From: Beijerinckiaceae bacterium
GTDB taxonomy: Bacteria > Pseudomonadota > Alphaproteobacteria > Rhizobiales > Beijerinckiaceae
Reading direction: 5' to 3'
Length of the DNA: 64,000 nt
NCBI GenBank assembly: GCA_027531565.1
Contig: JAPZSB010000005.1
Span: 62,001-126,000 of the forward strand
Of this stretch, positions 1 to 64,000 are shown piece by piece. The notes under the pieces were generated by a model that was not told where the DNA came from, ran no database searches, and saw only the letters and a program-made list of their open reading frames with translations. The position numbers were made by a program, and so were the translations under genes. The stretch's first letter is position 1; every line of letters begins with the position of its first letter.

Positions 1-270
1 CAGCCCGACGCCGGAGACAGACCGGACACGCGTCACGCCTGGCACGCCGTTCATCTGCGTCTCGATCGGGAACGTGACGAGCTGTTCCACCTCGGGTGGC
101 GCGAGGCCTTCCGCCTCGGTCATGATGGTCACGGTCGGCTTGTTCAGATCGGGCAGAACGTCGACCGGCAGGCGCGACATCACGAAGGCGCCGTAGAGCA
201 TCAGCACGCCGGCAAAGGCGAGGACCAGCAGGCGATTGCGCAGGGATTGCGTGACAAGGAACGAGAACAT
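1..270 (-). CDS. Heavy-metal efflux RND pump, N-terminal part (cut by window edge)
   Basis: The first 90 codons of an inner-membrane RND pump of the CusA/CzcA heavy-metal efflux type; the rest lies beyond the left edge. The start is an ATG at 270, four bases after the stop of the adaptor gene, so the two are translationally close. Visible are the first membrane helix (about residues 13-30), then [10 protein letters not shown] (34-43) and [11 protein letters not shown] (52-62), the conserved opening of the first periplasmic porter loop in this family. Family knowledge: the pump exchanges protons for metal ions and works with the periplasmic adaptor encoded just upstream and an outer-membrane channel. 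Metal specificity cannot be read from this fragment. Confidence 0.9.
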
Positions 271-274
271 CGGC

Positions 275-1702
275 TCAACGCACCTGATGCAGCAGCTCGG
301 CGCCGGTCGTCACGATCCGGCGGCCCGCCTCGAGCCCGGACAGGACAATCACCCGCTCGGCATCCAGCGGCTCGACGCGCACCTCGCGCGGCACGAACCG
401 CTCGGGATTGGACTGTTCGTAGACCAGCATCGTGCCATTGGCCGCGCGGATGACGCTGGCGCGCGGCACGGCAATCCCCTCCTGTTGCCGGCTGGTGGCC
501 ATGGTGACGGTGACCAGCTGGCCGAGCCGCAGCCCGGCCTCCCGGGCGAGGATCGAGAAATGGAGCGGCACTGTCTGGTTGCGGTCCGACAGGCCAGCCC
601 CCTCGAAAGCGAGCGTCAGCGCCCGTCCGTCCGGCAGGACCGCGCTGCCCCGATCGCCCACGACGACACCGGCATAGCTCAGCGCCTCGACCCAGAGGCG
701 GTCGGGATCGACGATCTGGAACAGGATCGAATTCGGATCGGCCATCTGGCCGGCCACGACATTGGCAGCCGCCAGCACGCCATCCACGGGCGCGAGAAGC
801 GGCTCCGGCTCGCGCTGGATGCGCTCCACGACCTGCCGGCGGGCCTGAAGCCCGGCCAGCTCCAGCTCGGCATCCTCGACCTGCGCCCGCGTCACCGTGC
901 CGGCCGTGACCTGCCGGTAACGTTCGAGCCGGCGGGAGACCAGGGCCATCTGCTGTTCCAGTTCGCGGATCTGCTGCGCCTGGCTGGCAAGGTCGGCCGT
1001 CGAGATGGCGGGCTGGACCACGGCGAGAACATCGCCGGCGCGCACGCGCGTTCCCAACCGCCGGAACCCGCCCGGCGGCGCGGAAATCCGGCCGGCCACG
1101 GAAGCCTGGACGACGCCGCTGGCATTCGGATCGGGCACGATCCGGCCGGGCAGGGTGGCGACCTGCGGATGGACCGCCCGTTCGATCTTGAGGTTCGCAA
1201 GCCCGAGAATGCGCTGGGTGGCTTTCGGCACGAAAACCGCGCCGTCGGGCATCCGCTGGGCGAGGTCGGTGGCGCCCGGCTTCGGCTTGCCCGGTTCGTC
1301 GGGCGGGACGACGAGCGAGGCGGTCAGCACATCGATCTCGCCGTTCGCGGTCACGGTCGCGATCAGTTCGTGGCTGCCGGGCTTGGTGGCGAAGGGCGCA
1401 TCGGTCTGGAAATTGCCGCCCGGGATCGGTCTGGCCTTCTGCGGACCGGCGGGCGTCTCGAGCTCGATCTCGGCATCGCTCACCGGCTGGTTGCCGATGA
1501 ACCGGTCGAGATGCAGCGTCAGCTTGCCGTCACGGAATACGCCCACCAGTTCGAAACTCTCCGACGACGCGTCGAACCGGGGCGCAATGCTGGCGGAGAC
1601 GGGCGGCGGAGGTGCGCCATGGTCATGCCCCTCATGGGCGGAAGCGGCCAGACCGGCCACGAGCAACAGCGGCAGGCTCAACCTGAATGCACCGACCTTC
1701 AC
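275..1702 (-). CDS. RND efflux periplasmic adaptor subunit (CusB/CzcB-type, HlyD family)
   Basis: 475 aa. An N-terminal signal peptide (about residues 1-22, cleavage near ASA) is followed at once by a His-rich segment, HEGHDHG, a likely metal-binding site seen in CzcB/CusB-type adaptors. The middle holds the barrel-sandwich/lipoyl-type domain split by an alpha-helical hairpin (about 255-305, rich in Q, E, R and L), and the C-terminal half the beta-barrel and membrane-proximal domains. It would bridge the RND pump encoded next to an outer-membrane channel. It lies 83 bases downstream of the sensor kinase gene on the same strand, so regulator, kinase, adaptor and pump probably form one transcription unit. 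The His-rich start suggests a divalent or copper-type metal, but the ion is inferred. Confidence 0.9.
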
Positions 1703-1785
1703 ACCGCACCTCTTCCCGGAATTCCTGTCCGGCCTCTATGCGCGAGGCATGATTCAACGGGATTGCGCGATTGTTGCAGAATGTT

Positions 1786-3120
1786 TCAGGCGGGGTTGTC
1801 CGCGTGGCGTGGTAAATGGACCGTCACGAGAAGCCCGCCTTCCGGACGGTTTTCAAGGACGATGCTGCCGCCATGGCCTTCGATGATGTCGCGGGCGATG
1901 GACAGGCCAAGCCCGAATCCGCCGGTTTCCCGCGAGCGGGAGGCCTCGAGACGGGTGAAGGGCTCGAACATTTCCGCCATACGATCCTCGGGAATGCCGG
2001 GTCCGGAATCGGCGATCCTGACCGCAACCGCCGGATCGCTGGCCTCGATCGTGATTTCCGCCTTCCCGCCATATTTCACGGCGTTGTCGATCAGGTTGCC
2101 GAAGGCCCGCTTGAGCGCGAGGGGGCGGCCCTCGATCACCAGGGTGGTCGGTCCGGCAAGGCGGGTGGAGGCCCCCTGGTCCGAGGCCTGATCGGCCAGG
2201 GTGGCGAGAAGGGCCGCAAGGTTCAATGGTCGGACCGCCTCATCCTTGCGGTCGCCGCGCAGATGCGCCAGCGTCTGGTCCAGCATGCGCTCCATGTCGC
2301 GGATATCCGCGACGAGCCCCTCGGCCTGTGTCCGGTCAGCGAGCGTTTCGGCCCGCAGTCGCATGCGGGTGAGCGGCGTTTTCAGATCATGCGACACGGC
2401 AGCAAGGGTCTGTGTCCGTGTCGCCATCAGCGTGCGTATCCGGGCCTGCATCTCGTTGAAGGCGACCGCGGCATCGCGGATTTCCTGCGGCCCGGTTTCC
2501 GGCACGTCGACCCGGTCCGTTCCATGATAGAGCAGCCGTGCGGCCGAGGCGAAGCGCCGCAGCGGCGTGGTCATCCAGCCGATCACCAGCACCGAGATCA
2601 CCACGACGCCAAGCGCCATCAGGCTGGTGGAAACCCAGGTGCCGTGGGTGGTCGAAGGCCGGGCGTCCGGTGCAAAGAGCGTGATGTTGACCCAGCTCTC
2701 GTCCGGCAGCCGGAGCGAGATCAGCACGAGATGCGGATCGGTTTCCGCCTTCCGGTTGGCGCCGATGATGATATCGTCATCGACCAGTTCCGCCGCCTGC
2801 TCCTTGAGCCGCACCCGCAGGCCCTGCCACGCTTCGGCGCCCGGCCCGCCGGGGCGGGCCCGCTCCGTCGCGCTCCAATGCGCCTCCACCGGCCCGCCCG
2901 AAAGCTCGTGGGCCACGCTCTCGCGTTCGGCCGGCAGGACACGCATCACCGAGCGCCGGATCGTAAGCAGCCGGTCCGCCAGCCGCGCCTCGTTGGCGAG
3001 GCTCATCTCGCGATCCAGTGCATGCTGGTAGGCATAGAGGCTCGCCACATGGACGATGCCCACGCCGATCAGCATCAGCAGGACGGTCCGTGCCGTGAGG
3101 GAATTGAGCCAGCGTTTCAT
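1786..3120 (-). CDS. Sensor histidine kinase (two-component system)
   Basis: 444 aa membrane kinase. Helices at about residues 12-32 and 165-185 bracket a periplasmic sensor region of some 130 residues. A HAMP linker follows (about 183-235), then the HisKA dimerisation helix with phospho-acceptor H244 in AVSHDLKTPL. The HATPase_c domain shows an N box (NLIDNAVKYG), G1 box (DSGPGIPEDRM) and G2 box (GGFGLGLSI), so it looks catalytically complete. Its ATG overlaps the stop of the response regulator gene by four bases (ATGA). The downstream metal efflux genes suggest it senses periplasmic metal, but the ligand is not evident. Confidence 0.93.
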   Translation of the reverse strand: MKRWLNSLTARTVLLMLIGVGIVHVASLYAYQHALDREMSLANEARLADRLLTIRRSVMRVLPAERESVAHELSGGPVEAHWSATERARPGGPGAEAWQGLRVRLKEQAAELVDDDIIIGANRKAETDPHLVLISLRLPDESWVNITLFAPDARPSTTHGTWVSTSLMALGVVVISVLVIGWMTTPLRRFASAARLLYHGTDRVDVPETGPQEIRDAAVAFNEMQARIRTLMATRTQTLAAVSHDLKTPLTRMRLRAETLADRTQAEGLVADIRDMERMLDQTLAHLRGDRKDEAVRPLNLAALLATLADQASDQGASTRLAGPTTLVIEGRPLALKRAFGNLIDNAVKYGGKAEITIEASDPAVAVRIADSGPGIPEDRMAEMFEPFTRLEASRSRETGGFGLGLSIARDIIEGHGGSIVLENRPEGGLLVTVHLPRHADNPA

Positions 3121-3848
3121 GCCCGGCTCACCCGGGGCACGAACAGATAGCCCGCACCCCTGACCGTGCGGATCATCGGCGGGCTGTCCTCGCCGGGCTC
3201 GATTTTCTTCCGAAGCCGGCTGACCTGCACGTCGATGGCGCGGTCAAACACCGCCTCGGGCTGGCTGCGCGCTGCATCGAGCAGGTGTTCCCGCGTGAGA
3301 ACCCGGTTGGGGGCTTCGAGAAAGGCCAGCAGAAGGTCGAACTCACCCGTCGAGAGGTCGACCATCACCCCGGCGGGATTGGTCAGTTCGCGGCGCTCGG
3401 GCGAGAGGGTCCACCCCTCGAACCGGTAGCCGCGCAGCGGCGCCGCGCCGGCATCCGGCGCTGGCATCCCGCTGCTCCTGCGGAGCACGGCCCGGATCCG
3501 GGCCAGCAATTCGCGTGGATTGAACGGCTTGGTCACGTAATCATCGGCGCCGATTTCCAGCCCGACAATCCGGTCGGTTTCTTCGGTCCGGGCCGTCAGC
3601 ATGATGATGGGCATGGCGCTGCGTTGCCGCAGCTGGCGGCAGAGTTCCAATCCGTCCTGGCCCGGCAGCATCAGGTCGAGGATGGCGAGGTCATGATGCG
3701 ACCGCGCGAGGCAGAGCTGCATCTCGGCCCCGTCGCGGGCCTTGGTTACCGAAAAGCCATGCGTTTCGAGGAACGAGCCGAGCAGGGTGCGGATGTCGCT
3801 GTCATCATCGACGATGAGGATCGACGCAACAAACCTGTCCTGCTCCAT
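3117..3848 (-). CDS. OmpR-family response regulator
   Basis: 243 aa. The receiver domain has the acidic pocket DDD (14-16), phospho-acceptor D58 in LDLMLPG and a conserved lysine in TKPFNP near residue 108. A winged-helix DNA-binding domain fills the C-terminal half (VSRLRKKIEPGE and the RTVRGAGY end motif). I chose the ATG at 3848 because a GGAGG ribosome site lies about ten bases upstream; the reading frame extends further 5' but that extension is low-complexity Arg/Pro/Gly and unlike the family. It is first in the predicted regulator-kinase-adaptor-pump operon. Confidence 0.93.
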   Translation of the reverse strand: MEQDRFVASILIVDDDSDIRTLLGSFLETHGFSVTKARDGAEMQLCLARSHHDLAILDLMLPGQDGLELCRQLRQRSAMPIIMLTARTEETDRIVGLEIGADDYVTKPFNPRELLARIRAVLRRSSGMPAPDAGAAPLRGYRFEGWTLSPERRELTNPAGVMVDLSTGEFDLLLAFLEAPNRVLTREHLLDAARSQPEAVFDRAIDVQVSRLRKKIEPGEDSPPMIRTVRGAGYLFVPRVSRA

Positions 3849-3945
3849 CGCTGCGGAACCTCCTGCCACGCGCCTGCCGCCTTTCCCCTTCTTGGCAGAG
3901 CCGGGGGGCAGGCGGCAAGGGTATCGCCGGTCAGCCCGCCCGCAA

Positions 3946-4755
3946 CTACGGTCCGGGCGGATAGGCGCCGGTGGCAATGACCGGCTGGTCGATCAGGTCG
4001 ACGCCGAAGACCAGCAGGCGGTTCGCGTCCATCAGCATCACGCTGTAATTCGGGCCGCCCGTCTTCCAGGCGCAATCGCGGGTGGTTTCATCAAACCGCA
4101 TGTGGTGATTGGAGCCGCGCCCGGCATGGAACGGCAGGCCGCCCGGCAGGGTCCCGGAAATCGGCAGGTGCACATGGCCGATCACGATCATCCGGACACC
4201 GCCGGGATGCGCCGAGAGGATGGTCATCAGCGGGGTCGGGTCCTGCAGGTTGATCTTCTCGAAATGGGTCACGCCGAGATCGGCCGGCGGATGATGCATG
4301 AAGACCGTCACGGGCTTGTCCGGGGCCTCCTCGAGGCGTGCCTCCAGCCAGGCCAGCCGGGCAGGGCAGAGCCGGCCACCGCTCCAGCCGGCCTCGTTCG
4401 TATCCAGGAAGACGAATCGGCCGATCCCGCCCGGTAGATCCATCACCGATTGCACGAAGCCGTTCGGATCGACAGGGTGGTCCTGGAAGACGTCCCGGAA
4501 GGCGCGGCGGTCATCGTGGTTGCCGAGGAGCAGCCGCACCGGCATCGGCAGGCGCGAGATCTCGTCCCGGAACAGGCGGAAGGCTTCCCGCTCGCCGCGA
4601 TCCGTCATGTCGCCGGTGACGACAACGAGATCGGCATCGGCATGGCAGAGCAGGATGTCGTCAACGATGGCACGCAGCCGGGCAGCCGGGTCAAGGCCGT
4701 AGATCGTCTCGCCCGGGCGGACGAGATGGGTGTCGGTGATCTGGATGATCTTCAT
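3946..4755 (-). CDS. GpdQ/CpdA-like class III metallophosphodiesterase
   Basis: 269 aa calcineurin-like phosphoesterase with a complete set of metal ligands: D8 and H10 (TDTH), D49 (GD), N79-H80 (GNHD), H154 (MHHPP), H194 and H196 (GHVH). Length and motif layout match both GpdQ glycerophosphodiesterase and CpdA/Rv0805 cyclic-nucleotide phosphodiesterases. Its position after a Ugp-type glycerol-3-phosphate/glycerophosphodiester importer favours glycerophosphodiester hydrolysis to glycerol-3-phosphate plus alcohol in the cytoplasm; there is no signal peptide. It is separated from ugpB by an intrinsic terminator (4777-4811), so it is probably expressed by read-through or separately. Substrate is inferred from context. 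Confidence 0.85.
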   Translation of the reverse strand: MKIIQITDTHLVRPGETIYGLDPAARLRAIVDDILLCHADADLVVVTGDMTDRGEREAFRLFRDEISRLPMPVRLLLGNHDDRRAFRDVFQDHPVDPNGFVQSVMDLPGGIGRFVFLDTNEAGWSGGRLCPARLAWLEARLEEAPDKPVTVFMHHPPADLGVTHFEKINLQDPTPLMTILSAHPGGVRMIVIGHVHLPISGTLPGGLPFHAGRGSNHHMRFDETTRDCAWKTGGPNYSVMLMDANRLLVFGVDLIDQPVIATGAYPPGP

Positions 4756-4776
4756 GGGCTCCGTCCTGGGAAAAGG

Positions 4777-4811
4777 AAAAAAGGGCAGGCGATGCAGGAA
4801 GCCGCCTGCCC
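4777..4811 (-). terminator. Intrinsic terminator/attenuator between ugpB and the phosphodiesterase gene
   Basis: Read on the minus strand, a perfect 9-bp GC-rich stem (GGGCAGGCG / CGCCTGCCC, 4803-4811 with 4783-4791) encloses an 11-base loop and is followed by six T residues (4777-4782). This is a textbook rho-independent terminator, lying 11 bases after the ugpB stop and 21 bases before the next start codon. It probably terminates most transcripts after the binding-protein gene. Confidence 0.85.
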
Positions 4812-4821
4812 GTGCGGGCGC

Positions 4822-6105
4822 TCAGGCGCCCTTCATCATGTCGCGCGTCGTCTTGACGAGGTCGGAGAGGCCCTGTTCCGGCGTCTTCTCGCCGCGCATC
4901 ACCTGGCCGATAATGTCGCGCTGGGCGCGCCAGATCCGCACGGTGTTGCCGCCGGGATAGGCGCCCCACGGGCCGGCACGGTCGATCTGAAGGATCGGCG
5001 TCTTGTAGTTCGGGTTCTTCTCATAGAACGGGCCAAGGAAATCCGGGCCGGAGGCACGGGCATTGGTCGGCAGGTAGCCGGTCATCTCCACCACGATCTT
5101 CTGGGCTTCCGGGCCCGTCACGAACTTGATGAATTCCCAGGCGGCCTTCTGCTTGGCGGCATCCTGCGTCAGCATGACCACGGCATTGCCACCGGTCGGG
5201 ATGTAGCCATTCTTCGGGTCGTCCATCGGGAAGGTCGAGGTCTGCAGGTCGAACTTGTTGCCGACCAGCCCCGTCACCTGCGTGAGATGGGCAGGCGTCG
5301 AGAAAATGATTCCGATCTTGCCGGCGCCGAACTGCTGGCGGCTCTGGTCCCAGTCGATCAGCTGCATGCCGCCTTCGGTCACGAAACGGCGGAAGGTCTT
5401 TATGGCGTTGAGCCCGGCCGGGCCGTCAAAGGCGATATCGGTGCCCTCGGCATTGAGCAGGCGCCCGCCGGCCTGGCCGATCGCGGCTTCGAAGAGCCAG
5501 CTGTCGGGCCAGCCATGGACATCATAGGCCATGCCGTTGATGCCGTTGGCCGGGTCGTTGATCTTCGCGGCGAGCTTGATGATGCCGTCGAACGTCTTCG
5601 GGAAGTTGTTCGGATCACCGCCGGCTTTCTTCACCAGATCGGCGTTGAAATAGACGATCGGGTTCGAGGCGTTGAAGGCGATGCCATAGGTCTTTTTGTT
5701 GAAGACGGCGAGCGACATCAGGCTCTGCGGATAGTTTGTCTTGGCAAAATCGGCGCCTTCGGCGGCAAGCATGCCGTCAAGCACGGTCACCTGGCCACGG
5801 GCATCGAGGGTGCGGACCAGTTCCGGCAGCAGGTGGAAGCCGGAATAGAACAGGTCCGGCAATTGCCGCGTCAGCGCCGAGCGCAGGATCACCTGATGGC
5901 CATCATCATAGGTCGGCGATGGAGCCCGGAAATTGATCTTGATGTTCGGGTTCTTCTTCATGAACTCGGCGGCAACCGGCTCATGGAACCGCGCGAAGCT
6001 CGGGAAGCAGTAGAGCACGTCGAGCGTGATCTGCTGGGCATGGGCGGGCAGGATGGCGGCTGCGGAAAGGGCAGCGGCCAGCAGGCTTCGTTTGGTGAGG
6101 AACAT
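4822..6105 (-). CDS. ugpB: Glycerol-3-phosphate/carbohydrate ABC transporter binding protein (UgpB-like)
   Basis: 427 aa extracellular solute-binding protein of family 1. A Sec signal peptide (about residues 1-23, ending AHAQ) precedes the mature start QQITLDVLYCFPSF. The AEFMKKNPNIKINF segment and the GPEAQKIV segment in the C-terminal lobe are typical of UgpB/sugar-binding proteins. In the Ugp system it delivers glycerol-3-phosphate or glycerophosphodiesters to the UgpAE-C importer. It sits 90 bases downstream of ugpE and is followed by a strong terminator. Substrate assignment rests on sequence likeness and the neighbouring phosphodiesterase; a sugar substrate remains possible. Confidence 0.85.
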   Translation of the reverse strand: MFLTKRSLLAAALSAAAILPAHAQQITLDVLYCFPSFARFHEPVAAEFMKKNPNIKINFRAPSPTYDDGHQVILRSALTRQLPDLFYSGFHLLPELVRTLDARGQVTVLDGMLAAEGADFAKTNYPQSLMSLAVFNKKTYGIAFNASNPIVYFNADLVKKAGGDPNNFPKTFDGIIKLAAKINDPANGINGMAYDVHGWPDSWLFEAAIGQAGGRLLNAEGTDIAFDGPAGLNAIKTFRRFVTEGGMQLIDWDQSRQQFGAGKIGIIFSTPAHLTQVTGLVGNKFDLQTSTFPMDDPKNGYIPTGGNAVVMLTQDAAKQKAAWEFIKFVTGPEAQKIVVEMTGYLPTNARASGPDFLGPFYEKNPNYKTPILQIDRAGPWGAYPGGNTVRIWRAQRDIIGQVMRGEKTPEQGLSDLVKTTRDMMKGA

Positions 6106-6195
6106 GGAGACGCCTCCTGTGGGTGTCGGCTTTCGGGTGCATTCGGGGGAGAGACGGTTCCGGTCGGCGCACCCTGCCGGCCGTCGCCGGAAGGG

Positions 6196-7047
6196 CTATT
6201 TGATGCCGGTCATGGTGATGCCCTGCACGAAGCGGCGGCGGGCGAGCAGGAACACCAGCACCAGCGGCGCGGTGATGATCGTGGCTCCGGCCATCAGCAC
6301 GCCATAGGAGGCGCCGGTCTCGGAATTGGCAAAGAACAGCATCCCGAGCGGTGGCGGCGCGTAATCCATCCGCTGGATCACGATCATCGGCCAGTAGAGG
6401 TCGTTCCAGTGCGCGACGATCGAGAAGATCGAGAAGGCCGCAATAGCCGGGAGCGCGCTTGGCACGACGATGCGCCAGAGGATCTCGAACTCGCCGAGGC
6501 CATCGACCCGCGCGGCCTGCAGGATCTCGTCCGGAAAGCCGCGGAAGGTCTGGCGGAACAGGAAGATGGCGAAGACCGACAGGAAGAACGGCACCATCAT
6601 CGCGAAGTAGCTGTCCAGCAGGCCGAACTCGGCGAGCGCGAGATAGATCGGCAGTGCCGGCACCTGAATCGGGATGCAGAGTCCGCCGATCACGGCCGCG
6701 AAAAGCAGGCCCCGGCCGGGAAACCGCAGCTTCGCAAGCGCATACGCGGCGGGAATGGCCACGAGGAGCTGGATGACGAGGATGCCGCCACAGATGATGA
6801 CGCCGTTCAGCATAAAGCGGAGAAGCGGCGCCTGTTGCAGGGCGGCGCTGAAATTCTCGATGGCGTGCAGGCTGCGCGGGATCGGGTTGAGCCCGCCGGT
6901 CAGGATCTCGTCCGGCGCGCGGATCGCCGTGAGCAGCATCCACAGGAAAGGCAGCAGCATGAAGGCCGCGCCGAGCATCAGCACGGCATGGGCGCCTGCG
7001 AAGCGCAGCAGCCGGCCTGTCGAAAGGGGGAAGCGGGCCGCCTGCAT
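6196..7047 (-). CDS. ugpE: ABC transporter permease (UgpE-like)
   Basis: 283 aa inner-membrane permease with six predicted helices. It carries the EAA loop typical of binding-protein-dependent permeases (about residues 186-205, EILQAARVDGLGEFEILWRI), which contacts the ATPase. The start is ATG at 7047, overlapping the upstream permease stop by one base (TGATG). The frame stays open further upstream but that would lie inside ugpA. It forms the heterodimeric pore with the product of the gene before it. Order on the minus strand is ATPase, permease, permease, binding protein. Confidence 0.9.
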   Translation of the reverse strand: MQAARFPLSTGRLLRFAGAHAVLMLGAAFMLLPFLWMLLTAIRAPDEILTGGLNPIPRSLHAIENFSAALQQAPLLRFMLNGVIICGGILVIQLLVAIPAAYALAKLRFPGRGLLFAAVIGGLCIPIQVPALPIYLALAEFGLLDSYFAMMVPFFLSVFAIFLFRQTFRGFPDEILQAARVDGLGEFEILWRIVVPSALPAIAAFSIFSIVAHWNDLYWPMIVIQRMDYAPPPLGMLFFANSETGASYGVLMAGATIITAPLVLVFLLARRRFVQGITMTGIK

Positions 7048-7964
7048 CAGTAATGCACCCGGCGGTCGAGCTGGAAGGCCTGGAAGACCGAGAAGGCCAG
7101 CATGAATCCGAGAAAGATCACGGTGAGCGCAGCCGAGTAGCCCATTTTGAAATACTGGAAGCCTTCCAGATAGATCGCGTAGAGCAGCACCTCGGAGCCA
7201 TCCCGCCCGCGGGTGAGAACGGCCACCGTGTCGAAGACCTTGAAGGCGGTAATCGAGGTCGTGACGGCCACGAACATCGTCGTCGGCGCCAGCTGCGGCC
7301 AGGTGACAGTCAGGAAACGGTCGATCGGGCCGCCGGCGCCGTCGATTTCCGCCGCATCGTAAAGATCGCGCGGGATCGCCGTCAGGCCGGCAAGGAACAG
7401 GATCATGTTGAACCCGATCAGGTTCCACAGCCCGATCACCGTCAGGGTCGGGATCAGCAGGGAAGGCTCCGAAAGGAAGGCGATCTCGGAAAATCCGGCA
7501 GCCTTGAGCATGCCGTTGATGGGCCCGAGCTTGGGATGGAGCAGGAACTGCCACACCGCCGCCATCGCGATCAGCGTTGCCGTGACCGGCAGGAAATAGG
7601 CCACCTCGTAGAAGCCGCGTGACCGCGTCCGTCCATGCACCAGCAGCGCTACCAGCAGCCCGAGAAGGACGCCGCCGGGCAGGACGAGCGCCACGTAGAG
7701 CAGGGTATTGCCCATCGCCCGCCGGAAGACCGGGTCGGACAGTGCCTTTTCGAAATTCCCGAGCCCGAGCCAGCGGATCTGCAGCGCGCCGATCTCGTAG
7801 TCGGTCAGGCTGAGCACGAGCAGACACAGCAGGGGCGCAAGGATGATCGCCAGCAGGAGCACGGTCGCCGGCACCACGAACAGCGTTCCGGCCAGCCATT
7901 CCCGGGCGGGGCGTGACCGGCGCGGCACCCGGTCGAGGGCCGGAGCGAGGGCGAGGGTCGTCAT
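7047..7964 (-). CDS. ugpA: ABC transporter permease (UgpA-like)
   Basis: 305 aa permease, first helix about residues 29-53, with the EAA loop at about 203-225 (LYDAAEIDGAGGPIDRF). It pairs with the UgpE-like permease to make the membrane channel of the family-1 carbohydrate/glycerol-3-phosphate importer. Its ATG overlaps the stop of the ATPase gene by four bases (ATGA), and its stop overlaps the next start by one base, so the three genes are tightly coupled. Confidence 0.9.
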   Translation of the reverse strand: MTTLALAPALDRVPRRSRPAREWLAGTLFVVPATVLLLAIILAPLLCLLVLSLTDYEIGALQIRWLGLGNFEKALSDPVFRRAMGNTLLYVALVLPGGVLLGLLVALLVHGRTRSRGFYEVAYFLPVTATLIAMAAVWQFLLHPKLGPINGMLKAAGFSEIAFLSEPSLLIPTLTVIGLWNLIGFNMILFLAGLTAIPRDLYDAAEIDGAGGPIDRFLTVTWPQLAPTTMFVAVTTSITAFKVFDTVAVLTRGRDGSEVLLYAIYLEGFQYFKMGYSAALTVIFLGFMLAFSVFQAFQLDRRVHY

Positions 7965-9127
7965 GCCGCCGCTCCGATCCGGGCCGGGAGGGTCCGGGTG
8001 GCCATCCGCAGGCCGGACGGATCGAAGAGATGCGCCTTGTCGGGCGCAAAGCCGATGCCGTAGGTCTCGCCGGGCTGGTATTGTGTGGTCTCGTCCTGCG
8101 GGATCCGCACGATCAGCCCGGTCTGCCGGTCCTCGACGAGGTCGAGATGCAGGAGGCGGTCCGCGCCGTGATGCTCGCTTCGCCGAAGCGTTGCCATTGG
8201 CATGGCACGGTCGCAGACGGCATGGAGCCGGATATGCTCAGGTCGCAACCCGAGCGAAACCGGGCCTGCTTCCCCTTCGGCTGCCAGGAGCCCGGTTGGC
8301 AGGCTCCCGAGCAGGACATGGCCCTGAGGGTCGAGGCGCGCGGGCAGGATGTTGATCGCGGGCGAGCCGATGAAGCGCGCCACAATCAGCGAGGCGGGGC
8401 GCTCGTAGAGTTCGGTCGGGGTTCCGATCTGGGCGAGGCGCCCGCCATCCAGCATCGCGATGCGGGTGGACATCGTCATCGCCTCGATCTGGTCATGCGT
8501 CACATAGACGAAGGTGGCGCCGAGGCGTCGATGCAGGTCCGTCAGTTCGTCGCGCATGTGGACGCGCAACTGCGCGTCGAGATTCGAGAGCGGTTCGTCC
8601 ATCAGGAACAGGCTCGGCTTGCGGACCATCGCGCGGGCGAGGGCCACACGCTGGCGCTGGCCGCCGGAAAGCTGCCCGGGCTTGCGGGCCAGCAGCGGCT
8701 CGATCTGCAAGGCTCCGGCTACCGCGCCGATCTCGCCGGCAATCGCAGCCTCGATCCGCTTCCGGCGTGGTGAAAGATACCGGAGAAGCGGCAGCCGCTC
8801 GGCCAGCGAGAGCCGGTCCACCATGAGGGGAAGCGCGATGTTCTCCGCCGCGCTCATATGGGGGTAGAGCGCATAGTTCTGGAACACCATCGCGATGTTC
8901 CGCGCGCGCGGCGACAGCCCGTCCACGGCGCGACCGGCGATCCGGACATGGCCAGCATCCTGCCGTTCAAGCCCGGCAATGATCCTCAGGAGGGTCGACT
9001 TCCCGCAACCCGACGGCCCGACAAGGGAAAGGAATTCCCCTGGTGCCACAGTCAGATCGATCTCGGAAAGCACGCCGGCCTTGCCGAACGCCTTCGAGAT
9101 CCGTGCCAGTTCCAGGCTGTGTTCCAC
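7961..9127 (-). CDS. ugpC: ABC transporter ATP-binding protein (UgpC/MalK type)
   Basis: 388 aa. Walker A is GPSGCGKST (37-45), the ABC signature LSGGQRQRVALARA lies near 170, Walker B ends LFLMDEP, and the H-switch is in YVTHDQIEAMTM. The C-terminal third is the TOBE/regulatory domain of the MalK/UgpC subfamily (ILPARLDPQGHV, LGLRPEHIRL). A stretch of about 30 residues before the signature (LSLAERLPLLRYLSPRRKR region) is longer than in the usual MalK helical domain. It powers the importer made by the next three genes and is the first gene of the operon, an order less common than ugpBAEC. Confidence 0.92.
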   Translation of the reverse strand: MEHSLELARISKAFGKAGVLSEIDLTVAPGEFLSLVGPSGCGKSTLLRIIAGLERQDAGHVRIAGRAVDGLSPRARNIAMVFQNYALYPHMSAAENIALPLMVDRLSLAERLPLLRYLSPRRKRIEAAIAGEIGAVAGALQIEPLLARKPGQLSGGQRQRVALARAMVRKPSLFLMDEPLSNLDAQLRVHMRDELTDLHRRLGATFVYVTHDQIEAMTMSTRIAMLDGGRLAQIGTPTELYERPASLIVARFIGSPAINILPARLDPQGHVLLGSLPTGLLAAEGEAGPVSLGLRPEHIRLHAVCDRAMPMATLRRSEHHGADRLLHLDLVEDRQTGLIVRIPQDETTQYQPGETYGIGFAPDKAHLFDPSGLRMATRTLPARIGAAA

Positions 9128-9212
9128 GCCGTGCCCCTCCGCACCGGCGGCTTAGAACCCGGACTTGACGTTTGGATGACGCGCTGGCTCAGCGTCTGGC
9201 GCGGGCCTCGCG

Positions 9213-9680
9213 CTAGCTCAGCAGGCGGGCAAACGCATACATGGCCAGCCCGAACAGCGCATGGGCGATGAGGTTCAGCAGCCGGATTCGCCCGGCATTC
9301 GGCCTCAGCCGCGCGGCAAGGCCTGCACCCATGCCGGGCGCGAGAACCAGCCAGCCGAGAAGGACGGTGCCGAGGCCGATCGCCATCGGCGGGAAAAGGG
9401 TCGGGTTCGCCAGCCAGCCCGGCCCCCCGAGCGCGACGGTGGCGAGGCCGAAGCTTGCGCCGACCGCATAATGGAAGGCCCAGCCCCAGACGAGTTCCTG
9501 CGCGACCGGTTCAGCGCGGGAAATGTCCTTGTGCACGAACCGGCCGCGGAACAGGTGGCGGAACCAGCGCCCGACCATCGCCCAGTTAGGCAGCGGAATG
9601 CCGAGCAGGCGGTTCAGGAGCAGGTTCCACAGATCGAGGACGATCGTGGCGCCGATTCCGATGGCCAAGCCTTGCAGCAT
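9213..9680 (-). CDS. DUF2938 family membrane protein
   Basis: 155 aa small membrane protein resembling the DUF2938 family, with about four hydrophobic helices and the conserved-looking WNLLLNRLLGIPLPNW segment near the N terminus. I chose the ATG at 9680 because GGAGAG lies five bases upstream; an ATG at 9704 would add eight residues but lacks a comparable site. It follows the TRAP large-permease gene by 45 bases on the same strand and may be co-transcribed. Function is unknown. Confidence 0.7.
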   Translation of the reverse strand: MLQGLAIGIGATIVLDLWNLLLNRLLGIPLPNWAMVGRWFRHLFRGRFVHKDISRAEPVAQELVWGWAFHYAVGASFGLATVALGGPGWLANPTLFPPMAIGLGTVLLGWLVLAPGMGAGLAARLRPNAGRIRLLNLIAHALFGLAMYAFARLLS

Positions 9681-9725
9681 GGTGTCTCTCCATTCTTGTA
9701 CCATCCGCCTTCCGGGCGGCCACCT

Positions 9726-11006
9726 TCAGAGCAGGACCCGGGGCAGCCAGAGCACGACGTCGGGGAACAGGGTGATCACGAGCAGGACCAGGAAACCCAC
9801 GCCAAGGAAGGGCAGGACCTCGCGGACGACACGCTCGATCTTCACCCCGGCAAAATTGCCGCAGATGTAGAGGAGGATGCCGACGGGCGGCGTGAGCAGG
9901 CCCAGCATCAGGTTGAACACCATCACCAGTCCGAAATGGACCAGATCGATGCCGGCCGCCTGCACGATCGGAATCAGCACCGGGATCAGGATGATCATGG
10001 CGGCGATGGCCTCCATGAAACAGCCCACGATCAGCAGCAGCCCGTTGATGAGCAGCAGGATCACGATCGGGTTGGTCGAGACGCTGCCGATCCACGCGGC
10101 GATCTCGCGCGGCAGGCCTGACACGGCCATCAGCCAGCCGAAGGCCCCGGCAAAGGCGATGATGATCATGACCACCGCGGAATCGATGCCCGATTGCACG
10201 AAGATCGCCCAGAGCTGCCGCACCGACAATTCCCGATGGATGACCATGGAGACGAACAGCGCATAGAGAACCGCGAAGGCGGCGCTTTCCGTCACCGTCA
10301 CGACGCCGCCCGTCACGCCGAACAGGATGACGAAGGGCATCATCAGGGCCCAGATGGCCTTCGAGCCGGACTGGAGAACCAGCCGCATCGGCACGGCCTC
10401 ATGCACCGGGTAGTTGCGCTTCCGTGCGATCAGGAAAGTGACAACGGCAAGGCCGAAGCCGAGCATCAGCCCGGGGATGACCCCGCCGAGGAACAGGGCC
10501 GCGACCGAGACGCCCTTTCCCACGGTGAGCCCGTAGATGACCAGCGGGATCGAGGGCGGAATGATCGGCCCCATCACGGAGGCCGAGGCGGTGATGGAGG
10601 CCGCGAAGCCGGGTTCGTAGCCGGCCTTCTTCATGCCCGGGATGAGCACCTTGCCGAGAGCGGTCGCATCGGCGACGGCCGAGCCAGACACACCGGAGAA
10701 GACCATGCAGCTCATCACGGTGGTCAGGCCGAGCCCGCCCGAGAAGCGGCCCACGCAGGCATTCGCGAAATTGATGATCCGGGCCGTGATGCCGCCGACA
10801 TTCATGATGTTGCCGGCGAGGATGAAGAACGGGATCGCCAGCAGCGAATAATTGTCAGCCCCGATCAGGGCGCGCTGGATGAAGACCGAGAAGGGCAGGG
10901 ACGGATGGTTGGCGATCGTGGCAACCGAGGCCAGGGCCATGGCAAAGGCGATCGGCAGGCCGATGGCCATCAGCACGATGAAGGAGAGCATGAGGATGCT
11001 GGCCAT
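9726..11006 (-). CDS. dctM: TRAP transporter large permease (DctM)
   Basis: 426 aa polytopic protein with about twelve helices and the DctM pattern: MASILMLSFIVLMAIGLPIAFAM start, a glycine/serine-rich GVSGSAVADATALG re-entrant loop (about 110-125) and GPIIPPSIPLVIYG. Family knowledge: it uses the sodium gradient to import a carboxylate-type solute handed over by the DctP binding protein. It starts nine bases after the DctQ stop. The exact substrate is not evident. Confidence 0.93.
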   Translation of the reverse strand: MASILMLSFIVLMAIGLPIAFAMALASVATIANHPSLPFSVFIQRALIGADNYSLLAIPFFILAGNIMNVGGITARIINFANACVGRFSGGLGLTTVMSCMVFSGVSGSAVADATALGKVLIPGMKKAGYEPGFAASITASASVMGPIIPPSIPLVIYGLTVGKGVSVAALFLGGVIPGLMLGFGLAVVTFLIARKRNYPVHEAVPMRLVLQSGSKAIWALMMPFVILFGVTGGVVTVTESAAFAVLYALFVSMVIHRELSVRQLWAIFVQSGIDSAVVMIIIAFAGAFGWLMAVSGLPREIAAWIGSVSTNPIVILLLINGLLLIVGCFMEAIAAMIILIPVLIPIVQAAGIDLVHFGLVMVFNLMLGLLTPPVGILLYICGNFAGVKIERVVREVLPFLGVGFLVLLVITLFPDVVLWLPRVLL

Positions 11007-11015
11007 GATGCATCC

Positions 11016-11531
11016 TCACAGATGGACTTCGCCGAGGGGCTCTCGGCGGGCCGGGTCGAACAGTTTTTCGATCCAGAAGATGACGATCAGCGCCCCGCAA
11101 TAGGGAGCCGCGAAATAGAAGCTGGCCGGAGAGATTTCCAGCGCGCCGAAGGTCTGGTCGAGGGTGCCGATCGAGATCTGGAGGCCGTAGACCACCATGA
11201 GGATTCCCGTCAGCAGCATCAGGACCTGGTTGGTCCAGCCGACGATTTTCTGCAGCCCCGGCGGCAGCATGACCACCAGCATGTCAATCGCGATATGCAG
11301 CATCTGCCGGTACAGGATGGCAGCCCCGGCGAAGACCGACCAGACGAACAGGATCCGGCAGACCTGCTCCGTCCAGGACAGCGGATCGTTCAGCGCATAG
11401 CGATACCAGACCGAAAGGATGGTGATGCTGACGATGGCAAGGATGGCGCCGCCGACAATGATGCGGCTCAGGGCTTCGGCGGCATCGCAGAGCCGCCGCC
11501 AGGCGAGCGCGATTCCAGGGGATGCAGACAT
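11016..11531 (-). CDS. dctQ: TRAP transporter small permease (DctQ)
   Basis: 171 aa with four predicted helices and the family pattern LSWTEQVCRILFVWSVFAGAA (helix 2). It partners DctM in the TRAP membrane complex. It is separated from dctP by 72 bases that contain an intrinsic terminator, implying lower expression of the membrane subunits than of the binding protein. Confidence 0.9.
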   Translation of the reverse strand: MSASPGIALAWRRLCDAAEALSRIIVGGAILAIVSITILSVWYRYALNDPLSWTEQVCRILFVWSVFAGAAILYRQMLHIAIDMLVVMLPPGLQKIVGWTNQVLMLLTGILMVVYGLQISIGTLDQTFGALEISPASFYFAAPYCGALIVIFWIEKLFDPARREPLGEVHL

Positions 11532-11552
11532 CAGGCCTCCGGGATCAGGACG

Positions 11553-11587
11553 AAAAAGTGCCAGATCCCCGGGCGCGGGGATCTGGC
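11553..11587 (-). terminator. Intrinsic terminator/attenuator between dctP and dctQ
   Basis: On the minus strand, a perfect 12-bp stem (11576-11587 with 11560-11571, centred on CGGGGATC) has a four-base loop and is followed within three bases by five T residues (11553-11557). It lies 16 bases after the dctP stop. As a partial terminator it would set the ratio of binding protein to permease. Confidence 0.85.
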
Positions 11588-11603
11588 GAGGGAGAGGCCG
11601 GCT

Positions 11604-12599
11604 TCAGGCGATGGTCTTGATCCGCTCGACCCATTTCTTCACATGGGTGAATTCGGCTTCCATGCCGTCGATCGCCTTGCGGAAGGCGTCCTTGTCGACC
11701 TCGTTGATGGCGATGTTCTTGGCCTTGACCAGTTCGAGGATCCGGTTGTCATCCGCGATGACTTTCGGACGCAGGGCGTCTTCCATGTCGCGTGAGGCCT
11801 GGATCAGGGCTTTCCGGTGATCCTCGCTGACGCGCCGGTAGGTGGCTTCCGCGATGACGATCATGTTGTCCTGCATCATGTGCTCGGTCAGCGCGAAGTT
11901 CTTGTTCACGTCGAAGATGCCACCATTATAGGTCAGCGCCATCGGGTTCTCCTGCCCCTCGATGATGCCCGACTTCAGGGCCTGGAACACTTCCGGCCAG
12001 GGCAGGGGCGTGGGCGAAGCGCCGAAACGCTCGAAGGTGCGGCGCCACATCGTGGTTTCGGGCACGCGGACCTTGAAGCCTTTCATGTCGGCCGGGCTCT
12101 TGACCACGCGGTTCGACGAAAGCATGCGCGGCATGCGGGGGATCGAGGCCATCGGGCGCAGCTTGGCCTGGGCACCGGCTTCATCGCCATATTCGGTCAT
12201 GACCGAGGTCATGACCTTGTCCTTGTGGGCCACGTTCTTGAACAGATAGGGGTAGGTCCAGACCTCGGCCGGCTTGTACCAGCCGCCGAGGATCGCCGCG
12301 CCTGGCGAGGCGACATGGATCGACCCCTGGAGCAGGCCTTCGACATGCTCGCGTTCGCCACCCAGCGAGCCGGCATGATGGGTCGCGATCTCGATCTGGC
12401 CCTTGGTCAGATCCTTGACGCGGGCCGCGAAGAAATCGAGACCCTGCGCGATGAAGTCGGTCGGTGGCGTTGCGGAAGCCCCGATCCATTTCACGGTCTG
12501 GGCCCTCAGGATGGCGGGCATCGCCACCATCCCGGCGAGACCGGCGGTCCCGAGCAGGACGGAGCGGCGGCTGGCAGACATTTCGAACGGCTTCGTCAT
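11604..12599 (-). CDS. dctP: TRAP transporter substrate-binding protein (DctP)
   Basis: 331 aa. The start at 12599 is set by a GGAGG ribosome site a few bases upstream; an upstream-extended frame exists but is Arg-rich and unlike the family. The N terminus has a twin-arginine-like signal (ASRRSVLLGTAG) with a hydrophobic core ending near RAQT. The DctP fold is shown by EVFQALKSGIIEGQENP in the ligand region and the helical C terminus. It captures an organic acid in the periplasm for DctQM. It lies 88 bases downstream of the SAF-domain oxidoreductase gene. Confidence 0.92.
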   Translation of the reverse strand: MTKPFEMSASRRSVLLGTAGLAGMVAMPAILRAQTVKWIGASATPPTDFIAQGLDFFAARVKDLTKGQIEIATHHAGSLGGEREHVEGLLQGSIHVASPGAAILGGWYKPAEVWTYPYLFKNVAHKDKVMTSVMTEYGDEAGAQAKLRPMASIPRMPRMLSSNRVVKSPADMKGFKVRVPETTMWRRTFERFGASPTPLPWPEVFQALKSGIIEGQENPMALTYNGGIFDVNKNFALTEHMMQDNMIVIAEATYRRVSEDHRKALIQASRDMEDALRPKVIADDNRILELVKAKNIAINEVDKDAFRKAIDGMEAEFTHVKKWVERIKTIA

Positions 12600-12687
12600 G
12601 TTTTCCTCCCTGGAAAGACGCTGGCCCGTTTCGGGCTCTGGCGGTTGAAACCGGAGACGCTCCCGTCTCCGGCAGATCGTCGGTTTC

Positions 12688-14028
12688 TCAGCCCCCGAAC
12701 GTGGCTTCCATCTCGCGGCGGACCTTGATGGCGGCATCGTTCGGATCGAACTCCACATCCGACCATTTCAGCCGGGCGCCCTGCGGGATGTCACGCTTGA
12801 GCTTGATCTTGTGCGCCAGTCCGAGCGGAAGATAGCCCTCGGCGAGCGAAGCCTTGGCCGGGGTCTGTTTTCCCCAGACGCAGAAGCCGCCCTCGCCATC
12901 CAGCATCTCGCCGGTCTTCAGGTCGCGCTTGGCCGTGGCGACCACATCGGCATTGAAGCAGACCGGCGCGCCGGTCGGTTCCTTGCGCAGGGCCGCGGAG
13001 GCCACCGAGATCCCCAGTTCGAGGCCGATCATGTGCGTCGGCCGGTACAGGCAGGAATATTTGCCCGACTTGTCCTGCAGCATCGAATATTCGCGGAAGC
13101 ATTCCTCGGAATAGGCGCTGTCGGTCTCGAACACGACATAGGTGCCCATCACCAGGGAATGCGGGACATCGCTGCCGTCGCGGTAGACGGAAGATGTTAC
13201 CTCCGTCACGCCCTTTCGCTCCAGTACCCCGCCATCCGGTTTCGGCTTGCAGATCTCGGCATGCTCGAACCGGGTGGCTGGCGGGAAGGAGAGACCCTCG
13301 GTCTGGCTTTCCAGCCCGGTCGCATTGCAGACCGCCGTCATCTCGATGCCGGACTTGGTGCCGTCGACAAACGAGTTGAACATCTTCGGGTTGATGGAGT
13401 TCCGGTCGCGGATCTTCATGTACTTGTCGAGAATGTCCCACACCGTATCCGGCGTCGATTGGTGGTAGGTCGGGTGATAGCGCGTGCCCTTGCCGGCAGC
13501 GACAACACGGAACCCTGCCGCGCGCGCCCAGTCGACATGGTCGGCAATCAGGGCCGGCTGGTCGCCCCACGCGAGGGAGTAGACGACACCGGCCTGCTTC
13601 GCCTTGCGGGCGAGCAGGGGGCCCGCCACCGCATCGGCTTCGACATTGACCATGATGATATGCTTGCCGTTCTCGATCGCCTTCAGCGCGAAGCGGATCC
13701 CGGCGCCGGGATCACCCGTGGCCTCGATAATCACCTCGATACCCGGATGGGTGACGACGCTGTCGCCATTGTCCGTCACCAGCGTCGAGCCGTTCTTCAG
13801 CGCATCGTCGAGAGAGGGGGCCGAATATTGCTCTTCCGGCCAGCAGGCCAGCTTGAGCTGCGACCGCGCGCGGGCGGTATTGAGGTCGGCCACGGCCACC
13901 ACGTGCATGCCGGCGGTCTGGCGGGCCTGCGACAGGAACATCGTTCCGAATTTCCCCGCGCCGATGATGCCGATCGTGATCGGCTTTCCGGCAGACTGGC
14001 GTTCCAGCAGCATGCGGTGAAGATTCAT
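12688..14028 (-). CDS. NAD(P)-dependent oxidoreductase with C-terminal SAF domain (homoserine-dehydrogenase-like)
   Basis: 446 aa. The N-terminal Rossmann domain has GIIGAGKFG (19-27). Homoserine-dehydrogenase-like and Gfo/Idh features follow (IIEATGDPGAG; HIIMVNVEADA; SLAWGDQPAL). The C terminus (about 370-440) is a SAF-type domain (PLGLAHKIKLKRDIPQGARLKWSDV). This is the COG4091 family, often beside TRAP or sugar importers and proposed to oxidise small polyols or hydroxy acids. Being first in the TRAP operon, it probably acts on the imported compound. Substrate is unknown. A LysR regulator is divergent from it. Confidence 0.85.
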   Translation of the reverse strand: MNLHRMLLERQSAGKPITIGIIGAGKFGTMFLSQARQTAGMHVVAVADLNTARARSQLKLACWPEEQYSAPSLDDALKNGSTLVTDNGDSVVTHPGIEVIIEATGDPGAGIRFALKAIENGKHIIMVNVEADAVAGPLLARKAKQAGVVYSLAWGDQPALIADHVDWARAAGFRVVAAGKGTRYHPTYHQSTPDTVWDILDKYMKIRDRNSINPKMFNSFVDGTKSGIEMTAVCNATGLESQTEGLSFPPATRFEHAEICKPKPDGGVLERKGVTEVTSSVYRDGSDVPHSLVMGTYVVFETDSAYSEECFREYSMLQDKSGKYSCLYRPTHMIGLELGISVASAALRKEPTGAPVCFNADVVATAKRDLKTGEMLDGEGGFCVWGKQTPAKASLAEGYLPLGLAHKIKLKRDIPQGARLKWSDVEFDPNDAAIKVRREMEATFGG

Positions 14029-14107
14029 GGGGCCTGGCCTTCCTTTCCCGTCGGCGCATGGCCGAACCGTTCCACATCAGGGCCGGAAGCAAGCGCGCAA
14101 GAAGGCG

Positions 14108-14129
14108 GCCGGAATCCCGTGGTTCCGGC
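14108..14129. promoter_or_regulatory. Inverted repeat in the LysR/oxidoreductase divergent region (candidate operator)
   Basis: Perfect 7-bp arms GCCGGAA (14108-14114) and TTCCGGC (14123-14129) with an 8-base spacer, inside the 242-base divergent intergenic region. Arm spacing suits a dimeric regulator site. No experimental support; high GC makes chance repeats possible. Confidence 0.35.
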
Positions 14130-14242
14130 AAGCCGCGTCCTGGCTTCGTTTCTTCCCGACCGGATGCCGCTTCTTGTCTCGTGAGCAGCATTCCTCAAAA
14201 CCAAGGCTAACATGTTTCTCTCAGGCGAAAAGCGAATTAGGA

Positions 14243-14270
14243 TGATGAAAAAGATGAGGAGATTTCATCA
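14243..14270 (+). promoter_or_regulatory. Inverted repeat around the LysR gene ribosome-binding site
   Basis: Perfect 8-bp arms TGATGAAA (14243-14250) and TTTCATCA (14263-14270) flank a 12-base segment that contains the GAGGAG ribosome site. The second arm directly abuts the ATG at 14271. It could be an autoregulatory operator overlapping the translation start, or an RNA hairpin presenting the ribosome site in its loop. Confidence 0.45.
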
Positions 14271-15179
14271 ATGCCGGCCAGCATGCCGCCGCTTCAATGG
14301 CTGGCGACCTTCCAGGCGGTGATCGAATCCGGCAGTTTCGCCGGCGCGGCCAAGTCACTGGGACTGACGCCATCGGCAATCAGCCACCAGATGCGGGCGC
14401 TCGAAGGCATGCTGGGCCAGCGCTTGTTCCTGCGGGACAAGCGGCAGGTCACCCCGACCGAGGAGGCTTTGGCCTATGCCACGACCATCTCGGAGAGCTT
14501 TGCCCGCCTCGTCGCGGCGACCAACCGGCTGGCGACGGGGGCCGGCGCGCGGCGTCTGCCCATCCATTGCTCGCCGAGCTTTGCCACGCTCTGGCTGGTG
14601 CCGCGCCTGAAGGATTTCATGCGGGAGCATCCGGCCATCGATATCGCGCTTTTCGCCAGCCATGAGCCGGCCCGGCTCGGGCAGGACGGGATCCTGATGG
14701 ATATCCAGTATGCGCGTCCGGTGCCGGAAACCTGCGAGGCGATCGTCCTCGCGGACGAGACGATCGTGCCCATGGCCAGCCCCGCTTTCGTGTCCGAACA
14801 CCATATCGGCGCCGTCGCGGATATCGGCCGCGTGCCGCTGCTGCATTCCCTCCGATGCGTGGTGCAATGGCCGCAATGGTCGGCCCGTTTCGCACCCGGG
14901 CTCACGCTCAATCCGCGCGGCTTCCAGTTCGACCGGGCGCATCTTGCCCTCGCATCCGCCGTGGATGGCCTCGGAATCGTGCTCGAATCGACGTTGCAGG
15001 CAAAGACCTATCTCGACCAGCGCCGGCTGGTCCTGCCCTTCGGCGAGGTCGGAATTCCCGTGGTTGCCCATCGCCTGATTTTCCGGCGGGAGGATGACGG
15101 GCATCCTGACCTGCTGGCCTTCATCGAATGGATCACCCGCGCCTTCCGCGCCGAGCGCGCAATGCGAGTCGCCCGCTAG
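14271..15179 (+). CDS. LysR-family transcriptional regulator (GcvA-like)
   Basis: 302 aa. The N-terminal winged helix-turn-helix (about residues 8-65) shows WLATFQAVIESGSFAGAAKSL and SAISHQMRALEGMLGQ, the pattern of the GcvA-like LysR branch. The C-terminal half is the periplasmic-binding-like effector domain. GAGGAG lies ten bases before the ATG. The gene is divergent from the SAF oxidoreductase-TRAP operon, so it likely controls that operon and itself, responding to the imported compound or its product. Confidence 0.9.
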   Translation: MPASMPPLQWLATFQAVIESGSFAGAAKSLGLTPSAISHQMRALEGMLGQRLFLRDKRQVTPTEEALAYATTISESFARLVAATNRLATGAGARRLPIHCSPSFATLWLVPRLKDFMREHPAIDIALFASHEPARLGQDGILMDIQYARPVPETCEAIVLADETIVPMASPAFVSEHHIGAVADIGRVPLLHSLRCVVQWPQWSARFAPGLTLNPRGFQFDRAHLALASAVDGLGIVLESTLQAKTYLDQRRLVLPFGEVGIPVVAHRLIFRREDDGHPDLLAFIEWITRAFRAERAMRVAR

Positions 15180-15231
15180 GCCAGTGGCTTTCCGCAGCAA
15201 ATCGCAGGGGAAAGAGGGAGGGGTAATTGAC

Positions 15232-15249
15232 ATACCAACCGGTTGGTAT
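15232..15249. promoter_or_regulatory. TetR operator: perfect 18-bp palindrome overlapping a -35 box
   Basis: ATACCAACC (15232-15240) and GGTTGGTAT (15241-15249) form an uninterrupted palindrome of the size and symmetry bound by TetR-family dimers. A consensus TTGACA (15227-15232) overlaps its left edge, so occupancy would block the promoter. It ends 28 bases before the TetR gene start, implying autoregulation of the downstream operon. Confidence 0.85.
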
Positions 15250-15277
15250 CAATGATGTGAGTGAAGGATGTCGCCAG

Positions 15278-15916
15278 ATGAGCCGTTCCGTCAATGCCCG
15301 CGAGAAGTTGCTGGATGCCGCCGTCCGGTTGGTGCGCGCGAAGGGGTTTGCGGCCACGACCGTCGAGGATCTCTGCGGTGCGGCCGGCGTGACGAAGGGC
15401 GCCTTCTTCCACCATTTTCCCAGCAAGGAAGCGCTTGGCGTTGCGGCGGCCGGGCATTGGTCGGCCAAGACCGGCGCCCTGTTCGCGACCGCGCCGTACC
15501 AGCAGGTCGAGGATCCGCTCGAAAGGCTGCTGGCCTATCTGCAGTTCCGGCGGGACATCCTCGGCGGTGAGCTCTGCGAGTTCACCTGCCTGGCCGGGAC
15601 GATGCTCCAGGAGGTCTATGCCGAACATCCCGCCATAGCTGCCGCCTGCCACGAGTCGATCGCCAGCCACGCGGCGACGCTCGAGCCGATGATTTCGGCC
15701 GCGATGCAGGCGCGCGGGCTTGATCCAGGCGGTTCGTCAACGGGGTGGACCGCATCCGGGCTTGCCCTGCACAGCCAGGTGGTCCTGCAGGGCGCCTTCA
15801 TCCTCGCCAAGGGAAGCGGTGGCCCGGCAATCGCCCGGGACAGTATCGACCATCTCGTGCGGTACATCCGACTGCTTTTCGCCGCGGTCAACGCCAGCCC
15901 CCATTCCAGCCCCTGA
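15278..15916 (+). CDS. TetR/AcrR-family transcriptional regulator
   Basis: 212 aa. The N-terminal helix-turn-helix is typical (AREKLLDAAVRLVRAKGF, then TTVEDLCGAAGVTKGAFFHHFPSK, residues about 6-52). The C-terminal ligand-binding domain is helical. The ATG at 15278 is preferred because an in-frame TTG upstream would translate the operator palindrome itself. It heads an operon with three small enzyme-like genes; the palindrome immediately upstream suggests it represses its own promoter until an unknown ligand binds. Confidence 0.92.
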   Translation: MSRSVNAREKLLDAAVRLVRAKGFAATTVEDLCGAAGVTKGAFFHHFPSKEALGVAAAGHWSAKTGALFATAPYQQVEDPLERLLAYLQFRRDILGGELCEFTCLAGTMLQEVYAEHPAIAAACHESIASHAATLEPMISAAMQARGLDPGGSSTGWTASGLALHSQVVLQGAFILAKGSGGPAIARDSIDHLVRYIRLLFAAVNASPHSSP

Positions 15917-15930
15917 CACGGAGAGCCTGC

Positions 15931-16386
15931 ATGCCCGGAACCGTCCGCCTTCACCGCGTCTTCGCCACGAGCCCGGACCGGCTCTATCGCGCCTTTCTGG
16001 AGCCGGATGCGATCGCGAGCTGGCTGCCGCCGAATGGCTATCTCTGCACGGTTCATGCCCTCGAACCAAAGGTCGGCGGGACACACCGGATGTCCTTCCG
16101 GAACTTCGCGAACGGGCAGGTCCATCATTTCGGCGGCCAGTATCTCGAACTCGTGCCGTCCGAGCGGCTCGTCTACACGGATCGCTTCGATGATGCCGGC
16201 CTGCCGGGCGAGATGCGGGTGGACGTCTCGCTGCGGGCTGTTTCCTGCGGCACCGAGCTGATGATCGAGCAAAGCGGCATCCCCGACGCGATCCCGCCGG
16301 AGAGTTGTTACCTCGGCTGGCAGGATTCCCTTGCAAAGCTCGAACGCCTTGTCACAGCCCCGTCAGGATCGTCGGATCCGTCCTGA
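15931..16386 (+). CDS. SRPBCC-family protein (AHSA1/START-like)
   Basis: 151 aa. The start follows a GGAGAG ribosome site by five bases, and the gene lies 14 bases after the TetR stop. The pattern VFATSPDRLYRAFLEPDAIASWLPP at the N terminus, the FGGQYLELVPSERLVYTDRF strand region and a C-terminal helix ending in GWQDSLAKLERLV are typical of Aha1-domain SRPBCC proteins, which form a hydrophobic ligand cavity. Such proteins often sit beside glyoxalase-like proteins and small regulators. No specific substrate can be given. Confidence 0.85.
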   Translation: MPGTVRLHRVFATSPDRLYRAFLEPDAIASWLPPNGYLCTVHALEPKVGGTHRMSFRNFANGQVHHFGGQYLELVPSERLVYTDRFDDAGLPGEMRVDVSLRAVSCGTELMIEQSGIPDAIPPESCYLGWQDSLAKLERLVTAPSGSSDPS

Positions 16387-16433
16387 CTGCTGAGCCGGAC
16401 CGATTTTACTCCCCCATTTCAGAGGATTGCATC

Positions 16434-16904
16434 ATGGACACGATCACGCCCTGCCTCTGGTTCGATGGCACGGCGCAGGAGGCGGCGGAATTCTACGCCT
16501 CGCTGCTCCCCGACAGCCGGATCGACGCGATCCACCTCGCACCGGACGACTACCCCTCTGGCAAGGCCGGGTCGGTCCTGACGGTGGAATTTACGCTGAT
16601 GGGAAGGCCCTTCGTCGGCCTGAACGGCGGTCCGCATTTCCGGTTCAACGAGGCCATTTCGCTGATGATCCCCGTCGAAACGCAGGCGGAGATCGAGCGC
16701 CTCTCGGATGCGCTTTCTGCCCATCCCGATGCCGAGCAATGCGGCTGGGTGAAGGACCGTTACGGTCTGTCCTGGCAGATTGTCCCGCCGCGCCTGCTGC
16801 AGCTTCTGGCCGATCCGGATCGATCGAGGGCAGGGCGCGTGTTCCGGGCCATGATGGAAATGAAGCGGATCAATATTGCCGCCGTGGAGAAGGCTGCGGC
16901 CTGA
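16434..16904 (+). CDS. VOC-family (PhnB/glyoxalase-like) protein
   Basis: 156 aa. TITPCLWFDGTAQEAAEFYASLLPDS at the N terminus and the CGWVKDRYGLSWQIVP motif near residue 102 are hallmarks of the PhnB-like branch of the vicinal-oxygen-chelate fold (Pfam 3-dmu-9_3-mt). The name 3-demethylubiquinone methyltransferase attached to this family is not supported by function. It is third in the TetR operon. Confidence 0.88.
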   Translation: MDTITPCLWFDGTAQEAAEFYASLLPDSRIDAIHLAPDDYPSGKAGSVLTVEFTLMGRPFVGLNGGPHFRFNEAISLMIPVETQAEIERLSDALSAHPDAEQCGWVKDRYGLSWQIVPPRLLQLLADPDRSRAGRVFRAMMEMKRINIAAVEKAAA

Positions 16905-16923
16905 CAAACAGAGGAGAGGAAAC

Positions 16924-17277
16924 ATGCCCTATATCGATGGATTCGTCGCCGCCGTTCCGTCCGGAAACCGGGAGGCCTATCTCGAACACGCAACGCTCAT
17001 GGGCGGGATCATGAAGGAATTCGGAGCGATCCGGCTGGTTGAATGCTGGGGCGACGATGTTCCCGACGGCAAGCTGACCTCGTTTCCGATGGCGGTGAAG
17101 GCCGAGCCGGACGAGACCGTCGTTTTCTCATGGGTCGTCTGGCCCTCGAAGGCTGTCCGCGATGCCGGCTGGGCACGCATGATGCAGGATCCTCGCATGC
17201 AACCAGGCGCCCAGCCGATGCCCTATGACGGCAAGCGACTGATCTATGGCGGATTTGAAATGGCGCTGGAAATCTGA
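16924..17277 (+). CDS. DUF1428 family protein
   Basis: 117 aa, with the DUF1428 pattern PYIDGFVAAVP at the start, VECWGDDVPDGKLTSFP in the middle, FSWVVWPSKAVRDAGWARMM, and the GFEMALE end. The fold is a ferredoxin-like (dimeric alpha-beta barrel) domain of unknown function. The start follows GAGGAGAGG. It is the last gene of the TetR-led operon. Automatic names calling it an RNA signal recognition particle component are unsupported. Confidence 0.88.
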   Translation: MPYIDGFVAAVPSGNREAYLEHATLMGGIMKEFGAIRLVECWGDDVPDGKLTSFPMAVKAEPDETVVFSWVVWPSKAVRDAGWARMMQDPRMQPGAQPMPYDGKRLIYGGFEMALEI

Positions 17278-17600
17278 GGTTTCGCTTCTGCTTGCGCATC
17301 TCGTTCGCCGCACTGATGCAGATTTTGCATCGTTGCGGCGCGCGGCAGCCTCCGGTCGCGTTCCCTGCATGCGGCGACGACCCCGTTTCGTTGCGTTCTT
17401 TGCATTGGCTCCTGTCCCGCGGATTTGTTTCACTGGCCATGCCGGATCGACAGGGCGGGGAATGACCCGGCCCGGACCCGGAAGCGGCTGTGAAACCAGC
17501 CGGAAGAAGGCCGGCAAGGCCTCCCCAGACACCCGGGCTGCGACGTCCGGGCAGGATCCATGCTCCTGCGGGAGCGACGTACTGCAAACGGGAGAACTCG
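17278..17600. other. Intergenic region upstream of gltI
   Basis: 323 bases without a convincing gene. It holds the promoter region of the GltIJKL-type operon. One inverted repeat is visible: GATGCA (17315-17320) and TGCATC (17326-17331) with a 5-base spacer, a possible operator. A GGGAGA ribosome site precedes the gltI ATG by a few bases. I find no clear sigma-70 or sigma-54 promoter match. Confidence 0.5.
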
Positions 17601-18500
17601 ATGAAACTGTTCGGAATTGCCGTGGCGCTGCTGGCGCTGCCGGGACTTGCCTCTGCCCAGGACCTGACGGGCACGCTGAAGAAGATCAAGGAAACCGGGG
17701 CAATCACACTCGGGCACCGCGAGAGCTCGGTCCCGTTCTCGTATATCGACAACAATGCCAAGGTCGTCGGCTATGCGATGGATATCTGCGGCAAGATCGT
17801 CGAGGCCGTGAAGGCCGAACTGAAGATGGACAAGCTGGACGTGCGGCTGCTTCCCGTGACGTCCTCGACGCGGATCCCGCTGATCGCCAACGGGACCATC
17901 GATCTCGAATGTGGCTCGACCACGAACAATGCCGAACGTCAGAAGCAGGTTGCCTATACCAACACCCACTTCCTGACCGCCTCCGCTTTCGTCTCGAAAA
18001 AGGCGAAGAACCTGAAGAAGATCGAGGATCTCCGGGGAAAGACGGTGGTGTCGACTGCCGGCACCACCAACATGAAGCAGGTGGTCGAGGCCAATGCGGC
18101 GAAAAATCTCGGCATGACCGTGCTGCCGGCCAAGGATCATGCGGCCGCCTTCCTGCTGGTCGAGCTTGACCGGGCGGAAGCCTTCATCATGGATGACATC
18201 CTGCTGGCGAGCCTTGTGGCCTCCTCGAAGGATCCGGGCCTCTACCAGCTGTCGGACGAGGCCTTCTCGCTGCCCGAACCCTACGGGATCATGCTCCGCA
18301 AGGACGATGCGCCGTTCAAGGCTCTGGCGGACCGCACCACGGCCGCCCTGTTCAAGAGCCCGGAAGGCGAGGCCCTCTATCGGAAGTGGTTCCTCAGCCC
18401 GATTCCCCCGAACGGGATCAACCTCAACGTTCCCCTGAACGCGATGCTCAGGAAGATGCTCGAGAAGCCGACCGACTCGGCCGATCCTGCCGCCTATTGA
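17601..18500 (+). CDS. gltI: Glutamate/aspartate ABC transporter binding protein (GltI-like)
   Basis: 299 aa periplasmic binding protein of family 3. A Sec signal peptide (1-19, ending ASA) precedes QDLTGTLKKIKETGAITLGHRESSVPFSY, the GltI-type start. LIANGTIDLECGSTTNNAER near residue 105 is characteristic of the glutamate/aspartate branch. It delivers acidic amino acids to the GltJK-L complex. The neighbouring aspartate ammonia-lyase gene supports aspartate/glutamate as substrate. A 14-bp hairpin follows the stop codon. Confidence 0.92.
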   Translation: MKLFGIAVALLALPGLASAQDLTGTLKKIKETGAITLGHRESSVPFSYIDNNAKVVGYAMDICGKIVEAVKAELKMDKLDVRLLPVTSSTRIPLIANGTIDLECGSTTNNAERQKQVAYTNTHFLTASAFVSKKAKNLKKIEDLRGKTVVSTAGTTNMKQVVEANAAKNLGMTVLPAKDHAAAFLLVELDRAEAFIMDDILLASLVASSKDPGLYQLSDEAFSLPEPYGIMLRKDDAPFKALADRTTAALFKSPEGEALYRKWFLSPIPPNGINLNVPLNAMLRKMLEKPTDSADPAAY

Positions 18501-18508
18501 ACATCGCA

Positions 18509-18544
18509 GGACAAGGGCGTGCGTCTCCCCGCATGCCCTTGTCC
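18509..18544 (+). promoter_or_regulatory. Intercistronic hairpin between gltI and gltJ
   Basis: GGACAAGGGC (18509-18518) pairs perfectly with GCCCTTGTCC (18535-18544); four inner pairs (one G-U) extend the stem to 14 bp around an 8-base loop. It begins eight bases after the gltI stop. No U tract follows, so it looks like an mRNA-stabilising or attenuating element that raises binding protein over permease. Confidence 0.8.
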
Positions 18545-18562
18545 CATCCGCGGGGGCCGGAC

Positions 18563-19294
18563 ATGAACTACACGTGGAACTGGGGTATCTTCTGGGAGCT
18601 CAATCCCGAGGGCACCGGCACGTATCTCGACATGCTGCTGATGGGCCTTCGCTGGACGCTGGCGACAGCAGCCCTTGCCGCGCTGATCGCGCTGGTCTTC
18701 GGTTCGATCATCGGCGTGATCCGGACCCTGCCGAACAGGGGGCTGGTTCTGGCGGGCGATGCCTGGGTCGAGTTCTTCCGCAACATTCCGCTGCTGGTGC
18801 AGCTCTTCCTCTGGTATTTCGTGCTGCCCGAGCTCCTGCCCAAGGCTGCCGGGATGTGGCTGAAAACCTTGCCGAATGCGTCCTTCTGGACGGGGGCGAT
18901 CGGGGTCGGGCTCTTCATGTCCTCCCGTGTCGCCGAGCAGGTCAAGGCGGGCATCCGCTCCCTGCCGCGCGGCCAGTCCATGGCGGGCACCGCGCTCGGC
19001 CTGACCACCGCGCAGACCTATCGTTATGTCCTGCTGCCGATGGCGTTCCGGATCATCCTGCCGCCGCTTACCTCGGAATTGCTGAACACGGTCAAGAACA
19101 CCTCCGTGGCGCTGACGATCGGCCTGATGGAGCTGACCGCCCGCACGCGGGCGATGCAGGAATATTCGTTCCAGGTATTCGAGGCCTTCACCGCGGCGAC
19201 GCTCATCTATCTGGCGCTCAATGCCAGCCTGACCTTCCTGATGCGAAGGCTCGAGCGGGCGGTGGCCGTGCCGGGCTATGTCACCGGGAAATGA
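18563..19294 (+). CDS. gltJ: Amino acid ABC transporter permease (GltJ-like)
   Basis: 243 aa. NYTWNWGIFWELNPEGTGTYLDML at the start is typical of GltJ. HisM-type permease helices follow, with the ATPase-contact loop GTALGLTTAQTYRYVLLPMAFRI. It pairs with the GltK product to make the membrane pore for acidic amino acid uptake. It starts after the hairpin that follows gltI. Confidence 0.92.
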   Translation: MNYTWNWGIFWELNPEGTGTYLDMLLMGLRWTLATAALAALIALVFGSIIGVIRTLPNRGLVLAGDAWVEFFRNIPLLVQLFLWYFVLPELLPKAAGMWLKTLPNASFWTGAIGVGLFMSSRVAEQVKAGIRSLPRGQSMAGTALGLTTAQTYRYVLLPMAFRIILPPLTSELLNTVKNTSVALTIGLMELTARTRAMQEYSFQVFEAFTAATLIYLALNASLTFLMRRLERAVAVPGYVTGK

Positions 19295-19297
19295 CCG

Positions 19298-19987
19298 ATG
19301 TTCCAGTTTGATTTCGACATCATTTTCAAGACTTTGCCGTACCTGCTCAGGGAAGGCATGGTCTTCACGCTGACCCTGACCGCGCTGGCGGCTTTCGGCG
19401 GGCTCGTGCTGGGTACCCTTCTCGCGCTGATGCGCCTGTCCACGCTCCCCGGCCTCGCCCTGTTCGCCACCGGCTATGTCAACCTGATGCGGTCGCTGCC
19501 CCTCGTGCTGGTGATCTTCTGGTTCTACTTCCTCGTGCCCTATATCGGGCAGGTGATCCTGCGGACGGAGCGCCCGGTCGAGGTCGGGGCCTTTGCCTCG
19601 GCACTGATCACCTTCACCTTGTTCGAGGCGGCCTATTTCTCCGAAATCATGCGCGCCGGCATCCAGTCCGTCCCGAAGGGCCAGCTCTCGGCTGGCTATG
19701 CCCTCGGCCTGACCTACCGGCAGGTGATGGGCTATGTCGTCGTGCCGCAGGCCCTCCGCAACATGCTGCCGGTCATCCTGACGCAGACCGTCGTGCTGTT
19801 TCAGGATACCTCGCTGGTCTACGTCATCTCGATCACGGATTTCCTCGGCGCGGCCTCGAAAGTGGCGCAGCGCGATGGTCGCCTGATCGAAATGTATCTC
19901 TTTGCCGCTCTGGTCTATTTCCTGATCTCGTTCCTCGCCTCCCTGCTCGTGAAGCGGCTGCAGGCGCGGACGGCGATCATCCGCTGA
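19298..19987 (+). CDS. gltK: Amino acid ABC transporter permease (GltK-like)
   Basis: 229 aa permease of the HisM family. It has FQFDFDIIFKTLPYLLREGMVFTL at the start, the central SLPLVLVIFWFYFLVP segment and the EAA-like loop YALGLTYRQVMGYVVVPQALRN. It starts three bases after the gltJ stop. With GltJ it forms the heterodimeric transmembrane domain of the importer. Confidence 0.92.
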   Translation: MFQFDFDIIFKTLPYLLREGMVFTLTLTALAAFGGLVLGTLLALMRLSTLPGLALFATGYVNLMRSLPLVLVIFWFYFLVPYIGQVILRTERPVEVGAFASALITFTLFEAAYFSEIMRAGIQSVPKGQLSAGYALGLTYRQVMGYVVVPQALRNMLPVILTQTVVLFQDTSLVYVISITDFLGAASKVAQRDGRLIEMYLFAALVYFLISFLASLLVKRLQARTAIIR

Positions 19988-19996
19988 GGTTTGTCC

Positions 19997-20749
19997 ATGT
20001 CCGCTTCTGCAACGCCGATGATCGAAATGGCGGCTGTTTCCAAATGGTATTCGCCGCAATTCCAGGTCCTGAAGGACTGCACGACCTCGGTTGACCGGGG
20101 CGAGGTCGTGGTGGTCTGCGGGCCCTCCGGATCCGGCAAGTCCACGCTGATCAAATGTGTCAATGCGCTGGAGCCTTTCCAGGCGGGCACGATCCGGGTG
20201 GATGGCATCAACCTGTCCGACCCGGGAACCAACCTGCCGAAGCTGCGGGCGCGGATCGGCATGGTGTTCCAGCATTTCGAGCTGTTTCCCCATCTGAAGA
20301 TCACCGAGAACCTGTGCCTTGCCCAGGAAAAGGTCCTGGGTCGCAGCCGGGAGGAGGCCATGGCCAAGGGCAGGGCGCTGCTCGACCGGGTTGGCCTTGC
20401 CGCCCATGCGGAGAAGTTTCCCGGCCAGCTCTCCGGGGGGCAGCAGCAGCGGGTGGCGATTGCCCGGGCGCTGGCGATGGACCCGATCGCGATGCTCTTC
20501 GACGAGCCCACCTCGGCGCTCGATCCCGAGATGATCACCGAAGTGCTGGATGTCATGGTCGAACTCGCCCGCGAAGGCATGACCATGATGGTCGTCACGC
20601 ATGAAATGGGCTTTGCGCGGAAGGTCGCCCACCGCGTGATCTTCATGGACCAGGGCGAGATCATCGAGGATCGCAGCAAGGACGAGTTCTTCGGATCGCC
20701 CCGTTCGGACCGGGCCCAGCTTTTCCTGTCGAAGATCCTGTCCCATTAG
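19997..20749 (+). CDS. gltL: Amino acid ABC transporter ATP-binding protein (GltL-like)
   Basis: 250 aa ATPase: Walker A GPSGSGKST (about 43-51), signature LSGGQQQRVAIARA, Walker B AMLFDEPTSALDPEM, and the H-switch in VVTHEMGFARKVAHRV, all typical of polar-amino-acid transporters. The ATG at 19997 is chosen over an in-frame TTG six bases upstream because GAGG lies seven bases before it. It energises uptake by GltIJK. Confidence 0.94.
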   Translation: MSASATPMIEMAAVSKWYSPQFQVLKDCTTSVDRGEVVVVCGPSGSGKSTLIKCVNALEPFQAGTIRVDGINLSDPGTNLPKLRARIGMVFQHFELFPHLKITENLCLAQEKVLGRSREEAMAKGRALLDRVGLAAHAEKFPGQLSGGQQQRVAIARALAMDPIAMLFDEPTSALDPEMITEVLDVMVELAREGMTMMVVTHEMGFARKVAHRVIFMDQGEIIEDRSKDEFFGSPRSDRAQLFLSKILSH

Positions 20750-20913
20750 GCAGTTCCGCGCTCTGCCGCAGGGATTTCGTGCCGTTTCAGCCCGGATTCT
20801 CCGGTTTCTGAGGATAAGGGCCGCATCCTGTTGCGGGAATCGGATGACGGTGTCCTTGTGGCGGCGCTGCCGCCTGCAGGAGTGCGGTGGCTTGCGATTC
20901 CGAGGTCCGTTCC

Positions 20914-22317
20914 ATGTCCGTCCCGATCCTCAGCCGCACCGAGACCGATCTGCTCGGCCCGCGCGACATTCCCGCAGAGACCTATTACGGCATCCATACC
21001 CTGAGGGCGGTCGAGAATTTTCCGATTACCGGGACGCCGATCTCGATCTATCCCGACCTGATCCGCGCGCTTGCCGTCATCAAGCAGGCGGCGGCGCTCG
21101 CCAATGCCGAGCTCGGGCTGCTCTCGGCCCAGCGGGCCGAAGCGATCGCCATGGCCTGCCGGGAAATCCGGGAAGGCCGGCTGCACGAATTCTTCGTGGT
21201 CGATGTCATCCAGGGCGGCGCCGGCACCTCGACCAACATGAATGCCAACGAGGTCATCGCCAACCGGGCGCTCGAGCTGATGGGCTACCCGAAGGGCGAC
21301 TACAAGGCCCTGCATCCCAACGAGCATGTCAACCTGAGCCAGAGCACGAATGACGTCTATCCGACGGCGCTGAAGATCGCGGCCCATGCCGGCGTCCTGC
21401 GCCTGATCGATGCGATGGCCTATCTCCGCCATGCATTCGAGGAGAAGGTCGTCGAGTTCCGCGAGATCATCAAGATGGGACGCACGCAGCTGCAGGATGC
21501 TGTCCCGATGACCCTGGGCCAGGAATTCTCGACCTATGCCGTCATGCTCGGCGAGGACGAGCAGCGCCTGCGCGAGGCCACCAGCCTGATCTGCGAGATC
21601 AACATGGGCGCAACCGCCATCGGCACCGGGCTCAACGCGCCGCCCGGCTATGCCGCCTGTGTGTGCCGGCACCTCGTCCAGCTGACCGGCATTCCGCTGA
21701 TGACGGCTGTGAACCTTGTCGAGGCCACGCAGGATTGCGGCAGCTTCGTCCAGCTGTCCGGCGTGCTGAAGCGCGTGGCGGTCAAGCTGTCGAAGACCTG
21801 CAACGATCTCCGCCTGCTCTCTTCGGGCCCGCGGGCCGGGCTCAACGAGATCAACCTGCCGCCGATGCAGGCCGGATCCTCGATCATGCCGGGCAAGGTC
21901 AATCCGGTCATTCCCGAAGTGGTCAATCAGGTGGCGTTCGAGGTGATCGGCAATGACATGACAATCAGCTTTGCCGCCGAGGCCGGGCAGTTGCAGCTCA
22001 ACGCCTTCGAACCGATCATCGCGCACAGCCTGTTCAAGAGTGTCAACCATCTCGAGGCAGCGTGCCGGGTCCTTGCCGATCGCTGCGTCACCGGGATCAC
22101 GGCCAATGCCGCGCGGCTCCGGGGCATGGTCGAGAATTCCATCGGGATCGTGACCGCACTCAACCCGCATATCGGCTACGTCAATGCGACGACGATCGCC
22201 AAGGAAGCGCTCGAAACCGGCGCGAGCGTGTATGATCTCGTGATCCAGCGCGGCCTTCTCGACAAGGCGAGGCTGGATGAGATCCTCGCACCGGCGGCCT
22301 TGACGGGCGGAAGCTGA
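20914..22317 (+). CDS. aspA: Aspartate ammonia-lyase
   Basis: 467 aa, the usual length for aspartase, which converts L-aspartate to fumarate and ammonia. It carries the fumarase/aspartase signature GSSIMPGKVNP (about residues 328-338) with the catalytic serine, plus GGAGTSTNMNANEV and NLSQSTNDVYPTA, the aspartase active-site loops. The ATG at 20914 has GAGG eight bases upstream. It lies 164 bases downstream of gltL on the same strand, which fits an uptake-and-deamination unit for acidic amino acids. No terminator is visible between them. Confidence 0.95.
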   Translation: MSVPILSRTETDLLGPRDIPAETYYGIHTLRAVENFPITGTPISIYPDLIRALAVIKQAAALANAELGLLSAQRAEAIAMACREIREGRLHEFFVVDVIQGGAGTSTNMNANEVIANRALELMGYPKGDYKALHPNEHVNLSQSTNDVYPTALKIAAHAGVLRLIDAMAYLRHAFEEKVVEFREIIKMGRTQLQDAVPMTLGQEFSTYAVMLGEDEQRLREATSLICEINMGATAIGTGLNAPPGYAACVCRHLVQLTGIPLMTAVNLVEATQDCGSFVQLSGVLKRVAVKLSKTCNDLRLLSSGPRAGLNEINLPPMQAGSSIMPGKVNPVIPEVVNQVAFEVIGNDMTISFAAEAGQLQLNAFEPIIAHSLFKSVNHLEAACRVLADRCVTGITANAARLRGMVENSIGIVTALNPHIGYVNATTIAKEALETGASVYDLVIQRGLLDKARLDEILAPAALTGGS

Positions 22318-22370
22318 AGCGGCTGGAATCGCCGCAGGCCGGGGCAGGCCGGCGCAAGGGAGGTTTTGGC

Positions 22371-23258
22371 ATGCGCAGCGGAAGGGTTTCGGGCCTGAGG
22401 GGCCTAGCCGGGAAGCTTGCACTGCAGGTTGTTGCGTTGATCCTTCTGGCCGGTGCTTCCGGCGCGCAGACGGCCGAGCCGGGCCGGATCCTGATCGAGT
22501 ATGTCCAGCCGACAGATCCCAAGCACCAGCCGATCCTCGATCTCCTGCGCCAGAAGCAGGTGCTGGAACGCATCCAGACGCTGCTGTCACCTTTCCGCCT
22601 GCCGAGATCGCTGACGTTCCGGACCACCGGGTGCGACGGCGAGGTCAATGCCTGGTTCGAAGGCGATGCCGTGACGATCTGCTACGAGTATGTCGAATAC
22701 GTCATGGAAAGCGCCGCCAGCCGGCGCCGCCCGGAATGGGTAACCGAGCACCACGCCATTTCCGGCGCGCTGATGGATGTGTTCCTCCACGAGGGTGCGC
22801 ATGCCCTTTTTGCCTATCTCGACATTCCGCTGCTCGGGCGCGAGGAGGATGCGGCCGATCAGGTCGCCGCCTACATGCTGCTCAGCCTGGGCCGTCAGGA
22901 TACGCCGCAGCTCGTGGCCGGGATCGTCTATATCTATCTCAACGAGGCGGGAATCCGCGATTTCCCGTCCCTGCGCCGGAAGCGGCTGAAGATCGTCGAT
23001 CACAAGCATTACGCCGATGTGCACAGCACGCCCTTGCAACGCATGTTCAACACGCTGTGTCTCGCCTATGGCGCCAGCCCGGAACTGTTCGGCCCCGCCA
23101 TCCAGCGCGGCGCCCTGCCGGCCGACCGGGCGGAGGGCTGTGCCGATGAGTTCACCCAGGTGGACAGGGCGTTCCGGCGGCTCATCCTGCCGCATATCGA
23201 CCTGTCGGTGCTCCAGCGCGTCCTGGCGCGGGACTCGCTGACCCTTGGCCGGCCCTGA
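22371..23258 (+). CDS. DUF4344-type putative metallopeptidase, exported
   Basis: 295 aa. A signal peptide or N-terminal anchor (about residues 12-32) has a hydrophobic LALQVVALILLAGASGA core. The zinc motif HEGAH fits HExxH (about residues 141-145), and EEDAADQVAAYMLL follows, where an acidic residue could be the third ligand; this matches DUF4344 putative metallopeptidases. Four cysteines in the mature region could form disulfides. It is 54 bases after aspA on the same strand and precedes two other exported proteins. Substrate is unknown. Confidence 0.82.
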   Translation: MRSGRVSGLRGLAGKLALQVVALILLAGASGAQTAEPGRILIEYVQPTDPKHQPILDLLRQKQVLERIQTLLSPFRLPRSLTFRTTGCDGEVNAWFEGDAVTICYEYVEYVMESAASRRRPEWVTEHHAISGALMDVFLHEGAHALFAYLDIPLLGREEDAADQVAAYMLLSLGRQDTPQLVAGIVYIYLNEAGIRDFPSLRRKRLKIVDHKHYADVHSTPLQRMFNTLCLAYGASPELFGPAIQRGALPADRAEGCADEFTQVDRAFRRLILPHIDLSVLQRVLARDSLTLGRP

Positions 23259-23358
23259 ACCCGCACCCGGTGCAACCTTTCACGCGTAGTCTCCCGGTAG
23301 ACACCGCCACCGGAACGGGCTCTCATGCCGCCGGGATCACCGGCTTGAAGGAATCACG

Positions 23359-25110
23359 ATGCGCGTCTGGCTTTTTGCGCTTGCCGTTCTCTGTCTGGGG
23401 CAGGAGCCCGCTTTCGCACAGCGCACGCTGATTGTTCTCGATGCTTCCGGTTCGATGTGGGGCCAGATCGAAGGCAAGCCCAAGCTCCAGATCGCGCGGG
23501 AGGCCCTGCGCTCGGTGCTGGCCGGCACGCCTGCGGATACCGAGATCGGATTGATGGCCTATGGCCATCGCGAGAAGGGCAATTGCGCCGATATCGAGCT
23601 TGTCGTGCCGCCCGGCAAGGGCAGGGCCGGGGCCGTCTCGGAGGCCGCCGCCCGGATGCGGTTCCTCGGCAAGACGCCCCTGACCGAGGCTGTCCGGCAG
23701 GCGGCCGTCTCGCTCCGCTACACCGAGGAAAAGGCGACCGTCGTCCTGATCACCGACGGTGTCGAGACCTGCCAGGCCGATCCCTGTGCGCTTGCTGCGG
23801 AACTGGCGAAGTCGGGTGTCGGGTTCACGGCGCATGTCGTCGGGTTCGGCCTCTCGCGGGAGGAGGGGCGCAAGGTTGCCTGCCTCGCGGAGAAGACCGG
23901 TGGCCGCTACATTCCCGCCGGCAATGCCGGGGAATTGCAGGATGCCCTCCGCCGGACCGTGAGCGTGCCGACACGGCCTGAAGCGGCTCCGCCCGTGACG
24001 CCTCCGGCGGCCACGGTTGCCACCAGGGCGAAGCCGGTCATTGGCCAGAGTTTCGCCGTGGACTGGACCGGCCCTGCCGCAAAACTGGACTATATCGATA
24101 TCGTACCGGTGGGCTGGACCACCTTCGATGGCGAGTTGTCCTATGTCTATCTGGAGAAGGGCAAGCCGACGCAGATCCGGGCGCCGGGAAAGCCGGGGGC
24201 CTATGACATGCGGTATGTCTGGGCGGGCCCCAATGGCCGCCAGGCTCTTGCAACCACGCGTATTGCCGTCGGCAATGCACCCGTCGCGCTCGATGCGCCG
24301 GCCAGCATTCCCGCCGGGACCGCCTTTTCCGTGACATGGAAGGGCCCCGGACGGTCGGGCGACTATGTCGATCTCGTCCCTAGGGGCAGCAAGGACGTCG
24401 CCGGAGAACTGTCCTATGCCTATGTCGAGAGCGGCAACCCGGTCCAGATGAAGGCTCCCGGCGATGCAGGGCGTTATGACCTCCGCTATGTCCTCGAGGC
24501 GCCGGACGGACGCAAGGTTCTCGTCACCGTCCCGATTGAGGTCACAGCTTCCGTGGCAAGCCTCGCCTTTCCGCCCAACGCGGTGGCCGGCGGCGAGGTG
24601 ACCATCCACTGGCGCGGCCCTGCCGCCGCCGGGGACTATCTCGACATCGTTCCGGACGGCCACAAGGAGGCTGCCGGCGAGCTGTCCTATGCCTATGTCG
24701 AGCAATCGCCGGATGGAGAGACATCGACTCTGCGTGTTCCCGGGGAGGCGGGGCGCTATCGCATCCGGTACATTCTCGAGGCCGCGGGGGGGCGCAAGGT
24801 GCTGGCCGACCAGTTACTGGTTGTCGCGGCGGCGCAGGCAACGGTGTCGGCGCCGGCCAGCGTCCAGAAGGGCGCGGCCATTCCGGTCACATGGACCGGG
24901 CCGAATGGCGGGCAGGACTATATCGACCTCGTGCCACAGGGATCGCGGGAGACTGTCGGCGAACTGGCCTATTTCTACACGGCCGGTGCGGCAACGGCCT
25001 CCGCGACCCTTCAGGCGCCCGATCGCGCCGGGCGGTACGAAATCCGTTACATCCTGGAGGCGCCGGACGGGCGGCGGATTCTCGCCCGCACGCCCATCGA
25101 GGTGCGCTGA
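23359..25110 (+). CDS. Exported VWA-domain protein with four tandem Ig-like repeats
   Basis: 583 aa. A short signal peptide (1-20, ending AFAQ) is followed directly by a von Willebrand A domain (about 22-200) with an intact MIDAS: DASGSMW, the threonine in KTPLTEAV, and LITDGVETC. A Pro/Ala linker leads to four tandem repeats of about 90 residues (roughly 225-310, 313-400, 404-495, 499-583). Each has the pattern VxWxGP...DYxDxVP...GELxY.Y ...GxYxxRY...A.xGR. The repeats look like beta-sandwich modules. Metal-dependent adhesion or protein-protein contact in the periplasm or at the surface is likely; there is no C-terminal anchor. Confidence 0.88.
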   Translation: MRVWLFALAVLCLGQEPAFAQRTLIVLDASGSMWGQIEGKPKLQIAREALRSVLAGTPADTEIGLMAYGHREKGNCADIELVVPPGKGRAGAVSEAAARMRFLGKTPLTEAVRQAAVSLRYTEEKATVVLITDGVETCQADPCALAAELAKSGVGFTAHVVGFGLSREEGRKVACLAEKTGGRYIPAGNAGELQDALRRTVSVPTRPEAAPPVTPPAATVATRAKPVIGQSFAVDWTGPAAKLDYIDIVPVGWTTFDGELSYVYLEKGKPTQIRAPGKPGAYDMRYVWAGPNGRQALATTRIAVGNAPVALDAPASIPAGTAFSVTWKGPGRSGDYVDLVPRGSKDVAGELSYAYVESGNPVQMKAPGDAGRYDLRYVLEAPDGRKVLVTVPIEVTASVASLAFPPNAVAGGEVTIHWRGPAAAGDYLDIVPDGHKEAAGELSYAYVEQSPDGETSTLRVPGEAGRYRIRYILEAAGGRKVLADQLLVVAAAQATVSAPASVQKGAAIPVTWTGPNGGQDYIDLVPQGSRETVGELAYFYTAGAATASATLQAPDRAGRYEIRYILEAPDGRRILARTPIEVR

Positions 25111-25174
25111 CGGGGTCGGGCTCCGGGCTCTTGCCGCTCATTCCCGTGGCATGCATGCTGCGGAGGCTGTCCGG

Positions 25175-25837
25175 ATGGAGCCTGTGCCGATGCGAATGAT
25201 GCGGATATCGACCGTCCCGGCCCTGGCTGCCCTGCTGCTGGCCTTGTCCGGCTTGTCCGCATTCGCCCGGCCCCTTCCGCCGGGCGCCACCCGGTGCAGC
25301 TTCGAGGCCTGGACGGTAGATCCGCAGGGGCGGACGAATGTTCGGGCTGCGCCGTCAACCAGGGCGGCCATCCTCGGAACGGTTCCTTCCGCAAGCCGGC
25401 GGATCGCAAGCCCGGATGAGGGTGCCGGCGTTTCCGTGATCGCGAGCATGAACGGGTTCTTCCTTGTCCGGGATATCGATCTTGCCGACATCGAATCGGC
25501 CAGCCCCGACCGCAAGCTCGGCAAGGTCTATCGTGGTTCCGGGTGGATCCATGGCAGCCAGCTGGACGTCAACATCCAGAAAGGCGACGGGTTGCGCGCC
25601 AAGCCCGGGCGTGATGCAGCCATCTCGATCCGCTTCACGCAGGCCGGCCCCGACGGAATCGGTGATCCCGATACCGTCATCCTTCAGATGCACAGTTGCA
25701 GCGGGCGCAACATCGAGGCGACGTTGACAACGCGGGATGGCAAGGCGCTTGGCCGGGGCTGGCTGGTTCGCGATGCGGAAGAGGGGCAGGCGCCGCCGGT
25801 CATAACCTGCCCGATGCAACTGACGACCTGCAACTGA
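25175..25837 (+). CDS. Exported bacterial SH3 domain protein
   Basis: 220 aa. The start at 25175 is chosen for a GGAGG eight bases upstream; other in-frame ATGs lie at 25151, 25190, 25196 and 25199. A signal peptide (hydrophobic VPALAALLLALSGLSAFA) precedes an SH3b-like domain (TNVRAAPSTRAAILGTVP; WIHGSQLDVNIQKGDGLRAKPG). Such domains bind cell-wall peptides or serve as extracellular contact modules. The C terminus has cysteines in MHSCSG and ITCPMQLTTCN. It lies 64 bases after the VWA gene on the same strand and may share its transcript. Confidence 0.75.
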   Translation: MEPVPMRMMRISTVPALAALLLALSGLSAFARPLPPGATRCSFEAWTVDPQGRTNVRAAPSTRAAILGTVPSASRRIASPDEGAGVSVIASMNGFFLVRDIDLADIESASPDRKLGKVYRGSGWIHGSQLDVNIQKGDGLRAKPGRDAAISIRFTQAGPDGIGDPDTVILQMHSCSGRNIEATLTTRDGKALGRGWLVRDAEEGQAPPVITCPMQLTTCN

Positions 25838-26014
25838 GAGTTCGCCAGTCGGCTGGAATGGTGTCCCTGGCATCCGCGCGACCCGCGAAGCCGACGGCCT
25901 GCCGGATGGGACAAACCGTCGCATGCCCGCGCCGGGACCGCTCATGTCAAAACCGTCGGGCCGGGGTGTCGGGGGGCTCTCCCGGGCAAGGTTTCCGGGT
26001 GTTGGGGGTCCGGC

Positions 26015-27583
26015 ATGCTCCAGGTTGTCTGGTTCAAGCGCGATCTGCGGATTGTCGATCACGCGCCGCTGGCCGAGGCCGCGCGGCAGGGGCCGGTGCT
26101 GCCGATCTATGTCGCCGAGCCGGGCTACTGGGCCCTTCCGGATACGTCAGGCCGGCAATGGGAGGTTGTCCGCGAGGGGTTGCTCGATCTGCGCGAATCC
26201 CTTGCGCGCCTCGGCCAGCCGCTGGTCATCCGGCAGGGCGAAGCCGTCAAGCTGTTCCGCCGCCTCCATGCCCGCCACGGGATCGGGCATCTCTGGTCGC
26301 ATGAGGAAACCGGCAATGGCTGGACCTATGCCCGCGACAGGGCAGTCGGAGCCTTCTGCCGCGAAGCCGGCATTCCCTGGACCGAGTTGCCCCAGTTCGG
26401 CGTGGTTCGCCGCCTGAAATCCCGCGATCAATGGTCGAAGGCCTTCGAGGACTTCATGCGCCGGCCCTGTCTGGCGCCGCCGCGCCGGCTGCCGGCGCTG
26501 GAGGGGATCGAGCCCGGCCCTGTGCCTGCAGCGGCAGATCTCGGGCTGGCGGAAGATCCGTGCCCGGGCCGGCAGCCGGGAGGCCGGCAGGCAGCGCTCA
26601 TTCTGCTGGACAGCTTTTTTGCCGGTCGAGGCCGCCACTATACCCGCGAGATGTCGAGCCCGCTGGCCGGAGAGCGCAGCTGTTCGCGCCTTTCGGTCCA
26701 TCTTGCGACAGGGTCGGTCTCGCTGCGCGAGACCCTCCAGCGTGCGCTGCGGGAGCGATCTGTCCTTGCCGGGCTTCCTCCGGAAGAGCGCCCGGTCGAG
26801 CTGTGCTCGGTCGATTCCCTGATCGCGCGGCTGCACTGGCATTGCCATTTCATCCAGAAGCTGGAGAGCGAGCCGTCGCTTGAATTCCGGTCCCAGCACC
26901 GGTTGCATGAAGCGAGCCGACAGCCCACCCCTCCGGATCACCCCCATCTTCTCGCCTGGGCGAAGGGGCGAACCGGCTTTCCTTTCCTCGACGCCTGCAT
27001 GCGGGCTCTGGCCGAGACGGGCTGGCTGAACTTCCGCATGCGCGCGATGGTTCAGGCCTTCGCGAGCTATCATCTCGCGCTTGACTGGGCCGAGACCGGT
27101 CTCCATCTCGCCCGCTCGTTCACCGATTACGAGCCGGGTATCCACTGGCCGCAGGTCCAGATGCAATCCGGCCATACCGGGATCAACACGCCGCGGATCT
27201 ATAACCCCGTCAAGCAGGGCCTCGACCAGGATCCTGACGGTCTCTTCACCCGGAAATGGGTGCCGGAGCTTGCCGAGGTGCCGCTCGCGCTGCTGCAGGA
27301 ACCCTGGAGGATGGATGCGGCCCGGCAGGCGGCAAGCGGCTGCAGGATCGGGCAGGATTATCCGCTCCGGATCATCGATCACGAGAACGCCGCACGTGAA
27401 GCCCGCGCCCGTCTCGGGGCCTTGCGGCGGATGGAGGGCTATGGCGGCGAGGCCCGGCGGGTCTACCAGCGCCATGGCAGCCGGAAACGGCACCCATCGG
27501 ATGCGCGGGCCATGGAGAATGCGATCCGCAGCCGAGGCGAGACGCCGGAAATGCCTTCCGATCAGTTCGATCTCGATCTCTGA
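26015..27583 (+). CDS. Cryptochrome/deoxyribodipyrimidine photolyase family protein
   Basis: 522 aa. The N-terminal photolyase alpha/beta domain starts LQVVWFKRDLRIVDHAPL. The C-terminal FAD-binding domain has RLHWHCHFIQKLE, the GFPFLDACMRAL turn, WLNFRMRAMVQAFASYHL and the FTDYEPGIHWPQVQMQSG block, where FAD and the Trp electron chain are expected. The family uses blue light to split pyrimidine dimers or act as a photosensor. This variant resembles a bacterial branch with a long C-terminal tail (EPWRMDAAR to FDLDL). Repair and signalling roles cannot be separated by eye. It is convergent with the oxidase operon. Confidence 0.87.
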   Translation: MLQVVWFKRDLRIVDHAPLAEAARQGPVLPIYVAEPGYWALPDTSGRQWEVVREGLLDLRESLARLGQPLVIRQGEAVKLFRRLHARHGIGHLWSHEETGNGWTYARDRAVGAFCREAGIPWTELPQFGVVRRLKSRDQWSKAFEDFMRRPCLAPPRRLPALEGIEPGPVPAAADLGLAEDPCPGRQPGGRQAALILLDSFFAGRGRHYTREMSSPLAGERSCSRLSVHLATGSVSLRETLQRALRERSVLAGLPPEERPVELCSVDSLIARLHWHCHFIQKLESEPSLEFRSQHRLHEASRQPTPPDHPHLLAWAKGRTGFPFLDACMRALAETGWLNFRMRAMVQAFASYHLALDWAETGLHLARSFTDYEPGIHWPQVQMQSGHTGINTPRIYNPVKQGLDQDPDGLFTRKWVPELAEVPLALLQEPWRMDAARQAASGCRIGQDYPLRIIDHENAAREARARLGALRRMEGYGGEARRVYQRHGSRKRHPSDARAMENAIRSRGETPEMPSDQFDLDL

Positions 27584-27584
27584 G

Positions 27585-27600
27585 CGCCGGCCGCCCGGCG
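27585..27600. other. Small inverted repeat between convergent genes
   Basis: CGCCGG (27585-27590) and CCGGCG (27595-27600) with a 4-base spacer fill the 18-base gap between the photolyase and cydB stops. It could form a short hairpin in transcripts from either side. No T tract follows on either strand, so intrinsic termination is doubtful. Confidence 0.3.
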
Positions 27601-27601
27601 G

Positions 27602-28603
27602 TCAGTCATAGCGCAGTTCGCGCGCCTTGCCCCGGAATACGTAATAGCTGAAGGCGGTATAGCCGGCGATGAAGGGCAGCACGAACACGGCGCCGAGCAG
27701 GATGATCCAGAGGCTCTCCGTGGCGCTCGCGGCCGCGCGGATCGTCAGCTTCTCCGGCACGATATAGGGGTAGAACGAATAGGCGAGGCCGAGAAAGCCG
27801 AGCGTGAACAGCGCCATCGCCCCGAGGAAGGGCACAAGGTCGAGGCTGTGGTCGGTGCGTGGCATCCGGCGCAGGAAGATCCAGAGCGACAGGAACAGCG
27901 CACCCGTCATCAGCGGGATCGAGGCGAGGCCAATAATGTTCGGGAAGCTGAACCATCGATCGAAGATCCGCGGCGAAACGAGCGGCGTGGCCAGCGAGAC
28001 GGCGATCATCCCGGCCAGCGTCAGGAGGAGGGAGGCGCGCGCCCAGAGCACGGCGCGGGCCTGCAGCTCGCCTTCGGTTTTCGCGATCAGCCAGGTCGAC
28101 CCCACAAAGGTGTAGGCGGCGGCCAGCCCGAAGCCGGCGGCGAGCGCAAAGGCTTCCTGCCAGAACCCGTCCTGGAACCCCATGATATAGCGCCCCAGCA
28201 TGTAGCCTTGCGTGATCGCGGCCAGCAGCGACCCGCCGATGAAGGCCCGGTCCCAGGCATTCTGGAACCGGGTCTGTGCCTTGACGCGGAACTCGAAGGC
28301 CACGCCGCGCAGCGTCAGGCCGAGGAGCATAAGCGCGACCGGCAGGTAGAGTTCGGTCAGGACAAGCCCGTGTGCGGCAGGAAAGGCGACGAGCAGCAGG
28401 CCGATCCCCAGCACCAGCCAGGTCTCGTTGGCATCCCAGAACGGGCCGATCGTGGCGATCATCCGGTCCCGCTCGCTCCGGTCGCCCCGGGCCATCAGCA
28501 TCCCGACGCCGAGGTCGTAGCCGTCGAGGATGACATAGGCGAGGATCGAGATGGCCATCAGGCCCGCGAAGACGATAGGCAGGTTGTTCGAGATCAGCTC
28601 CAT
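27602..28603 (-). CDS. cioB: Cytochrome bd-type ubiquinol oxidase subunit II (CioB/CydB)
   Basis: 333 aa membrane protein with about eight helices. Family features are ILAYVILDGYDLGVGML at the start, FWDANETWLVLGIGLLLVAFP (helix 2), and GVAFEFRVKAQTRFQNAWDRAF. It is the second subunit of the bd-type quinol oxidase and stabilises the haem-bearing subunit I. Its ATG is six bases after the cioA stop. No small CydX-like gene is visible after it; the photolyase gene follows convergently. Confidence 0.94.
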   Translation of the reverse strand: MELISNNLPIVFAGLMAISILAYVILDGYDLGVGMLMARGDRSERDRMIATIGPFWDANETWLVLGIGLLLVAFPAAHGLVLTELYLPVALMLLGLTLRGVAFEFRVKAQTRFQNAWDRAFIGGSLLAAITQGYMLGRYIMGFQDGFWQEAFALAAGFGLAAAYTFVGSTWLIAKTEGELQARAVLWARASLLLTLAGMIAVSLATPLVSPRIFDRWFSFPNIIGLASIPLMTGALFLSLWIFLRRMPRTDHSLDLVPFLGAMALFTLGFLGLAYSFYPYIVPEKLTIRAAASATESLWIILLGAVFVLPFIAGYTAFSYYVFRGKARELRYD

Positions 28604-28609
28604 CGCCGG

Positions 28610-29956
28610 TCACTCCGCTGCCTGGAGCCGCACGGCATAGGCCGGCGGCGGCGCGGTGCCCGGCCCGCCCGCCTTCCGGGCGAGATGGAACAGGACCGAG
28701 ATATAGGCGATCATCAGCAGGGCGTAGATCGCGAGATAGAGCGCCAGCGTGGTGCCGATCATCCCCGCGGGGACGGTGGAAGCGGCCTGCGCCGTTGTCA
28801 GCACGCCCGTCACCAGCCAGGGCTGGCGCCCGATCTCGGTGACATACCAGCCGGCAAGCGTCGCCACCCAGCCCGAGAAGGTCATCGCCACGAAGCCCCA
28901 GGCGATCAGGCGCGGGAGTTCGCCCTTCCGCCAGAGCAGGAAGGCGCCGAGCCAGCTGAGCGCGAGCATCGCCATCCCCATCCCGACCATGATGCGGAAG
29001 GCATAGAAGACCGGCGCCACCGGCGGGTGCTTGCCGACGAAGTCGTTGAGCCCGGGCACCACGCCCGTCGCCTCGTGCTTCAGGATGAGGCTCGCGCCGT
29101 TCGGGATCTCGATGGCGTAATCATTCCGGCGTTCACGCTCGTTCGGGATGGCGAAGAGCACCAGCGGCACATTGCCCCGCGTTTCCCAGTTGCCCTCCAT
29201 CGCCGCGACCTTGGCCGGCTGATGCTCGAGGGTATTGAGGCCATGCAGGTCACCCACGAGGATCTGCACCGGGATCAGCGCGGCGGCCAGCCAGATGCCG
29301 GCCCGAAGGGCGAGGCGGACATCCTCGCCGCGATCCTGCCGCAGCCAGCGCCAGGCCGAGAGGCCGGCAATCAGGAAGGCGCAGGTCAGGCCCGAAGCCA
29401 GAAGCATGTGCCCCAGCCGGTAGGGCATGGACGGGTTGAAGATGATGGCCATCCAGTCGGTCGCATGGGCGACACCCTCGCGCATCTCGAAACCCGCCGG
29501 CGTATGCATCCAGGAATTGAGGACGAGGATCCAGAAGGCGGACATCGTCGTGCCGAAGGCGACGAGGAAGGTCGCCAGCGTATGCGCCCAGCCCGGCACG
29601 CGACGGAAGCCGAACAGCATGATGCCGAGGAAGGTCGCCTCGAGGAAGAAGGCCGTCAGCACCTCATAGGCCAGCAAGGGTCCGGCAATATTGCCGACGT
29701 GCTCCATGAAGCCCGGCCAGTTGGTGCCGAACTGGAAGCTCATCGTGATGCCGGAAACCACACCCAGTGCGAAGGACAGCGCGAACACCTTCACCCAGAA
29801 ACGGTAGGCATTCATCCAGGCCTCGTTGCCCGTGGCATTGAAGCGGAGCTTGAAGAACAGCAGCACCCAGCCCAGAGCGATGGTGATCGTCGGGAAAAGG
29901 ATGTGGAACGAGATATTCGCGCCGAACTGGATTCGCGCGAGGAGGATCGGATCCAT
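28610..29956 (-). CDS. cioA: Cytochrome bd-type ubiquinol oxidase subunit I (CioA/CydA)
   Basis: 448 aa, shorter than E. coli CydA, mainly in the quinol-binding Q loop, which is the hallmark of cyanide-insensitive (CIO) oxidases. H18 in NISFHILFPT corresponds to the haem-ligand histidine near the N terminus. GRQPW (in TEIGRQPWLVTGVL) is the family signature near the quinol site. It oxidises ubiquinol and reduces oxygen to water without proton pumping, for low oxygen or when the main oxidases are inhibited. Its ATG is three bases from the stop of the upstream regulator gene. Confidence 0.94.
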   Translation of the reverse strand: MDPILLARIQFGANISFHILFPTITIALGWVLLFFKLRFNATGNEAWMNAYRFWVKVFALSFALGVVSGITMSFQFGTNWPGFMEHVGNIAGPLLAYEVLTAFFLEATFLGIMLFGFRRVPGWAHTLATFLVAFGTTMSAFWILVLNSWMHTPAGFEMREGVAHATDWMAIIFNPSMPYRLGHMLLASGLTCAFLIAGLSAWRWLRQDRGEDVRLALRAGIWLAAALIPVQILVGDLHGLNTLEHQPAKVAAMEGNWETRGNVPLVLFAIPNERERRNDYAIEIPNGASLILKHEATGVVPGLNDFVGKHPPVAPVFYAFRIMVGMGMAMLALSWLGAFLLWRKGELPRLIAWGFVAMTFSGWVATLAGWYVTEIGRQPWLVTGVLTTAQAASTVPAGMIGTTLALYLAIYALLMIAYISVLFHLARKAGGPGTAPPPAYAVRLQAAE

Positions 29957-29959
29957 GGG

Positions 29960-30541
29960 TCAGTTCCCTGTTTCGGGGTTGGCGCTCCGCTTCCCGCCGG
30001 GAAGGGCGAAAAGCCGGTCCTTCATGTCGAGGACCTTCACGATCCGCGAGCCGAGGCTCAGAAGCTGGATCAGGCGTTCGGTCTCGAGCTTGTGGACGTC
30101 GGCATACCAGCTCGTCAGCAGCTCGATGAGGTCATGCATCTCGCGCATGCGTTCCTGCGCATGGCGCTCGCTTTCGCTTTCCGGCGAACGCATCAGCAGC
30201 TCGCGCAGCACGGAGAGGGTCGGATCGATCTCGCGCTTCTTGCGCTCGTCCACCAGCGTGCGCACGATGGCGTAGATGTCATCCGGAGTGTGGAAGAATT
30301 CGCGCCGGTCACCGGGGATCGAGCGCTGGCGCAGCAGGTTCCAGCTCTGGAGCTCCTTCAGCCCCATCGAGACATTCGATCGCGAGATGCCCAGCCGGTC
30401 GACGATATCATCCGCGCAGAGCGGGCGTTCGGCGATGAAGAGCACGGCATAGATCTGCCCGACGGTCCGGTTGATCCCCCAGCGGCTCCCCATCTCGCCG
30501 AAATGCAGGACAAAGGCTTCGCAAAGCGGAGGCACGGACAT
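29960..30541 (-). CDS. GbsR/MarR-family transcriptional regulator of the bd oxidase operon
   Basis: 193 aa. The N-terminal winged helix (about 10-95) has MGSRWGINRTVGQIYAVLF, LCADDIVDRLGISRSNVSMGLKEL and the wing GDRREFF, all typical of GbsR-type MarR regulators. A helical C-terminal dimer/effector region follows. The true start is the ATG at 30541; an in-frame TTG precedes it. It is the first gene of a three-gene operon with cioA and cioB, and a perfect inverted repeat lies 16 bases upstream of its start, so it probably autoregulates the operon. The signal is unknown. Confidence 0.88.
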   Translation of the reverse strand: MSVPPLCEAFVLHFGEMGSRWGINRTVGQIYAVLFIAERPLCADDIVDRLGISRSNVSMGLKELQSWNLLRQRSIPGDRREFFHTPDDIYAIVRTLVDERKKREIDPTLSVLRELLMRSPESESERHAQERMREMHDLIELLTSWYADVHKLETERLIQLLSLGSRIVKVLDMKDRLFALPGGKRSANPETGN

Positions 30542-30556
30542 CAAGGCAATCCCGAG

Positions 30557-30576
30557 TTTTCAGATATTTCTGAAAA
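30557..30576. promoter_or_regulatory. Candidate operator of the GbsR-cioAB operon
   Basis: Perfect 8-bp arms TTTTCAGA (30557-30564) and TCTGAAAA (30569-30576) with a 4-base spacer, AT-rich in a GC-rich background. It ends 15 bases before the regulator start codon (30541) on the minus strand. Size and symmetry fit a MarR/GbsR dimer site overlapping the promoter. Confidence 0.75.
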
Positions 30577-30639
30577 TACGGTATCCCGGAATTTTGCAAA
30601 GTGACAGAGTGTCGCGCGGGATCGACGGCGAAGGCAATG

Positions 30640-31953
30640 TCAGGCCGCCATCGCCCACTGATCCGGGTTCTCGGCATGGCCGATCAGCGCCAGACCCTGC
30701 GCGATCGAGTTGAACTGGTCGGCCGCCGTCAGCTTGGCTTCCCCGAACCGGCGGGCGAAAAGCTGCTGCACCGCCGGCACGAACGAGGTGCCGCCGGTCA
30801 GGAAGACCCGCTCGATCGCGTCCGGGCCGACGCCGGCCTGCGCCATCACCTGATCCACCGTCCGGTCCAGACGGGCGAGATCCTCGGCAACCCAGTGTTC
30901 GAAGTCGGCCCGGCGGATCGTCGAGGCCAGGTCGAGCGCGCCATCGGCAAAACGGAACTCGACCGCATCCTCGCGCGACAGGCCGACCTTCGCCGCCGAA
31001 ACGGCCCGGTAGAGCGCGAAACCGAGATCATTCTCGACCAGCGCGATGAAATCCTCCAGCGGCCCGGGTTCAAGCGCCGCCCGGGCGAGTTCATGGAGCT
31101 CGCGCAGATCCGCGCTTCCCTTCATAAGGGCCAGCTCGTTCCAGCGCGCCAGCGTGCCGTAGTAATGGACCGGGATCGGCAGGACCTTCCCAAAAGAACG
31201 GTAATGTCCGCCCTTGCCGAGGCGCGGCGAGACGACATGGTCGACGATGCGCGCATCGAACGTGTCGCCGGCAATGCCGATGCCCGCATGGCCAAGCGGC
31301 TCCGCGCGCAGAAGGCCGGCCTCGCGGGAGAACCGCATGATCGAGAAATCGCTGGTGCCGCCACCGAAATCCGCCACCAGCACGGTGGCGTCGCGATCGA
31401 GGCTGCGGGCGAAGGAAAAGGCGGCGCCGACCGGTTCGTAGATGTAGCGCGGCGAGGTCGCGCCAAGCCGCCCGAAGGCCTCGCCATAGCGCTGCATCGC
31501 CAGCCCGTCATCCGGATGGCTGCCGGCGAACCGGACGGGACGGCCGATCTGGATCCGCGCCGCGCCGAAATCGAGATCCGGCCCGGCATGCCGCACCAGC
31601 GTGCGCAGGAACGTCGCCAGCAGGTCCTCGAACCGGTAGCGCTGCCGGAAGATCGTCGTGTGCTGGAAGCTGCGGCTGGCGGCGAAGGTCTTGAAGGACT
31701 GGATGAAGCGAAGCGCCGTCAGGCTCTCGCGCATCCGTTCAAGCGCCCAGGGGCCGCCCTCGATGCTGGCGGGCACGCTGCTCCCCGGCCTGTCCTGCCA
31801 GAAGCAGAGGGCGGAGGCATAGACATCGTGATCCTGGCCGTCATGGCGGAAGCGCAGGGTGCGCACCGAATGTTCCGGCCCGGCCAAAGCCACGACCGTG
31901 TTGGACGTGCCGAAATCGATGCCGATCGAGACGGCGGCCTTGTCGCTCGGCAT
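30640..31953 (-). CDS. Hsp70-family protein without substrate-binding domain (YegD-like)
   Basis: 437 aa. It comprises an Hsp70/actin ATPase fold only: phosphate-1 IGIDFGTSNTVVAL at the N terminus, phosphate-2 VLVADFGGGTSDFSIM near the middle, and the adenosine motif VFLTGGTSFVPAVQQLF near residue 390. The peptide-binding domain of DnaK is absent, as in YegD-type proteins. The ATG at 31953 is chosen; a TTG 48 bases upstream is in frame but would add a basic tail. The role is unknown; it stands alone between an oxidase operon and a helicase gene. Confidence 0.87.
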   Translation of the reverse strand: MPSDKAAVSIGIDFGTSNTVVALAGPEHSVRTLRFRHDGQDHDVYASALCFWQDRPGSSVPASIEGGPWALERMRESLTALRFIQSFKTFAASRSFQHTTIFRQRYRFEDLLATFLRTLVRHAGPDLDFGAARIQIGRPVRFAGSHPDDGLAMQRYGEAFGRLGATSPRYIYEPVGAAFSFARSLDRDATVLVADFGGGTSDFSIMRFSREAGLLRAEPLGHAGIGIAGDTFDARIVDHVVSPRLGKGGHYRSFGKVLPIPVHYYGTLARWNELALMKGSADLRELHELARAALEPGPLEDFIALVENDLGFALYRAVSAAKVGLSREDAVEFRFADGALDLASTIRRADFEHWVAEDLARLDRTVDQVMAQAGVGPDAIERVFLTGGTSFVPAVQQLFARRFGEAKLTAADQFNSIAQGLALIGHAENPDQWAMAA

Positions 31954-32035
31954 GGGCTTCTCGGGTTTCTTCCGGGGGCGGGAGGCGCTGTCTATCGGCA
32001 AGGAGCCGGTCTGGCAAGAGCAGGCCGGCCCGGCT

Positions 32036-33763
32036 TCAGCCCTGGCGCTTGCCCTTGCGATGCGGCTTGCGGTCGGGTTTGCGGTCAGGCTTGGCGCGTG
32101 CGGGTTCGGGCTCCCGGGCGCGGGGCGGCGGCTTGCGCTTCTGGCGCGGCGCCGGCTCGGCGAGCGGGCGGATGGCTACCTCGTCCGCGTTGCCCCTGGC
32201 CATGCGGCGCTCGAATTTCTCGGCGGCTTCGGCGCTGATCTCCACCTCGGTTGTCCGGTCATGGATCCGGATGGCGCCGATCATGTGCCGTTCGAGATTG
32301 CCCCGGCGGGTCAGCATGCGGAGAATTCCCTTCGGCTCCGCCTTGTTCGCCCGTCCGATCGACAGTTCGAACCAGCGTCCCGCCATCGGCCCGGCCGGGA
32401 CGGAACCCGGCTTACCCTTGCCGGCTGCCCGCGGCTCCTCCACGGGCATGGCGTCGATCTCCTCCGGTTCGGGCAGGCGTTGCCGGAAGACGCGGGCGAG
32501 GGCCGCCGCGATTTCCTTGGGCGAACGGCGCGAAAGGAAGGCAGAGGCCATCTCCCAGTCAAATTCGCTGAGGTCCTGGAAAGCGGTGTCATCAGCCAGC
32601 AGCCGTTCCCGGTCGAGCTGGCGGATCTCGTCCGCACTGGGCAGCGCCACCCAGCGCGGCTGGATTCCGCCCTCGGCGAAGAGGCGTTCGGCCTTGCGCC
32701 GCTTGCTCGGCGGGACGAGCATGACGCTGATGCCCTTGCGGCCCGCACGGCCTGTCCGGCCGGAGCGATGCTGCAGCACCTCGGAATCATGCGGCAGGTC
32801 GGCATGGATGACGAGGCCGAGATGCGGCAGGTCGATGCCCCGCGCGGCCACATCGGTGGCGATGCAGACGCGGGCCCGGCCATCGCGCAGGGCCTGCAGG
32901 GCCTGGTTCCGCTCGCTCTGGCCAAGCTCGCCCGACAGCGTGACAGCGGCAAAGCCGCGCTCCGTGAGCGTGGCATGGAGATGCCGCACCGCCTCGCGGG
33001 TGTTGCAGAACACGAGCGTTGCCGGCGAGTCGCTCTGGCGCAGCAGGTTGACGACACCATGCTCGACCGCATGCGGCCGGACCATCGCCGCACGATGCTC
33101 GATATCCGCATGCCCCGAGACATCGCCGGCCACTTCGATCCGCGCGGCATCGCGCTGGAAGCGGGTGGCCAGCGCCACGATCCCCTTTGGCAGGGTGGCC
33201 GAGAACAGCAAGGTCCGCCGCCGGTCCGGCGTGGCGGCAAGGATCGTCTCGAGATCCTCGCGGAAGCCGAGATCGAGCATCTCGTCGGCTTCGTCGAGCA
33301 CGATGGCGGCGAGGGCGCCGAGATCGAGCGCGCCGCGCGTCAGATGGTCGACCAGCCGCCCCGGCGTGCCGACGACGATATGCACGCCGCGTTCGAGATG
33401 TTTCCGTTCGGCGCGCGAATCCATGCCGCCGACGCAGGAGGTGATGATCGCACCGGCATCCTCGTAGAGCCAGCGCAGCTCCCGCTGCACCTGCAGGGCC
33501 AGTTCGCGCGTCGGCGCGATGACCAGCGCCAGCGGCCTGCCGGCGGGCGGCAGCGCGTCGTTCAGCAGCGCCGGCGCGATGCCCAGCCCGTAGGCCACCG
33601 TCTTGCCCGAGCCGGTCCGCGACGAGACAAGGAGGTCCCGATGCGCAAGCGCGGGGTCCGCCACGGCCGCTTGCACCGGGGTCAGGCTGTCATAGCCCTT
33701 CCGGGCAAGGGACGCCGCCAGAAACGGATGCAGCGCGGAGGGCGGGATGGAGGAGACGGACAT
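32036..33763 (-). CDS. DEAD-box RNA helicase with DbpA-type RNA-binding domain
   Basis: 575 aa. All helicase motifs are present: Q motif (LTPVQAAV), I (SRTGSGKT), Ia (APTRELA), Ib (TPGRL), II (DEAD), III (SAT), V (ATDVAARGID) and VI (HRSGRTGRAG). After the two RecA domains a DbpA-like RNA-binding domain (about 455-520, SIGRANKAEPKGILRMLTRR) and a very basic Arg/Lys/Pro tail follow. It would unwind structured RNA, for instance in ribosome assembly or cold adaptation. The start at 33763 is where family similarity begins; the frame is open for another 59 codons. Confidence 0.93.
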   Translation of the reverse strand: MSVSSIPPSALHPFLAASLARKGYDSLTPVQAAVADPALAHRDLLVSSRTGSGKTVAYGLGIAPALLNDALPPAGRPLALVIAPTRELALQVQRELRWLYEDAGAIITSCVGGMDSRAERKHLERGVHIVVGTPGRLVDHLTRGALDLGALAAIVLDEADEMLDLGFREDLETILAATPDRRRTLLFSATLPKGIVALATRFQRDAARIEVAGDVSGHADIEHRAAMVRPHAVEHGVVNLLRQSDSPATLVFCNTREAVRHLHATLTERGFAAVTLSGELGQSERNQALQALRDGRARVCIATDVAARGIDLPHLGLVIHADLPHDSEVLQHRSGRTGRAGRKGISVMLVPPSKRRKAERLFAEGGIQPRWVALPSADEIRQLDRERLLADDTAFQDLSEFDWEMASAFLSRRSPKEIAAALARVFRQRLPEPEEIDAMPVEEPRAAGKGKPGSVPAGPMAGRWFELSIGRANKAEPKGILRMLTRRGNLERHMIGAIRIHDRTTEVEISAEAAEKFERRMARGNADEVAIRPLAEPAPRQKRKPPPRAREPEPARAKPDRKPDRKPHRKGKRQG

Positions 33764-33936
33764 CGGGGAAGCAATCTTGGTTCGCGGCGCGAGGATCGCG
33801 CAACCGGCGCTCGGCCAGAGCCCGCCCCTTAGCAGGTCTTGTCCGGTCAGGGCAGGGGTCTTTTCCGATGGCTGCGCTGCGGAAAGCGGGCAAGGCATGC
33901 CCGGCCGCCGGCTCGCCCGCCATCGGGGATGGCGGT

Positions 33937-35328
33937 TCACGCTGCCACGCGGGCCGTGCAGATTCCTTCGCGTTCGAGATGGCGGGCGACGCGCAGGACC
34001 AGGTCATCCCGCCCCGCGGCGGCAATCACCTGCACGCCGATCGGCATGCCGTTTTCGGGCCAGACCGGGACCGCCGCGACCGGGAGCCCGATGAAGGAGA
34101 TCGGCTGCGTGAAGAGGCCGAGATTGGCCCGGACCGGCAGGTCCTGACCCTCGACGGTGAAGACCTTCTGATCGACGAGCGGTGCCGAAACCGGCGTGGC
34201 CGGCGCAATCAGCACATCCACCTGCCGGAACAGCTCCGCCACCGCAGCCTTGTACCAGGCCCGGAAGACCTGCGCGCGGTGATACCACGCCCCGGGCAGC
34301 ATCGCCCCCGCGATCAGGCGGTCCCGGACCTCGGGGTCGAAATCGGCGACCCGCCGCCGCAGCCTGTCCTGATGCAGGGCCGCGCCTTCGGTCATCGTCA
34401 TGATGAAGGCGGCCGCCCGGGCGCGGGGGGCCTCCGGGATCTCGGCGACGCGCCAGGCTTCGAGGGCGCCGGCCACCGTCTCCACGGCCTCCAGCGCCTG
34501 GGGAGAGGCCAGCCGCGTGAAATATCCGCCGGCACGGGCAATGCGCATGCCGGCAATCCCGCCCTCGATCTGTGGCGCCAGCGGTTCGGCAGAACCGCCC
34601 CAGCAGGCGGGATCGCGCGGATCCGGCCCGCGCATCGCGTCATGGACCAGCGCGAGATCCTCGACGCTGCGCGCCAGCGGGCCGACATGGTCAAGGCTGG
34701 TGACGAAGGGGAAGCTCCCCCCGCGCGACAGGGCGCCATAGGTCGGCTTGAGGCCGAACAGGCCGCAGAGCGAGGAGGGGACGCGGATCGAACCGTTCGT
34801 ATCGGAACCCAGCGCAACCGGCGCCATGCCGGCCGCGACACAACCGCCCGAGCCGCCGGACGAACCGCCTGTCATCCGCTCCGGATCATGCGGGTTGCGG
34901 GAATGACTATCATGGGCATTTCTACCCGTAAAATCATAGGCATACGCGCCCATGTTCAAGCCGCCCATCAGGATGGCGCCCGCCGCTTCCAGCCGGGTGA
35001 TGGCGGTGGCGTCACGCTCGCTCGGCGGCCGGTCACGATTGATCTTCGATCCGGCCCGGGTCGGCAGCCCGGCAATGTCGAACAGGTTCTTGACGGCGAA
35101 AGGAACTCCGGCCAGCGCCGGCAGCGCCTCGCCCCGGCGCCGGCGTGCATCGATGCGCTCGGCAGTCGCCAGGGCGCGGCCGCCGGTGATATCGGTGAAC
35201 GCGTTCAGGCGCGGGTTGCGCGCCTCGATCACGTCGAGATGCTGCTCGACGACTGACCGGGCAGTGATGTCGCCGGAGCGGACGGCTTCGGCGATGCGGG
35301 CGCCGCTCTCGCGTGTCCAGTCCGTCAT
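33937..35328 (-). CDS. atzE: AtzE-type amidase (1-carboxybiuret hydrolase subunit)
   Basis: 463 aa amidase-signature enzyme. The Ser-cisSer-Lys triad can be placed at K80 (GVPFAVKNLFD), the GGSSGGS block (154-160) and S180 (DTNGSIRVPSSLCGLFGLKP). Sequence and the attached small partner gene fit AtzE, which with AtzG deaminates 1-carboxybiuret, the unstable product of cyanuric acid ring opening. Its ATG overlaps the atzG stop by four bases. Across a divergent promoter region lie biuret hydrolase and ring-opening hydrolase genes. A general amidase or GatA-like role is less likely given this context. Confidence 0.88.
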   Translation of the reverse strand: MTDWTRESGARIAEAVRSGDITARSVVEQHLDVIEARNPRLNAFTDITGGRALATAERIDARRRRGEALPALAGVPFAVKNLFDIAGLPTRAGSKINRDRPPSERDATAITRLEAAGAILMGGLNMGAYAYDFTGRNAHDSHSRNPHDPERMTGGSSGGSGGCVAAGMAPVALGSDTNGSIRVPSSLCGLFGLKPTYGALSRGGSFPFVTSLDHVGPLARSVEDLALVHDAMRGPDPRDPACWGGSAEPLAPQIEGGIAGMRIARAGGYFTRLASPQALEAVETVAGALEAWRVAEIPEAPRARAAAFIMTMTEGAALHQDRLRRRVADFDPEVRDRLIAGAMLPGAWYHRAQVFRAWYKAAVAELFRQVDVLIAPATPVSAPLVDQKVFTVEGQDLPVRANLGLFTQPISFIGLPVAAVPVWPENGMPIGVQVIAAAGRDDLVLRVARHLEREGICTARVAA

Positions 35329-35540
35329 GGCGTGGCCACCGGGCCGGGACGCGGATCGAAGACGGCCGCGGGTTCAAGCGTGTCCGGAACGGCGAAATCG
35401 AGAAAATCAGGTGCGAGGCGCCAGGCCAGTGCGAGGTTCATGGCCACGCCGGGCAGGGTCTCCTCCGTAAGCGGCAGGTCGAGCGCGCGGCCCAGCGTGC
35501 GTGCCAGGGCCTCGAAATCGGGCGGGGCGGAAACGGTCAT
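35325..35540 (-). CDS. atzG: AtzG-like small subunit (DUF4089)
   Basis: 71 aa, matching the size of AtzG, a GatC-like helical partner that wraps and stabilises AtzE. The pattern DFEALARTLGRALDLPLTEETLPGVAMNLALAW is typical of DUF4089. AGGAG lies a few bases before the ATG. Translation is coupled to atzE by an ATGA overlap. A sigma-54-type promoter sits 45-60 bases upstream on the minus strand. Confidence 0.87.
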   Translation of the reverse strand: MTVSAPPDFEALARTLGRALDLPLTEETLPGVAMNLALAWRLAPDFLDFAVPDTLEPAAVFDPRPGPVATP

Positions 35541-35584
35541 GCGGCACTCCTGAAGGCGGGCAGCGGAAGGATCCCGATCGGTTC

Positions 35585-35600
35585 AGCAATCGCCATGCCA
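35585..35600 (-). promoter_or_regulatory. Sigma-54 promoter for atzG-atzE
   Basis: On the minus strand TGGCAT (35600-35595), five bases, then TTGCT (35589-35585) matches the -24/-12 consensus TGGCAY-N5-TTGCW at every defined position. The predicted transcript start is near 35574, giving a leader of about 34 bases to the atzG ATG. A matching site faces the other way at 35772. Confidence 0.85.
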
Positions 35601-35771
35601 CGGAGGTCCGGCAGCGAGGGGATGGCCAGGAGGCGTGCCTGCTGAAGCCGGCGGTCCGATGTTCCGGCAGCATGCCGCAAGCCACGCCATGGCTGGCTAA
35701 TTCTTGGGCGCCTGCGCTGGATTGTATGCAGTGATGCCCCGCGAAACCCGGGCGCGGCCGGGAGTTCCGTA

Positions 35772-35787
35772 TGGCATGGGCGTTGCT
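35772..35787 (+). promoter_or_regulatory. Sigma-54 promoter for the BMP transporter-biuH-atzD operon
   Basis: TGGCAT (35772-35777), five bases, then TTGCT (35783-35787) matches the sigma-54 -24/-12 consensus. The predicted transcript start is near 35798, about 46 bases before the ATG at 35844. The space between the two opposed promoters (35601-35771) could hold a shared enhancer site, but I see no clear NtrC consensus there. Confidence 0.85.
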
Positions 35788-35843
35788 TGAAGCTGTCCTG
35801 AGCCTGTCCGGTCAGGTCCGTCACCCAGCTTCAGGAGCCCCGC

Positions 35844-36956
35844 ATGACCTTCGAACTTCTGTCCCGCCGCGCGCTGCTGAAGGGAACGGCCGCCGGCGTC
35901 GCTGCCGCTTCGTTCGGCTTGCCGAATGCCGTGCGCGCAGCAACCAACGTCACCATCGGGATCGTCTATGTCGGACCCAAGGATGATTTCGGCTGGAACC
36001 AGGCCCATGCGGTCTCGATCGGTGCGCTGAAGGCGACGCCGGGGGTCAAGATCATCGAGGAAGAGAATGTCCCGGAAACGGCTGCCGTAGCCAAGTCCAT
36101 GGAATCCATGATCAATCTCGAAGGTGCCAACCTGATCCTGGCCACCTCCTTCGGGTATTTCAACCCCTTCATGGTCGATGTCGCGAAGAAGTATCCCAAG
36201 GTCACGCTGCGCCATGCCGCCCCGCTCTGGGAAAAGGGCAAGCACCCGGACAACGCGGGCAGCTATTTCGGCTATCTCGATCAGGCCCATTATGTGAACG
36301 GCGTCGCGGCGGGCCTCTCGACCAAGACCAACAAGATCGGGTTTGTGGCCGCCAAACCCATTTCCAGCGTGCTGCGCAACATCAACTCGGTGCTCTGGGG
36401 CGCCCGCTCGGTCAATCCGAATGCCACGCTGCAAGTGATCTTCACCGGCGACTGGGCCCTGCCGGTGCGTGAGGCGGAAGCCGCCAACGCGCTGATCGGT
36501 GCCGGCTGCGACATTCTCACCTGCCATGTCGACAGCCCGAAAGTGGTGATCGAGACTGCCGAACGCCGCGGCATCAAGAGCCTCGGCCACAATGCCAGCC
36601 AGGCGCCGCTCGCGCCGAAGGGCTTCATCACTGGTGCAGAATACAAGTGGGAGACGATCTACAAGGTCTTCGCCGATGCCATCGCCAAGGGCCAGCCGGT
36701 GCCGAATGTCGTCTTCGGCGGCTATGACAAGGACATGGTGCGCAACACGGCCTTCGGTGCCGGCGCCGAGGAGCCGGCCCGCAAGGCGGCCGAGGCGGCG
36801 ATTGCCGATCTCAAGGCCAACAAGCCGCTTCTCAAGGGGCCCGTGAAGGACAACAAGGGCAATGTGGTCCTGCCCAATGCCAGCTATGACAATTTCGACC
36901 GCGTTCTCGACGGGATGAACTTCCTTGCCGAGGGCGTCGTCGGTTCCATCACCTGA
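35844..36956 (+). CDS. BMP-family ABC transporter substrate-binding protein (Tat-exported)
   Basis: 370 aa. A clear twin-arginine signal (SRRALLKG followed by a hydrophobic stretch ending VRAA) precedes a BMP/PnrA-type domain (TIGIVYVGPKDDFGWNQAHA, then KSMESMINLEGANLILATS). BMP proteins usually bind purine nucleosides or other flat nitrogen heterocycles. Its place at the head of an operon with biuret and cyanurate/barbiturate hydrolases suggests it binds such ureido or triazine compounds. AGGAG lies a few bases before the ATG. Confidence 0.9.
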   Translation: MTFELLSRRALLKGTAAGVAAASFGLPNAVRAATNVTIGIVYVGPKDDFGWNQAHAVSIGALKATPGVKIIEEENVPETAAVAKSMESMINLEGANLILATSFGYFNPFMVDVAKKYPKVTLRHAAPLWEKGKHPDNAGSYFGYLDQAHYVNGVAAGLSTKTNKIGFVAAKPISSVLRNINSVLWGARSVNPNATLQVIFTGDWALPVREAEAANALIGAGCDILTCHVDSPKVVIETAERRGIKSLGHNASQAPLAPKGFITGAEYKWETIYKVFADAIAKGQPVPNVVFGGYDKDMVRNTAFGAGAEEPARKAAEAAIADLKANKPLLKGPVKDNKGNVVLPNASYDNFDRVLDGMNFLAEGVVGSIT

Positions 36957-36970
36957 ATTCCGGCAGGGGA

Positions 36971-36996
36971 GGCCCGGTCGCTCCGGCGGCCGGGTC
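36971..36996 (+). promoter_or_regulatory. Possible intercistronic hairpin after the BMP gene
   Basis: GGCCCGG (36971-36977) can pair with CCGGGTC (36990-36996), seven pairs including one G-U, around a 12-base loop, directly after the binding-protein stop. It is weaker than the hairpins after ugpB, dctP and gltI but sits in the same place. Confidence 0.4.
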
Positions 36997-37000
36997 CATC

Positions 37001-38125
37001 ATGATGGCGGCTGATCCGGTTTCCCTTCCTTCCGCCCCGCCGGCCGGGGCCTCCGGTGCCCGCGGGCTGTTCTGGCTCGCCTATGCCGAGGCCCTCGCCA
37101 TTCCGATGCTGGCCCTGCTGGTCTCGGCGCTGCTGTTCTCGCTCTTCCTGCTGGTCCTCGGCAAATCCCCGGCCCAGTTCTTCCAGCTGGTCTGGCTCGG
37201 AGGGTTCGGCACAGCCTTCTCCTGGTCGAACACGCTGTTGCGTGCCGCCCCGCTGATGCTCACCGCCCTGGCCGTGGCCATTCCGGCCCGTCTCGGCATG
37301 ACGATGATCGGCGCGGAAGGGGCATTGGTCCTCGGGGGCTTCGCTGCCGCCGCCATCGCCCTGCCGATGATCGGGACAACCGATCCGTGGCTGATGAATG
37401 CGGTCATGCTGCTGGCGGCAATCATGATCGGCGGGCTCTGGACCGGGCTTGCCGGCAGCCTGCGGCGTTATCGCGGGGTCAACGAGACCATCTCGACGCT
37501 GCTGCTCTCCTACATTGCCATCGCGATCATGAATTTCTTCGTCGAGGGCGCCCTGCGCGATCCGGCCGATCCGAACAAGCCTTCGACCCGGAACATCGGC
37601 GCGGAAGCGATGATCGGGAAAATCCCCGGCATCGATGTCCACTGGGGTCTCGCCTTCGCCATCGGCGCCTGCATCCTTCTCTACATCCTGATGCTCCGCA
37701 CGACCTTCGGCTTTGCCTGTGCGGTGGCCGGCGGCAATCCGCGTGCCGCGCTGGCGCAGGGCCTGCCCGTGGGCCGGCTTGTTGTTATCGCCTCGATGAT
37801 TGCCGGCGCCTGTGCCGGGCTCGCGGGCTTCTTCGAGGTGGCCGCCGTCCATGGCAAGGCCAATGCCTCGCTGGCCGCCGGCTACGGCTTTACCGGCATC
37901 CTCGTGGCCTTCCTTGCCCGCCATCACCCACTGGCCATCATTCCGGTCGCGATCCTCTTCGGCGGAATCGCGGCGGCCGGGGGCATCATCCAGCGCCGGA
38001 TGGGCCTGCCCGATGCGTCCGTCCTGCTGCTGCAAGGGCTCTGCTTCGTCGTGCTGCTGGCCAGCGAGACCCTCTATGGCCGGTTGCGCCTGTTCAACCC
38101 CGCCTTGCGAACGGAGCGCACCTGA
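37001..38125 (+). CDS. ABC transporter permease (BMP/nucleoside-type, subunit 1)
   Basis: 374 aa permease of the branched-chain amino acid/ribose/nucleoside superfamily, with about nine helices. Typical blocks are the first helix PMLALLVSALLFSLFLLVLGKSP region, RLGMTMIGAEGALVLGGFAA, and the RGVNETISTLLLSYIAIAIMNFF loop. Two ATGs at 37001 and 37004 are equally possible. It pairs with the next permease for uptake of the compound bound by the BMP protein. Confidence 0.9.
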   Translation: MMAADPVSLPSAPPAGASGARGLFWLAYAEALAIPMLALLVSALLFSLFLLVLGKSPAQFFQLVWLGGFGTAFSWSNTLLRAAPLMLTALAVAIPARLGMTMIGAEGALVLGGFAAAAIALPMIGTTDPWLMNAVMLLAAIMIGGLWTGLAGSLRRYRGVNETISTLLLSYIAIAIMNFFVEGALRDPADPNKPSTRNIGAEAMIGKIPGIDVHWGLAFAIGACILLYILMLRTTFGFACAVAGGNPRAALAQGLPVGRLVVIASMIAGACAGLAGFFEVAAVHGKANASLAAGYGFTGILVAFLARHHPLAIIPVAILFGGIAAAGGIIQRRMGLPDASVLLLQGLCFVVLLASETLYGRLRLFNPALRTERT

Positions 38126-39048
38126 TGGAACCGGGTTCCGCCTTCTTCATGGTCATGATGGCGATGGTCGGCGGCGCGATCCGCGTCTCGACGCCGTTCC
38201 TGTTCGTCGCGCTCGGCGAGATGATCACCGAGCGGGCCGGGCGCATCAATCTTGGCCTCGAGGGGACCCTCGTGCTCGGCGCCATGAGCGCCTATGCGAC
38301 CTCCTACCAGACCGGCTCGCCCTGGCTCGGCGTGCTGGTGGCGGGAATGGCGGGCTGCTGCATGGGCATGCTCCATGCCGCGATCTGCCGCCTGCCACGC
38401 GTCAACGATATCGCCGTCGGCATCGCGCTGATGCTGTTTGGCACCGGCATCGCGTTCTTCTTCGGCAAGCCCTATATCCAGCCGACAGCTCCTCGCCTGC
38501 CGTCGATCCCGCTCGGCGGCTGGTCGGACAACCCGCAGGTTGTCGAGGCGCTGAAGATCAACCCGCTTTTCCTGATCGGCATCGCCCTCGCATTCTTCCT
38601 TGCCTGGGCGCTGAAGAACACTCGCCCCGGCCTGATCCTCCGTGTGACGGGCGACAGCGAGGTCGCGGCCCGCGCGCTCGGCCATTCGGTGGCTCTGGTG
38701 CGGCTGGCCGCGACCGGGTTTGGTGGGTTTCTGGCCGGGATCGGCGGGGCCTTCCTCTCGCTCTACTATCCCGGCAGCTGGAACGAGGGCCTGTCCTCCG
38801 GGCAGGGCCTGATGGCGGTGGCACTCGTCATCTTCGCGCGCTGGCACCCGATCCGCTGCATGCTCGCGGCCCTGCTGTTCGGCGCGGCCGGCGCACTCGG
38901 TCCGGCGCTGCAATCGATCGGGATCACGCAGGGCTATTACTTCTTCAACGCCGCTCCCTACATCCTCACGCTCTTCCTGATGATCGGCTCGGCCGGCTCG
39001 AAGAAGGCGCTGCGGGATGCGCCGGGTGAATTGTCGCTCACCCGCTAG
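38125..39048 (+). CDS. ABC transporter permease (BMP/nucleoside-type, subunit 2)
   Basis: 307 aa permease of the same superfamily. It has [25 protein letters not shown] near the N terminus, the hallmark of the second permease of BMP-type importers, and [22 protein letters not shown]. The ATG overlaps the stop of the first permease by one base (TGATG). With subunit 1 and the double ATPase it forms the importer. Confidence 0.9.
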
Positions 39049-39064
39049 CGAGGGTCCTGTCACC

Positions 39065-39745
39065 ATGCCCACGATTCCCGCCGATCCCTATCCCTGGCCC
39101 TATGATGGCCGGCTTGGCCCGGACAATACCGCGCTCGTCATCATCGACATGCAGACCGATTTCTGCGGCAAGGGCGGCTATGTCGATGCGATGGGCTATG
39201 ACCTCTCGCTCACCCGCGCCCCGATCAAGCCGATCCGCAGCGTTCTGGCCGCCATGCGTGGGGCGGGCTACACGATCATCCATACCCGTGAGGGCCACCG
39301 GCCCGACCTATCGGATCTGCCCGCCAACAAGCGCTGGCGCTCGCAGCGCATCGGGGCGGGAATCGGCGATGCCGGTCCCTGCGGCCGCATTCTCGTGCGC
39401 GGTGAACCGGGCTGGGAGATCATCCATGAGCTCGCGCCGCTGCCGGGCGAGATCATCATCGACAAGCCGGGCAAGGGCTCGTTCTGCGCCACCGATCTCG
39501 AATTGATCCTCCGCCAGCGCCGCATCGACAATCTCGTCCTGACCGGCATCACCACCGATGTCTGCGTCCACACGACGATGCGTGAGGCCAACGACCGGGG
39601 TTTCGAATGCCTGCTGCTCGAGGATTGCTGCGGCGCGACCGATCGCGGAAATCATGAGGCCGCGATCAGGATGGTCAAGATGCAGGGCGGGGTCTTCGGC
39701 GCCATAGGCACGTCCGGCGCCCTGCTGGCGGGATTGCCGGCATGA
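39065..39745 (+). CDS. biuH: Biuret amidohydrolase (BiuH-like, isochorismatase fold)
   Basis: 226 aa cysteine hydrolase. The triad aligns with that of rhizobial BiuH: D28 (IIDMQTDF), K134 (IDKPGKGSF) and C167 (TTDVC). From memory of the rhizobial BiuH sequence the match runs along nearly the whole length (PYPWPY start; [37 protein letters not shown]). It converts biuret to allophanate and ammonia in the cytoplasm. The ATG at 39065 lies 16 bases after the permease gene. Its stop overlaps the next start by four bases, tying it to the ring-opening hydrolase. Confidence 0.92.
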
Positions 39746-40845
39746 GGCAGGCCCGGATCCATCGCCTGCTCGTCGCAGGCCCTGACGATACCGCCCCCCT
39801 TCTGGAGGCGATCGCCACCGGGCAGATCGATCCGGCCGCGATTGTCGGGATCGTCGGCAAGACCGAGGGCAATGGCTGCGTCAATGATTTCACGCGCGCC
39901 TTCGCCGTGGCGGCGCTGAAGGCCGCGCTTGGCCGGTCTCTCCCGGCGCAAGCGGTCGATCGCATCACCATGGTCATGTCTGGCGGGACGGAGGGCGCGC
40001 TCTCGCCGCATCTCCTCGTTTTCGAGCGGATTGCCGCGCAAATGGAGGCCCCCGCCGGGCCGGCCCTCGCCATCGGCGCAGCCCATACCCGGGTGATGCA
40101 GCCGGAGGAGATCGGAATTCCGGCCCAGATCCGCGCCGTGGCGGAGGGTGTCGCTGCCGCGATGGCCGATGCCGGGATCGACCGGGTGGAGGATGTCCAT
40201 TTCGTCCAGATCAAATGTCCGTTGCTCACGGCGGATCGCGTGGCCGAGGCGACGATGCGCGGCGCCAGGACGGCCACCCGCGACACATTGAAATCCATGG
40301 GACTTTCCCGCGCGGCCTCGGCGCTCGGCGTGGCTCTCGCGCTCGGGGAAATCCCGGCCGACCGCCTCGTCGAGAGCGCCATCGGCACCGATCCCGGCCT
40401 CTGGTCCGGGCGGGCCAGTACCTCGGCCGGGATCGAGCTGATGAACCACGAGATTCTCGTTCTCGGCATGAGCGCCGGATGGGCGGGGGACCTCGTGATC
40501 GACCATGCCGTGATGGCGGACCAGATCGATATCGAACCGGTCCGCGCAGGGTTGAAGCGGCTCGGCTTCATGGCGGATGGCCAGATACCGGCCGCCGAGC
40601 GCGGCCGCCTCGTCGCGCTGCTGGCCAAGGCCGAGGCCGGCCAGTCCGGTCGCCTCCGCGGAGCCCGCCATACCATGCTCGACGATTCCGACATTTCCGC
40701 CACCCGCCATGCCCGGGCCTTTGTGGCCGGCGCGCTGGCGGCGCTGGTCGGGCATGCCGAGATCTTTGTGTCCGGCGGCGCCGAACATCAGGGCCCCGAT
40801 GGCGGCGGGCCCGTCGCCCTGATCGCGAGGAGGGCTGACCCATGA
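39742..40845 (+). CDS. atzD: Ring-opening amidohydrolase (cyanuric acid hydrolase AtzD/barbiturase family)
   Basis: 367 aa with the threefold internal repeat of this family. Three Lys/Ser pairs can be placed: K40 with S80 (VMSGGTEG), K158 (QIKCPLL) with S226 ([10 protein letters not shown]), and K296 with S344 ([15 protein letters not shown], the metal-binding end). [14 protein letters not shown] is a strict family motif. Cyanuric acid hydrolases open the s-triazine ring to carboxybiuret, while barbiturases open barbiturate to ureidomalonate; the two are hard to tell apart by eye. The neighbouring biuH and atzEG favour cyanuric acid. It overlaps biuH and the ATPase gene by four bases each. 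Confidence 0.88.
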
Positions 40846-42365
40846 GCGCAATGCGGGCCATCGGCCTCGATGTCATCGGCATGTCGAAGCGCTTCGGCGC
40901 CCTCGCAGCGCTCGACAATGTCTCGCTGAAGGTGCCGGCCGGAACCTTCCATGCGCTGCTGGGCGAGAACGGGGCCGGCAAATCCACCCTCGTCAAATGC
41001 ATCATGGGCTTCTACCAGCCCGATTCCGGGCAGGTTCTGGTCGACGGGCAGGCCCGCGCGATCCGCAACCCGCGTGAGGCGGCCGAAGCCGGCATCGGCA
41101 TGGTCTACCAGCATTTCACCCTGGTTCCCTCGCTGACCGGGGCGGAAAACCTTGTCCTTGCCAATCCGCAGGGCAGCACCGTGATCGACTGGCGCAAGGA
41201 AAATGCGGCGCTCGATGCCTTCCTTGCCCGGATGCCGTTCCGCGTGCCGCTCGACAGGCCGGTCGCCCAGCTCTCGGCGGGCGAGAAGCAGAAGCTGGAA
41301 ATCCTCAAGCAGCTCTATCTCGACCAGCGCTTCATCATCCTCGACGAGCCGACTTCCGTGCTCACCCCCGCCGAGGCCGACGAGGTGCTCGGCCTGATGC
41401 GTGACATGACGCGGCGCGGCGAGGTGACCGTGCTGATGATCAGCCACAAGTTCCGTGAGGTCACCGCCTTCGCCGATGACCTGACGGTGCTTCGCAAGGG
41501 TGCGCTGGTCGGGTCCGGCCGGGTGGCCGAGACCAGCCACGAGACGATGGCCTCGATGATGATTGGCGATACGCCGATCCGGGAACGCGCCGACCGGGTC
41601 CTGCGCGAGAACGCGCCGGTCGTGCTGGACCTTGCCGGCCTCTTCGCCGATGCCGATGATGGTCGGCCGGCCATCGAGGCGATCAATCTGAAGGTCCATG
41701 CCGGCGAGATTGTCGGGATTGCCGGCGTCTCCGGCAACGGTCAGAGCGCGCTGGTCGAGGTGCTCTCGGGCCAGCGGCCAATGCGCCTCGGGCAGATGTT
41801 CATCCACGGCGAGGATTTCATGCCGAGCCGGCGCGACATGGCGCGGTTCAAGGTATTCGGCCTCCCCGAGGAGCCGCTGAAGAACGCCACCGTGCCCGGC
41901 ATGTCGGTGGCCGAGAACATCGCCTTCCGCACCTTCGACCGCCCGCCCATCGCCCGGCTCGGCTGGTGGCTGTCGCAGGCGCCGCTCCGCGCGCAGGCCG
42001 AGACGCTGATCGCGCGCTACCGGGTCAAGACAGCCGGGCCGCAGGCGCCGATCGCCACACTCTCCGGCGGCAATGTCCAGCGCGCCATCCTCGCGCGGGA
42101 ACTGTCCGGCGAGGTGGATGTGCTTGTTGTCGCCAATCCCTGCTTCGGGCTTGATTTCGCCTCCGTGGCGGAGATCCGCGCCCAGATCATGGACCAGCGC
42201 AACCGTGGCGCCGCGGTCCTGCTCGTCTCGGAGGATCTCGACGAGATCCTGACCCTGTCCGACCGCGTCGCGGTGATGAGCGGCGGCCGGGTCACCTATG
42301 TCGAGGCCATCGAAAAGACCGACCGCGCGACGATCGGCAGCCACATGGCGGGAGGCGGACATTGA
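40842..42365 (+). CDS. ABC transporter double ATP-binding protein (nucleoside/sugar type)
   Basis: 507 aa with two fused ATPase domains. The first has Walker [10 protein letters not shown] (near 45), signature [11 protein letters not shown] and Walker [12 protein letters not shown]. The second has the degenerate GVSGNGQSA in place of Walker A and the signature [11 protein letters not shown], as usual in the RbsA/nucleoside subfamily. It powers the BMP-type importer whose permeases are encoded three genes upstream. Its start overlaps the atzD-like gene by four bases, so the catabolic genes are embedded within the transporter operon. Confidence 0.93.
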
Positions 42366-43033
42366 GCGAGGCCCTGGCCATTCCGGCCCAACCCTATCCG
42401 TTCCTGCTGCCGCCAGGCCGCACTGCGCTGATCGTCATCGACATGCAGCGCGATTTCATCGAGCCCGGCGGTTTCGGGGCTGCCCTCGGCAACGATGTCT
42501 CGACGCTGGTTCCCGCGATCGAACCGGTCGCGCGCCTGCTCGCCTTGTTCCGCAGGCAGGGCTGGCCGGTCATCCATACGCGGGAATCACATCGGCCCGA
42601 CCTGTCGGATTGTCCTCCGGCCAAGCGCCTGCGCGGCAAGCCCGGCCTCCGGATCGGCGATGACGGGCCGATGGGCCGCATTCTCGTGCAGGGCGAACCC
42701 GGCAACGCCATCCTGCCGGCCTGCGCCCCCGTTCCCGGCGAGATCGAGATCGACAAGCCCGGCAAGGGCGCCTTCTACGAAACTGGGCTGCAGGCCATGC
42801 TCGACGGGCGCGGCATCACCCATCTCGTCTTTGCCGGCGTGACGACGGAGGTCTGCGTCCAGACCTCGATGCGCGAGGCCAATGACCGCGGCTACGAGTG
42901 CCTGCTGGTCGAGGAAGCGACCGAGAGTTACTTCCCGGCCTTCAAGGCTGCCACGCTGGAGATGATCCGCGCCCAGGGCGGCATTGTCGGCTGGACGGCC
43001 CGGCTGGCGGCTCTGGAGTCGGCGCTGGGCTGA
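42362..43033 (+). CDS. Isochorismatase-family cysteine hydrolase (BiuH/TrtA-like)
   Basis: 223 aa. Triad residues are D27 (VIDMQRDF), K132 (IDKPGKGAF) and C165 (TTEVCVQ). It is clearly related to the BiuH in the same operon but diverged in the middle ([18 protein letters not shown]) and end. The start is TTG at 42362 with GGAGG seven to eleven bases upstream; it overlaps the ATPase stop, and no ATG exists before residue 28. In this context it may hydrolyse a related ureide such as triuret (the TrtA activity, which yields carboxybiuret) or ureidomalonate. This is inference. Confidence 0.85.
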
Positions 43034-43182
43034 AGCTGTCGGTGGTGTGATCATCAAGTATACTGCGCACAGTCAAGCATTTTTCTGTTGTTCTCGAGCA
43101 ATGCGGTCACCCTTCCGGGATTGCGGCGGCCGGAATTTTCGCCTAAACGAGGCAAATACAAGGATTTAAGTAGAGGTTTACC

Positions 43183-45354
43183 ATGTGCTGGGTTTGCGGT
43201 CAGAGCGGGACATATCAGCCGCAGACCTTCACAGCAGAAGCGATCAGTATCGCTGACGGTTCCGCAATCCAGTCCAGCCTCGCGGACCTTGGCCAGAACG
43301 CGTCCTCCGTCGCAACAGCCAACGCCTCCTCGGCCGATATCGCGGCCTTGACCGGGTACTTTCATTATAGGTGGAACAACGCGGTTTCGGCGGGCGCTCC
43401 GGCCATTGTGACCTACAGTTTCCCGACCGCTCTGGCGAGTTACGACAGTAGCCTGACCGGCTTTTCCCCGTTTTCCGAAGAGCAGAAGGCCTATGCCCGG
43501 ATGGCGCTGGATGCCTGGGCCTCTGTCAGCGGCATCTCCTTTGTCGAAGTGCCGGCCAGCGTAGGCGGGAAGATCCGCTTCTCCTTCGTGAACATGGAGA
43601 GCACCACGGCAGGTTATGCGTATTACCCGTCAGACTATTATGATCAGGCCGGCGATATCTACATCAGTTCGCGGTATCAGGGCGTGGGGTCGCAGACGGC
43701 GCCGGGGACCTTCGGCTTCGAGGTTCTGCTCCACGAGATCGGCCATGCGATCGGGTTCAAGCATCCGTTCCAGGGATCTCCGACGCTCGACCCCTCGCGG
43801 GACAATAACCTCTACACGGTGATGTCCTACACCCGCGCGGGCGTCACCTCTGTAATCGGCTCGATCGACCGCGCCGCGGTTCAGTTCTTTTACGGCATCA
43901 ACGATCTGAACTATTCGTGGAACAGCTCCATGCTGACTTTCAGCATCTACGGGGCCGATATCGGCGAGTCCACGGTCGGGACCGAGTTGACCGATTTCAT
44001 CTATGGCGCCGGCGGCAACGACATCATCTATGGCCTTGCGGGGAACGATACCCTGTTCGGCGGGCCGGGGGGCGACAGGCTGGATGGCGGGGACGGCTTC
44101 GACACGGTGAGCTACGCGCAGGAAGGCGGAGCTGTAACCGTCTCGCTTTTCCAAGGAACAACCGGCGGGCAAGCGGCGGGGGATTCACTCTTCAACATCG
44201 AGAATGTGATCGGAACGGCCTTTGCTGACACGTTGACCGGCAATTCCTTTGAGAACCTTCTGATCGGCGGCGGCAATGCGGATGTGCTATCCGGCTATTC
44301 CGGCAACGACATTCTCGTCGGTGACGGTCCTGTCCTCTGGGACAATAACGGCGCGGCGATCCGGCGGCTCTATATCGCCACGCTGAACCGCGCGCCGGAT
44401 GATGCCGGCCACCGGGACTGGTATCGCAGCCTGCAGGGCGGGCAGGACCTGACCTCGACCGCCGGCGGCTTCATCGCCAGCCAGGAATTCGCGAATGTGT
44501 ATGGCAACCTGTCGAACGCAGCCTTCGTCTCGACCTTGTACAACAACGTTTTGGGCCGGGCGGCCGATGCACAGGGGCTCAGTGACTGGGTTAACCTTCT
44601 CAATAGTGGCATGAGCCGTGCCTCGGTGGTGGTCGGCTTTTCGGAAAGCCTCGAATTCCAGATCTCGAGCGATATCCTTGCCCATCCTGGGCAGGTTTAC
44701 CGGATCTATGACTCCGCCTTCAACCGGCAGGCCGATGCGGGTGGCCTCGAGGGCTGGGTCAACGCGATGTATGCCGGGGCGAAGATCGGCGATCTCGTCA
44801 ACGGCTTCATGAATTCGGCCGAGTTCACCAACACGTATGGCCCGATCAATGCGCTCTCGAACACGCAATTCGTGAACCTGCTCTACACGAACGTTCTCAA
44901 CCGAACAGCTGATAGCGGCGGCCTCGCCTCCTGGGTGGCCAGTCTCGATGGCGGCGCCTCGCGTGCGAACGTGTTCTTGAGTTTCTCCGAATCGCAGGAA
45001 CACAAGAACCTGATGGCCCCAGGCTATGATTCGTTTATGCGCAACGCGCTGCCGGCCTGGCGGGACACGCTGAGGGGCGAACAAGGCAATGACACGCTGT
45101 TCGGCGGCCGAGGGTCGGATACGTTCGCCTTCGCCAGTGGTGAAAGTGGTTCGGATGTTGTACTCGGTTTCGAGAGCATCGATACACTGCGTTTCATCGG
45201 TTTCGGCTACAATAACGCCTCGCAAGCCCTTGCGAAGATGACGCAATCCGGGAACAACGTCGTGTTCTTCGATTTCGGGAATACGATCACCTTCCAGAAC
45301 ACCCAGCTCGCGACGCTGCAGGGCATGACATCGGCGGGGTGGGTGTTCGCGTGA
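43183..45354 (+). CDS. Secreted M10 metallopeptidase with RTX repeats and DUF4214 domains
   Basis: 723 aa, no Sec signal. The N-terminal catalytic domain has the metzincin zinc motif HEIGHAIGFKH (184-194) and Met-turn VMSY (M214), as in serralysins. A first RTX calcium-binding block follows (about 255-305, GGNDIIYGLAGNDTLFGG). Then come four related segments of the DUF4214 type (RxLYxxxLxRxxDxxGxxxW, about 385-620), a second RTX block (about 645-665) and a hydrophobic C terminus ending VFA, the layout of type I secretion substrates. The N terminus MCWVCGQ carries a CxxC. No secretion genes lie nearby. Confidence 0.9.
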   Translation: MCWVCGQSGTYQPQTFTAEAISIADGSAIQSSLADLGQNASSVATANASSADIAALTGYFHYRWNNAVSAGAPAIVTYSFPTALASYDSSLTGFSPFSEEQKAYARMALDAWASVSGISFVEVPASVGGKIRFSFVNMESTTAGYAYYPSDYYDQAGDIYISSRYQGVGSQTAPGTFGFEVLLHEIGHAIGFKHPFQGSPTLDPSRDNNLYTVMSYTRAGVTSVIGSIDRAAVQFFYGINDLNYSWNSSMLTFSIYGADIGESTVGTELTDFIYGAGGNDIIYGLAGNDTLFGGPGGDRLDGGDGFDTVSYAQEGGAVTVSLFQGTTGGQAAGDSLFNIENVIGTAFADTLTGNSFENLLIGGGNADVLSGYSGNDILVGDGPVLWDNNGAAIRRLYIATLNRAPDDAGHRDWYRSLQGGQDLTSTAGGFIASQEFANVYGNLSNAAFVSTLYNNVLGRAADAQGLSDWVNLLNSGMSRASVVVGFSESLEFQISSDILAHPGQVYRIYDSAFNRQADAGGLEGWVNAMYAGAKIGDLVNGFMNSAEFTNTYGPINALSNTQFVNLLYTNVLNRTADSGGLASWVASLDGGASRANVFLSFSESQEHKNLMAPGYDSFMRNALPAWRDTLRGEQGNDTLFGGRGSDTFAFASGESGSDVVLGFESIDTLRFIGFGYNNASQALAKMTQSGNNVVFFDFGNTITFQNTQLATLQGMTSAGWVFA

Positions 45355-45492
45355 TGCCTTGGCGGCGCCTTATGGGTCTCAATGCTGCGACGCAAGCGGG
45401 TCTTCCGAAGCCTCGTCGACTCGAAGCCAATTCCGCAGTTAATGCCGACTGGCTTGCTCAGGAGGCAAAATCCCACCCGCAATGAGGTTTCA

Positions 45493-45765
45493 ATGATTGT
45501 TCCTGCCGCGGCAATTCGGTCTGAGATCCTTCAGTTTGTTCAAAAATACCAGAAAATCGACGGGCATTTTTCTGAAAATGACACGTTTACGGGATATGAG
45601 TATTTTGGATTTGAAGGAAATGACGGAAAATATTGCGTGACGTATAATGAGAGGGGAAGCAAGAGTATCATTTTCGAGTCTATTAATTTTGTAGAGGCTT
45701 TAGTTTTTCTTCTAGACAAAATGAAGCGAGGCGGGATCATTGACGTTTCAAGCCTCGAAACCTAA
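45493..45765 (+). CDS. Small AT-rich hypothetical protein
   Basis: 90 aa, not recognised. GAGG lies six bases before the ATG. The sequence is soluble, rich in aromatic and charged residues (TFTGYEYFGFEGNDGKY; FESINFVEALVFLLDKMKRGG). The coding DNA is visibly AT-rich compared with everything around it, with codons such as ATT, TTT and AAA that neighbours avoid, suggesting recent acquisition. The size, acidic-aromatic character and place after a large secreted protein recall small immunity proteins, but no family match can be claimed. A longer in-frame start at 45382 exists without a good ribosome site. Confidence 0.6.
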   Translation: MIVPAAAIRSEILQFVQKYQKIDGHFSENDTFTGYEYFGFEGNDGKYCVTYNERGSKSIIFESINFVEALVFLLDKMKRGGIIDVSSLET

Positions 45766-45924
45766 CGGATTTAATGTATTTCCAGGAAGAGTTGATAGAT
45801 TGAAGATTGAATTGAGCGATGGTTGACGCAACTGGGAAACTTGTTTCTTCTTGCTGCCAAACACCGTCGCCCTGTTTCCCTGCGCCATGGCGCAACGCTG
45901 ATCCAGTCCTTCGATTGACCAAAG

Positions 45925-47190
45925 CTACCGGCGAAAAACTCCCCGCAGCCATGCCAACAGGCCACCTTTGCCGGCGCTGACAAGGGCGTGATGCGCCTCG
46001 GAAAGCGCGTGATGCCGGCCGGATAGCGCGTGATGCTCCTGCGACAGGGCGTGATGCGCCTCCTGCTGCGCTGCGAGCTGCCGTCGGGTCTCGTCCAGTG
46101 CGGCGAGCAGGGCTGTCGAATCGTACCGTGTCTCCGCAAGCTGATGCCGGAGCAGGGCCTTGAAGCCCGCCACATCCGTCGGCGGCGCAAAGGCCCGGGC
46201 CTCCCCGGCGCCGGGCGGAACAAGCGAGGCAATGACCGCGTCGACGCGGTGGAATGTCACTGGCTGGTGCTCGCAGCTGGCCACGAGAATCCTGCCATCC
46301 CGTGACAGGTCGATCCCCTTCGGTCCGCCCTCCTGCGGGTTGAGCTGCCCGCGGATGAACGTGTCCTGATCGATCACCCGCAGGGCATGGGCGGGCTCGC
46401 GGTCGCCGCTCCAGTCACCATCCTCGCTGCGATAGATGTAGACGAAGGGCGCGCCGGCATCGGCGAGGAAGATCAGCCGGCCACCGGCGGCGAACCGGAT
46501 TCCATGCGGATAGGCATGACCAATCAACCGGCCATCCGGCGCCTTGCCAGGATGGAGATGCGGATCGTTGCGATAGATATGGACGCAATGATGGCTGTGG
46601 TTGCTCGCCGCGATCCACCGCGCATCGGCGCTGAAGGCCACGCCGTCGGGAATGTCGAGATCGTGGCTCAGCAGGATCCGGCTCGACAGGACGCGGTTTT
46701 CCGGGCCGAGATCGACAAGATGCCGCGAGATCGTGTGCGCGTAGTTGTTGCAGACCAGGACGTCGTGGACATCGTCGAACAGCCGGATGGCCGTGACGGA
46801 TCCGGGCGTGACCAACCGGTCGATGGCCTCCCGGCCGATGACAAGCCGCGACGCCGCCTCGATCCGGGCCCCACCCTTCGTTGATGCCGGCACATCGAGG
46901 ATGGGCGCGAGGCCGTTGCGGTTGGCCACGACGATCCGGGCATCATCCAGCCAGAACAGGCCGTGCGGGAAGTCGAAATCCGGGCAGGTCAGCACCAGCG
47001 GATCGCCCAGCCTCACCGGGCCGCCGGATGCGGCCTCGTCCATGTCGACGGCGAGGACCAGGACCATGTCGGCCTTGGCCCCTGCAATGGCCAGCCGTCG
47101 GTTGTCCGGTGAAAACTGGATGTCCTCTGTCCTGCCGATCCGCGCAAGCGCAGCCGATGCGGCATTGTCGGCCAGATAGGACACTTCCAT
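45925..47190 (-). CDS. Beta-propeller (YncE/lactonase-like) protein with His-rich repeat tail
   Basis: 421 aa, start ATG at 47190 with GAGGAG about eight bases upstream. The first 350 residues repeat strands of the WD40/YncE-like propeller type (IQFSPDNRRLAIAG; GVAFSADARWIAASNHS; IDLSRDGRILVASCEH). No signal peptide is seen. The C-terminal part is helical, with four near-perfect heptads HHALSxx (encoded at 45984-46067), then a basic amphipathic end GLLAWLRGVFRR. The heptads look like a coiled coil or metal-binding helix. Function is unknown. Confidence 0.78.
   Translation of the reverse strand: MEVSYLADNAASAALARIGRTEDIQFSPDNRRLAIAGAKADMVLVLAVDMDEAASGGPVRLGDPLVLTCPDFDFPHGLFWLDDARIVVANRNGLAPILDVPASTKGGARIEAASRLVIGREAIDRLVTPGSVTAIRLFDDVHDVLVCNNYAHTISRHLVDLGPENRVLSSRILLSHDLDIPDGVAFSADARWIAASNHSHHCVHIYRNDPHLHPGKAPDGRLIGHAYPHGIRFAAGGRLIFLADAGAPFVYIYRSEDGDWSGDREPAHALRVIDQDTFIRGQLNPQEGGPKGIDLSRDGRILVASCEHQPVTFHRVDAVIASLVPPGAGEARAFAPPTDVAGFKALLRHQLAETRYDSTALLAALDETRRQLAAQQEAHHALSQEHHALSGRHHALSEAHHALVSAGKGGLLAWLRGVFRR
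45984..46067 (-). repeat. Four tandem 21-bp repeats encoding HHALSxx heptads
   Basis: Four consecutive 21-bp units (45984-46004, 46005-46025, 46026-46046, 46047-46067) share GCGTGATG on the plus strand and encode heptads beginning His-His-Ala-Leu. The units differ mainly at the last two codons. Copy number could vary by slippage without breaking the frame. Confidence 0.85.
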
Positions 47191-47322
47191 TCCATGCTCC
47201 TCTAGGGGCCGGGTCCGTTTGACCCAAGGCAGGGCGATAGGGGGGCAGGCCGTGCCGGAAAGTGCGCTGGCATACTGCATCACCATCATCGCATGCAAGC
47301 GTAACAGAATTCGCCTGCTGGC

Positions 47323-48489
47323 CTACGGCCGCGCGCGCAGCAGCATGAGCAGAAGGAATGCCGTCAGACCGAGGCCCGTCGTCAGCCAGATCGCCTGCGC
47401 GCCGGCATGTTCCAGCAGGATCCCGAACAGCAGGGGGGCGATGGCCTGCATCACACGGGCCGGGGCGGAGAGCAGCCCCTGGCGCAGCCCGTATCCGCCC
47501 GGACCGAACAAGGCGAGGGGCAGGGTGCCCTTGGCGATGGTCAGCACACCGTTGCCGGCGCCATGAAGGAGGGCGAAGGCTGCCGCCGCCGGTCCGCCGG
47601 CGATCATCAGCAGGCCGGCCGCCACGGGATGGGCGAGCGTGGCGAGGCGCGCCGAGAGCAGCGGGTGGACGCGGTTGAGGAACACGAATTCCAGCACCCT
47701 CGCGGCCACCTGCGCCGGACCGATCAGCGCGCCGGCTGCCACGGCGGCGACAGGCGTCGCGCCGGCCGCCTCGAGCATCCGCGGCAGATGGGCGGCCATC
47801 GCGGTGCTGGTGAACCAGGTCACGGCAAAGACAAAGGCGAGGATCGCCATGTCGCGCGTCCGGATGGCGGGCGGCACCGCGAGGGCTTCGCCGGGGGGGG
47901 CGGCGACAGGCTGGCGCGCCTCGCCGGCCGGCAGGATCAGGTGCAGGGGCAGGGCGAGCCCGAGATGGATCGCCATCCAGCCGAGACAGGCGGTCCGCCA
48001 GCCATAGTGCGCTTCGAGCCAGGCGGAGAGCGGCCAGCCCACGGTACTGGCAAAACCGGCGATCAGCGTGATCCCGGTGATCGAGGACCGGGCGTCGCGT
48101 CCGTAGATCTTGGCAAGGGCCGCGAAGGCCGAATCATAGAGCCCGATTCCCATCCCGACTCCCATCAGGATCCAGCCGGCCACGAGCCAGGGCAGGGCGG
48201 AGCTGGCCGCCATCAGGCCCAGCCCGGCGGCGAAGATCAGGTTGCTGGCGATGAGGATGCCCCGGCCGCCCAGCCTGTCGATGCGGGCGCCTGCCCAGGG
48301 GCCGAGCAGGGCAGAGACAACCATCGCAGCGGAGAAGGCCGCGAAGACCCAGACCGGCGATACGCCGAACGAGGCGGCCATCGGCGTGGCAAGAACCGCC
48401 GGAAGGTAATAGCTGGACGCATAGCCAACGGTCTGGCCTATGCCGAGCGCGGCCACGATGCCCGAGCGGTTTTCCGGTTTGAGACGCAT
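47323..48489 (-). CDS. MFS transporter
   Basis: 388 aa with about twelve helices. It has the major-facilitator loop 2-3 motif in GPWAGARIDRLGGRGILIASN and a second-half GLRQGLLSAPARVMQAIAPLLFG. It resembles drug/metabolite or oxalate-formate-type MFS exporters. The ATG at 48489 is chosen; a TTG 21 bases upstream is in frame. It lies 49 bases after an ArsR-family regulator gene on the same strand, so it is probably a metal- or stress-inducible efflux pump controlled by that repressor. Substrate is unknown. Confidence 0.87.
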   Translation of the reverse strand: MRLKPENRSGIVAALGIGQTVGYASSYYLPAVLATPMAASFGVSPVWVFAAFSAAMVVSALLGPWAGARIDRLGGRGILIASNLIFAAGLGLMAASSALPWLVAGWILMGVGMGIGLYDSAFAALAKIYGRDARSSITGITLIAGFASTVGWPLSAWLEAHYGWRTACLGWMAIHLGLALPLHLILPAGEARQPVAAPPGEALAVPPAIRTRDMAILAFVFAVTWFTSTAMAAHLPRMLEAAGATPVAAVAAGALIGPAQVAARVLEFVFLNRVHPLLSARLATLAHPVAAGLLMIAGGPAAAAFALLHGAGNGVLTIAKGTLPLALFGPGGYGLRQGLLSAPARVMQAIAPLLFGILLEHAGAQAIWLTTGLGLTAFLLLMLLRARP

Positions 48490-48538
48490 CAGCGACGCAT
48501 CCGCCCGCAAGGAAGGAAAGCAGGGAGCGGAAGGCGCG

Positions 48539-48865
48539 TCATGGCGGCGGGCCGGCCCCGTCCGCCTCGGCGCAGCACTGATCCATCAGCGCGCCGGCAA
48601 CATCCCGGATCATCGGATAATTGGCCCGGCAGATCAGCACGGTCGAGCGCCGCTCCTGCGTGACCAGCCCGACCTGGATCAGCTTGCTGCAATGATGGGT
48701 GAGGGTGGAGGCCGCGATCCCGATCCTCTCCTGCAGCCGGCCGACCGGCATCCCCGCTTCGCCCGCGCGGACAAGCGCGCGGATGATCCGAAGCCGCGTC
48801 GGATTGCCGAGCGCCTCGAGGCGAAGGGCGATATCATCGAGATCCATGCCCTGCCATCGGGCCAT
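48539..48865 (-). CDS. ArsR/SmtB-family transcriptional repressor
   Basis: 108 aa winged helix regulator. RLEALGNPTRLRIIRALV near the start, and the recognition region MPVGRLQERIGIAASTLTHHCSKL, are diagnostic of ArsR proteins. Cysteines in THHCSKL, ICRAN and DQCCAEAD could form a thiol metal- or metalloid-sensing site. The start may be 48865 or 48847. A 14-bp palindrome lies 20 bases upstream, a likely operator. It precedes the MFS gene and is divergent from a nitroreductase gene. Confidence 0.88.
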   Translation of the reverse strand: MARWQGMDLDDIALRLEALGNPTRLRIIRALVRAGEAGMPVGRLQERIGIAASTLTHHCSKLIQVGLVTQERRSTVLICRANYPMIRDVAGALMDQCCAEADGAGPPP

Positions 48866-48885
48866 CTGCCCCTCGGGTCAAGCGG

Positions 48886-48899
48886 TATTTCCGGAAATA
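48886..48899. promoter_or_regulatory. Palindrome in the arsR/nitroreductase divergent region (candidate operator)
   Basis: A perfect 14-bp palindrome TATTTCCGGAAATA centred between 48892 and 48893, flanked by near-symmetric CG bases, 20 bases upstream of the ArsR start on the minus strand. Its AT-rich arms stand out. It could control both the arsR-MFS operon and the divergent nitroreductase gene. Confidence 0.6.
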
Positions 48900-49015
48900 T
48901 CGAAAGATGCACAGCGAAGCATTCCGCCGCCGGCCAGCCGTCAGGCACTTTCCGGCTTTACCTTTCCGGCAGGCGGCTTATCTCAACGGCGGAAACTCAC
49001 GAGACCGGATGACCG

Positions 49016-49876
49016 ATGACGAACCCGACGACACAAAGCCTGTCTGCCGTGACTGCGGCGGACGGGAAGGAACGCCTTGTCCAGGCCCGCTATCGGGATG
49101 GGCAGGGCCCGGCGCACCTCCGATGGAACGAGACGCTGTCCGTGCTGGCCGCGCATCGTTCGGTGCGGGCCTACAAGCCGGATCTGCTGCCCGAGGGCAC
49201 GCTGGAAACGCTGGTGCTGGCGGCACAGTCCGCCGCTACCTCGTCCAACCTCCAGACATGGAGCGTGGTGGCCGTCACCGATCCTGCGCGCAAGGCCGTT
49301 CTGGCCGAGGTTGCCGGCGGCCAGAAGCACATCATGCAGGCGCCGCTCATGCTGGTCTGGCTGGCCGATCTCTCCCGCCTGAAAGCCATGGCGGAACGGC
49401 GCGGGCAGGCGGCTGAAGGCCTCGACTATCTGGAAATGGCCACGGTCGCGATCATCGATGCCGCGCTTGCCGCCCAGAATGCCGTGATCGCCGCCGAGAG
49501 CCTTGGCCTCGGGACGGTCTATATCGGCGCCTTGCGGAATGATCCCGGCCGTGTCGCGACCTTGCTCGATCTGCCGGAGATGGCCTTCGCCGTCTTCGGG
49601 CTCTGCGTCGGCTTTCCGGTCGACGAGGTCGTGACCGGCGTCAAGCCACGGCTGGCCCCTGAGGTCGTCCTGCATCGGGAAACCTATGGCCAGTCGGCGG
49701 ATCCGGAGGCCATCGCCCGGTATGATGCCGCCATGCAGGAATTTCAGGGCGAACAGGCGATGCGCCGCCAGCCCTGGTCCGACCAGGCGCTGGCGCGCGT
49801 GGCCGATGCCCGGTCCCTGAGTGGTCGGGATGTGCTGGCCCGCGTCCTGAACGAGCGCGGCTTCCGCTTGCGCTAA
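49016..49876 (+). CDS. Nitroreductase family (NfsA-like) flavin oxidoreductase
   Basis: 286 aa. HRSVRAYKPDLLPEGTLETLV, then AAQSAATSSNLQTWSVV (FMN-binding loop) and LGLGTVYIGALRNDP fit NfsA/FRP-type NADPH-dependent nitroreductases, which reduce nitro compounds or quinones using FMN. It is divergent from the ArsR-MFS pair, which suggests a shared response to a toxic compound, but this is inferred only from position. No clear ribosome site precedes the ATG. Confidence 0.88.
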   Translation: MTNPTTQSLSAVTAADGKERLVQARYRDGQGPAHLRWNETLSVLAAHRSVRAYKPDLLPEGTLETLVLAAQSAATSSNLQTWSVVAVTDPARKAVLAEVAGGQKHIMQAPLMLVWLADLSRLKAMAERRGQAAEGLDYLEMATVAIIDAALAAQNAVIAAESLGLGTVYIGALRNDPGRVATLLDLPEMAFAVFGLCVGFPVDEVVTGVKPRLAPEVVLHRETYGQSADPEAIARYDAAMQEFQGEQAMRRQPWSDQALARVADARSLSGRDVLARVLNERGFRLR

Positions 49877-49891
49877 GCCGGCAACGCCCGG

Positions 49892-52009
49892 TCAGTACAG
49901 GCCCTTGGTCAGGAAGCCGCGACCCTTGCCCGGCTTTTTGGGCTTGCCGGGATAGCGATCCTGCCCGGACGCTCCCTCGGCCTTGCGCGGGGCCATCTGG
50001 CTCTTCGGGTCGATCCGCCGGCCCTCGCCGCCACGGCCGGTGCCAGCCGGCTGCCAGTTCGGCACGAGATGGGCCTTGCCGGGGCCGATCAGGTCTGCCC
50101 GGCCCATCTCCTTGAGCGCCTCGCGCAGGAGCGGCCAGTTTTCCGGATCATGATAGCGCAGGAAGGCCTTGTGCAGGCGGCGCTGGCGCAGGCCGCGCAC
50201 GGTCTCCACCGGGTCGGAGGCGTTCCGGCGGACCGGGCGCAGCGGGTTGACGCCGGTATGATACATCGCCGTCGAGAGCGCCATGGGCGAGGGGAGGAAA
50301 GTCTGAACCTGATCTGCGCGATAGCCGTTTTTCTTCAACCAGAGCGCGAGGTTCATCATGTCCTCGTCGGTCGTGCCGGGATGGGCGGCGATGAAATACG
50401 GGATCAGGAAATACTTCTTCCCCGCTTTCTTCGCGGCCTCGTCGAAAAGCTTCTTGAAGGCATCATAGGTGCCGATGCCCGGCTTCATCATCTTGTTGAG
50501 CGGGCCATCCTCGGTATGTTCCGGCGCGATCTTCAGATAGCCGCCGACATGGTGCTCGACGAGCTCCTTCACGTATTCGGGGCTCTCCACGGCGAGATCA
50601 TAGCGCACGCCGGACGCGACATTGACCTTCTTCACGCCCGGGATCGCGCGCGCCTTGCGGTAGAGCTGGATCAGCGATTCATGGCTCGTATTGAGGTTCT
50701 TGCAGATATCCGGGAACACGCAGGACGGGCGTCGGCACACCGCCTCGATCGCCTTGTCCTTGCAGCCGATGCGATACATGTTCGCGGTCGGCCCGCCGAT
50801 ATCCGAGATGACACCGGTGAACTTGTCATCCTTGTCGCGGATTGTCTCGATCTCCTTCAGGATCGAGCCTTCCGAACGGGACTGGATGATGCGTCCTTCA
50901 TGCTCGGTGATCGAGCAGAAGGAACAGCCGCCGAAACAGCCGCGCATGATCGTCACCGAATGGCGGATCATCTCCCAGGCCGGGATCTTGGCATCGCCAT
51001 AGGAGGGGTGCGGCGCCCGCGCGAAGGGCAGCTCGTACACCGCATCCATCTCCGCCGTCGTCAGCGGGACGGGCGGCGCCGTCAGCCAGACATCGCGGTC
51101 GCCATGGCGCTGCGTCAGCGGCCAGGCATTGCCGGGATTGCTTTCCTTGTGCAGCACGCGGGAGGCGCGGGCATAGGCCTCCTTGTCGTTCACCACCACG
51201 TCATAGGCGGGGAGGCGGATCACCCCCTGCAGATGGCGCGATTTCTCGTCGTTCCGGAGCTTGCCCTCGTCGCCATCCTCGAGATCATCGGCATGGGCCT
51301 CGAACCAGCCTTCCGGCGTGCCGGAACGGGCAAAGGCAATGCCGCGGATATCCGAGAAATCCTGCTGGATCCCGCCCTTGGCGATCCGGTGCGCCACCTC
51401 AACCAGCGCACGCTCGGCATTGCCGTAGAGCAGCAGGTCGGCCTTGGCGTCGAACAGCACCGAACGGCGCACCTTGTCCGACCAGTAATCGTAATGGGCA
51501 ATCCGCCGGAGCGAGGCCTCGATGCCGCCGATGACGATCGGCACGCCGGAATAGGCCTCGCGGCAGCGATGCGAATAGACATTCACCGCCCGGTCGGGTC
51601 GCTTCCCGCCGGCGCCGCCCGGCGTGTAGTTGTCATTGTGGCGCAGCCGCCGGTCCGAGGTGTAGCGGTTCACCATCGAATCCATGTTGCCGCTGGTGAT
51701 GCCGAAAAACAGATTCGGTTTGCCGAGGACCTTGAAGGGCGCGGCGCTCTGCCAGTCCGGCTGCGCGATGATGCCGACGCGGAAGCCCTGGGCCTCCAGC
51801 AGCCGGCCGATAATCGCCATGCCGAAGCTGGGATGATCGACATAGGCATCCCCTGTGACGAGGATGATATCGCAGGAATCCCAGCCGAGTTCGTCCATCT
51901 CCTCGCGCGACATCGGCAGGAACGGGGCAGGGCCGAACCGTTCCGCCCAGTATTTGCGGTAGGAGAAAAGCGGTTTGGCGCTGGGAAGTTCAGCGACGAG
52001 AGAGGCCAT
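49892..52009 (-). CDS. YgiQ-family radical SAM protein
   Basis: 705 aa from ATG at 52009, where the conserved family start ([22 protein letters not shown]) begins soon after; a GTG 87 bases upstream is in frame but unlikely. The radical SAM cluster motif [10 protein letters not shown] (CxxxCxxC) is intact, preceded by an N-terminal YgiQ domain ([22 protein letters not shown]) and followed by the family C-terminal region with a basic, glycine-rich tail. The reaction of this widespread family is unknown to me. It is convergent with the nitroreductase gene by 15 bases. Confidence 0.92.
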
Positions 52010-52146
52010 TCTGGTCCCCGGATTGTGATCTTGGCATCGTTGCCGCTCCCATACAGCATATTCGGGTTGATGCAGAGTGTTTTTCTGTCGCTTCACGCAT
52101 CGCCAGCGGCTATGTCAGCCGCAACCATCGTAACAGGCCCTTCCCC

Positions 52147-53769
52147 ATGATCCGCGTCGAAAGCGTTTCCAAGCGAAACAGCAGCCAGTTGTTGTTTGTC
52201 GAAGCCTCCGCCACGCTGTTGCGCGGCGAGAAGATCGGCCTTGTCGGTCCCAACGGCGCCGGCAAATCCACGCTGTTCCGCATGATCACCGGACAGGACG
52301 GCCCCGATGAGGGGCAGATCTCCGTCGATCGCGGCACGATCATCGGCTATTTCAGCCAGGATGTCGGCGAGATGGCCGGTCGCTCTGCCGTCGCCGAGGT
52401 GATGGAAGGCGCCGGCCCGGTCAGCGCGGTGGCCGCGGAGATGGCGGCGCTCGAGGCCGATATGGTCGATCCCGGCAAGGGCAACCAGCTCGAGGAGATC
52501 ATCGCCCGCTACGGCGAGGTGCAGGCCCGGTTCGAGGAGCTCGATGGCTATGCGCTGGACGGCCGTGCCCGCGAGGTGCTCGATGGCCTCGGCTTCAGCC
52601 AGGAGATGATGGACGGCGATGTCGGCAAGCTTTCCGGCGGCTGGAAAATGCGCGTCGCGCTTGCCCGCATCCTGCTCATGCGGCCCGATGTCATGCTGCT
52701 CGACGAGCCCTCGAACCATCTGGATCTCGAAAGCCTGATCTGGCTCGAGCAATTCCTCAAGGGCTACGAGGGCGCCCTGATGATGACCTCGCATGACCGC
52801 GAGTTCATGAACCGCATCGTCACGAAGATTGTCGAGATCGATGGCGGTTCGCTCACGACCTATTCGGGCAATTACGAATTCTATGTCGAGCAGCGCGCCC
52901 TGGCCGAAAAGCAGCAGCAGGCACAGTTCGAGCGTCAGAAGGCCATGCTCGCCAAGGAAATCGCCTTCATCGAGCGCTTCAAGGCCCGCGCCAGCCATGC
53001 CGCGCAGGTCCAGAGCCGGGTGAAGAAGCTGGACAAGATCGAGAAGGTCGAGCCGCCGCGCCGCCGCCAGACCATCGCCTTCGAGTTCCAGCCGGCACCG
53101 CGCTCGGGCGATGATGTGATCAGCGTCAAGGGCGTCCACAAGCGCTATGGCAGCCGCACCATTTATGACGGGCTCGACTTCCATGTCCGCCGCAAGGAGC
53201 GCTGGTGCGTGATGGGCGTCAACGGGGCCGGCAAGTCGACGCTGCTCAAGCTGGTCGCAGGCGATACCGCGCCCGATTCCGGCACGGTACAGATCGGCGT
53301 CGGCGTGAAGATGGGCTATTTCTCCCAGCATGCCATGGATATCCTCGACGGCGATCTCACGATCTTCCAGATGCTGGAGCAGAAATTCCCGCAGGCCGGG
53401 CAGGGCTCGCTCCGCACGTTGGCCGGGTGTTTCGGCTTCTCCGGCGACGATATCGAGAAGCGCTGCCGCGTGCTCTCTGGCGGCGAGAAGGCCCGGCTGG
53501 TCATGGCGATCATGCTCTTTGATCCGCCCAACCTGCTGGTTCTCGACGAGCCGACCAACCATCTCGATCTCGCGACGAAGGAAATGCTGGTCAATGCCCT
53601 CGCGCAGTTCGAGGGCACCATGCTTTTTGTCTCGCATGACCGGCATTTTCTCGCGGCCTTGTCGAACCGCGTGCTCGAACTGACCCCCGACGGCGTGCAT
53701 GCCTATGGCGGCGGCTATACCGAATACGTCGCCAGCACCGGGCAGGAGGCTCCGGGCCTCAGGAGTTGA
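52147..53769 (+). CDS. ABC-F family ATPase (translation factor type)
   Basis: 540 aa with two ATPase domains and no membrane part. The first has Walker A GPNGAGKST (about 35-43) and signature LSGGWKMRVALARI; the second has GVNGAGKST and LSGGEKARLVMAI. Both have DEPxNHLDL Walker B ends, the mark of ABC-F proteins. The linker between them (about 240-310) is charged and helical. ABC-F proteins bind the ribosomal E site and help stalled translation; the Ybit/Uup-type branch is likely. The start codon lies 137 bases from the divergent YgiQ gene start. Confidence 0.92.
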   Translation: MIRVESVSKRNSSQLLFVEASATLLRGEKIGLVGPNGAGKSTLFRMITGQDGPDEGQISVDRGTIIGYFSQDVGEMAGRSAVAEVMEGAGPVSAVAAEMAALEADMVDPGKGNQLEEIIARYGEVQARFEELDGYALDGRAREVLDGLGFSQEMMDGDVGKLSGGWKMRVALARILLMRPDVMLLDEPSNHLDLESLIWLEQFLKGYEGALMMTSHDREFMNRIVTKIVEIDGGSLTTYSGNYEFYVEQRALAEKQQQAQFERQKAMLAKEIAFIERFKARASHAAQVQSRVKKLDKIEKVEPPRRRQTIAFEFQPAPRSGDDVISVKGVHKRYGSRTIYDGLDFHVRRKERWCVMGVNGAGKSTLLKLVAGDTAPDSGTVQIGVGVKMGYFSQHAMDILDGDLTIFQMLEQKFPQAGQGSLRTLAGCFGFSGDDIEKRCRVLSGGEKARLVMAIMLFDPPNLLVLDEPTNHLDLATKEMLVNALAQFEGTMLFVSHDRHFLAALSNRVLELTPDGVHAYGGGYTEYVASTGQEAPGLRS

Positions 53770-53811
53770 TTGTTCTTGGTGTCGGCAGAAGGATGTTCCT
53801 CAACCGTTATC

Positions 53812-53890
53812 GCCGGGCTTGGCCCGGCCATCCATGACTTGTCTTGGCCAGACCGAATTCGTGGATACCCGCCCCGAGGGCGGGCATGAC
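53812..53890. repeat. Intergenic repeat, family 1, copy A
   Basis: An imperfect palindromic element: GCCGGGCTTGGCCCGGCC at the left and CCCGCCCCGAGGGCGGG at the right, joined by a divergent centre. The same ends (CCGGGCTTG, CCCGGCCATCCA, GTGGAT, CCCGCCCC, GGGCGGGCATGACG) recur at 54571-54707. Such elements are dispersed in many Hyphomicrobiales genomes. Confidence 0.8.
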
Positions 53891-53927
53891 GGCAAGGGCG
53901 CGCGCACGACCGTCCAGCCTGCCTCCC

Positions 53928-53979
53928 ACCTCTCCCCGCCGGGGAGAGGTCGTGAGCGAAAGCGAGCGGGTGAGGGGGC
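53928..53979. repeat. Intergenic repeat, family 2 (CTCTCCCCG hairpin)
   Basis: ACCTCTCCCCG (53928-53938) and CGGGGAGAGGT (53940-53950) make an 11-bp perfect inverted repeat around one base, followed by GTGAGCGAAAGCGAGCGGGTGAGGGGG-type sequence (given in parts at 53951-53979). This layout is a known dispersed intergenic repeat of alphaproteobacteria. It abuts the stop codon of the DM13 gene, which lies convergent to the ABC-F gene. Confidence 0.75.
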
Positions 53980-54459
53980 TTACCGGTATTTCGCGGCGCT
54001 GATGAACTCGCTGAACGTCTCGCACCAGACAAGCACGGTCGTATACTCGGCAAGGTCGATGCCCGGCGGCAGGTCGAGGATGAAGCCGTTGAACGTCTTC
54101 ACGTCGCCGATCAGCCGGGCCTCCCCCTTGACCGCCAGGAACTCCGCCTCGTCCTCGACGAAGGTCTTCACGAGATAGAGCTTGTAATCCGGCCCGGGAG
54201 CGAGCTTGCCCTCATGGGCGATCCGCTCCGGCGTCAGGCTGACCTTGCCCTCCCCCCAATGGAAAAAATCGCTGCCCTTGAGGTCGCGCCGGAACTCGGC
54301 CCGGAACGTCGCGCCCTGCGCGGCCGCGACCAGAGCGGCCTGATCCGGCCCCTTCGGCGCGATCAGGATCGGCAGCGTGTAGATGCCGGCCGCGAAGCCG
54401 ATGCCCAGCATGGTCAGATGCGAGGCGACGAGGACGAACTTTCGCAGGGTCTTCAGCAT
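53980..54459 (-). CDS. DM13-domain membrane-anchored protein
   Basis: 159 aa. A single N-terminal helix (about 8-30) anchors it to the inner membrane with the rest periplasmic. The DM13 domain (about 50-155) has GSDFFHWGEGKVSLTPERI, the strand GPDYKLYLVKTF, and VLVWCETFSEFISAAKY with the single conserved cysteine. DM13 domains are electron-transfer or adhesion modules of uncertain role. The start is ATG at 54459. Repeat elements lie on both sides of the gene. Confidence 0.85.
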   Translation of the reverse strand: MLKTLRKFVLVASHLTMLGIGFAAGIYTLPILIAPKGPDQAALVAAAQGATFRAEFRRDLKGSDFFHWGEGKVSLTPERIAHEGKLAPGPDYKLYLVKTFVEDEAEFLAVKGEARLIGDVKTFNGFILDLPPGIDLAEYTTVLVWCETFSEFISAAKYR

Positions 54460-54570
54460 GGGCGTCTCCGGGACAGGAACAGGACCCGAAAGATGCCACA
54501 GCGCATGGCTTGGGGGAAATGCCAGCATGTTGAGCGGCGCGTGATGGCGATCATCATGGCCGATCCGTTT

Positions 54571-54707
54571 TCGTCATGGCCGGGCTTGTCCCGGCCATCC
54601 ACGACTTTCCACTCGGCAGGCAGCCAAGCCACCGAGGCCAAGTCGTGGTGGCCAAGTCGTGGTGGCCAAGTCGTGGATGCCCGCCCCAAGGGCGGGCATG
54701 ACGACAA
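54571..54707. repeat. Intergenic repeat, family 1, copy B, with a 3x14-bp internal tandem repeat
   Basis: A second copy of the element at 53812, with clearer ends (TCATGGCCGGGCTTG and GGGCGGGCATGACGAC). Its centre holds three tandem 14-bp units GGCCAAGTCGTGG[T/T/A] (54636-54649, 54650-54663, 54664-54677). It lies upstream of the DM13 gene and downstream of malate synthase. Confidence 0.85.
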
Positions 54708-54727
54708 ACCGAACAGGCGGATATATG

Positions 54728-56827
54728 TCAGCCCTGCGCCTTCACGCGCTGGCGGAAGGCATGGAGCAGCGGCTCGGTATAGCCGTTCGGCTGCGCCACG
54801 CCGTCAAAGACCAGCGCCCGGGCCGCCTGGAAGGCGAGGCTTGTGGCCTCGTTGCCCGCCATCGGCCGGTAGAGCGGATCGCCGGCATTCTGGCCATCGA
54901 CCTTCTTCGCCATGCGGGCAAAGGCGGCATCGATCTGCTCGGCCGTGCAGACGCCATGGAGCAGCCAGTTGGCCATGTGCTGCGAGGAAATGCGCAAGGT
55001 AGCGCGGTCTTCCATCAGCCCGACATCATGGATATCCGGCACCTTGGAGCAGCCGATGCCCTGGTCCACCCAGCGCACGACATAGCCGAGAATGCCCTGC
55101 GCGTTGTTGTCCAGCTCGGCGGTGATCTCCTCCGGCGACCAGTTGCGGCCCTGCGCGGTCGGGATCGTCAGCAGCGCCGAAAGCGGCGCGACCGGCTCGG
55201 CGAGCCGCTCCTTCTGGCGCGCATAGACATCGACATGATGGTAATGCGTGGCATGCAGCGTCGCGGCGGTCGGCGAAGGCACCCAGGCCGTGGTCGCGCC
55301 CGATTTCGGATGCCCGATCTTCTGCGCCAGCATGTCGGCCATCCGGTCCGGCGCGGCCCACATGCCCTTGCCGATCTGCGCCTTGCCCGAAAGGCCGCAG
55401 GCGAGGCCGATCTGCACGTTGCGGTCCTCGTAGGCCGAGATCCAGGACGAGGTCTTCATGTCGCCCTTGCGGATCATCGCACCGGCCTGCATCGAGGTAT
55501 GCATCTCGTCGCCGGTCCGGTCGAGGAAGCCGGTATTGATGAAGACGATCCGGTTCTGGACCGCCGCGATGCAGGCGGCAAGATTGGCCGAAGTGCGGCG
55601 CTCCTCGTCCATCACGCCGACCTTCAGCGTGTGGCGGGCGAGGCCGAGCAGGTCCTCGACGGCATCGAACAGGTCGTTCGTGAAGGCCGCCTCGGCCGGG
55701 CCATGCATCTTCGGCTTCACGATATAGACGTTGCCGTTGCGGCTGTTGCGGAACTTGCCGAGGCCCTTGAGGTCATGCAGCGCGATCGTGCTCGTCATGA
55801 TGCCATCGAGAATGCCTTCCGGCGCCTCGCTGCCATCCGGCAGCAGGATGGCCGGGTTGGTCATCAGATGGCCGACATTGCGCACGAAGAGCAGGCTGCG
55901 GCCGGGCAGCGTCAGGCGGCCGCCATCCGGCGCGGTGTAGTTGCGGTCGCTGTTGAGGCGGCGCGTCATCGGCTTGCCGCCCTTCTCGAACGTATCCTCC
56001 AGCGTGCCGTTCATCAGGCCGAGCCAGTTGGAATAGGCCGCGACCTTGTCCTCCGCATCGACGGCGGCGATCGAATCCTCGAGATCGACAATGGTCGTCA
56101 GCGCGGATTCCAGCACGATATCGGCGAGGCCGGCCGGATCGTCCTTGCCGATCCGGTGGGTCGGATCGATGACCAGCTCGATATGCAGGCCGTTGTTCTT
56201 CAGAAGGAAATTGGCGCCGTTGGTGCCGACGAGCTGCGCGGGATTGGCCAGAGCGGGCGTGCCGCCTTTCCATTCGGTCCAGCTGCCGGAAGCCAGCGGC
56301 GCGGCCTTGTCGAGGAAGGCCTTCGCCCAGGCGATCACCTTGGCGCCGCGGGCGGGGTCATAGCCGCCGGCCTGCGGCGGGGCGAGGGCATCCGTGCCAT
56401 AGAGCGCGTCATAGAGGCTGCCCCAGCGGGCATTGGCAGCGTTCAGCACGAAGCGCGCATTGAGCACCGGCACCACCAGCTGCGGGCCGGCGGAGGAGGC
56501 GATCTCCGCATCGACATTGGTCGTGCTGACCTTGAACGGCGCCGGCTCGGGCACGAGATAGCCGATCTCGCGCAGAAAGGCCTCATAGGCGGCAGCGTCG
56601 AAGGGCTTGCCGGCGCGGTCCGCGTGCCAGGCGTCGATCTTTGCCTGAAGCTGGTCGCGCGCGGCGAGCAGTTCCCGGTTCCGCGGGGCAAAGCGCGCGA
56701 AGATCCCGGCCATGCCGCTCCAGAAGGCGCCGGCCTCGAGCCCCGTACCCGGCAGGACGCGCGTCTCGACGAAATCGGCGAGTTCCGCCGCCACCTTGAG
56801 GCCAGCCTTGTCGATCCGGTTCGTCAT
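54728..56827 (-). CDS. glcB: Malate synthase G
   Basis: 699 aa, close to the usual length of the G isoform. It condenses glyoxylate with acetyl-CoA to malate in the glyoxylate bypass. It has the TIM-barrel catalytic region with [32 protein letters not shown], and the [19 protein letters not shown] and [17 protein letters not shown] blocks. The C-terminal domain contains [28 protein letters not shown], where the catalytic aspartate is expected. The ATG at 56827 follows GGAAGGA. No isocitrate lyase gene lies in the window. Confidence 0.95.
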
Positions 56828-56951
56828 ATCGCGTTCCTTCCTTGCCTCGCGGCCTGCGCTTCCTGCCGCATGGCCCATTTACGCCGGAAACGGCAATTCG
56901 CCTCCATGTCAGGAATTCCAAGGAACTATGCAAGAGCAGAAAGAATGGGGT

Positions 56952-58124
56952 TCACACCCCCCTCAGCACCAGATGCTTGATCCGCTGCCGGTGAAAGGTG
57001 AAAGCCACGTGCAGGCTCCCGTCCGGCATCTGGTGGACGCTCGGGTAGGACAATTCGCGGTTGCGGCGATCGAGCGAATTGTTGGTCATGCAATAGCCAT
57101 CGCCCGTTTCGAGCTCGATCCGCACCGGCCAGCTTCGCCCGCCATCCTCGGACAGGGCGAGGCAGAGCGGTGCGCGCGGGGCCCCCCAATAGGCTTGCCG
57201 CGTCGGCTTGGGCGCCTCGACGGCCGGGATCGCCATGTCCTCCTCGTCCTCGATCTCATCATAGAGCGAGAGGCGGCGATCCGTGGCATCGGCCGCGCTG
57301 GAATGGTTGTAGACAAGGGCGAGCCGCCCGTCGGCCAGCCGTGTCGCCTGGATCGAGGAATTGTTGTTCGGCAACTCGGTCGGCCGGCAGGGCGACCAGC
57401 TCCGGCCGCCATCTTTCGAGCGGCTGGCATGGATGAAATCCGCCCAGCGGCTGCGGAACAGGGCCAGCAACTCGCCATTGCCGGCATCGACCGTGCCCAT
57501 ATGCACGCAGCCGAGGCTCTCCGGAACCTCGACCCGGCGCCAGCTCCGGCCCTTGTCCGAACTGATCCGCAATTCGCTGATATCGTTGTCGCCCACCCAT
57601 TTCACGCCGGGCGTGGTGCGGCAGAGGAAGGTGCCGATCAGCCAGTCGCCGTTCGCCAGCACCTGCACCGGCTGCCGGACGAAAGTGCCGGCATCGCCGA
57701 TCAGCGTATCCGGTGCCGACCAGCTGGCGCCATGGTCGGTCGAGACGCGCCGGCGGACGATGGCCGTGTCCTGGTTGCCGGATTTCTGCGAGGTATAGAG
57801 CAGCCAGAGCGGCCCGTCCGGGGTGGGGAAGAGAATCGGGTTCTGCTCGGAGCGGGAGGGGTCGTCGACCAGCTTCACCGTCTCGCTCCAGCGTTCCGTG
57901 CCGGGTGCGAGGCGGGAGAAATGGATCGAGATATCCGACATGCCCTCCTGCGTGCCGCCGAACCAGACGCAGCCAAGGGAACCATCGCCGAGGGTCATCA
58001 GGTTGGCGGCGTGGTTCTGCGGGCAGGGCGAGGGCAGGACGGCCTCGAACTGGCCCGGCTGGCCCGGGCGCGGCCGCAGCAGGCCGTCATCGATCAGGGT
58101 GGCGGGTTCATCCTTGGCCGTCAT
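56952..58124 (-). CDS. BNR/sialidase-fold protein, cytoplasmic
   Basis: 390 aa six-bladed propeller of the sialidase superfamily. Asp-box-like repeats are seen (STDHGASWS, SSDKGRSWR, SKDGGRSWS, SEDGGRSWP) together with an arginine-rich start region. There is no signal peptide. The ATG at 58124 is preceded by GAGGAG. It is the last gene of the seven-gene minus-strand operon, ten bases after the PdxA-type gene. Family members include sialidases and uncharacterised glycoside-active proteins. Co-occurrence with an acid-sugar pathway suggests it releases or processes a sugar acid, but the activity is unproven. Confidence 0.8.
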   Translation of the reverse strand: MTAKDEPATLIDDGLLRPRPGQPGQFEAVLPSPCPQNHAANLMTLGDGSLGCVWFGGTQEGMSDISIHFSRLAPGTERWSETVKLVDDPSRSEQNPILFPTPDGPLWLLYTSQKSGNQDTAIVRRRVSTDHGASWSAPDTLIGDAGTFVRQPVQVLANGDWLIGTFLCRTTPGVKWVGDNDISELRISSDKGRSWRRVEVPESLGCVHMGTVDAGNGELLALFRSRWADFIHASRSKDGGRSWSPCRPTELPNNNSSIQATRLADGRLALVYNHSSAADATDRRLSLYDEIEDEEDMAIPAVEAPKPTRQAYWGAPRAPLCLALSEDGGRSWPVRIELETGDGYCMTNNSLDRRNRELSYPSVHQMPDGSLHVAFTFHRQRIKHLVLRGV

Positions 58125-58134
58125 GGCAGGCTCC

Positions 58135-59151
58135 TCAGGCAGGCGGCGCGGCGAGGCGCATGGCATAATCGATGGCCTCGATCAGGCTGGTCTCCGAGGC
58201 AATGCCCTTGCCGGCAATGTCGAAGGCGGTGCCATGATCCACCGAGGTGCGGATGATCGGCAGGCCGAGCGTGATGTTGACGCCGGACAGGGCATCCCAT
58301 GTCCCGGTGGCCGGATCGACATGGAATCCCAGCAGCTTCACGGGGATATGCCCCTGGTCGTGATACATCGCGACCACGGCATCGTATTGCCCGGCGCGCA
58401 GCTTGACGAAGACCGTGTCGCCCGGCACCGGCCCGACCACGTCCAGCCCGTCCGCCACCGCCTTCGCGATGGTCGGCGCGGAAATGTCGATATCCTGCCG
58501 TCCGAACAGCCCGCCTTCGCCGGCATGCGGGTTGAGCGCGGCCACGGCGATCTTCGGTTTCGCCTTGCCGAGCCGCCGGAGGGCGCCCTCGGTCAGGTCG
58601 ATCACCCGGCGCAGGCGCTCGGGCGTGAGCCGCTTCGGCACGTCCTCCAGCGCCACATGGGTGGTGACATGGCTGACATTCATGTTGCCATGGGCCAGCA
58701 TCATCACCGAGCCCTTCACGCCGGTGAGTTCGGCCAGAAGCTCGGTATGGCCGGCGTAATGGTAGCCCGCGAGGTTCAGCGCCTCCTTGTTGAGCGGCGC
58801 CGTGACGAGCCCCTGCACGCGGCCCTGCTGGGCGAGGCCGACCGCCTTCTCGATCGCGAGATACGCCACCCGTCCGCCGGGCGCGCCGATTTCGCCGGTC
58901 CGGATCTCGCCACCGGGATCGCCGGCCTGAAGGCAGGCGAGGGGTGGCCAGCGTGCCTCCTCCTGCGTTTCGGGGATCGGCGCCATGCCGAGCATCGCCT
59001 CGGCCTTGCGAAGGGAGGGCACGTCGCCGACCACGAGCAGGCGGAACTCGCCGGCCTCGAGCCGCGGGGCCAGCTTTCCGGCCGCCCGGACGATGATTTC
59101 CGGGCCGATTCCGGCGGGGTCACCCATGGTGATGGCGAGATGCGGGATCAT
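58135..59151 (-). CDS. pdxA2: PdxA-family dehydrogenase (PdxA2-like)
   Basis: 338 aa. It has HLAITMGDPAGIGPEI at the start, GLVTAPLNKEAL, the metal-binding histidines in GYHYAGHTELLAEL, and AMYHDQGHIPVKLL, all typical of 4-hydroxythreonine-4-phosphate dehydrogenase. Next to a DUF1537 kinase it is expected to be PdxA2, which oxidises and decarboxylates 4-phosphorylated four-carbon acids such as threonate or erythronate phosphate to dihydroxyacetone phosphate, rather than the vitamin B6 enzyme. Its ATG overlaps the kinase stop by four bases. Confidence 0.88.
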   Translation of the reverse strand: MIPHLAITMGDPAGIGPEIIVRAAGKLAPRLEAGEFRLLVVGDVPSLRKAEAMLGMAPIPETQEEARWPPLACLQAGDPGGEIRTGEIGAPGGRVAYLAIEKAVGLAQQGRVQGLVTAPLNKEALNLAGYHYAGHTELLAELTGVKGSVMMLAHGNMNVSHVTTHVALEDVPKRLTPERLRRVIDLTEGALRRLGKAKPKIAVAALNPHAGEGGLFGRQDIDISAPTIAKAVADGLDVVGPVPGDTVFVKLRAGQYDAVVAMYHDQGHIPVKLLGFHVDPATGTWDALSGVNITLGLPIIRTSVDHGTAFDIAGKGIASETSLIEAIDYAMRLAAPPA

Positions 59152-60266
59152 GGTGCAGGTTCCACGGCAGCAGGTTGCAGGGAGGCGACAAGGCGCGTCA
59201 GGACGTCGGGTGCACCGAAGGCCCCGGATTTCGAGACCAGTGGCAAACCGGCCCAGCGCCCGCCGGCAAGGCGGGAAACCGGGGCGCCCGGTTCCCATTC
59301 GCCGATCACCTCGATCCGTTCAACCCCCAGCGGCGTCATCAGGCCGCGCAACGTCTCGCCGCCGCTGACGAACAGCGTCCCCGGCCGCGGCATCCGGGCG
59401 ACCAGAGATCCGAAGATCGCGGCGATCCGCGCCCGGGCTTCGGCCCGTCCGAGCCCGTCCGGCAGGTGGCATTGCGCGAAAACATGGCCACGGCTTGCGA
59501 GCCGGCGGGCGAGCATGGCGAATTCATCGACCCACCGGTCAGTCAATTCGACCGGCCGGTCAGGCAATCCCGCCAACTGGCCCCGCATGACCGGATGATC
59601 GGTTCCGACCAGCCCGAGCAACGGGGCGGGCAGGGCTGGAATCGCCGGCGGTCGTCCCCCCAGGGCCCGGCCCAGCGCGGCGGCCAGCCCGCCGGACCCC
59701 ACCCAGAGGACCGGGCCGCTGCGGCCGATGGCGGCGGCGACGATGGCGTCGAGATCGGCATCGGTCCCGGCATCGTAGAATGACAGTCCCGGATCCGGCG
59801 GATCGCCGGGCCGGAGCCTGGCCGGTGTGAGCCCCGCGGCCTCGAGGCGGGCGGCCAGATCCTCGCCGGTCGGCTGCCATGCGCCGGCTGCACGCCAAAG
59901 CTGCCGGCCGTTCCGGGTGATCCGGTTCTGGGCGGGCAGGGCAGGCGCGATGATCACCCGGGCGAAAGGCTGCGCCCGGACGAGCGCCGCAAGTTCCGCA
60001 CCGGCATGGCCACGCAGCAGGCTGTCGAGCTTGAACAGGCAGAGCCGCCCCGGCTCGGGCGCGAGATGCCCGGCCCAGCCGGCGACCCGCGCTGCCGCTT
60101 CGGCGGGCGAGGCCTCACGGGTGTTTGTATCAAGAACCGGACAGCTGCTATCCGGCCGGGTTCCGACCGCCAGCGGCCCGAACGGCCCGACAAGGCCGGC
60201 CGCGCTGTCGAGCGCGCCGGTCATGTCATCGGCCATCAGCCGCAGGCTGTCATATCCATGAGACAT
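59148..60266 (-). CDS. Four-carbon acid sugar kinase family protein (DUF1537)
   Basis: 372 aa. It has the DUF1537 features: LRLMADDMTGALDSAA at the N terminus (catalytic DD), FKLDSLLRGHAGAEL with the substrate-binding arginine, and a C-terminal domain with LFVSGGETLRGLM and GEWEPGAPVSRL. Members such as DtnK, LtnK and OtnK phosphorylate threonate, erythronate or tetrulosonates before PdxA2 or aldolase acts. It lies three bases after the aldolase gene and overlaps the pdxA2 gene, as expected for one pathway. Confidence 0.88.
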   Translation of the reverse strand: MSHGYDSLRLMADDMTGALDSAAGLVGPFGPLAVGTRPDSSCPVLDTNTREASPAEAAARVAGWAGHLAPEPGRLCLFKLDSLLRGHAGAELAALVRAQPFARVIIAPALPAQNRITRNGRQLWRAAGAWQPTGEDLAARLEAAGLTPARLRPGDPPDPGLSFYDAGTDADLDAIVAAAIGRSGPVLWVGSGGLAAALGRALGGRPPAIPALPAPLLGLVGTDHPVMRGQLAGLPDRPVELTDRWVDEFAMLARRLASRGHVFAQCHLPDGLGRAEARARIAAIFGSLVARMPRPGTLFVSGGETLRGLMTPLGVERIEVIGEWEPGAPVSRLAGGRWAGLPLVSKSGAFGAPDVLTRLVASLQPAAVEPAP

Positions 60267-60269
60267 ACT

Positions 60270-61034
60270 TCAGCCCCGGAGGCGCTTCACGAGGCCGAGC
60301 GTGGCATTGCGGATGAAGACCGCATCGGTGGCGAAGCTGATGAAATCCACGCCCTCGGCCAAGCGGCGCCGGAATTCATCCTCGTTCCCGGTGAGATAGC
60401 CGGCGGGCTTGCCGATCGCCTTCAGCCGTCGGAACCCGTCATCGATCGCAGCCTGCACATCCGGGTGCTGCGGATTGCCGATATGCCCCATCGAGGCGGC
60501 GAGATCCGACGGGCCGATGAAGACCGCATCCACCCCGTCCACCGCCGCGATGGCTTCGATCTGCGCCAGCGCGCCAGCACTCTCGATCTGCACGATGAGG
60601 CAGAGTTCCGCCTCCGCTGCCGCGAAATAGCCTGGCGTCAGCCCGTAATTCGCCGCGCGCGAGGCGCCGGAGACGCCGCGGACTCCCTTGGGCGGGAAGC
60701 GGGTATGCGCCACTGCAGCGCGGGCCTCCTCGGCAGTCTCGACATACGGGATGAGCAGCGTCTGCGCGCCCTGGTCGAGCAGCCGCTTGATGGTGACCAT
60801 GTCGTTCCAGGCTGGCCGGACCAGCGCCGGCAGCCCGGCACCCCCGATCGCCCGGAGATGGTCGATCACATCCGGCAATTCGATCGGCGAATGCTCGGTA
60901 TCGACGAGCACCCAGTCGAAGCCGCAGGCCGCCAGCATCTCGGTCAGGGCCGGCGAGCCGAAGGTCGCGAAGAAGCCGATCTGCTGCTGCCGCCCGAGGC
61001 GCTGCTTGAAGAGGTTGCGGGGATGCTCGTTCAT
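60270..61034 (-). CDS. HpcH/HpaI-type class II aldolase
   Basis: 254 aa. It has IGFFATFGSPALTEMLAACGFDWVLVDTEHSP, and VQIESAGALAQIEAIAAVDGVDAVFIGPSDLAASMG with the metal-binding glutamate and aspartate, typical of 4-hydroxy-2-oxo-acid aldolases. They split 2-keto-3-deoxy or 2-keto-4-hydroxy acids to pyruvate plus an aldehyde. In this operon it may cleave a keto acid made by the neighbouring dehydrogenase or kinase steps. It lies 30 bases after the IclR gene. Confidence 0.9.
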   Translation of the reverse strand: MNEHPRNLFKQRLGRQQQIGFFATFGSPALTEMLAACGFDWVLVDTEHSPIELPDVIDHLRAIGGAGLPALVRPAWNDMVTIKRLLDQGAQTLLIPYVETAEEARAAVAHTRFPPKGVRGVSGASRAANYGLTPGYFAAAEAELCLIVQIESAGALAQIEAIAAVDGVDAVFIGPSDLAASMGHIGNPQHPDVQAAIDDGFRRLKAIGKPAGYLTGNEDEFRRRLAEGVDFISFATDAVFIRNATLGLVKRLRG

Positions 61035-61064
61035 CGCCTGTTCCGTTCCTGCCGGGCTCTTGCG

Positions 61065-61883
61065 CTAGCGCGCGATCGAAAGGGTGTTGAAGCTGAGGGT
61101 GATCGCCCGGGACAGCTCCCCCGCCACGCGGAGCACTTCCGGGACTGCCCGTGCGGCGAAGGCCTCCATCGAATCCCGCTCGGCATGGATCGTCAGGCTG
61201 ACGCCGGCTACCGGGTTGCCATCCGCATCCGTGATCGCGGCCGCCACCGTGCGGAGGCCATAGGCATTCTCGCCGTCGGACAGCGCATAGCCGCGCGCCC
61301 GGACTTCGACGAGGCGGGTTAGGATCGCATCGAGATCGACCAATGTCCGCTCCGACAGGCGCACGCGGTTGGATTGCTCGAGGATCTCGCGTTGCCGTGC
61401 CTCCGGAAGACAGGCCAGCAGAACATGCCCCAACGCTGCCCCGTAGGCGCCGGTCCGGCTGCCGGCACGTCGGTCAAGGTTGAGCTGCGGCAGGTCCACC
61501 TGCGCCCGTTCGACATAGACGACATCCGGACCGTCGAGCATGCCGAGCGAGGCCGCATCGGCGATCCCGGGCACAAGTTCCTGCAGGAGCGGACGGGCGA
61601 GCATCTTGAGATCGGCACGGGCGAGGGGCGTGTAACCCAGTTCGAGGCACTTCAGTGTCATCCGGTAGCGGCGGCTGCGCGGCACGGCGGCGAGATAGCC
61701 GAGATGGCACAACGTATGGACCAGCCGGAACGAGGTGCCCCGGTCCAGCTGAGCCCGCTGCGCGATTTCGGAAATCGTCAGTTCCGGCAGCCGGGTGTCG
61801 AAAGCCTTCAGCACGGCAAAGGCCTTCACGACGGATTGCACGAAGTTCTTGGGGTTGTCGTCGGTCGTCCTGTCGTCGCGCAT
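61065..61883 (-). CDS. IclR-family transcriptional regulator
   Basis: 272 aa. The N-terminal helix-turn-helix (about 13-75) has VQSVVKAFAVLKAFDTRLPELTISEIAQRA and SFRLVHTLCHLGYL, and the C-terminal effector domain is typical (DVVYVERAQV; GAALGHVLLACLP). It lies between the SDR and aldolase genes of the operon it presumably controls. A strong inverted repeat upstream of the operon (63680-63699) is the likely binding site. The ligand is probably a sugar acid intermediate. The ribosome site is weak. Confidence 0.9.
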   Translation of the reverse strand: MRDDRTTDDNPKNFVQSVVKAFAVLKAFDTRLPELTISEIAQRAQLDRGTSFRLVHTLCHLGYLAAVPRSRRYRMTLKCLELGYTPLARADLKMLARPLLQELVPGIADAASLGMLDGPDVVYVERAQVDLPQLNLDRRAGSRTGAYGAALGHVLLACLPEARQREILEQSNRVRLSERTLVDLDAILTRLVEVRARGYALSDGENAYGLRTVAAAITDADGNPVAGVSLTIHAERDSMEAFAARAVPEVLRVAGELSRAITLSFNTLSIAR

Positions 61884-61906
61884 GGGGGTCCCGTGATGTC
61901 TCTCGT

Positions 61907-62593
61907 TCAGAGCGAGGAGCCGCCGCAGATCGTCAGGACCTGTCCGGTAATCGCTCCGGCCTCCGGCGACAGCAGGAAGGCCACCGCCGCCGCCACTTCC
62001 TCCGGGCGGATGAGGCGCCCGATCGGCGGCAATTTCACCGCGATGGCCGCGCGTGCCGGGTCCTCCAGCATCGGCGTGGCCGTTGCCGCCGGTGCCACCA
62101 CATTGGCGGTGATGCCGCGCGGTGCGAGTTCGATCGCCCAGGATCGGATCATGCCGACCATGGCCGCCTTGGTTGCCGCATACTGGCTGCGGCCGGCGGC
62201 GCCGGTGGCGGTCCGGCTGCCGATCAGCACGAGGCGGCCGCCTTCCCCCATGGTCGGCACGAGACGATTGGCGAGATCCTCGGCCGCTGCCACATGGACC
62301 TGCCACATCGCGGCCCGTGCTTCCGGGTCCAGCCCGCCCAGCGTGCCGCCACGCAGCAGGCCCGCCGCATGGACGAGGGCATCCACGCTGCCAAGCCCGC
62401 CAAGGGCCTGTTGCCGTTCCGTCGGGTCTGCAAGGTCGCAGGCCCGGCCCGTGAAGGCGGGATGGCCAATTCCGGCCGGCCGGCGGGACAGGCCGGTGAC
62501 GCGCCAGCCCTCCGCCAGAAGGCGGTTGGCGATCGCGGCTCCGATCCCGGAACTCGCGCCCGTCACAAGGGCATGGCGCTGCCGGTCCGGCAT
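61907..62593 (-). CDS. SDR-family NAD(P)-dependent oxidoreductase
   Basis: 228 aa classical short-chain dehydrogenase. It has the cofactor motif TGASSGIG (11-18), NNAG-like VHAAGLL, the catalytic serine in LIGSRTATG, and Y-x-x-x-K in QYAATKAAMV. The ATG overlaps the Bug gene stop by one base (TGATG). It could oxidise the imported sugar acid before phosphorylation, taking the place of the LtnD-type dehydrogenase usual in threonate operons. Substrate is unknown. Confidence 0.9.
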   Translation of the reverse strand: MPDRQRHALVTGASSGIGAAIANRLLAEGWRVTGLSRRPAGIGHPAFTGRACDLADPTERQQALGGLGSVDALVHAAGLLRGGTLGGLDPEARAAMWQVHVAAAEDLANRLVPTMGEGGRLVLIGSRTATGAAGRSQYAATKAAMVGMIRSWAIELAPRGITANVVAPAATATPMLEDPARAAIAVKLPPIGRLIRPEEVAAAVAFLLSPEAGAITGQVLTICGGSSL

Positions 62594-63582
62594 CAGGACG
62601 GCTGGTAGTTGATGAGCTTCAGCAGTTCGCCGGCCCTCGCCACCTCGGACTTGATGAAGGCGCGCGTCTCCTCGATGCTCTCGGCCACCGGTTCGATCAG
62701 CGTGGCCCGAAGCTTCTCGGCTGTCGCCTGGTCCTTCATCGTGGACTGGATCATCGCGTTGACCTTTTCCTGGATGGCCCGGGGGGTGCCCTTCGGCGCC
62801 CAGATTCCATACCAGGAGTTGAACACGAAATCGGGGACGCCGCCTTCGGAAATCGTCGGCACTTCGGGCGCCAGCACCGACCGGGTCTTCGAGGCGATGC
62901 CGAGCGCCTTGATCGTGCCGCCCTTGGCCTGCGGCAGCAGGGCGAAGGAGGGGTCGATCAGCAGCTGCACGGCGCCGCTCATCAGGTCCTGCAGGGCCGG
63001 CACCGTTCCCCGATAGGGCACGAGATTGATGTTCAGCCCGGCACGGCGCAGGAAATCGACCGTCGCGAGATGCCCGGCCGAACCGAGCGAGGAAATGGCG
63101 AAGGAGAATTCGCCCGGCTTTTCCTTCGCGGACTTCAGCAGTTCCGCCAGCGTGTTCTCGGGCCGCTGCTTCGACATGACCAGCACCAGCGGGGCGACCG
63201 CCGTGCGCGAGATCGCCTCGAGATCCACTTCGGGGTCGAAGGTGGCGGCCTTGAGCACTTTCGGCATGACCGCGGTGTTGAAGGCGCTCGCAAGGAAGGT
63301 GTAGCCATCCGGCTCGGCACGGATGACCTCGTTCGTGCCGATCAGGCCGGCCCCTCCGACCTTGTTCTCGGTGATCGAGGTCGCGCCCATCGTCTCCTGC
63401 AACCGCTGGGACACGAGCCGGCCCAGCGCATCATTCGCCGCTCCGGGCGGCCAGGGAACGATCACCTTGATCGTCTTGCTCTTGTCGGGCCAGGCGGCCT
63501 GGGCATGGGCCGCAGGCAGGCCGCCGAACGCGGCCATGCCGCCGGCGGCGCCCAACGCGGTCAGGAATTCGCGCCGTTTCAT
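62593..63582 (-). CDS. Bug/TctC-family tripartite tricarboxylate transporter binding protein
   Basis: 329 aa. A twin-arginine signal (MKRREFLTALG, then Ala-rich core ending AHA) is followed by the Bug start KTIKVIVPWPPGAANDALGRLV. The family NKVGGAGLIGTNEV and ADGYT-like region PDGYTFLASAF follow. It binds a carboxylated solute in the periplasm. The start at 63582 is the Tat-signal ATG. No TctAB membrane genes are nearby; orphan Bug proteins are common. It opens the operon. Confidence 0.9.
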   Translation of the reverse strand: MKRREFLTALGAAGGMAAFGGLPAAHAQAAWPDKSKTIKVIVPWPPGAANDALGRLVSQRLQETMGATSITENKVGGAGLIGTNEVIRAEPDGYTFLASAFNTAVMPKVLKAATFDPEVDLEAISRTAVAPLVLVMSKQRPENTLAELLKSAKEKPGEFSFAISSLGSAGHLATVDFLRRAGLNINLVPYRGTVPALQDLMSGAVQLLIDPSFALLPQAKGGTIKALGIASKTRSVLAPEVPTISEGGVPDFVFNSWYGIWAPKGTPRAIQEKVNAMIQSTMKDQATAEKLRATLIEPVAESIEETRAFIKSEVARAGELLKLINYQPS

Positions 63583-63679
63583 CCTCGTCGTTCCTCTCCG
63601 GGTCTCGGCCGAATACGGGTTCGGCTCTCTCTTGGCTGGAACCGCGCCGGCGAGCCGGGCGGACATCAAACTGATCGGA

Positions 63680-63699
63680 ATGCGAACATTAATTCGCAT
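63680..63699. promoter_or_regulatory. Candidate IclR operator upstream of the Bug-led operon
   Basis: Perfect 7-bp arms ATGCGAA (63680-63686) and TTCGCAT (63693-63699) with a 6-base AT-rich spacer, 97 bases before the Bug start codon. A further partly similar ATATTCGC lies alongside (63706-63713). Palindromes of this size are typical of IclR regulators. Confidence 0.65.
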
Positions 63700-63900
63700 G
63701 ATGAATATTCGCGCGGAATCCCCGGCGCGTCAAGCCGAGGCGGCGCGGGAGGGGCGTTCCCGCGGGGGGCGCGTGGAGCGCTGGTCCTTTTCGGGAGTTG
63801 GCAGCGGCTCCGGGCTCGGCAATGATGCTAGGACGTAAACTCATGAACCGGAGCGATTTTGATGACATCGGGATGTGAAAATGGCCGGAAGCGACGCGAA

Positions 63901-63920
63901 GCCCTGACGCCCGTCAGGGC
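63901..63920. other. Inverted repeat (8-bp stem, 4-base loop)
   Basis: GCCCTGAC (63901-63908) and GTCAGGGC (63913-63920) with loop GCCC. No T tract on either side, so it is not an evident intrinsic terminator. It may be part of a dispersed repeat; this cannot be judged from one copy. Confidence 0.5.
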
Positions 63921-64000
63921 AAGCGGCGATTTCGAGGCAGTTTTGCATCCCGGGGTCACCGGAGGCGCGGCAAATCCGGGCCATCTTTTCCGTCTTGCTC

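Follow-up and report, generated by a model that had tools for sequence, protein, structure and literature searches.

A candidate nitrogen-scavenging gene cluster for condensed ureides, with divergent sigma54-type promoters, in a Beijerinckiaceae bacterium

A cluster of nine genes in a Beijerinckiaceae bacterium probably belongs to a regulon that scavenges nitrogen from condensed or oxidised ureides, in which carboxybiuret would be split between the amidase AtzEG and the biuret amidohydrolase BiuH. The enzymes belong to known families, and the new part is their combination and regulatory wiring. Published descriptions, in the portions available, treat the AtzEG and BiuH routes as alternatives in different bacteria.

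Gene content and layout

The features of the cluster are listed below, numbered from the first letter of the window, the stretch of 64,000 nucleotides that was analysed.

33937-35328, minus strand: atzE, Ser-cisSer-Lys amidase, putative 1-carboxybiuret hydrolase catalytic subunit (NF006631, 694 bits, cut-off 461)
35325-35540, minus strand: atzG, small non-catalytic partner (PF13318 AtzG-like, 37.1 bits, cut-off 24)
35585-35600, minus strand: predicted sigma54-type -24/-12 promoter toward atzGE (TGGCATGGCGATTGCT), 11/12 positions
35721-35734, plus strand: conserved box ATTGTATGCAGTGA (ATTGTATGCA box), candidate GntR/FCD operator
35772-35787, plus strand: predicted sigma54-type -24/-12 promoter toward the importer operon (TGGCATGGGCGTTGCT), 11/12 positions
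35844-36956, plus strand: BMP/PnrA-type substrate-binding protein (PF02608, 107 bits)
37001-38125, plus strand: ABC permease A (PF02653, BPD_transp_2)
38137-39048, plus strand: ABC permease B (PF02653, BPD_transp_2)
39065-39745, plus strand: biuH, biuret amidohydrolase (NF050097, 421 bits, cut-off 370)
39742-40845, plus strand: atzD, cyanuric acid amidohydrolase (NF052395, 540.5 bits, cut-off 360; PF09663)
40842-42365, plus strand: double ABC ATPase of the importer (two ABC_tran stretches in a single ORF)
42362-43033, plus strand: trtA, predicted triuret hydrolase (PDB 6xix, TrtA, E 1.7e-94; six TrtA-type residues)

Profile searches of the 64-kb window recovered all nine genes at the coordinates of the initial annotation, and the family matches agree with its layout of atzG-atzE on the minus strand, divergent from BMP protein, two permeases, BiuH, AtzD, ATPase and isochorismatase on the plus strand. 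The overlaps it reported are of 4 bases each, at biuH/atzD, atzD/ATPase, ATPase/isochorismatase and atzG/atzE. The biuH ORF spans 39017-39745, with a likely start at 39065. No sigma70-type promoter or terminator was found just 3' of trtA, in 42900-43300. In relatives, a 5-formyltetrahydrofolate-cyclo-ligase-like gene follows trtA. The frame after atzE on the same strand (32036-33940) resembles a DEAD-box-type RNA helicase, judged by eye from its translation.

An allophanate hydrolase had been reported missing from the window and a search for atzF and atzH elsewhere in the genome proposed. The only window match in the genome-wide search is atzE itself, below the cut-off; both genes lie outside the cluster. 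AtzF is the one match above the cut-off in the genome, on contig C4, with a gene for an FCD-GntR regulator beside it, and AtzH is encoded about 100 kb from the cluster.

A triuret hydrolase and a cyanuric acid hydrolase

The second isochorismatase is present as annotated, at 42362-43033, but its residues indicate a TrtA-type enzyme rather than a spare BiuH. Its product scores 250.8 bits against NF050097, under the cut-off of 370, and carries the D-K-C triad together with F35, N41, A134, E160, Y187 and I205 (Herbaspirillum numbering), so that all six residues discriminating TrtA from BiuH are TrtA-type. The biuH product, an NF050097 equivalog, has the BiuH-type residue at all six positions (Y, Y, S, D, T, V). 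Among related loci, 45 of 80 TrtA matches have six TrtA-type letters and 35 have five; for 70 BiuH matches, the corresponding BiuH-type counts are 60 and 10. The second isochorismatase is thus a predicted triuret hydrolase, and triuret should therefore also be a substrate of the cluster, with carboxybiuret arising from two sources, AtzD and TrtA.

All ten active-site residues checked in AtzD are present, including three Ser-Lys pairs and three arginines, and Arg190 corresponds to Arg188 of the Azorhizobium enzyme. An AtzD homologue might instead be a barbiturase in a pyrimidine pathway, since AtzD belongs to the same protein family (PF09663). However, the accessible text of one study places Gln in barbiturase at the position of Arg188 of cyanuric acid hydrolase (PMC4051656), where AtzD has Arg; the cyanuric acid hydrolase equivalog score is far above its cut-off (NF052395, 540.5 versus 360), and AtzD scores 231.9 bits against barbiturase 5hwe versus 429.8 against the Azorhizobium hydrolase. 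We reject the barbiturase reading on residues and scores, regarding it as exceedingly improbable. The enzyme that had been left between AtzD and barbiturase looks like a cyanuric acid hydrolase.

Divergent sigma54-type promoters

As sigma54-type we counted sites of the form TGGCAY-N-TTGCW with the GG/GC elements, lying upstream of a gene and conserved in relatives. Sites that combine these properties face atzGE and the importer operon, and the genome encodes RpoN. Across this Rhabdaerophilum-group genome of 3.67 Mb, the strict pattern occurs in three places: before atzGE, before the importer operon and directly before AtzF. Among TrtA genomes of the genus, all five found with AtzD have the atzGE site (11/12 positions), and also sites before the importer operon, atzF and atzH. 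AtzEG and BiuH had been proposed to form one unit; this is borne out, in that the divergent promoters, seen in five genomes, tie them together. These promoters, facing atzGE and the importer operon, are new here.

In related loci, a sigma54 site scoring 10/12 or better lies in 46 of 66 regions upstream of the importer, the window among them, versus 2.0% of shuffles. None of the nine Burkholderia/Paraburkholderia regions has a site (7-9 of 12). The promoters are predictions, and control by nitrogen through NtrC would be a plausible consequence. In the available part of one report (PMC5491218), mutation of ntrC improved rather than impaired the growth of Burkholderia cenocepacia on biuret, which counts against nitrogen regulation, although the Burkholderia/Paraburkholderia regions scored have no site.

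The box ATTGTATGCAGTGA between the promoters is identical in four of the five AtzD-bearing TrtA genomes of the genus and absent in the fifth, and recurs upstream of atzF with two mismatches. It is matched at 11/14 or better in 17 of 66 importer upstream regions, versus 1.4% of shuffles; three of the 17, those of the window and its two near relatives, are the sequences that defined the box. A GntR protein 46-53% identical to the one adjacent to atzF in this genome is encoded in 18 of 80 TrtA loci, in eight of them directly beside atzF. The box is a candidate operator that this GntR may bind.

The substrate of AtzEG

The window encodes an AtzE-family amidase with its AtzG partner. The best PDB relative of AtzE is 6c62 (E 9e-146), and AtzE is 53% identical to the Pseudomonas ADP enzyme and 51% to Klebsiella HpxY. 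In the AtzE tree it belongs to a starred group of 31 rows and not to the clade of the assayed ADP enzyme, which forms its own starred pair with P. putida AtzE. The group of 31 includes an Acidithiobacillus AtzE whose gene lies in an hpx-like setting, and the HpxY pair of Klebsiella and Serratia groups with two TrtA-linked AtzE rows. Since clade and gene setting are discordant, the substrate is not readable from the tree.

The main rival substrate for the AtzE group of the window is oxalurate. AtzEG might act, like HpxXY, on this or another imported ureide rather than on carboxybiuret, in a regulon that scavenges several products of urate oxidation in parallel. AtzE homologues do occur within the hpx (oxalurate) clusters of Klebsiella and Serratia, the Acidithiobacillus gene adjoins xanthine dehydrogenase, and NCBIfam names the AtzH family HpxZ. 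Urate oxidation can yield triuret and cyanuric acid (PMC7948467), and urate with singlet oxygen gives parabanic acid and then oxalurate, according to the accessible portion of another report (PMC5703782). On the other hand, at the 68 columns where the AtzE sequences of ADP and P. putida differ from the HpxY pair, the window agrees with AtzE at 31, with HpxY at 14 and with neither at 23. No HpxW-like gene (gamma-glutamyltransferase), found downstream in hpx clusters, was noticed beside atzE. Also, three plasmid loci (L121, L123 and L131) carry a full-signature TrtA clustered with atzE and atzH, two of them also with atzF, and have no separate BiuH on that replicon; this gene content fits AtzEG as the sink for the carboxybiuret made by TrtA. 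We consider oxalurate, or another such ureide, unlikely as the substrate, and infer that AtzEG of this genome acts on carboxybiuret.

Occurrence in related loci and within the genus

Among 80 TrtA loci, 30 have both BiuH and AtzE, and the mixture of both routes therefore recurs. AtzE is present in 6/6 related loci with AtzD versus 24/54 without it (Fisher p 0.024), to which we give little weight because the test, run on those 60 of the 80 loci that had sufficient flanking sequence, ignores relatedness and the plasmid counterexamples L115 and L116. In Rhizobium and Allorhizobium the same backbone includes AtzD but lacks a neighbouring AtzE, which counts against the two-branch reading proposed below.

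The AtzE, AtzD, BiuH and TrtA of Rhabdaerophilum sp. SD176 share 90-95% identity with those of this genome. Of the nine TrtA genomes of the genus, five have both AtzD and AtzGE, and the stretches read in the other four contain neither, a pattern that may reflect one event. These four still carry AtzH, which likewise counts against the two-branch reading. Among 17 genus genomes, AtzH is encoded in ten, namely all nine with TrtA and one without, regardless of AtzE near TrtA, and it was rejected as a marker of AtzEG.

The genes atzGE could be a redundant bystander that shares an intergenic region with a known Rhizobium-type biuret route and carries little flux. In vitro, carboxybiuret loses CO2 spontaneously with a half-life near 20 min (PMC7948467), after which BiuH suffices, and Rhizobium 3841 lacks an atzE homologue, according to the available text of its description (PMC5806882), with none within 12 kb in our search. 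This explanation appears distinctly improbable in view of the sigma54-type site for atzGE in all five genomes, the co-occurrence of AtzD with AtzGE among genomes of the genus, and an atzE free of internal stops in the window and its relatives.

Proposed pathway and its significance

The reading we prefer, a regulon with two branches for carboxybiuret, builds on what the sequence shows directly, namely the gene content, the residues that mark enzyme type, the promoter-like sites with their conservation, and the presence of AtzF, AtzH and RpoN. The BMP-type importer would take up triuret, biuret, cyanuric acid and similar compounds. AtzD would open cyanuric acid to 1-carboxybiuret, and TrtA would deaminate triuret to the same compound. 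AtzEG would then deaminate carboxybiuret to 1,3-dicarboxyurea, which AtzH would decarboxylate to allophanate, while BiuH would deaminate imported biuret, and carboxybiuret that first loses CO2, to allophanate. AtzF would convert allophanate to ammonia and CO2, and the FCD-GntR regulator beside atzF perhaps tunes the pathway. We infer the fluxes through the two branches. Because all four units (atzGE, importer operon, atzH and atzF) have sigma54-type promoters, the pathway would switch on together under nitrogen limitation. More tentatively, and as a possibility that we rate below even, the four loci form one sigma54 regulon in which, within this genus, AtzEG arrived with AtzD and replaced the 5-formyltetrahydrofolate-cyclo-ligase-like gene, whose product is maybe a carboxybiuret decarboxylase or another carboxybiuret-handling enzyme.

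A lineage with both routes under an apparent single nitrogen switch, and congeners that have the triuret backbone without adjoining AtzD and AtzGE, offer a natural comparison. They raise the questions of why a cell would pay for a carboxybiuret deaminase when carboxybiuret breaks down unaided, and whether the source was originally triuret and not cyanuric acid from herbicides. The analysis also gives testable substrate assignments for the AtzE group of the window and for the common gene adjoining trtA.

Comparison with known systems

The atzDGEHF operon of Pseudomonas sp. ADP plasmid pADP-1 shares AtzD and AtzEG with the window, and the strand opposite it encodes a BMP-type importer. The importer, present here as annotated, thus has a counterpart beside the ADP operon, although the two BMP proteins are only 33% identical. 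Nitrogen starvation induces both ADP operons, which use sigma54 promoters, as described in the accessible text of PMC6834077. pADP-1 has AtzH and AtzF in the operon and a LysR-type regulator, arrangements that the window cluster lacks: AtzH and AtzF are encoded elsewhere, and AtzGE lies on the strand opposite AtzD. The 11-kb stretch of pADP-1 has no BiuH or TrtA match.

The triuret pathway of Herbaspirillum (TrtA, TrtB, BiuH and AtzF) joins TrtA with BiuH, as in the window (PMC7948467), and that of nitrifiers, in the available part of its description, joins TrtA with a BMP importer, bmpA-nupABC, also as in the window (PMC12625717). These pathways use the decarboxylase TrtB, which the same portion gives as absent in comammox, and the available portions of the descriptions do not mention AtzEG or AtzD as parts of the clusters.

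The closest counterpart in gene order is on pRL10 of Rhizobium johnstonii (leguminosarum) 3841. Within 12 kb of it neither atzE nor atzF has a match; a GntR gene is adjacent, and formamidase and cupin genes are extra to those of the window cluster. It has the same order of BMP protein, permease, permease, BiuH, AtzD, ATPase and TrtA, and its last cysteine hydrolase bears the full TrtA signature, as in the window. The genes for both proposed branches are combined with a BMP-type importer in one cluster, as annotated, on a backbone already known from Rhizobium 3841.

Composition of the cluster

All nine genes that the initial annotation had claimed are present, in two divergent units:

33937-35328, reverse strand, atzE
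35325-35540, reverse strand, atzG
35844-43033, forward strand, importer operon in the order BMP binding protein, permease, permease, biuH, atzD, double ATPase, isochorismatase (trtA, 42362-43033)

Overlaps of 4 bases successively join the biuH, atzD, double ATPase and isochorismatase genes, atzG and atzE likewise overlap by 4 bases, and a gap of 303 bases separates atzGE from the importer operon. The cluster is real, well-formed and probably functional. Its enzymes and importer are of known kinds and its gene backbone is known; what looks new is the joining of both branches, AtzEG and BiuH, and the nitrogen-type promoter-like sites apparently shared by four scattered units (importer operon, atzGE, atzF and atzH). 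Directly 3' of trtA, on the same strand, lies a gene for a serralysin-like/RTX repeat protein with three DUF4214 stretches (43183-45354), and no terminator-like site was found between the two.

Enzymes and their substrates

The second isochorismatase scores 250.8, below the BiuH equivalog cut-off of 370, and its closest solved structures are those of TrtA (6xix, 6xj4). At six positions distinguishing TrtA from BiuH, as listed in PMC7948467, it carries six TrtA letters, and the adjoining BiuH carries six BiuH letters. A TrtA scan yielded at least 573 confirmed relatives, the best 80 of which were analysed, a sample tilted toward kin of the window. Among these best 80, 45 have all six TrtA-type letters and 35 have five, two of the latter with one BiuH-type letter; 60 of the 70 BiuH matches in the same loci have six BiuH-type letters and 10 have five.

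AtzD passes the CAH equivalog cut-off (540.5 against 360) and shares 65% identity with the CAH of Azorhizobium. All 10 active-site residues checked are kept, including an arginine that barbiturase has as glutamine, a contrast described in excerpts of PMC4051656. TrtA and AtzD both produce carboxybiuret (PMC7948467), which therefore has a double origin in the cluster. An AtzD-family gene also occurs in a purine setting on an Acidithiobacillus caldus plasmid (L122), in one stretch with genes for xanthine dehydrogenase, ureidoglycolate lyase, AtzG, AtzE, HpxZ and gamma-glutamyltransferase.

AtzEG could act on carboxybiuret or, like HpxXY, on oxalurate; the window AtzE has 53% identity with its Pseudomonas ADP counterpart and 51% with Klebsiella HpxY. 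In a 49-row tree, which includes two AtzF outgroups, leaves out the cut-short AtzE of locus L034 and has a bootstrap not fully settled, it falls with its two near relatives inside a starred group of 31, nearly all alphaproteobacterial and mostly from TrtA loci. The ADP/P. putida pair lies outside this group. The group does include an AtzE of Acidithiobacillus whose setting is of xanthine dehydrogenase/HpxZ type, and the HpxY pair clusters with two TrtA-linked rows (82/86), both of which argue against a simple substrate reading. Sixty-eight columns tell the ADP/P. putida AtzE and the HpxY pair apart; at these, the window protein matches AtzE at 31, HpxY at 14 and neither at 23. Carboxybiuret as the substrate is supported, short of proof, by the gene content of three plasmid loci (L121, L123, L131), where full-signature TrtA, 57-61% identical to that of the window, is clustered with atzE and atzH; no separate BiuH was found on these replicons, the BiuH matches there (52-55%) being the TrtA genes themselves. 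Residue 128 of the window AtzE is alanine, and most aligned relatives, the nearest included, have glutamate (NMGEYAYDF motif).

Distribution of the combination

Among the best 80 of at least 573 TrtA loci, BiuH occurs in 71, BMP in 67, AtzH in 60, AtzF in 40, AtzE in 33 and AtzD in 7, with BiuH and AtzE together in 30. AtzE is present in all seven AtzD-bearing loci of this sample, and AtzD is flanked by BiuH and the ATPase in all six of those showing both. Across a spread of 385 genomes of the class, a search at E 1e-40 matches an AtzD-like gene in 22 (counting the own genome). Twenty stretches, covering 21 of the 25 AtzD-like places outside the own genome, contain neither a BiuH match of 60% nor the importer/BiuH/TrtA backbone; in two, both from the same genus, an AtzE at 49% lies close to AtzD, and one has TrtA about 9 kb away.

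Within the genus (17 genomes, own included, counting Rhabdaerophilum sp. SD176; four of them, L007-L010, also belong to the TrtA scan, so the two sets are not independent), nine genomes have TrtA and BiuH. Five of these carry AtzD between BiuH and TrtA with atzGE divergent, and neither occurs within the stretches read in the remaining four. The joint presence or absence of AtzD and AtzGE is probably one event, because TrtA identities (91% versus 85-87%) suggest two clades. AtzH and AtzF are found in all nine TrtA genomes, and in one and three, respectively, of the other eight.

A 5-formyltetrahydrofolate-cyclo-ligase-like gene (PF01812) follows trtA in three of the four genus genomes that lack AtzD/atzGE in the stretches read. 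It is absent beside trtA in all three AtzD-bearing relatives whose flank could be judged (the contig of the fourth ends about 430 bases past trtA), and a search of the own genome, run without a positive control, gave no match; the same query matched the three relatives' genes at 74-75%. The gene occurs in 29 of the best 80 of at least 573 TrtA loci (for example L016:12281-13060), mostly directly after trtA or atzE. In other lineages it co-occurs with AtzD/atzGE, and therefore this is not a strict exchange. The protein is a candidate carboxybiuret-handling enzyme.

AtzF, AtzH and the GntR regulator

The genome-wide search for atzF and atzH that the initial annotation had called for located both outside the cluster. 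AtzF, on contig C4, consists of two overlapping reading frames, an amidase and a C-terminal domain (L088:7302-9337). This split is probably natural rather than a sequencing error, because the annotation of a Roseomonas plasmid (L119) shows a similar two-gene allophanate hydrolase. AtzH lies on contig C9, with about 100 kb between it and the cluster. In its surroundings (L087:8223-12744) it adjoins a two-component system, and hydantoinase-, racemase- and amidase-like genes were seen near by on inspection by eye.

An FCD-type GntR regulator gene precedes AtzF. Regulators 46-53% identical to it occur in 18 of the best 80 of at least 573 TrtA loci, eight directly beside atzF, and such placements suggest an ancestral single cluster that was later split. 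The pRL10 GntR is 41% identical to the AtzF-side protein. Excerpts of PMC7948467 include AtzF in the Rhizobium operon, whereas those of PMC5806882 place none near it; our search of that neighbourhood found none, in agreement with the latter.

Putative sigma54-type sites and a conserved box

Sites were scored against the 12-position sigma54 consensus:

TGGCATGGGCGTTGCT, upstream of the importer operon, putative sigma54-type site, 11 of 12
TGGCATGGCGATTGCT, facing atzG, putative sigma54-type site, 11 of 12

Of 66 importer upstream regions (window included), 46 hold a site of at least 10/12, compared with 2.0% of shuffles. Nine of the regions are from Burkholderia/Paraburkholderia, and each of these scores 7-9. 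Genome-wide, the strict pattern TGGCAYGNNNNTTGCW has three occurrences: before the importer operon, before atzG and directly upstream of AtzF. Its reversed control occurs once, so the count of three alone says little; what is informative is where the three lie. A weaker site (10/12) lies 50 bases upstream of AtzH, and the genome has an RpoN gene.

Each of the five genus genomes with both TrtA and AtzD (own included) has a sigma54-type site before all four units, scoring 11-12 for the importer and atzGE, 12 for atzF and 10-12 for atzH. The four TrtA genomes without AtzD in the stretches read all have an importer site of 11, and their best scores are 6-7 before AtzH and 6, 8, 10 and 10 before AtzF.

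Between the two putative divergent promoters, a box, ATTGTATGCAGTGA, is identical in four of the five genomes and absent from one, and in all five the first ten of its letters are found again upstream of AtzF. With up to two mismatches, this 14-mer occurs at four places genome-wide, two being the cluster and AtzF, and it is a candidate GntR operator. Two genus genomes have the ATTGTATGCA box at AtzF despite giving no TrtA match (L200, L201), together with a sigma54-like site upstream of that gene, scoring 11 of 12 in one and 10 of 12 in the other.

Comparison with known systems

A limited literature search returned no description of AtzD, AtzEG, BiuH and TrtA sharing one cluster, and no report of a sigma54-controlled triuret/biuret operon. 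In nitrifiers, trtA, biuH, atzF and a BMP importer already appear together (PMC12625717). The gene order of the importer operon is seen on pRL10 of Rhizobium 3841 and in Allorhizobium (L116), in both cases with AtzE missing near by. Against nitrogen control, an ntrC mutant of Burkholderia cenocepacia grew better on biuret, according to excerpts of PMC5491218. In Pseudomonas ADP, sigma54 control is already known: the two divergent operons depend on sigma54, and nitrogen starvation induces both (PMC6834077). The control logic here thus resembles that of an established system, though the genes differ.
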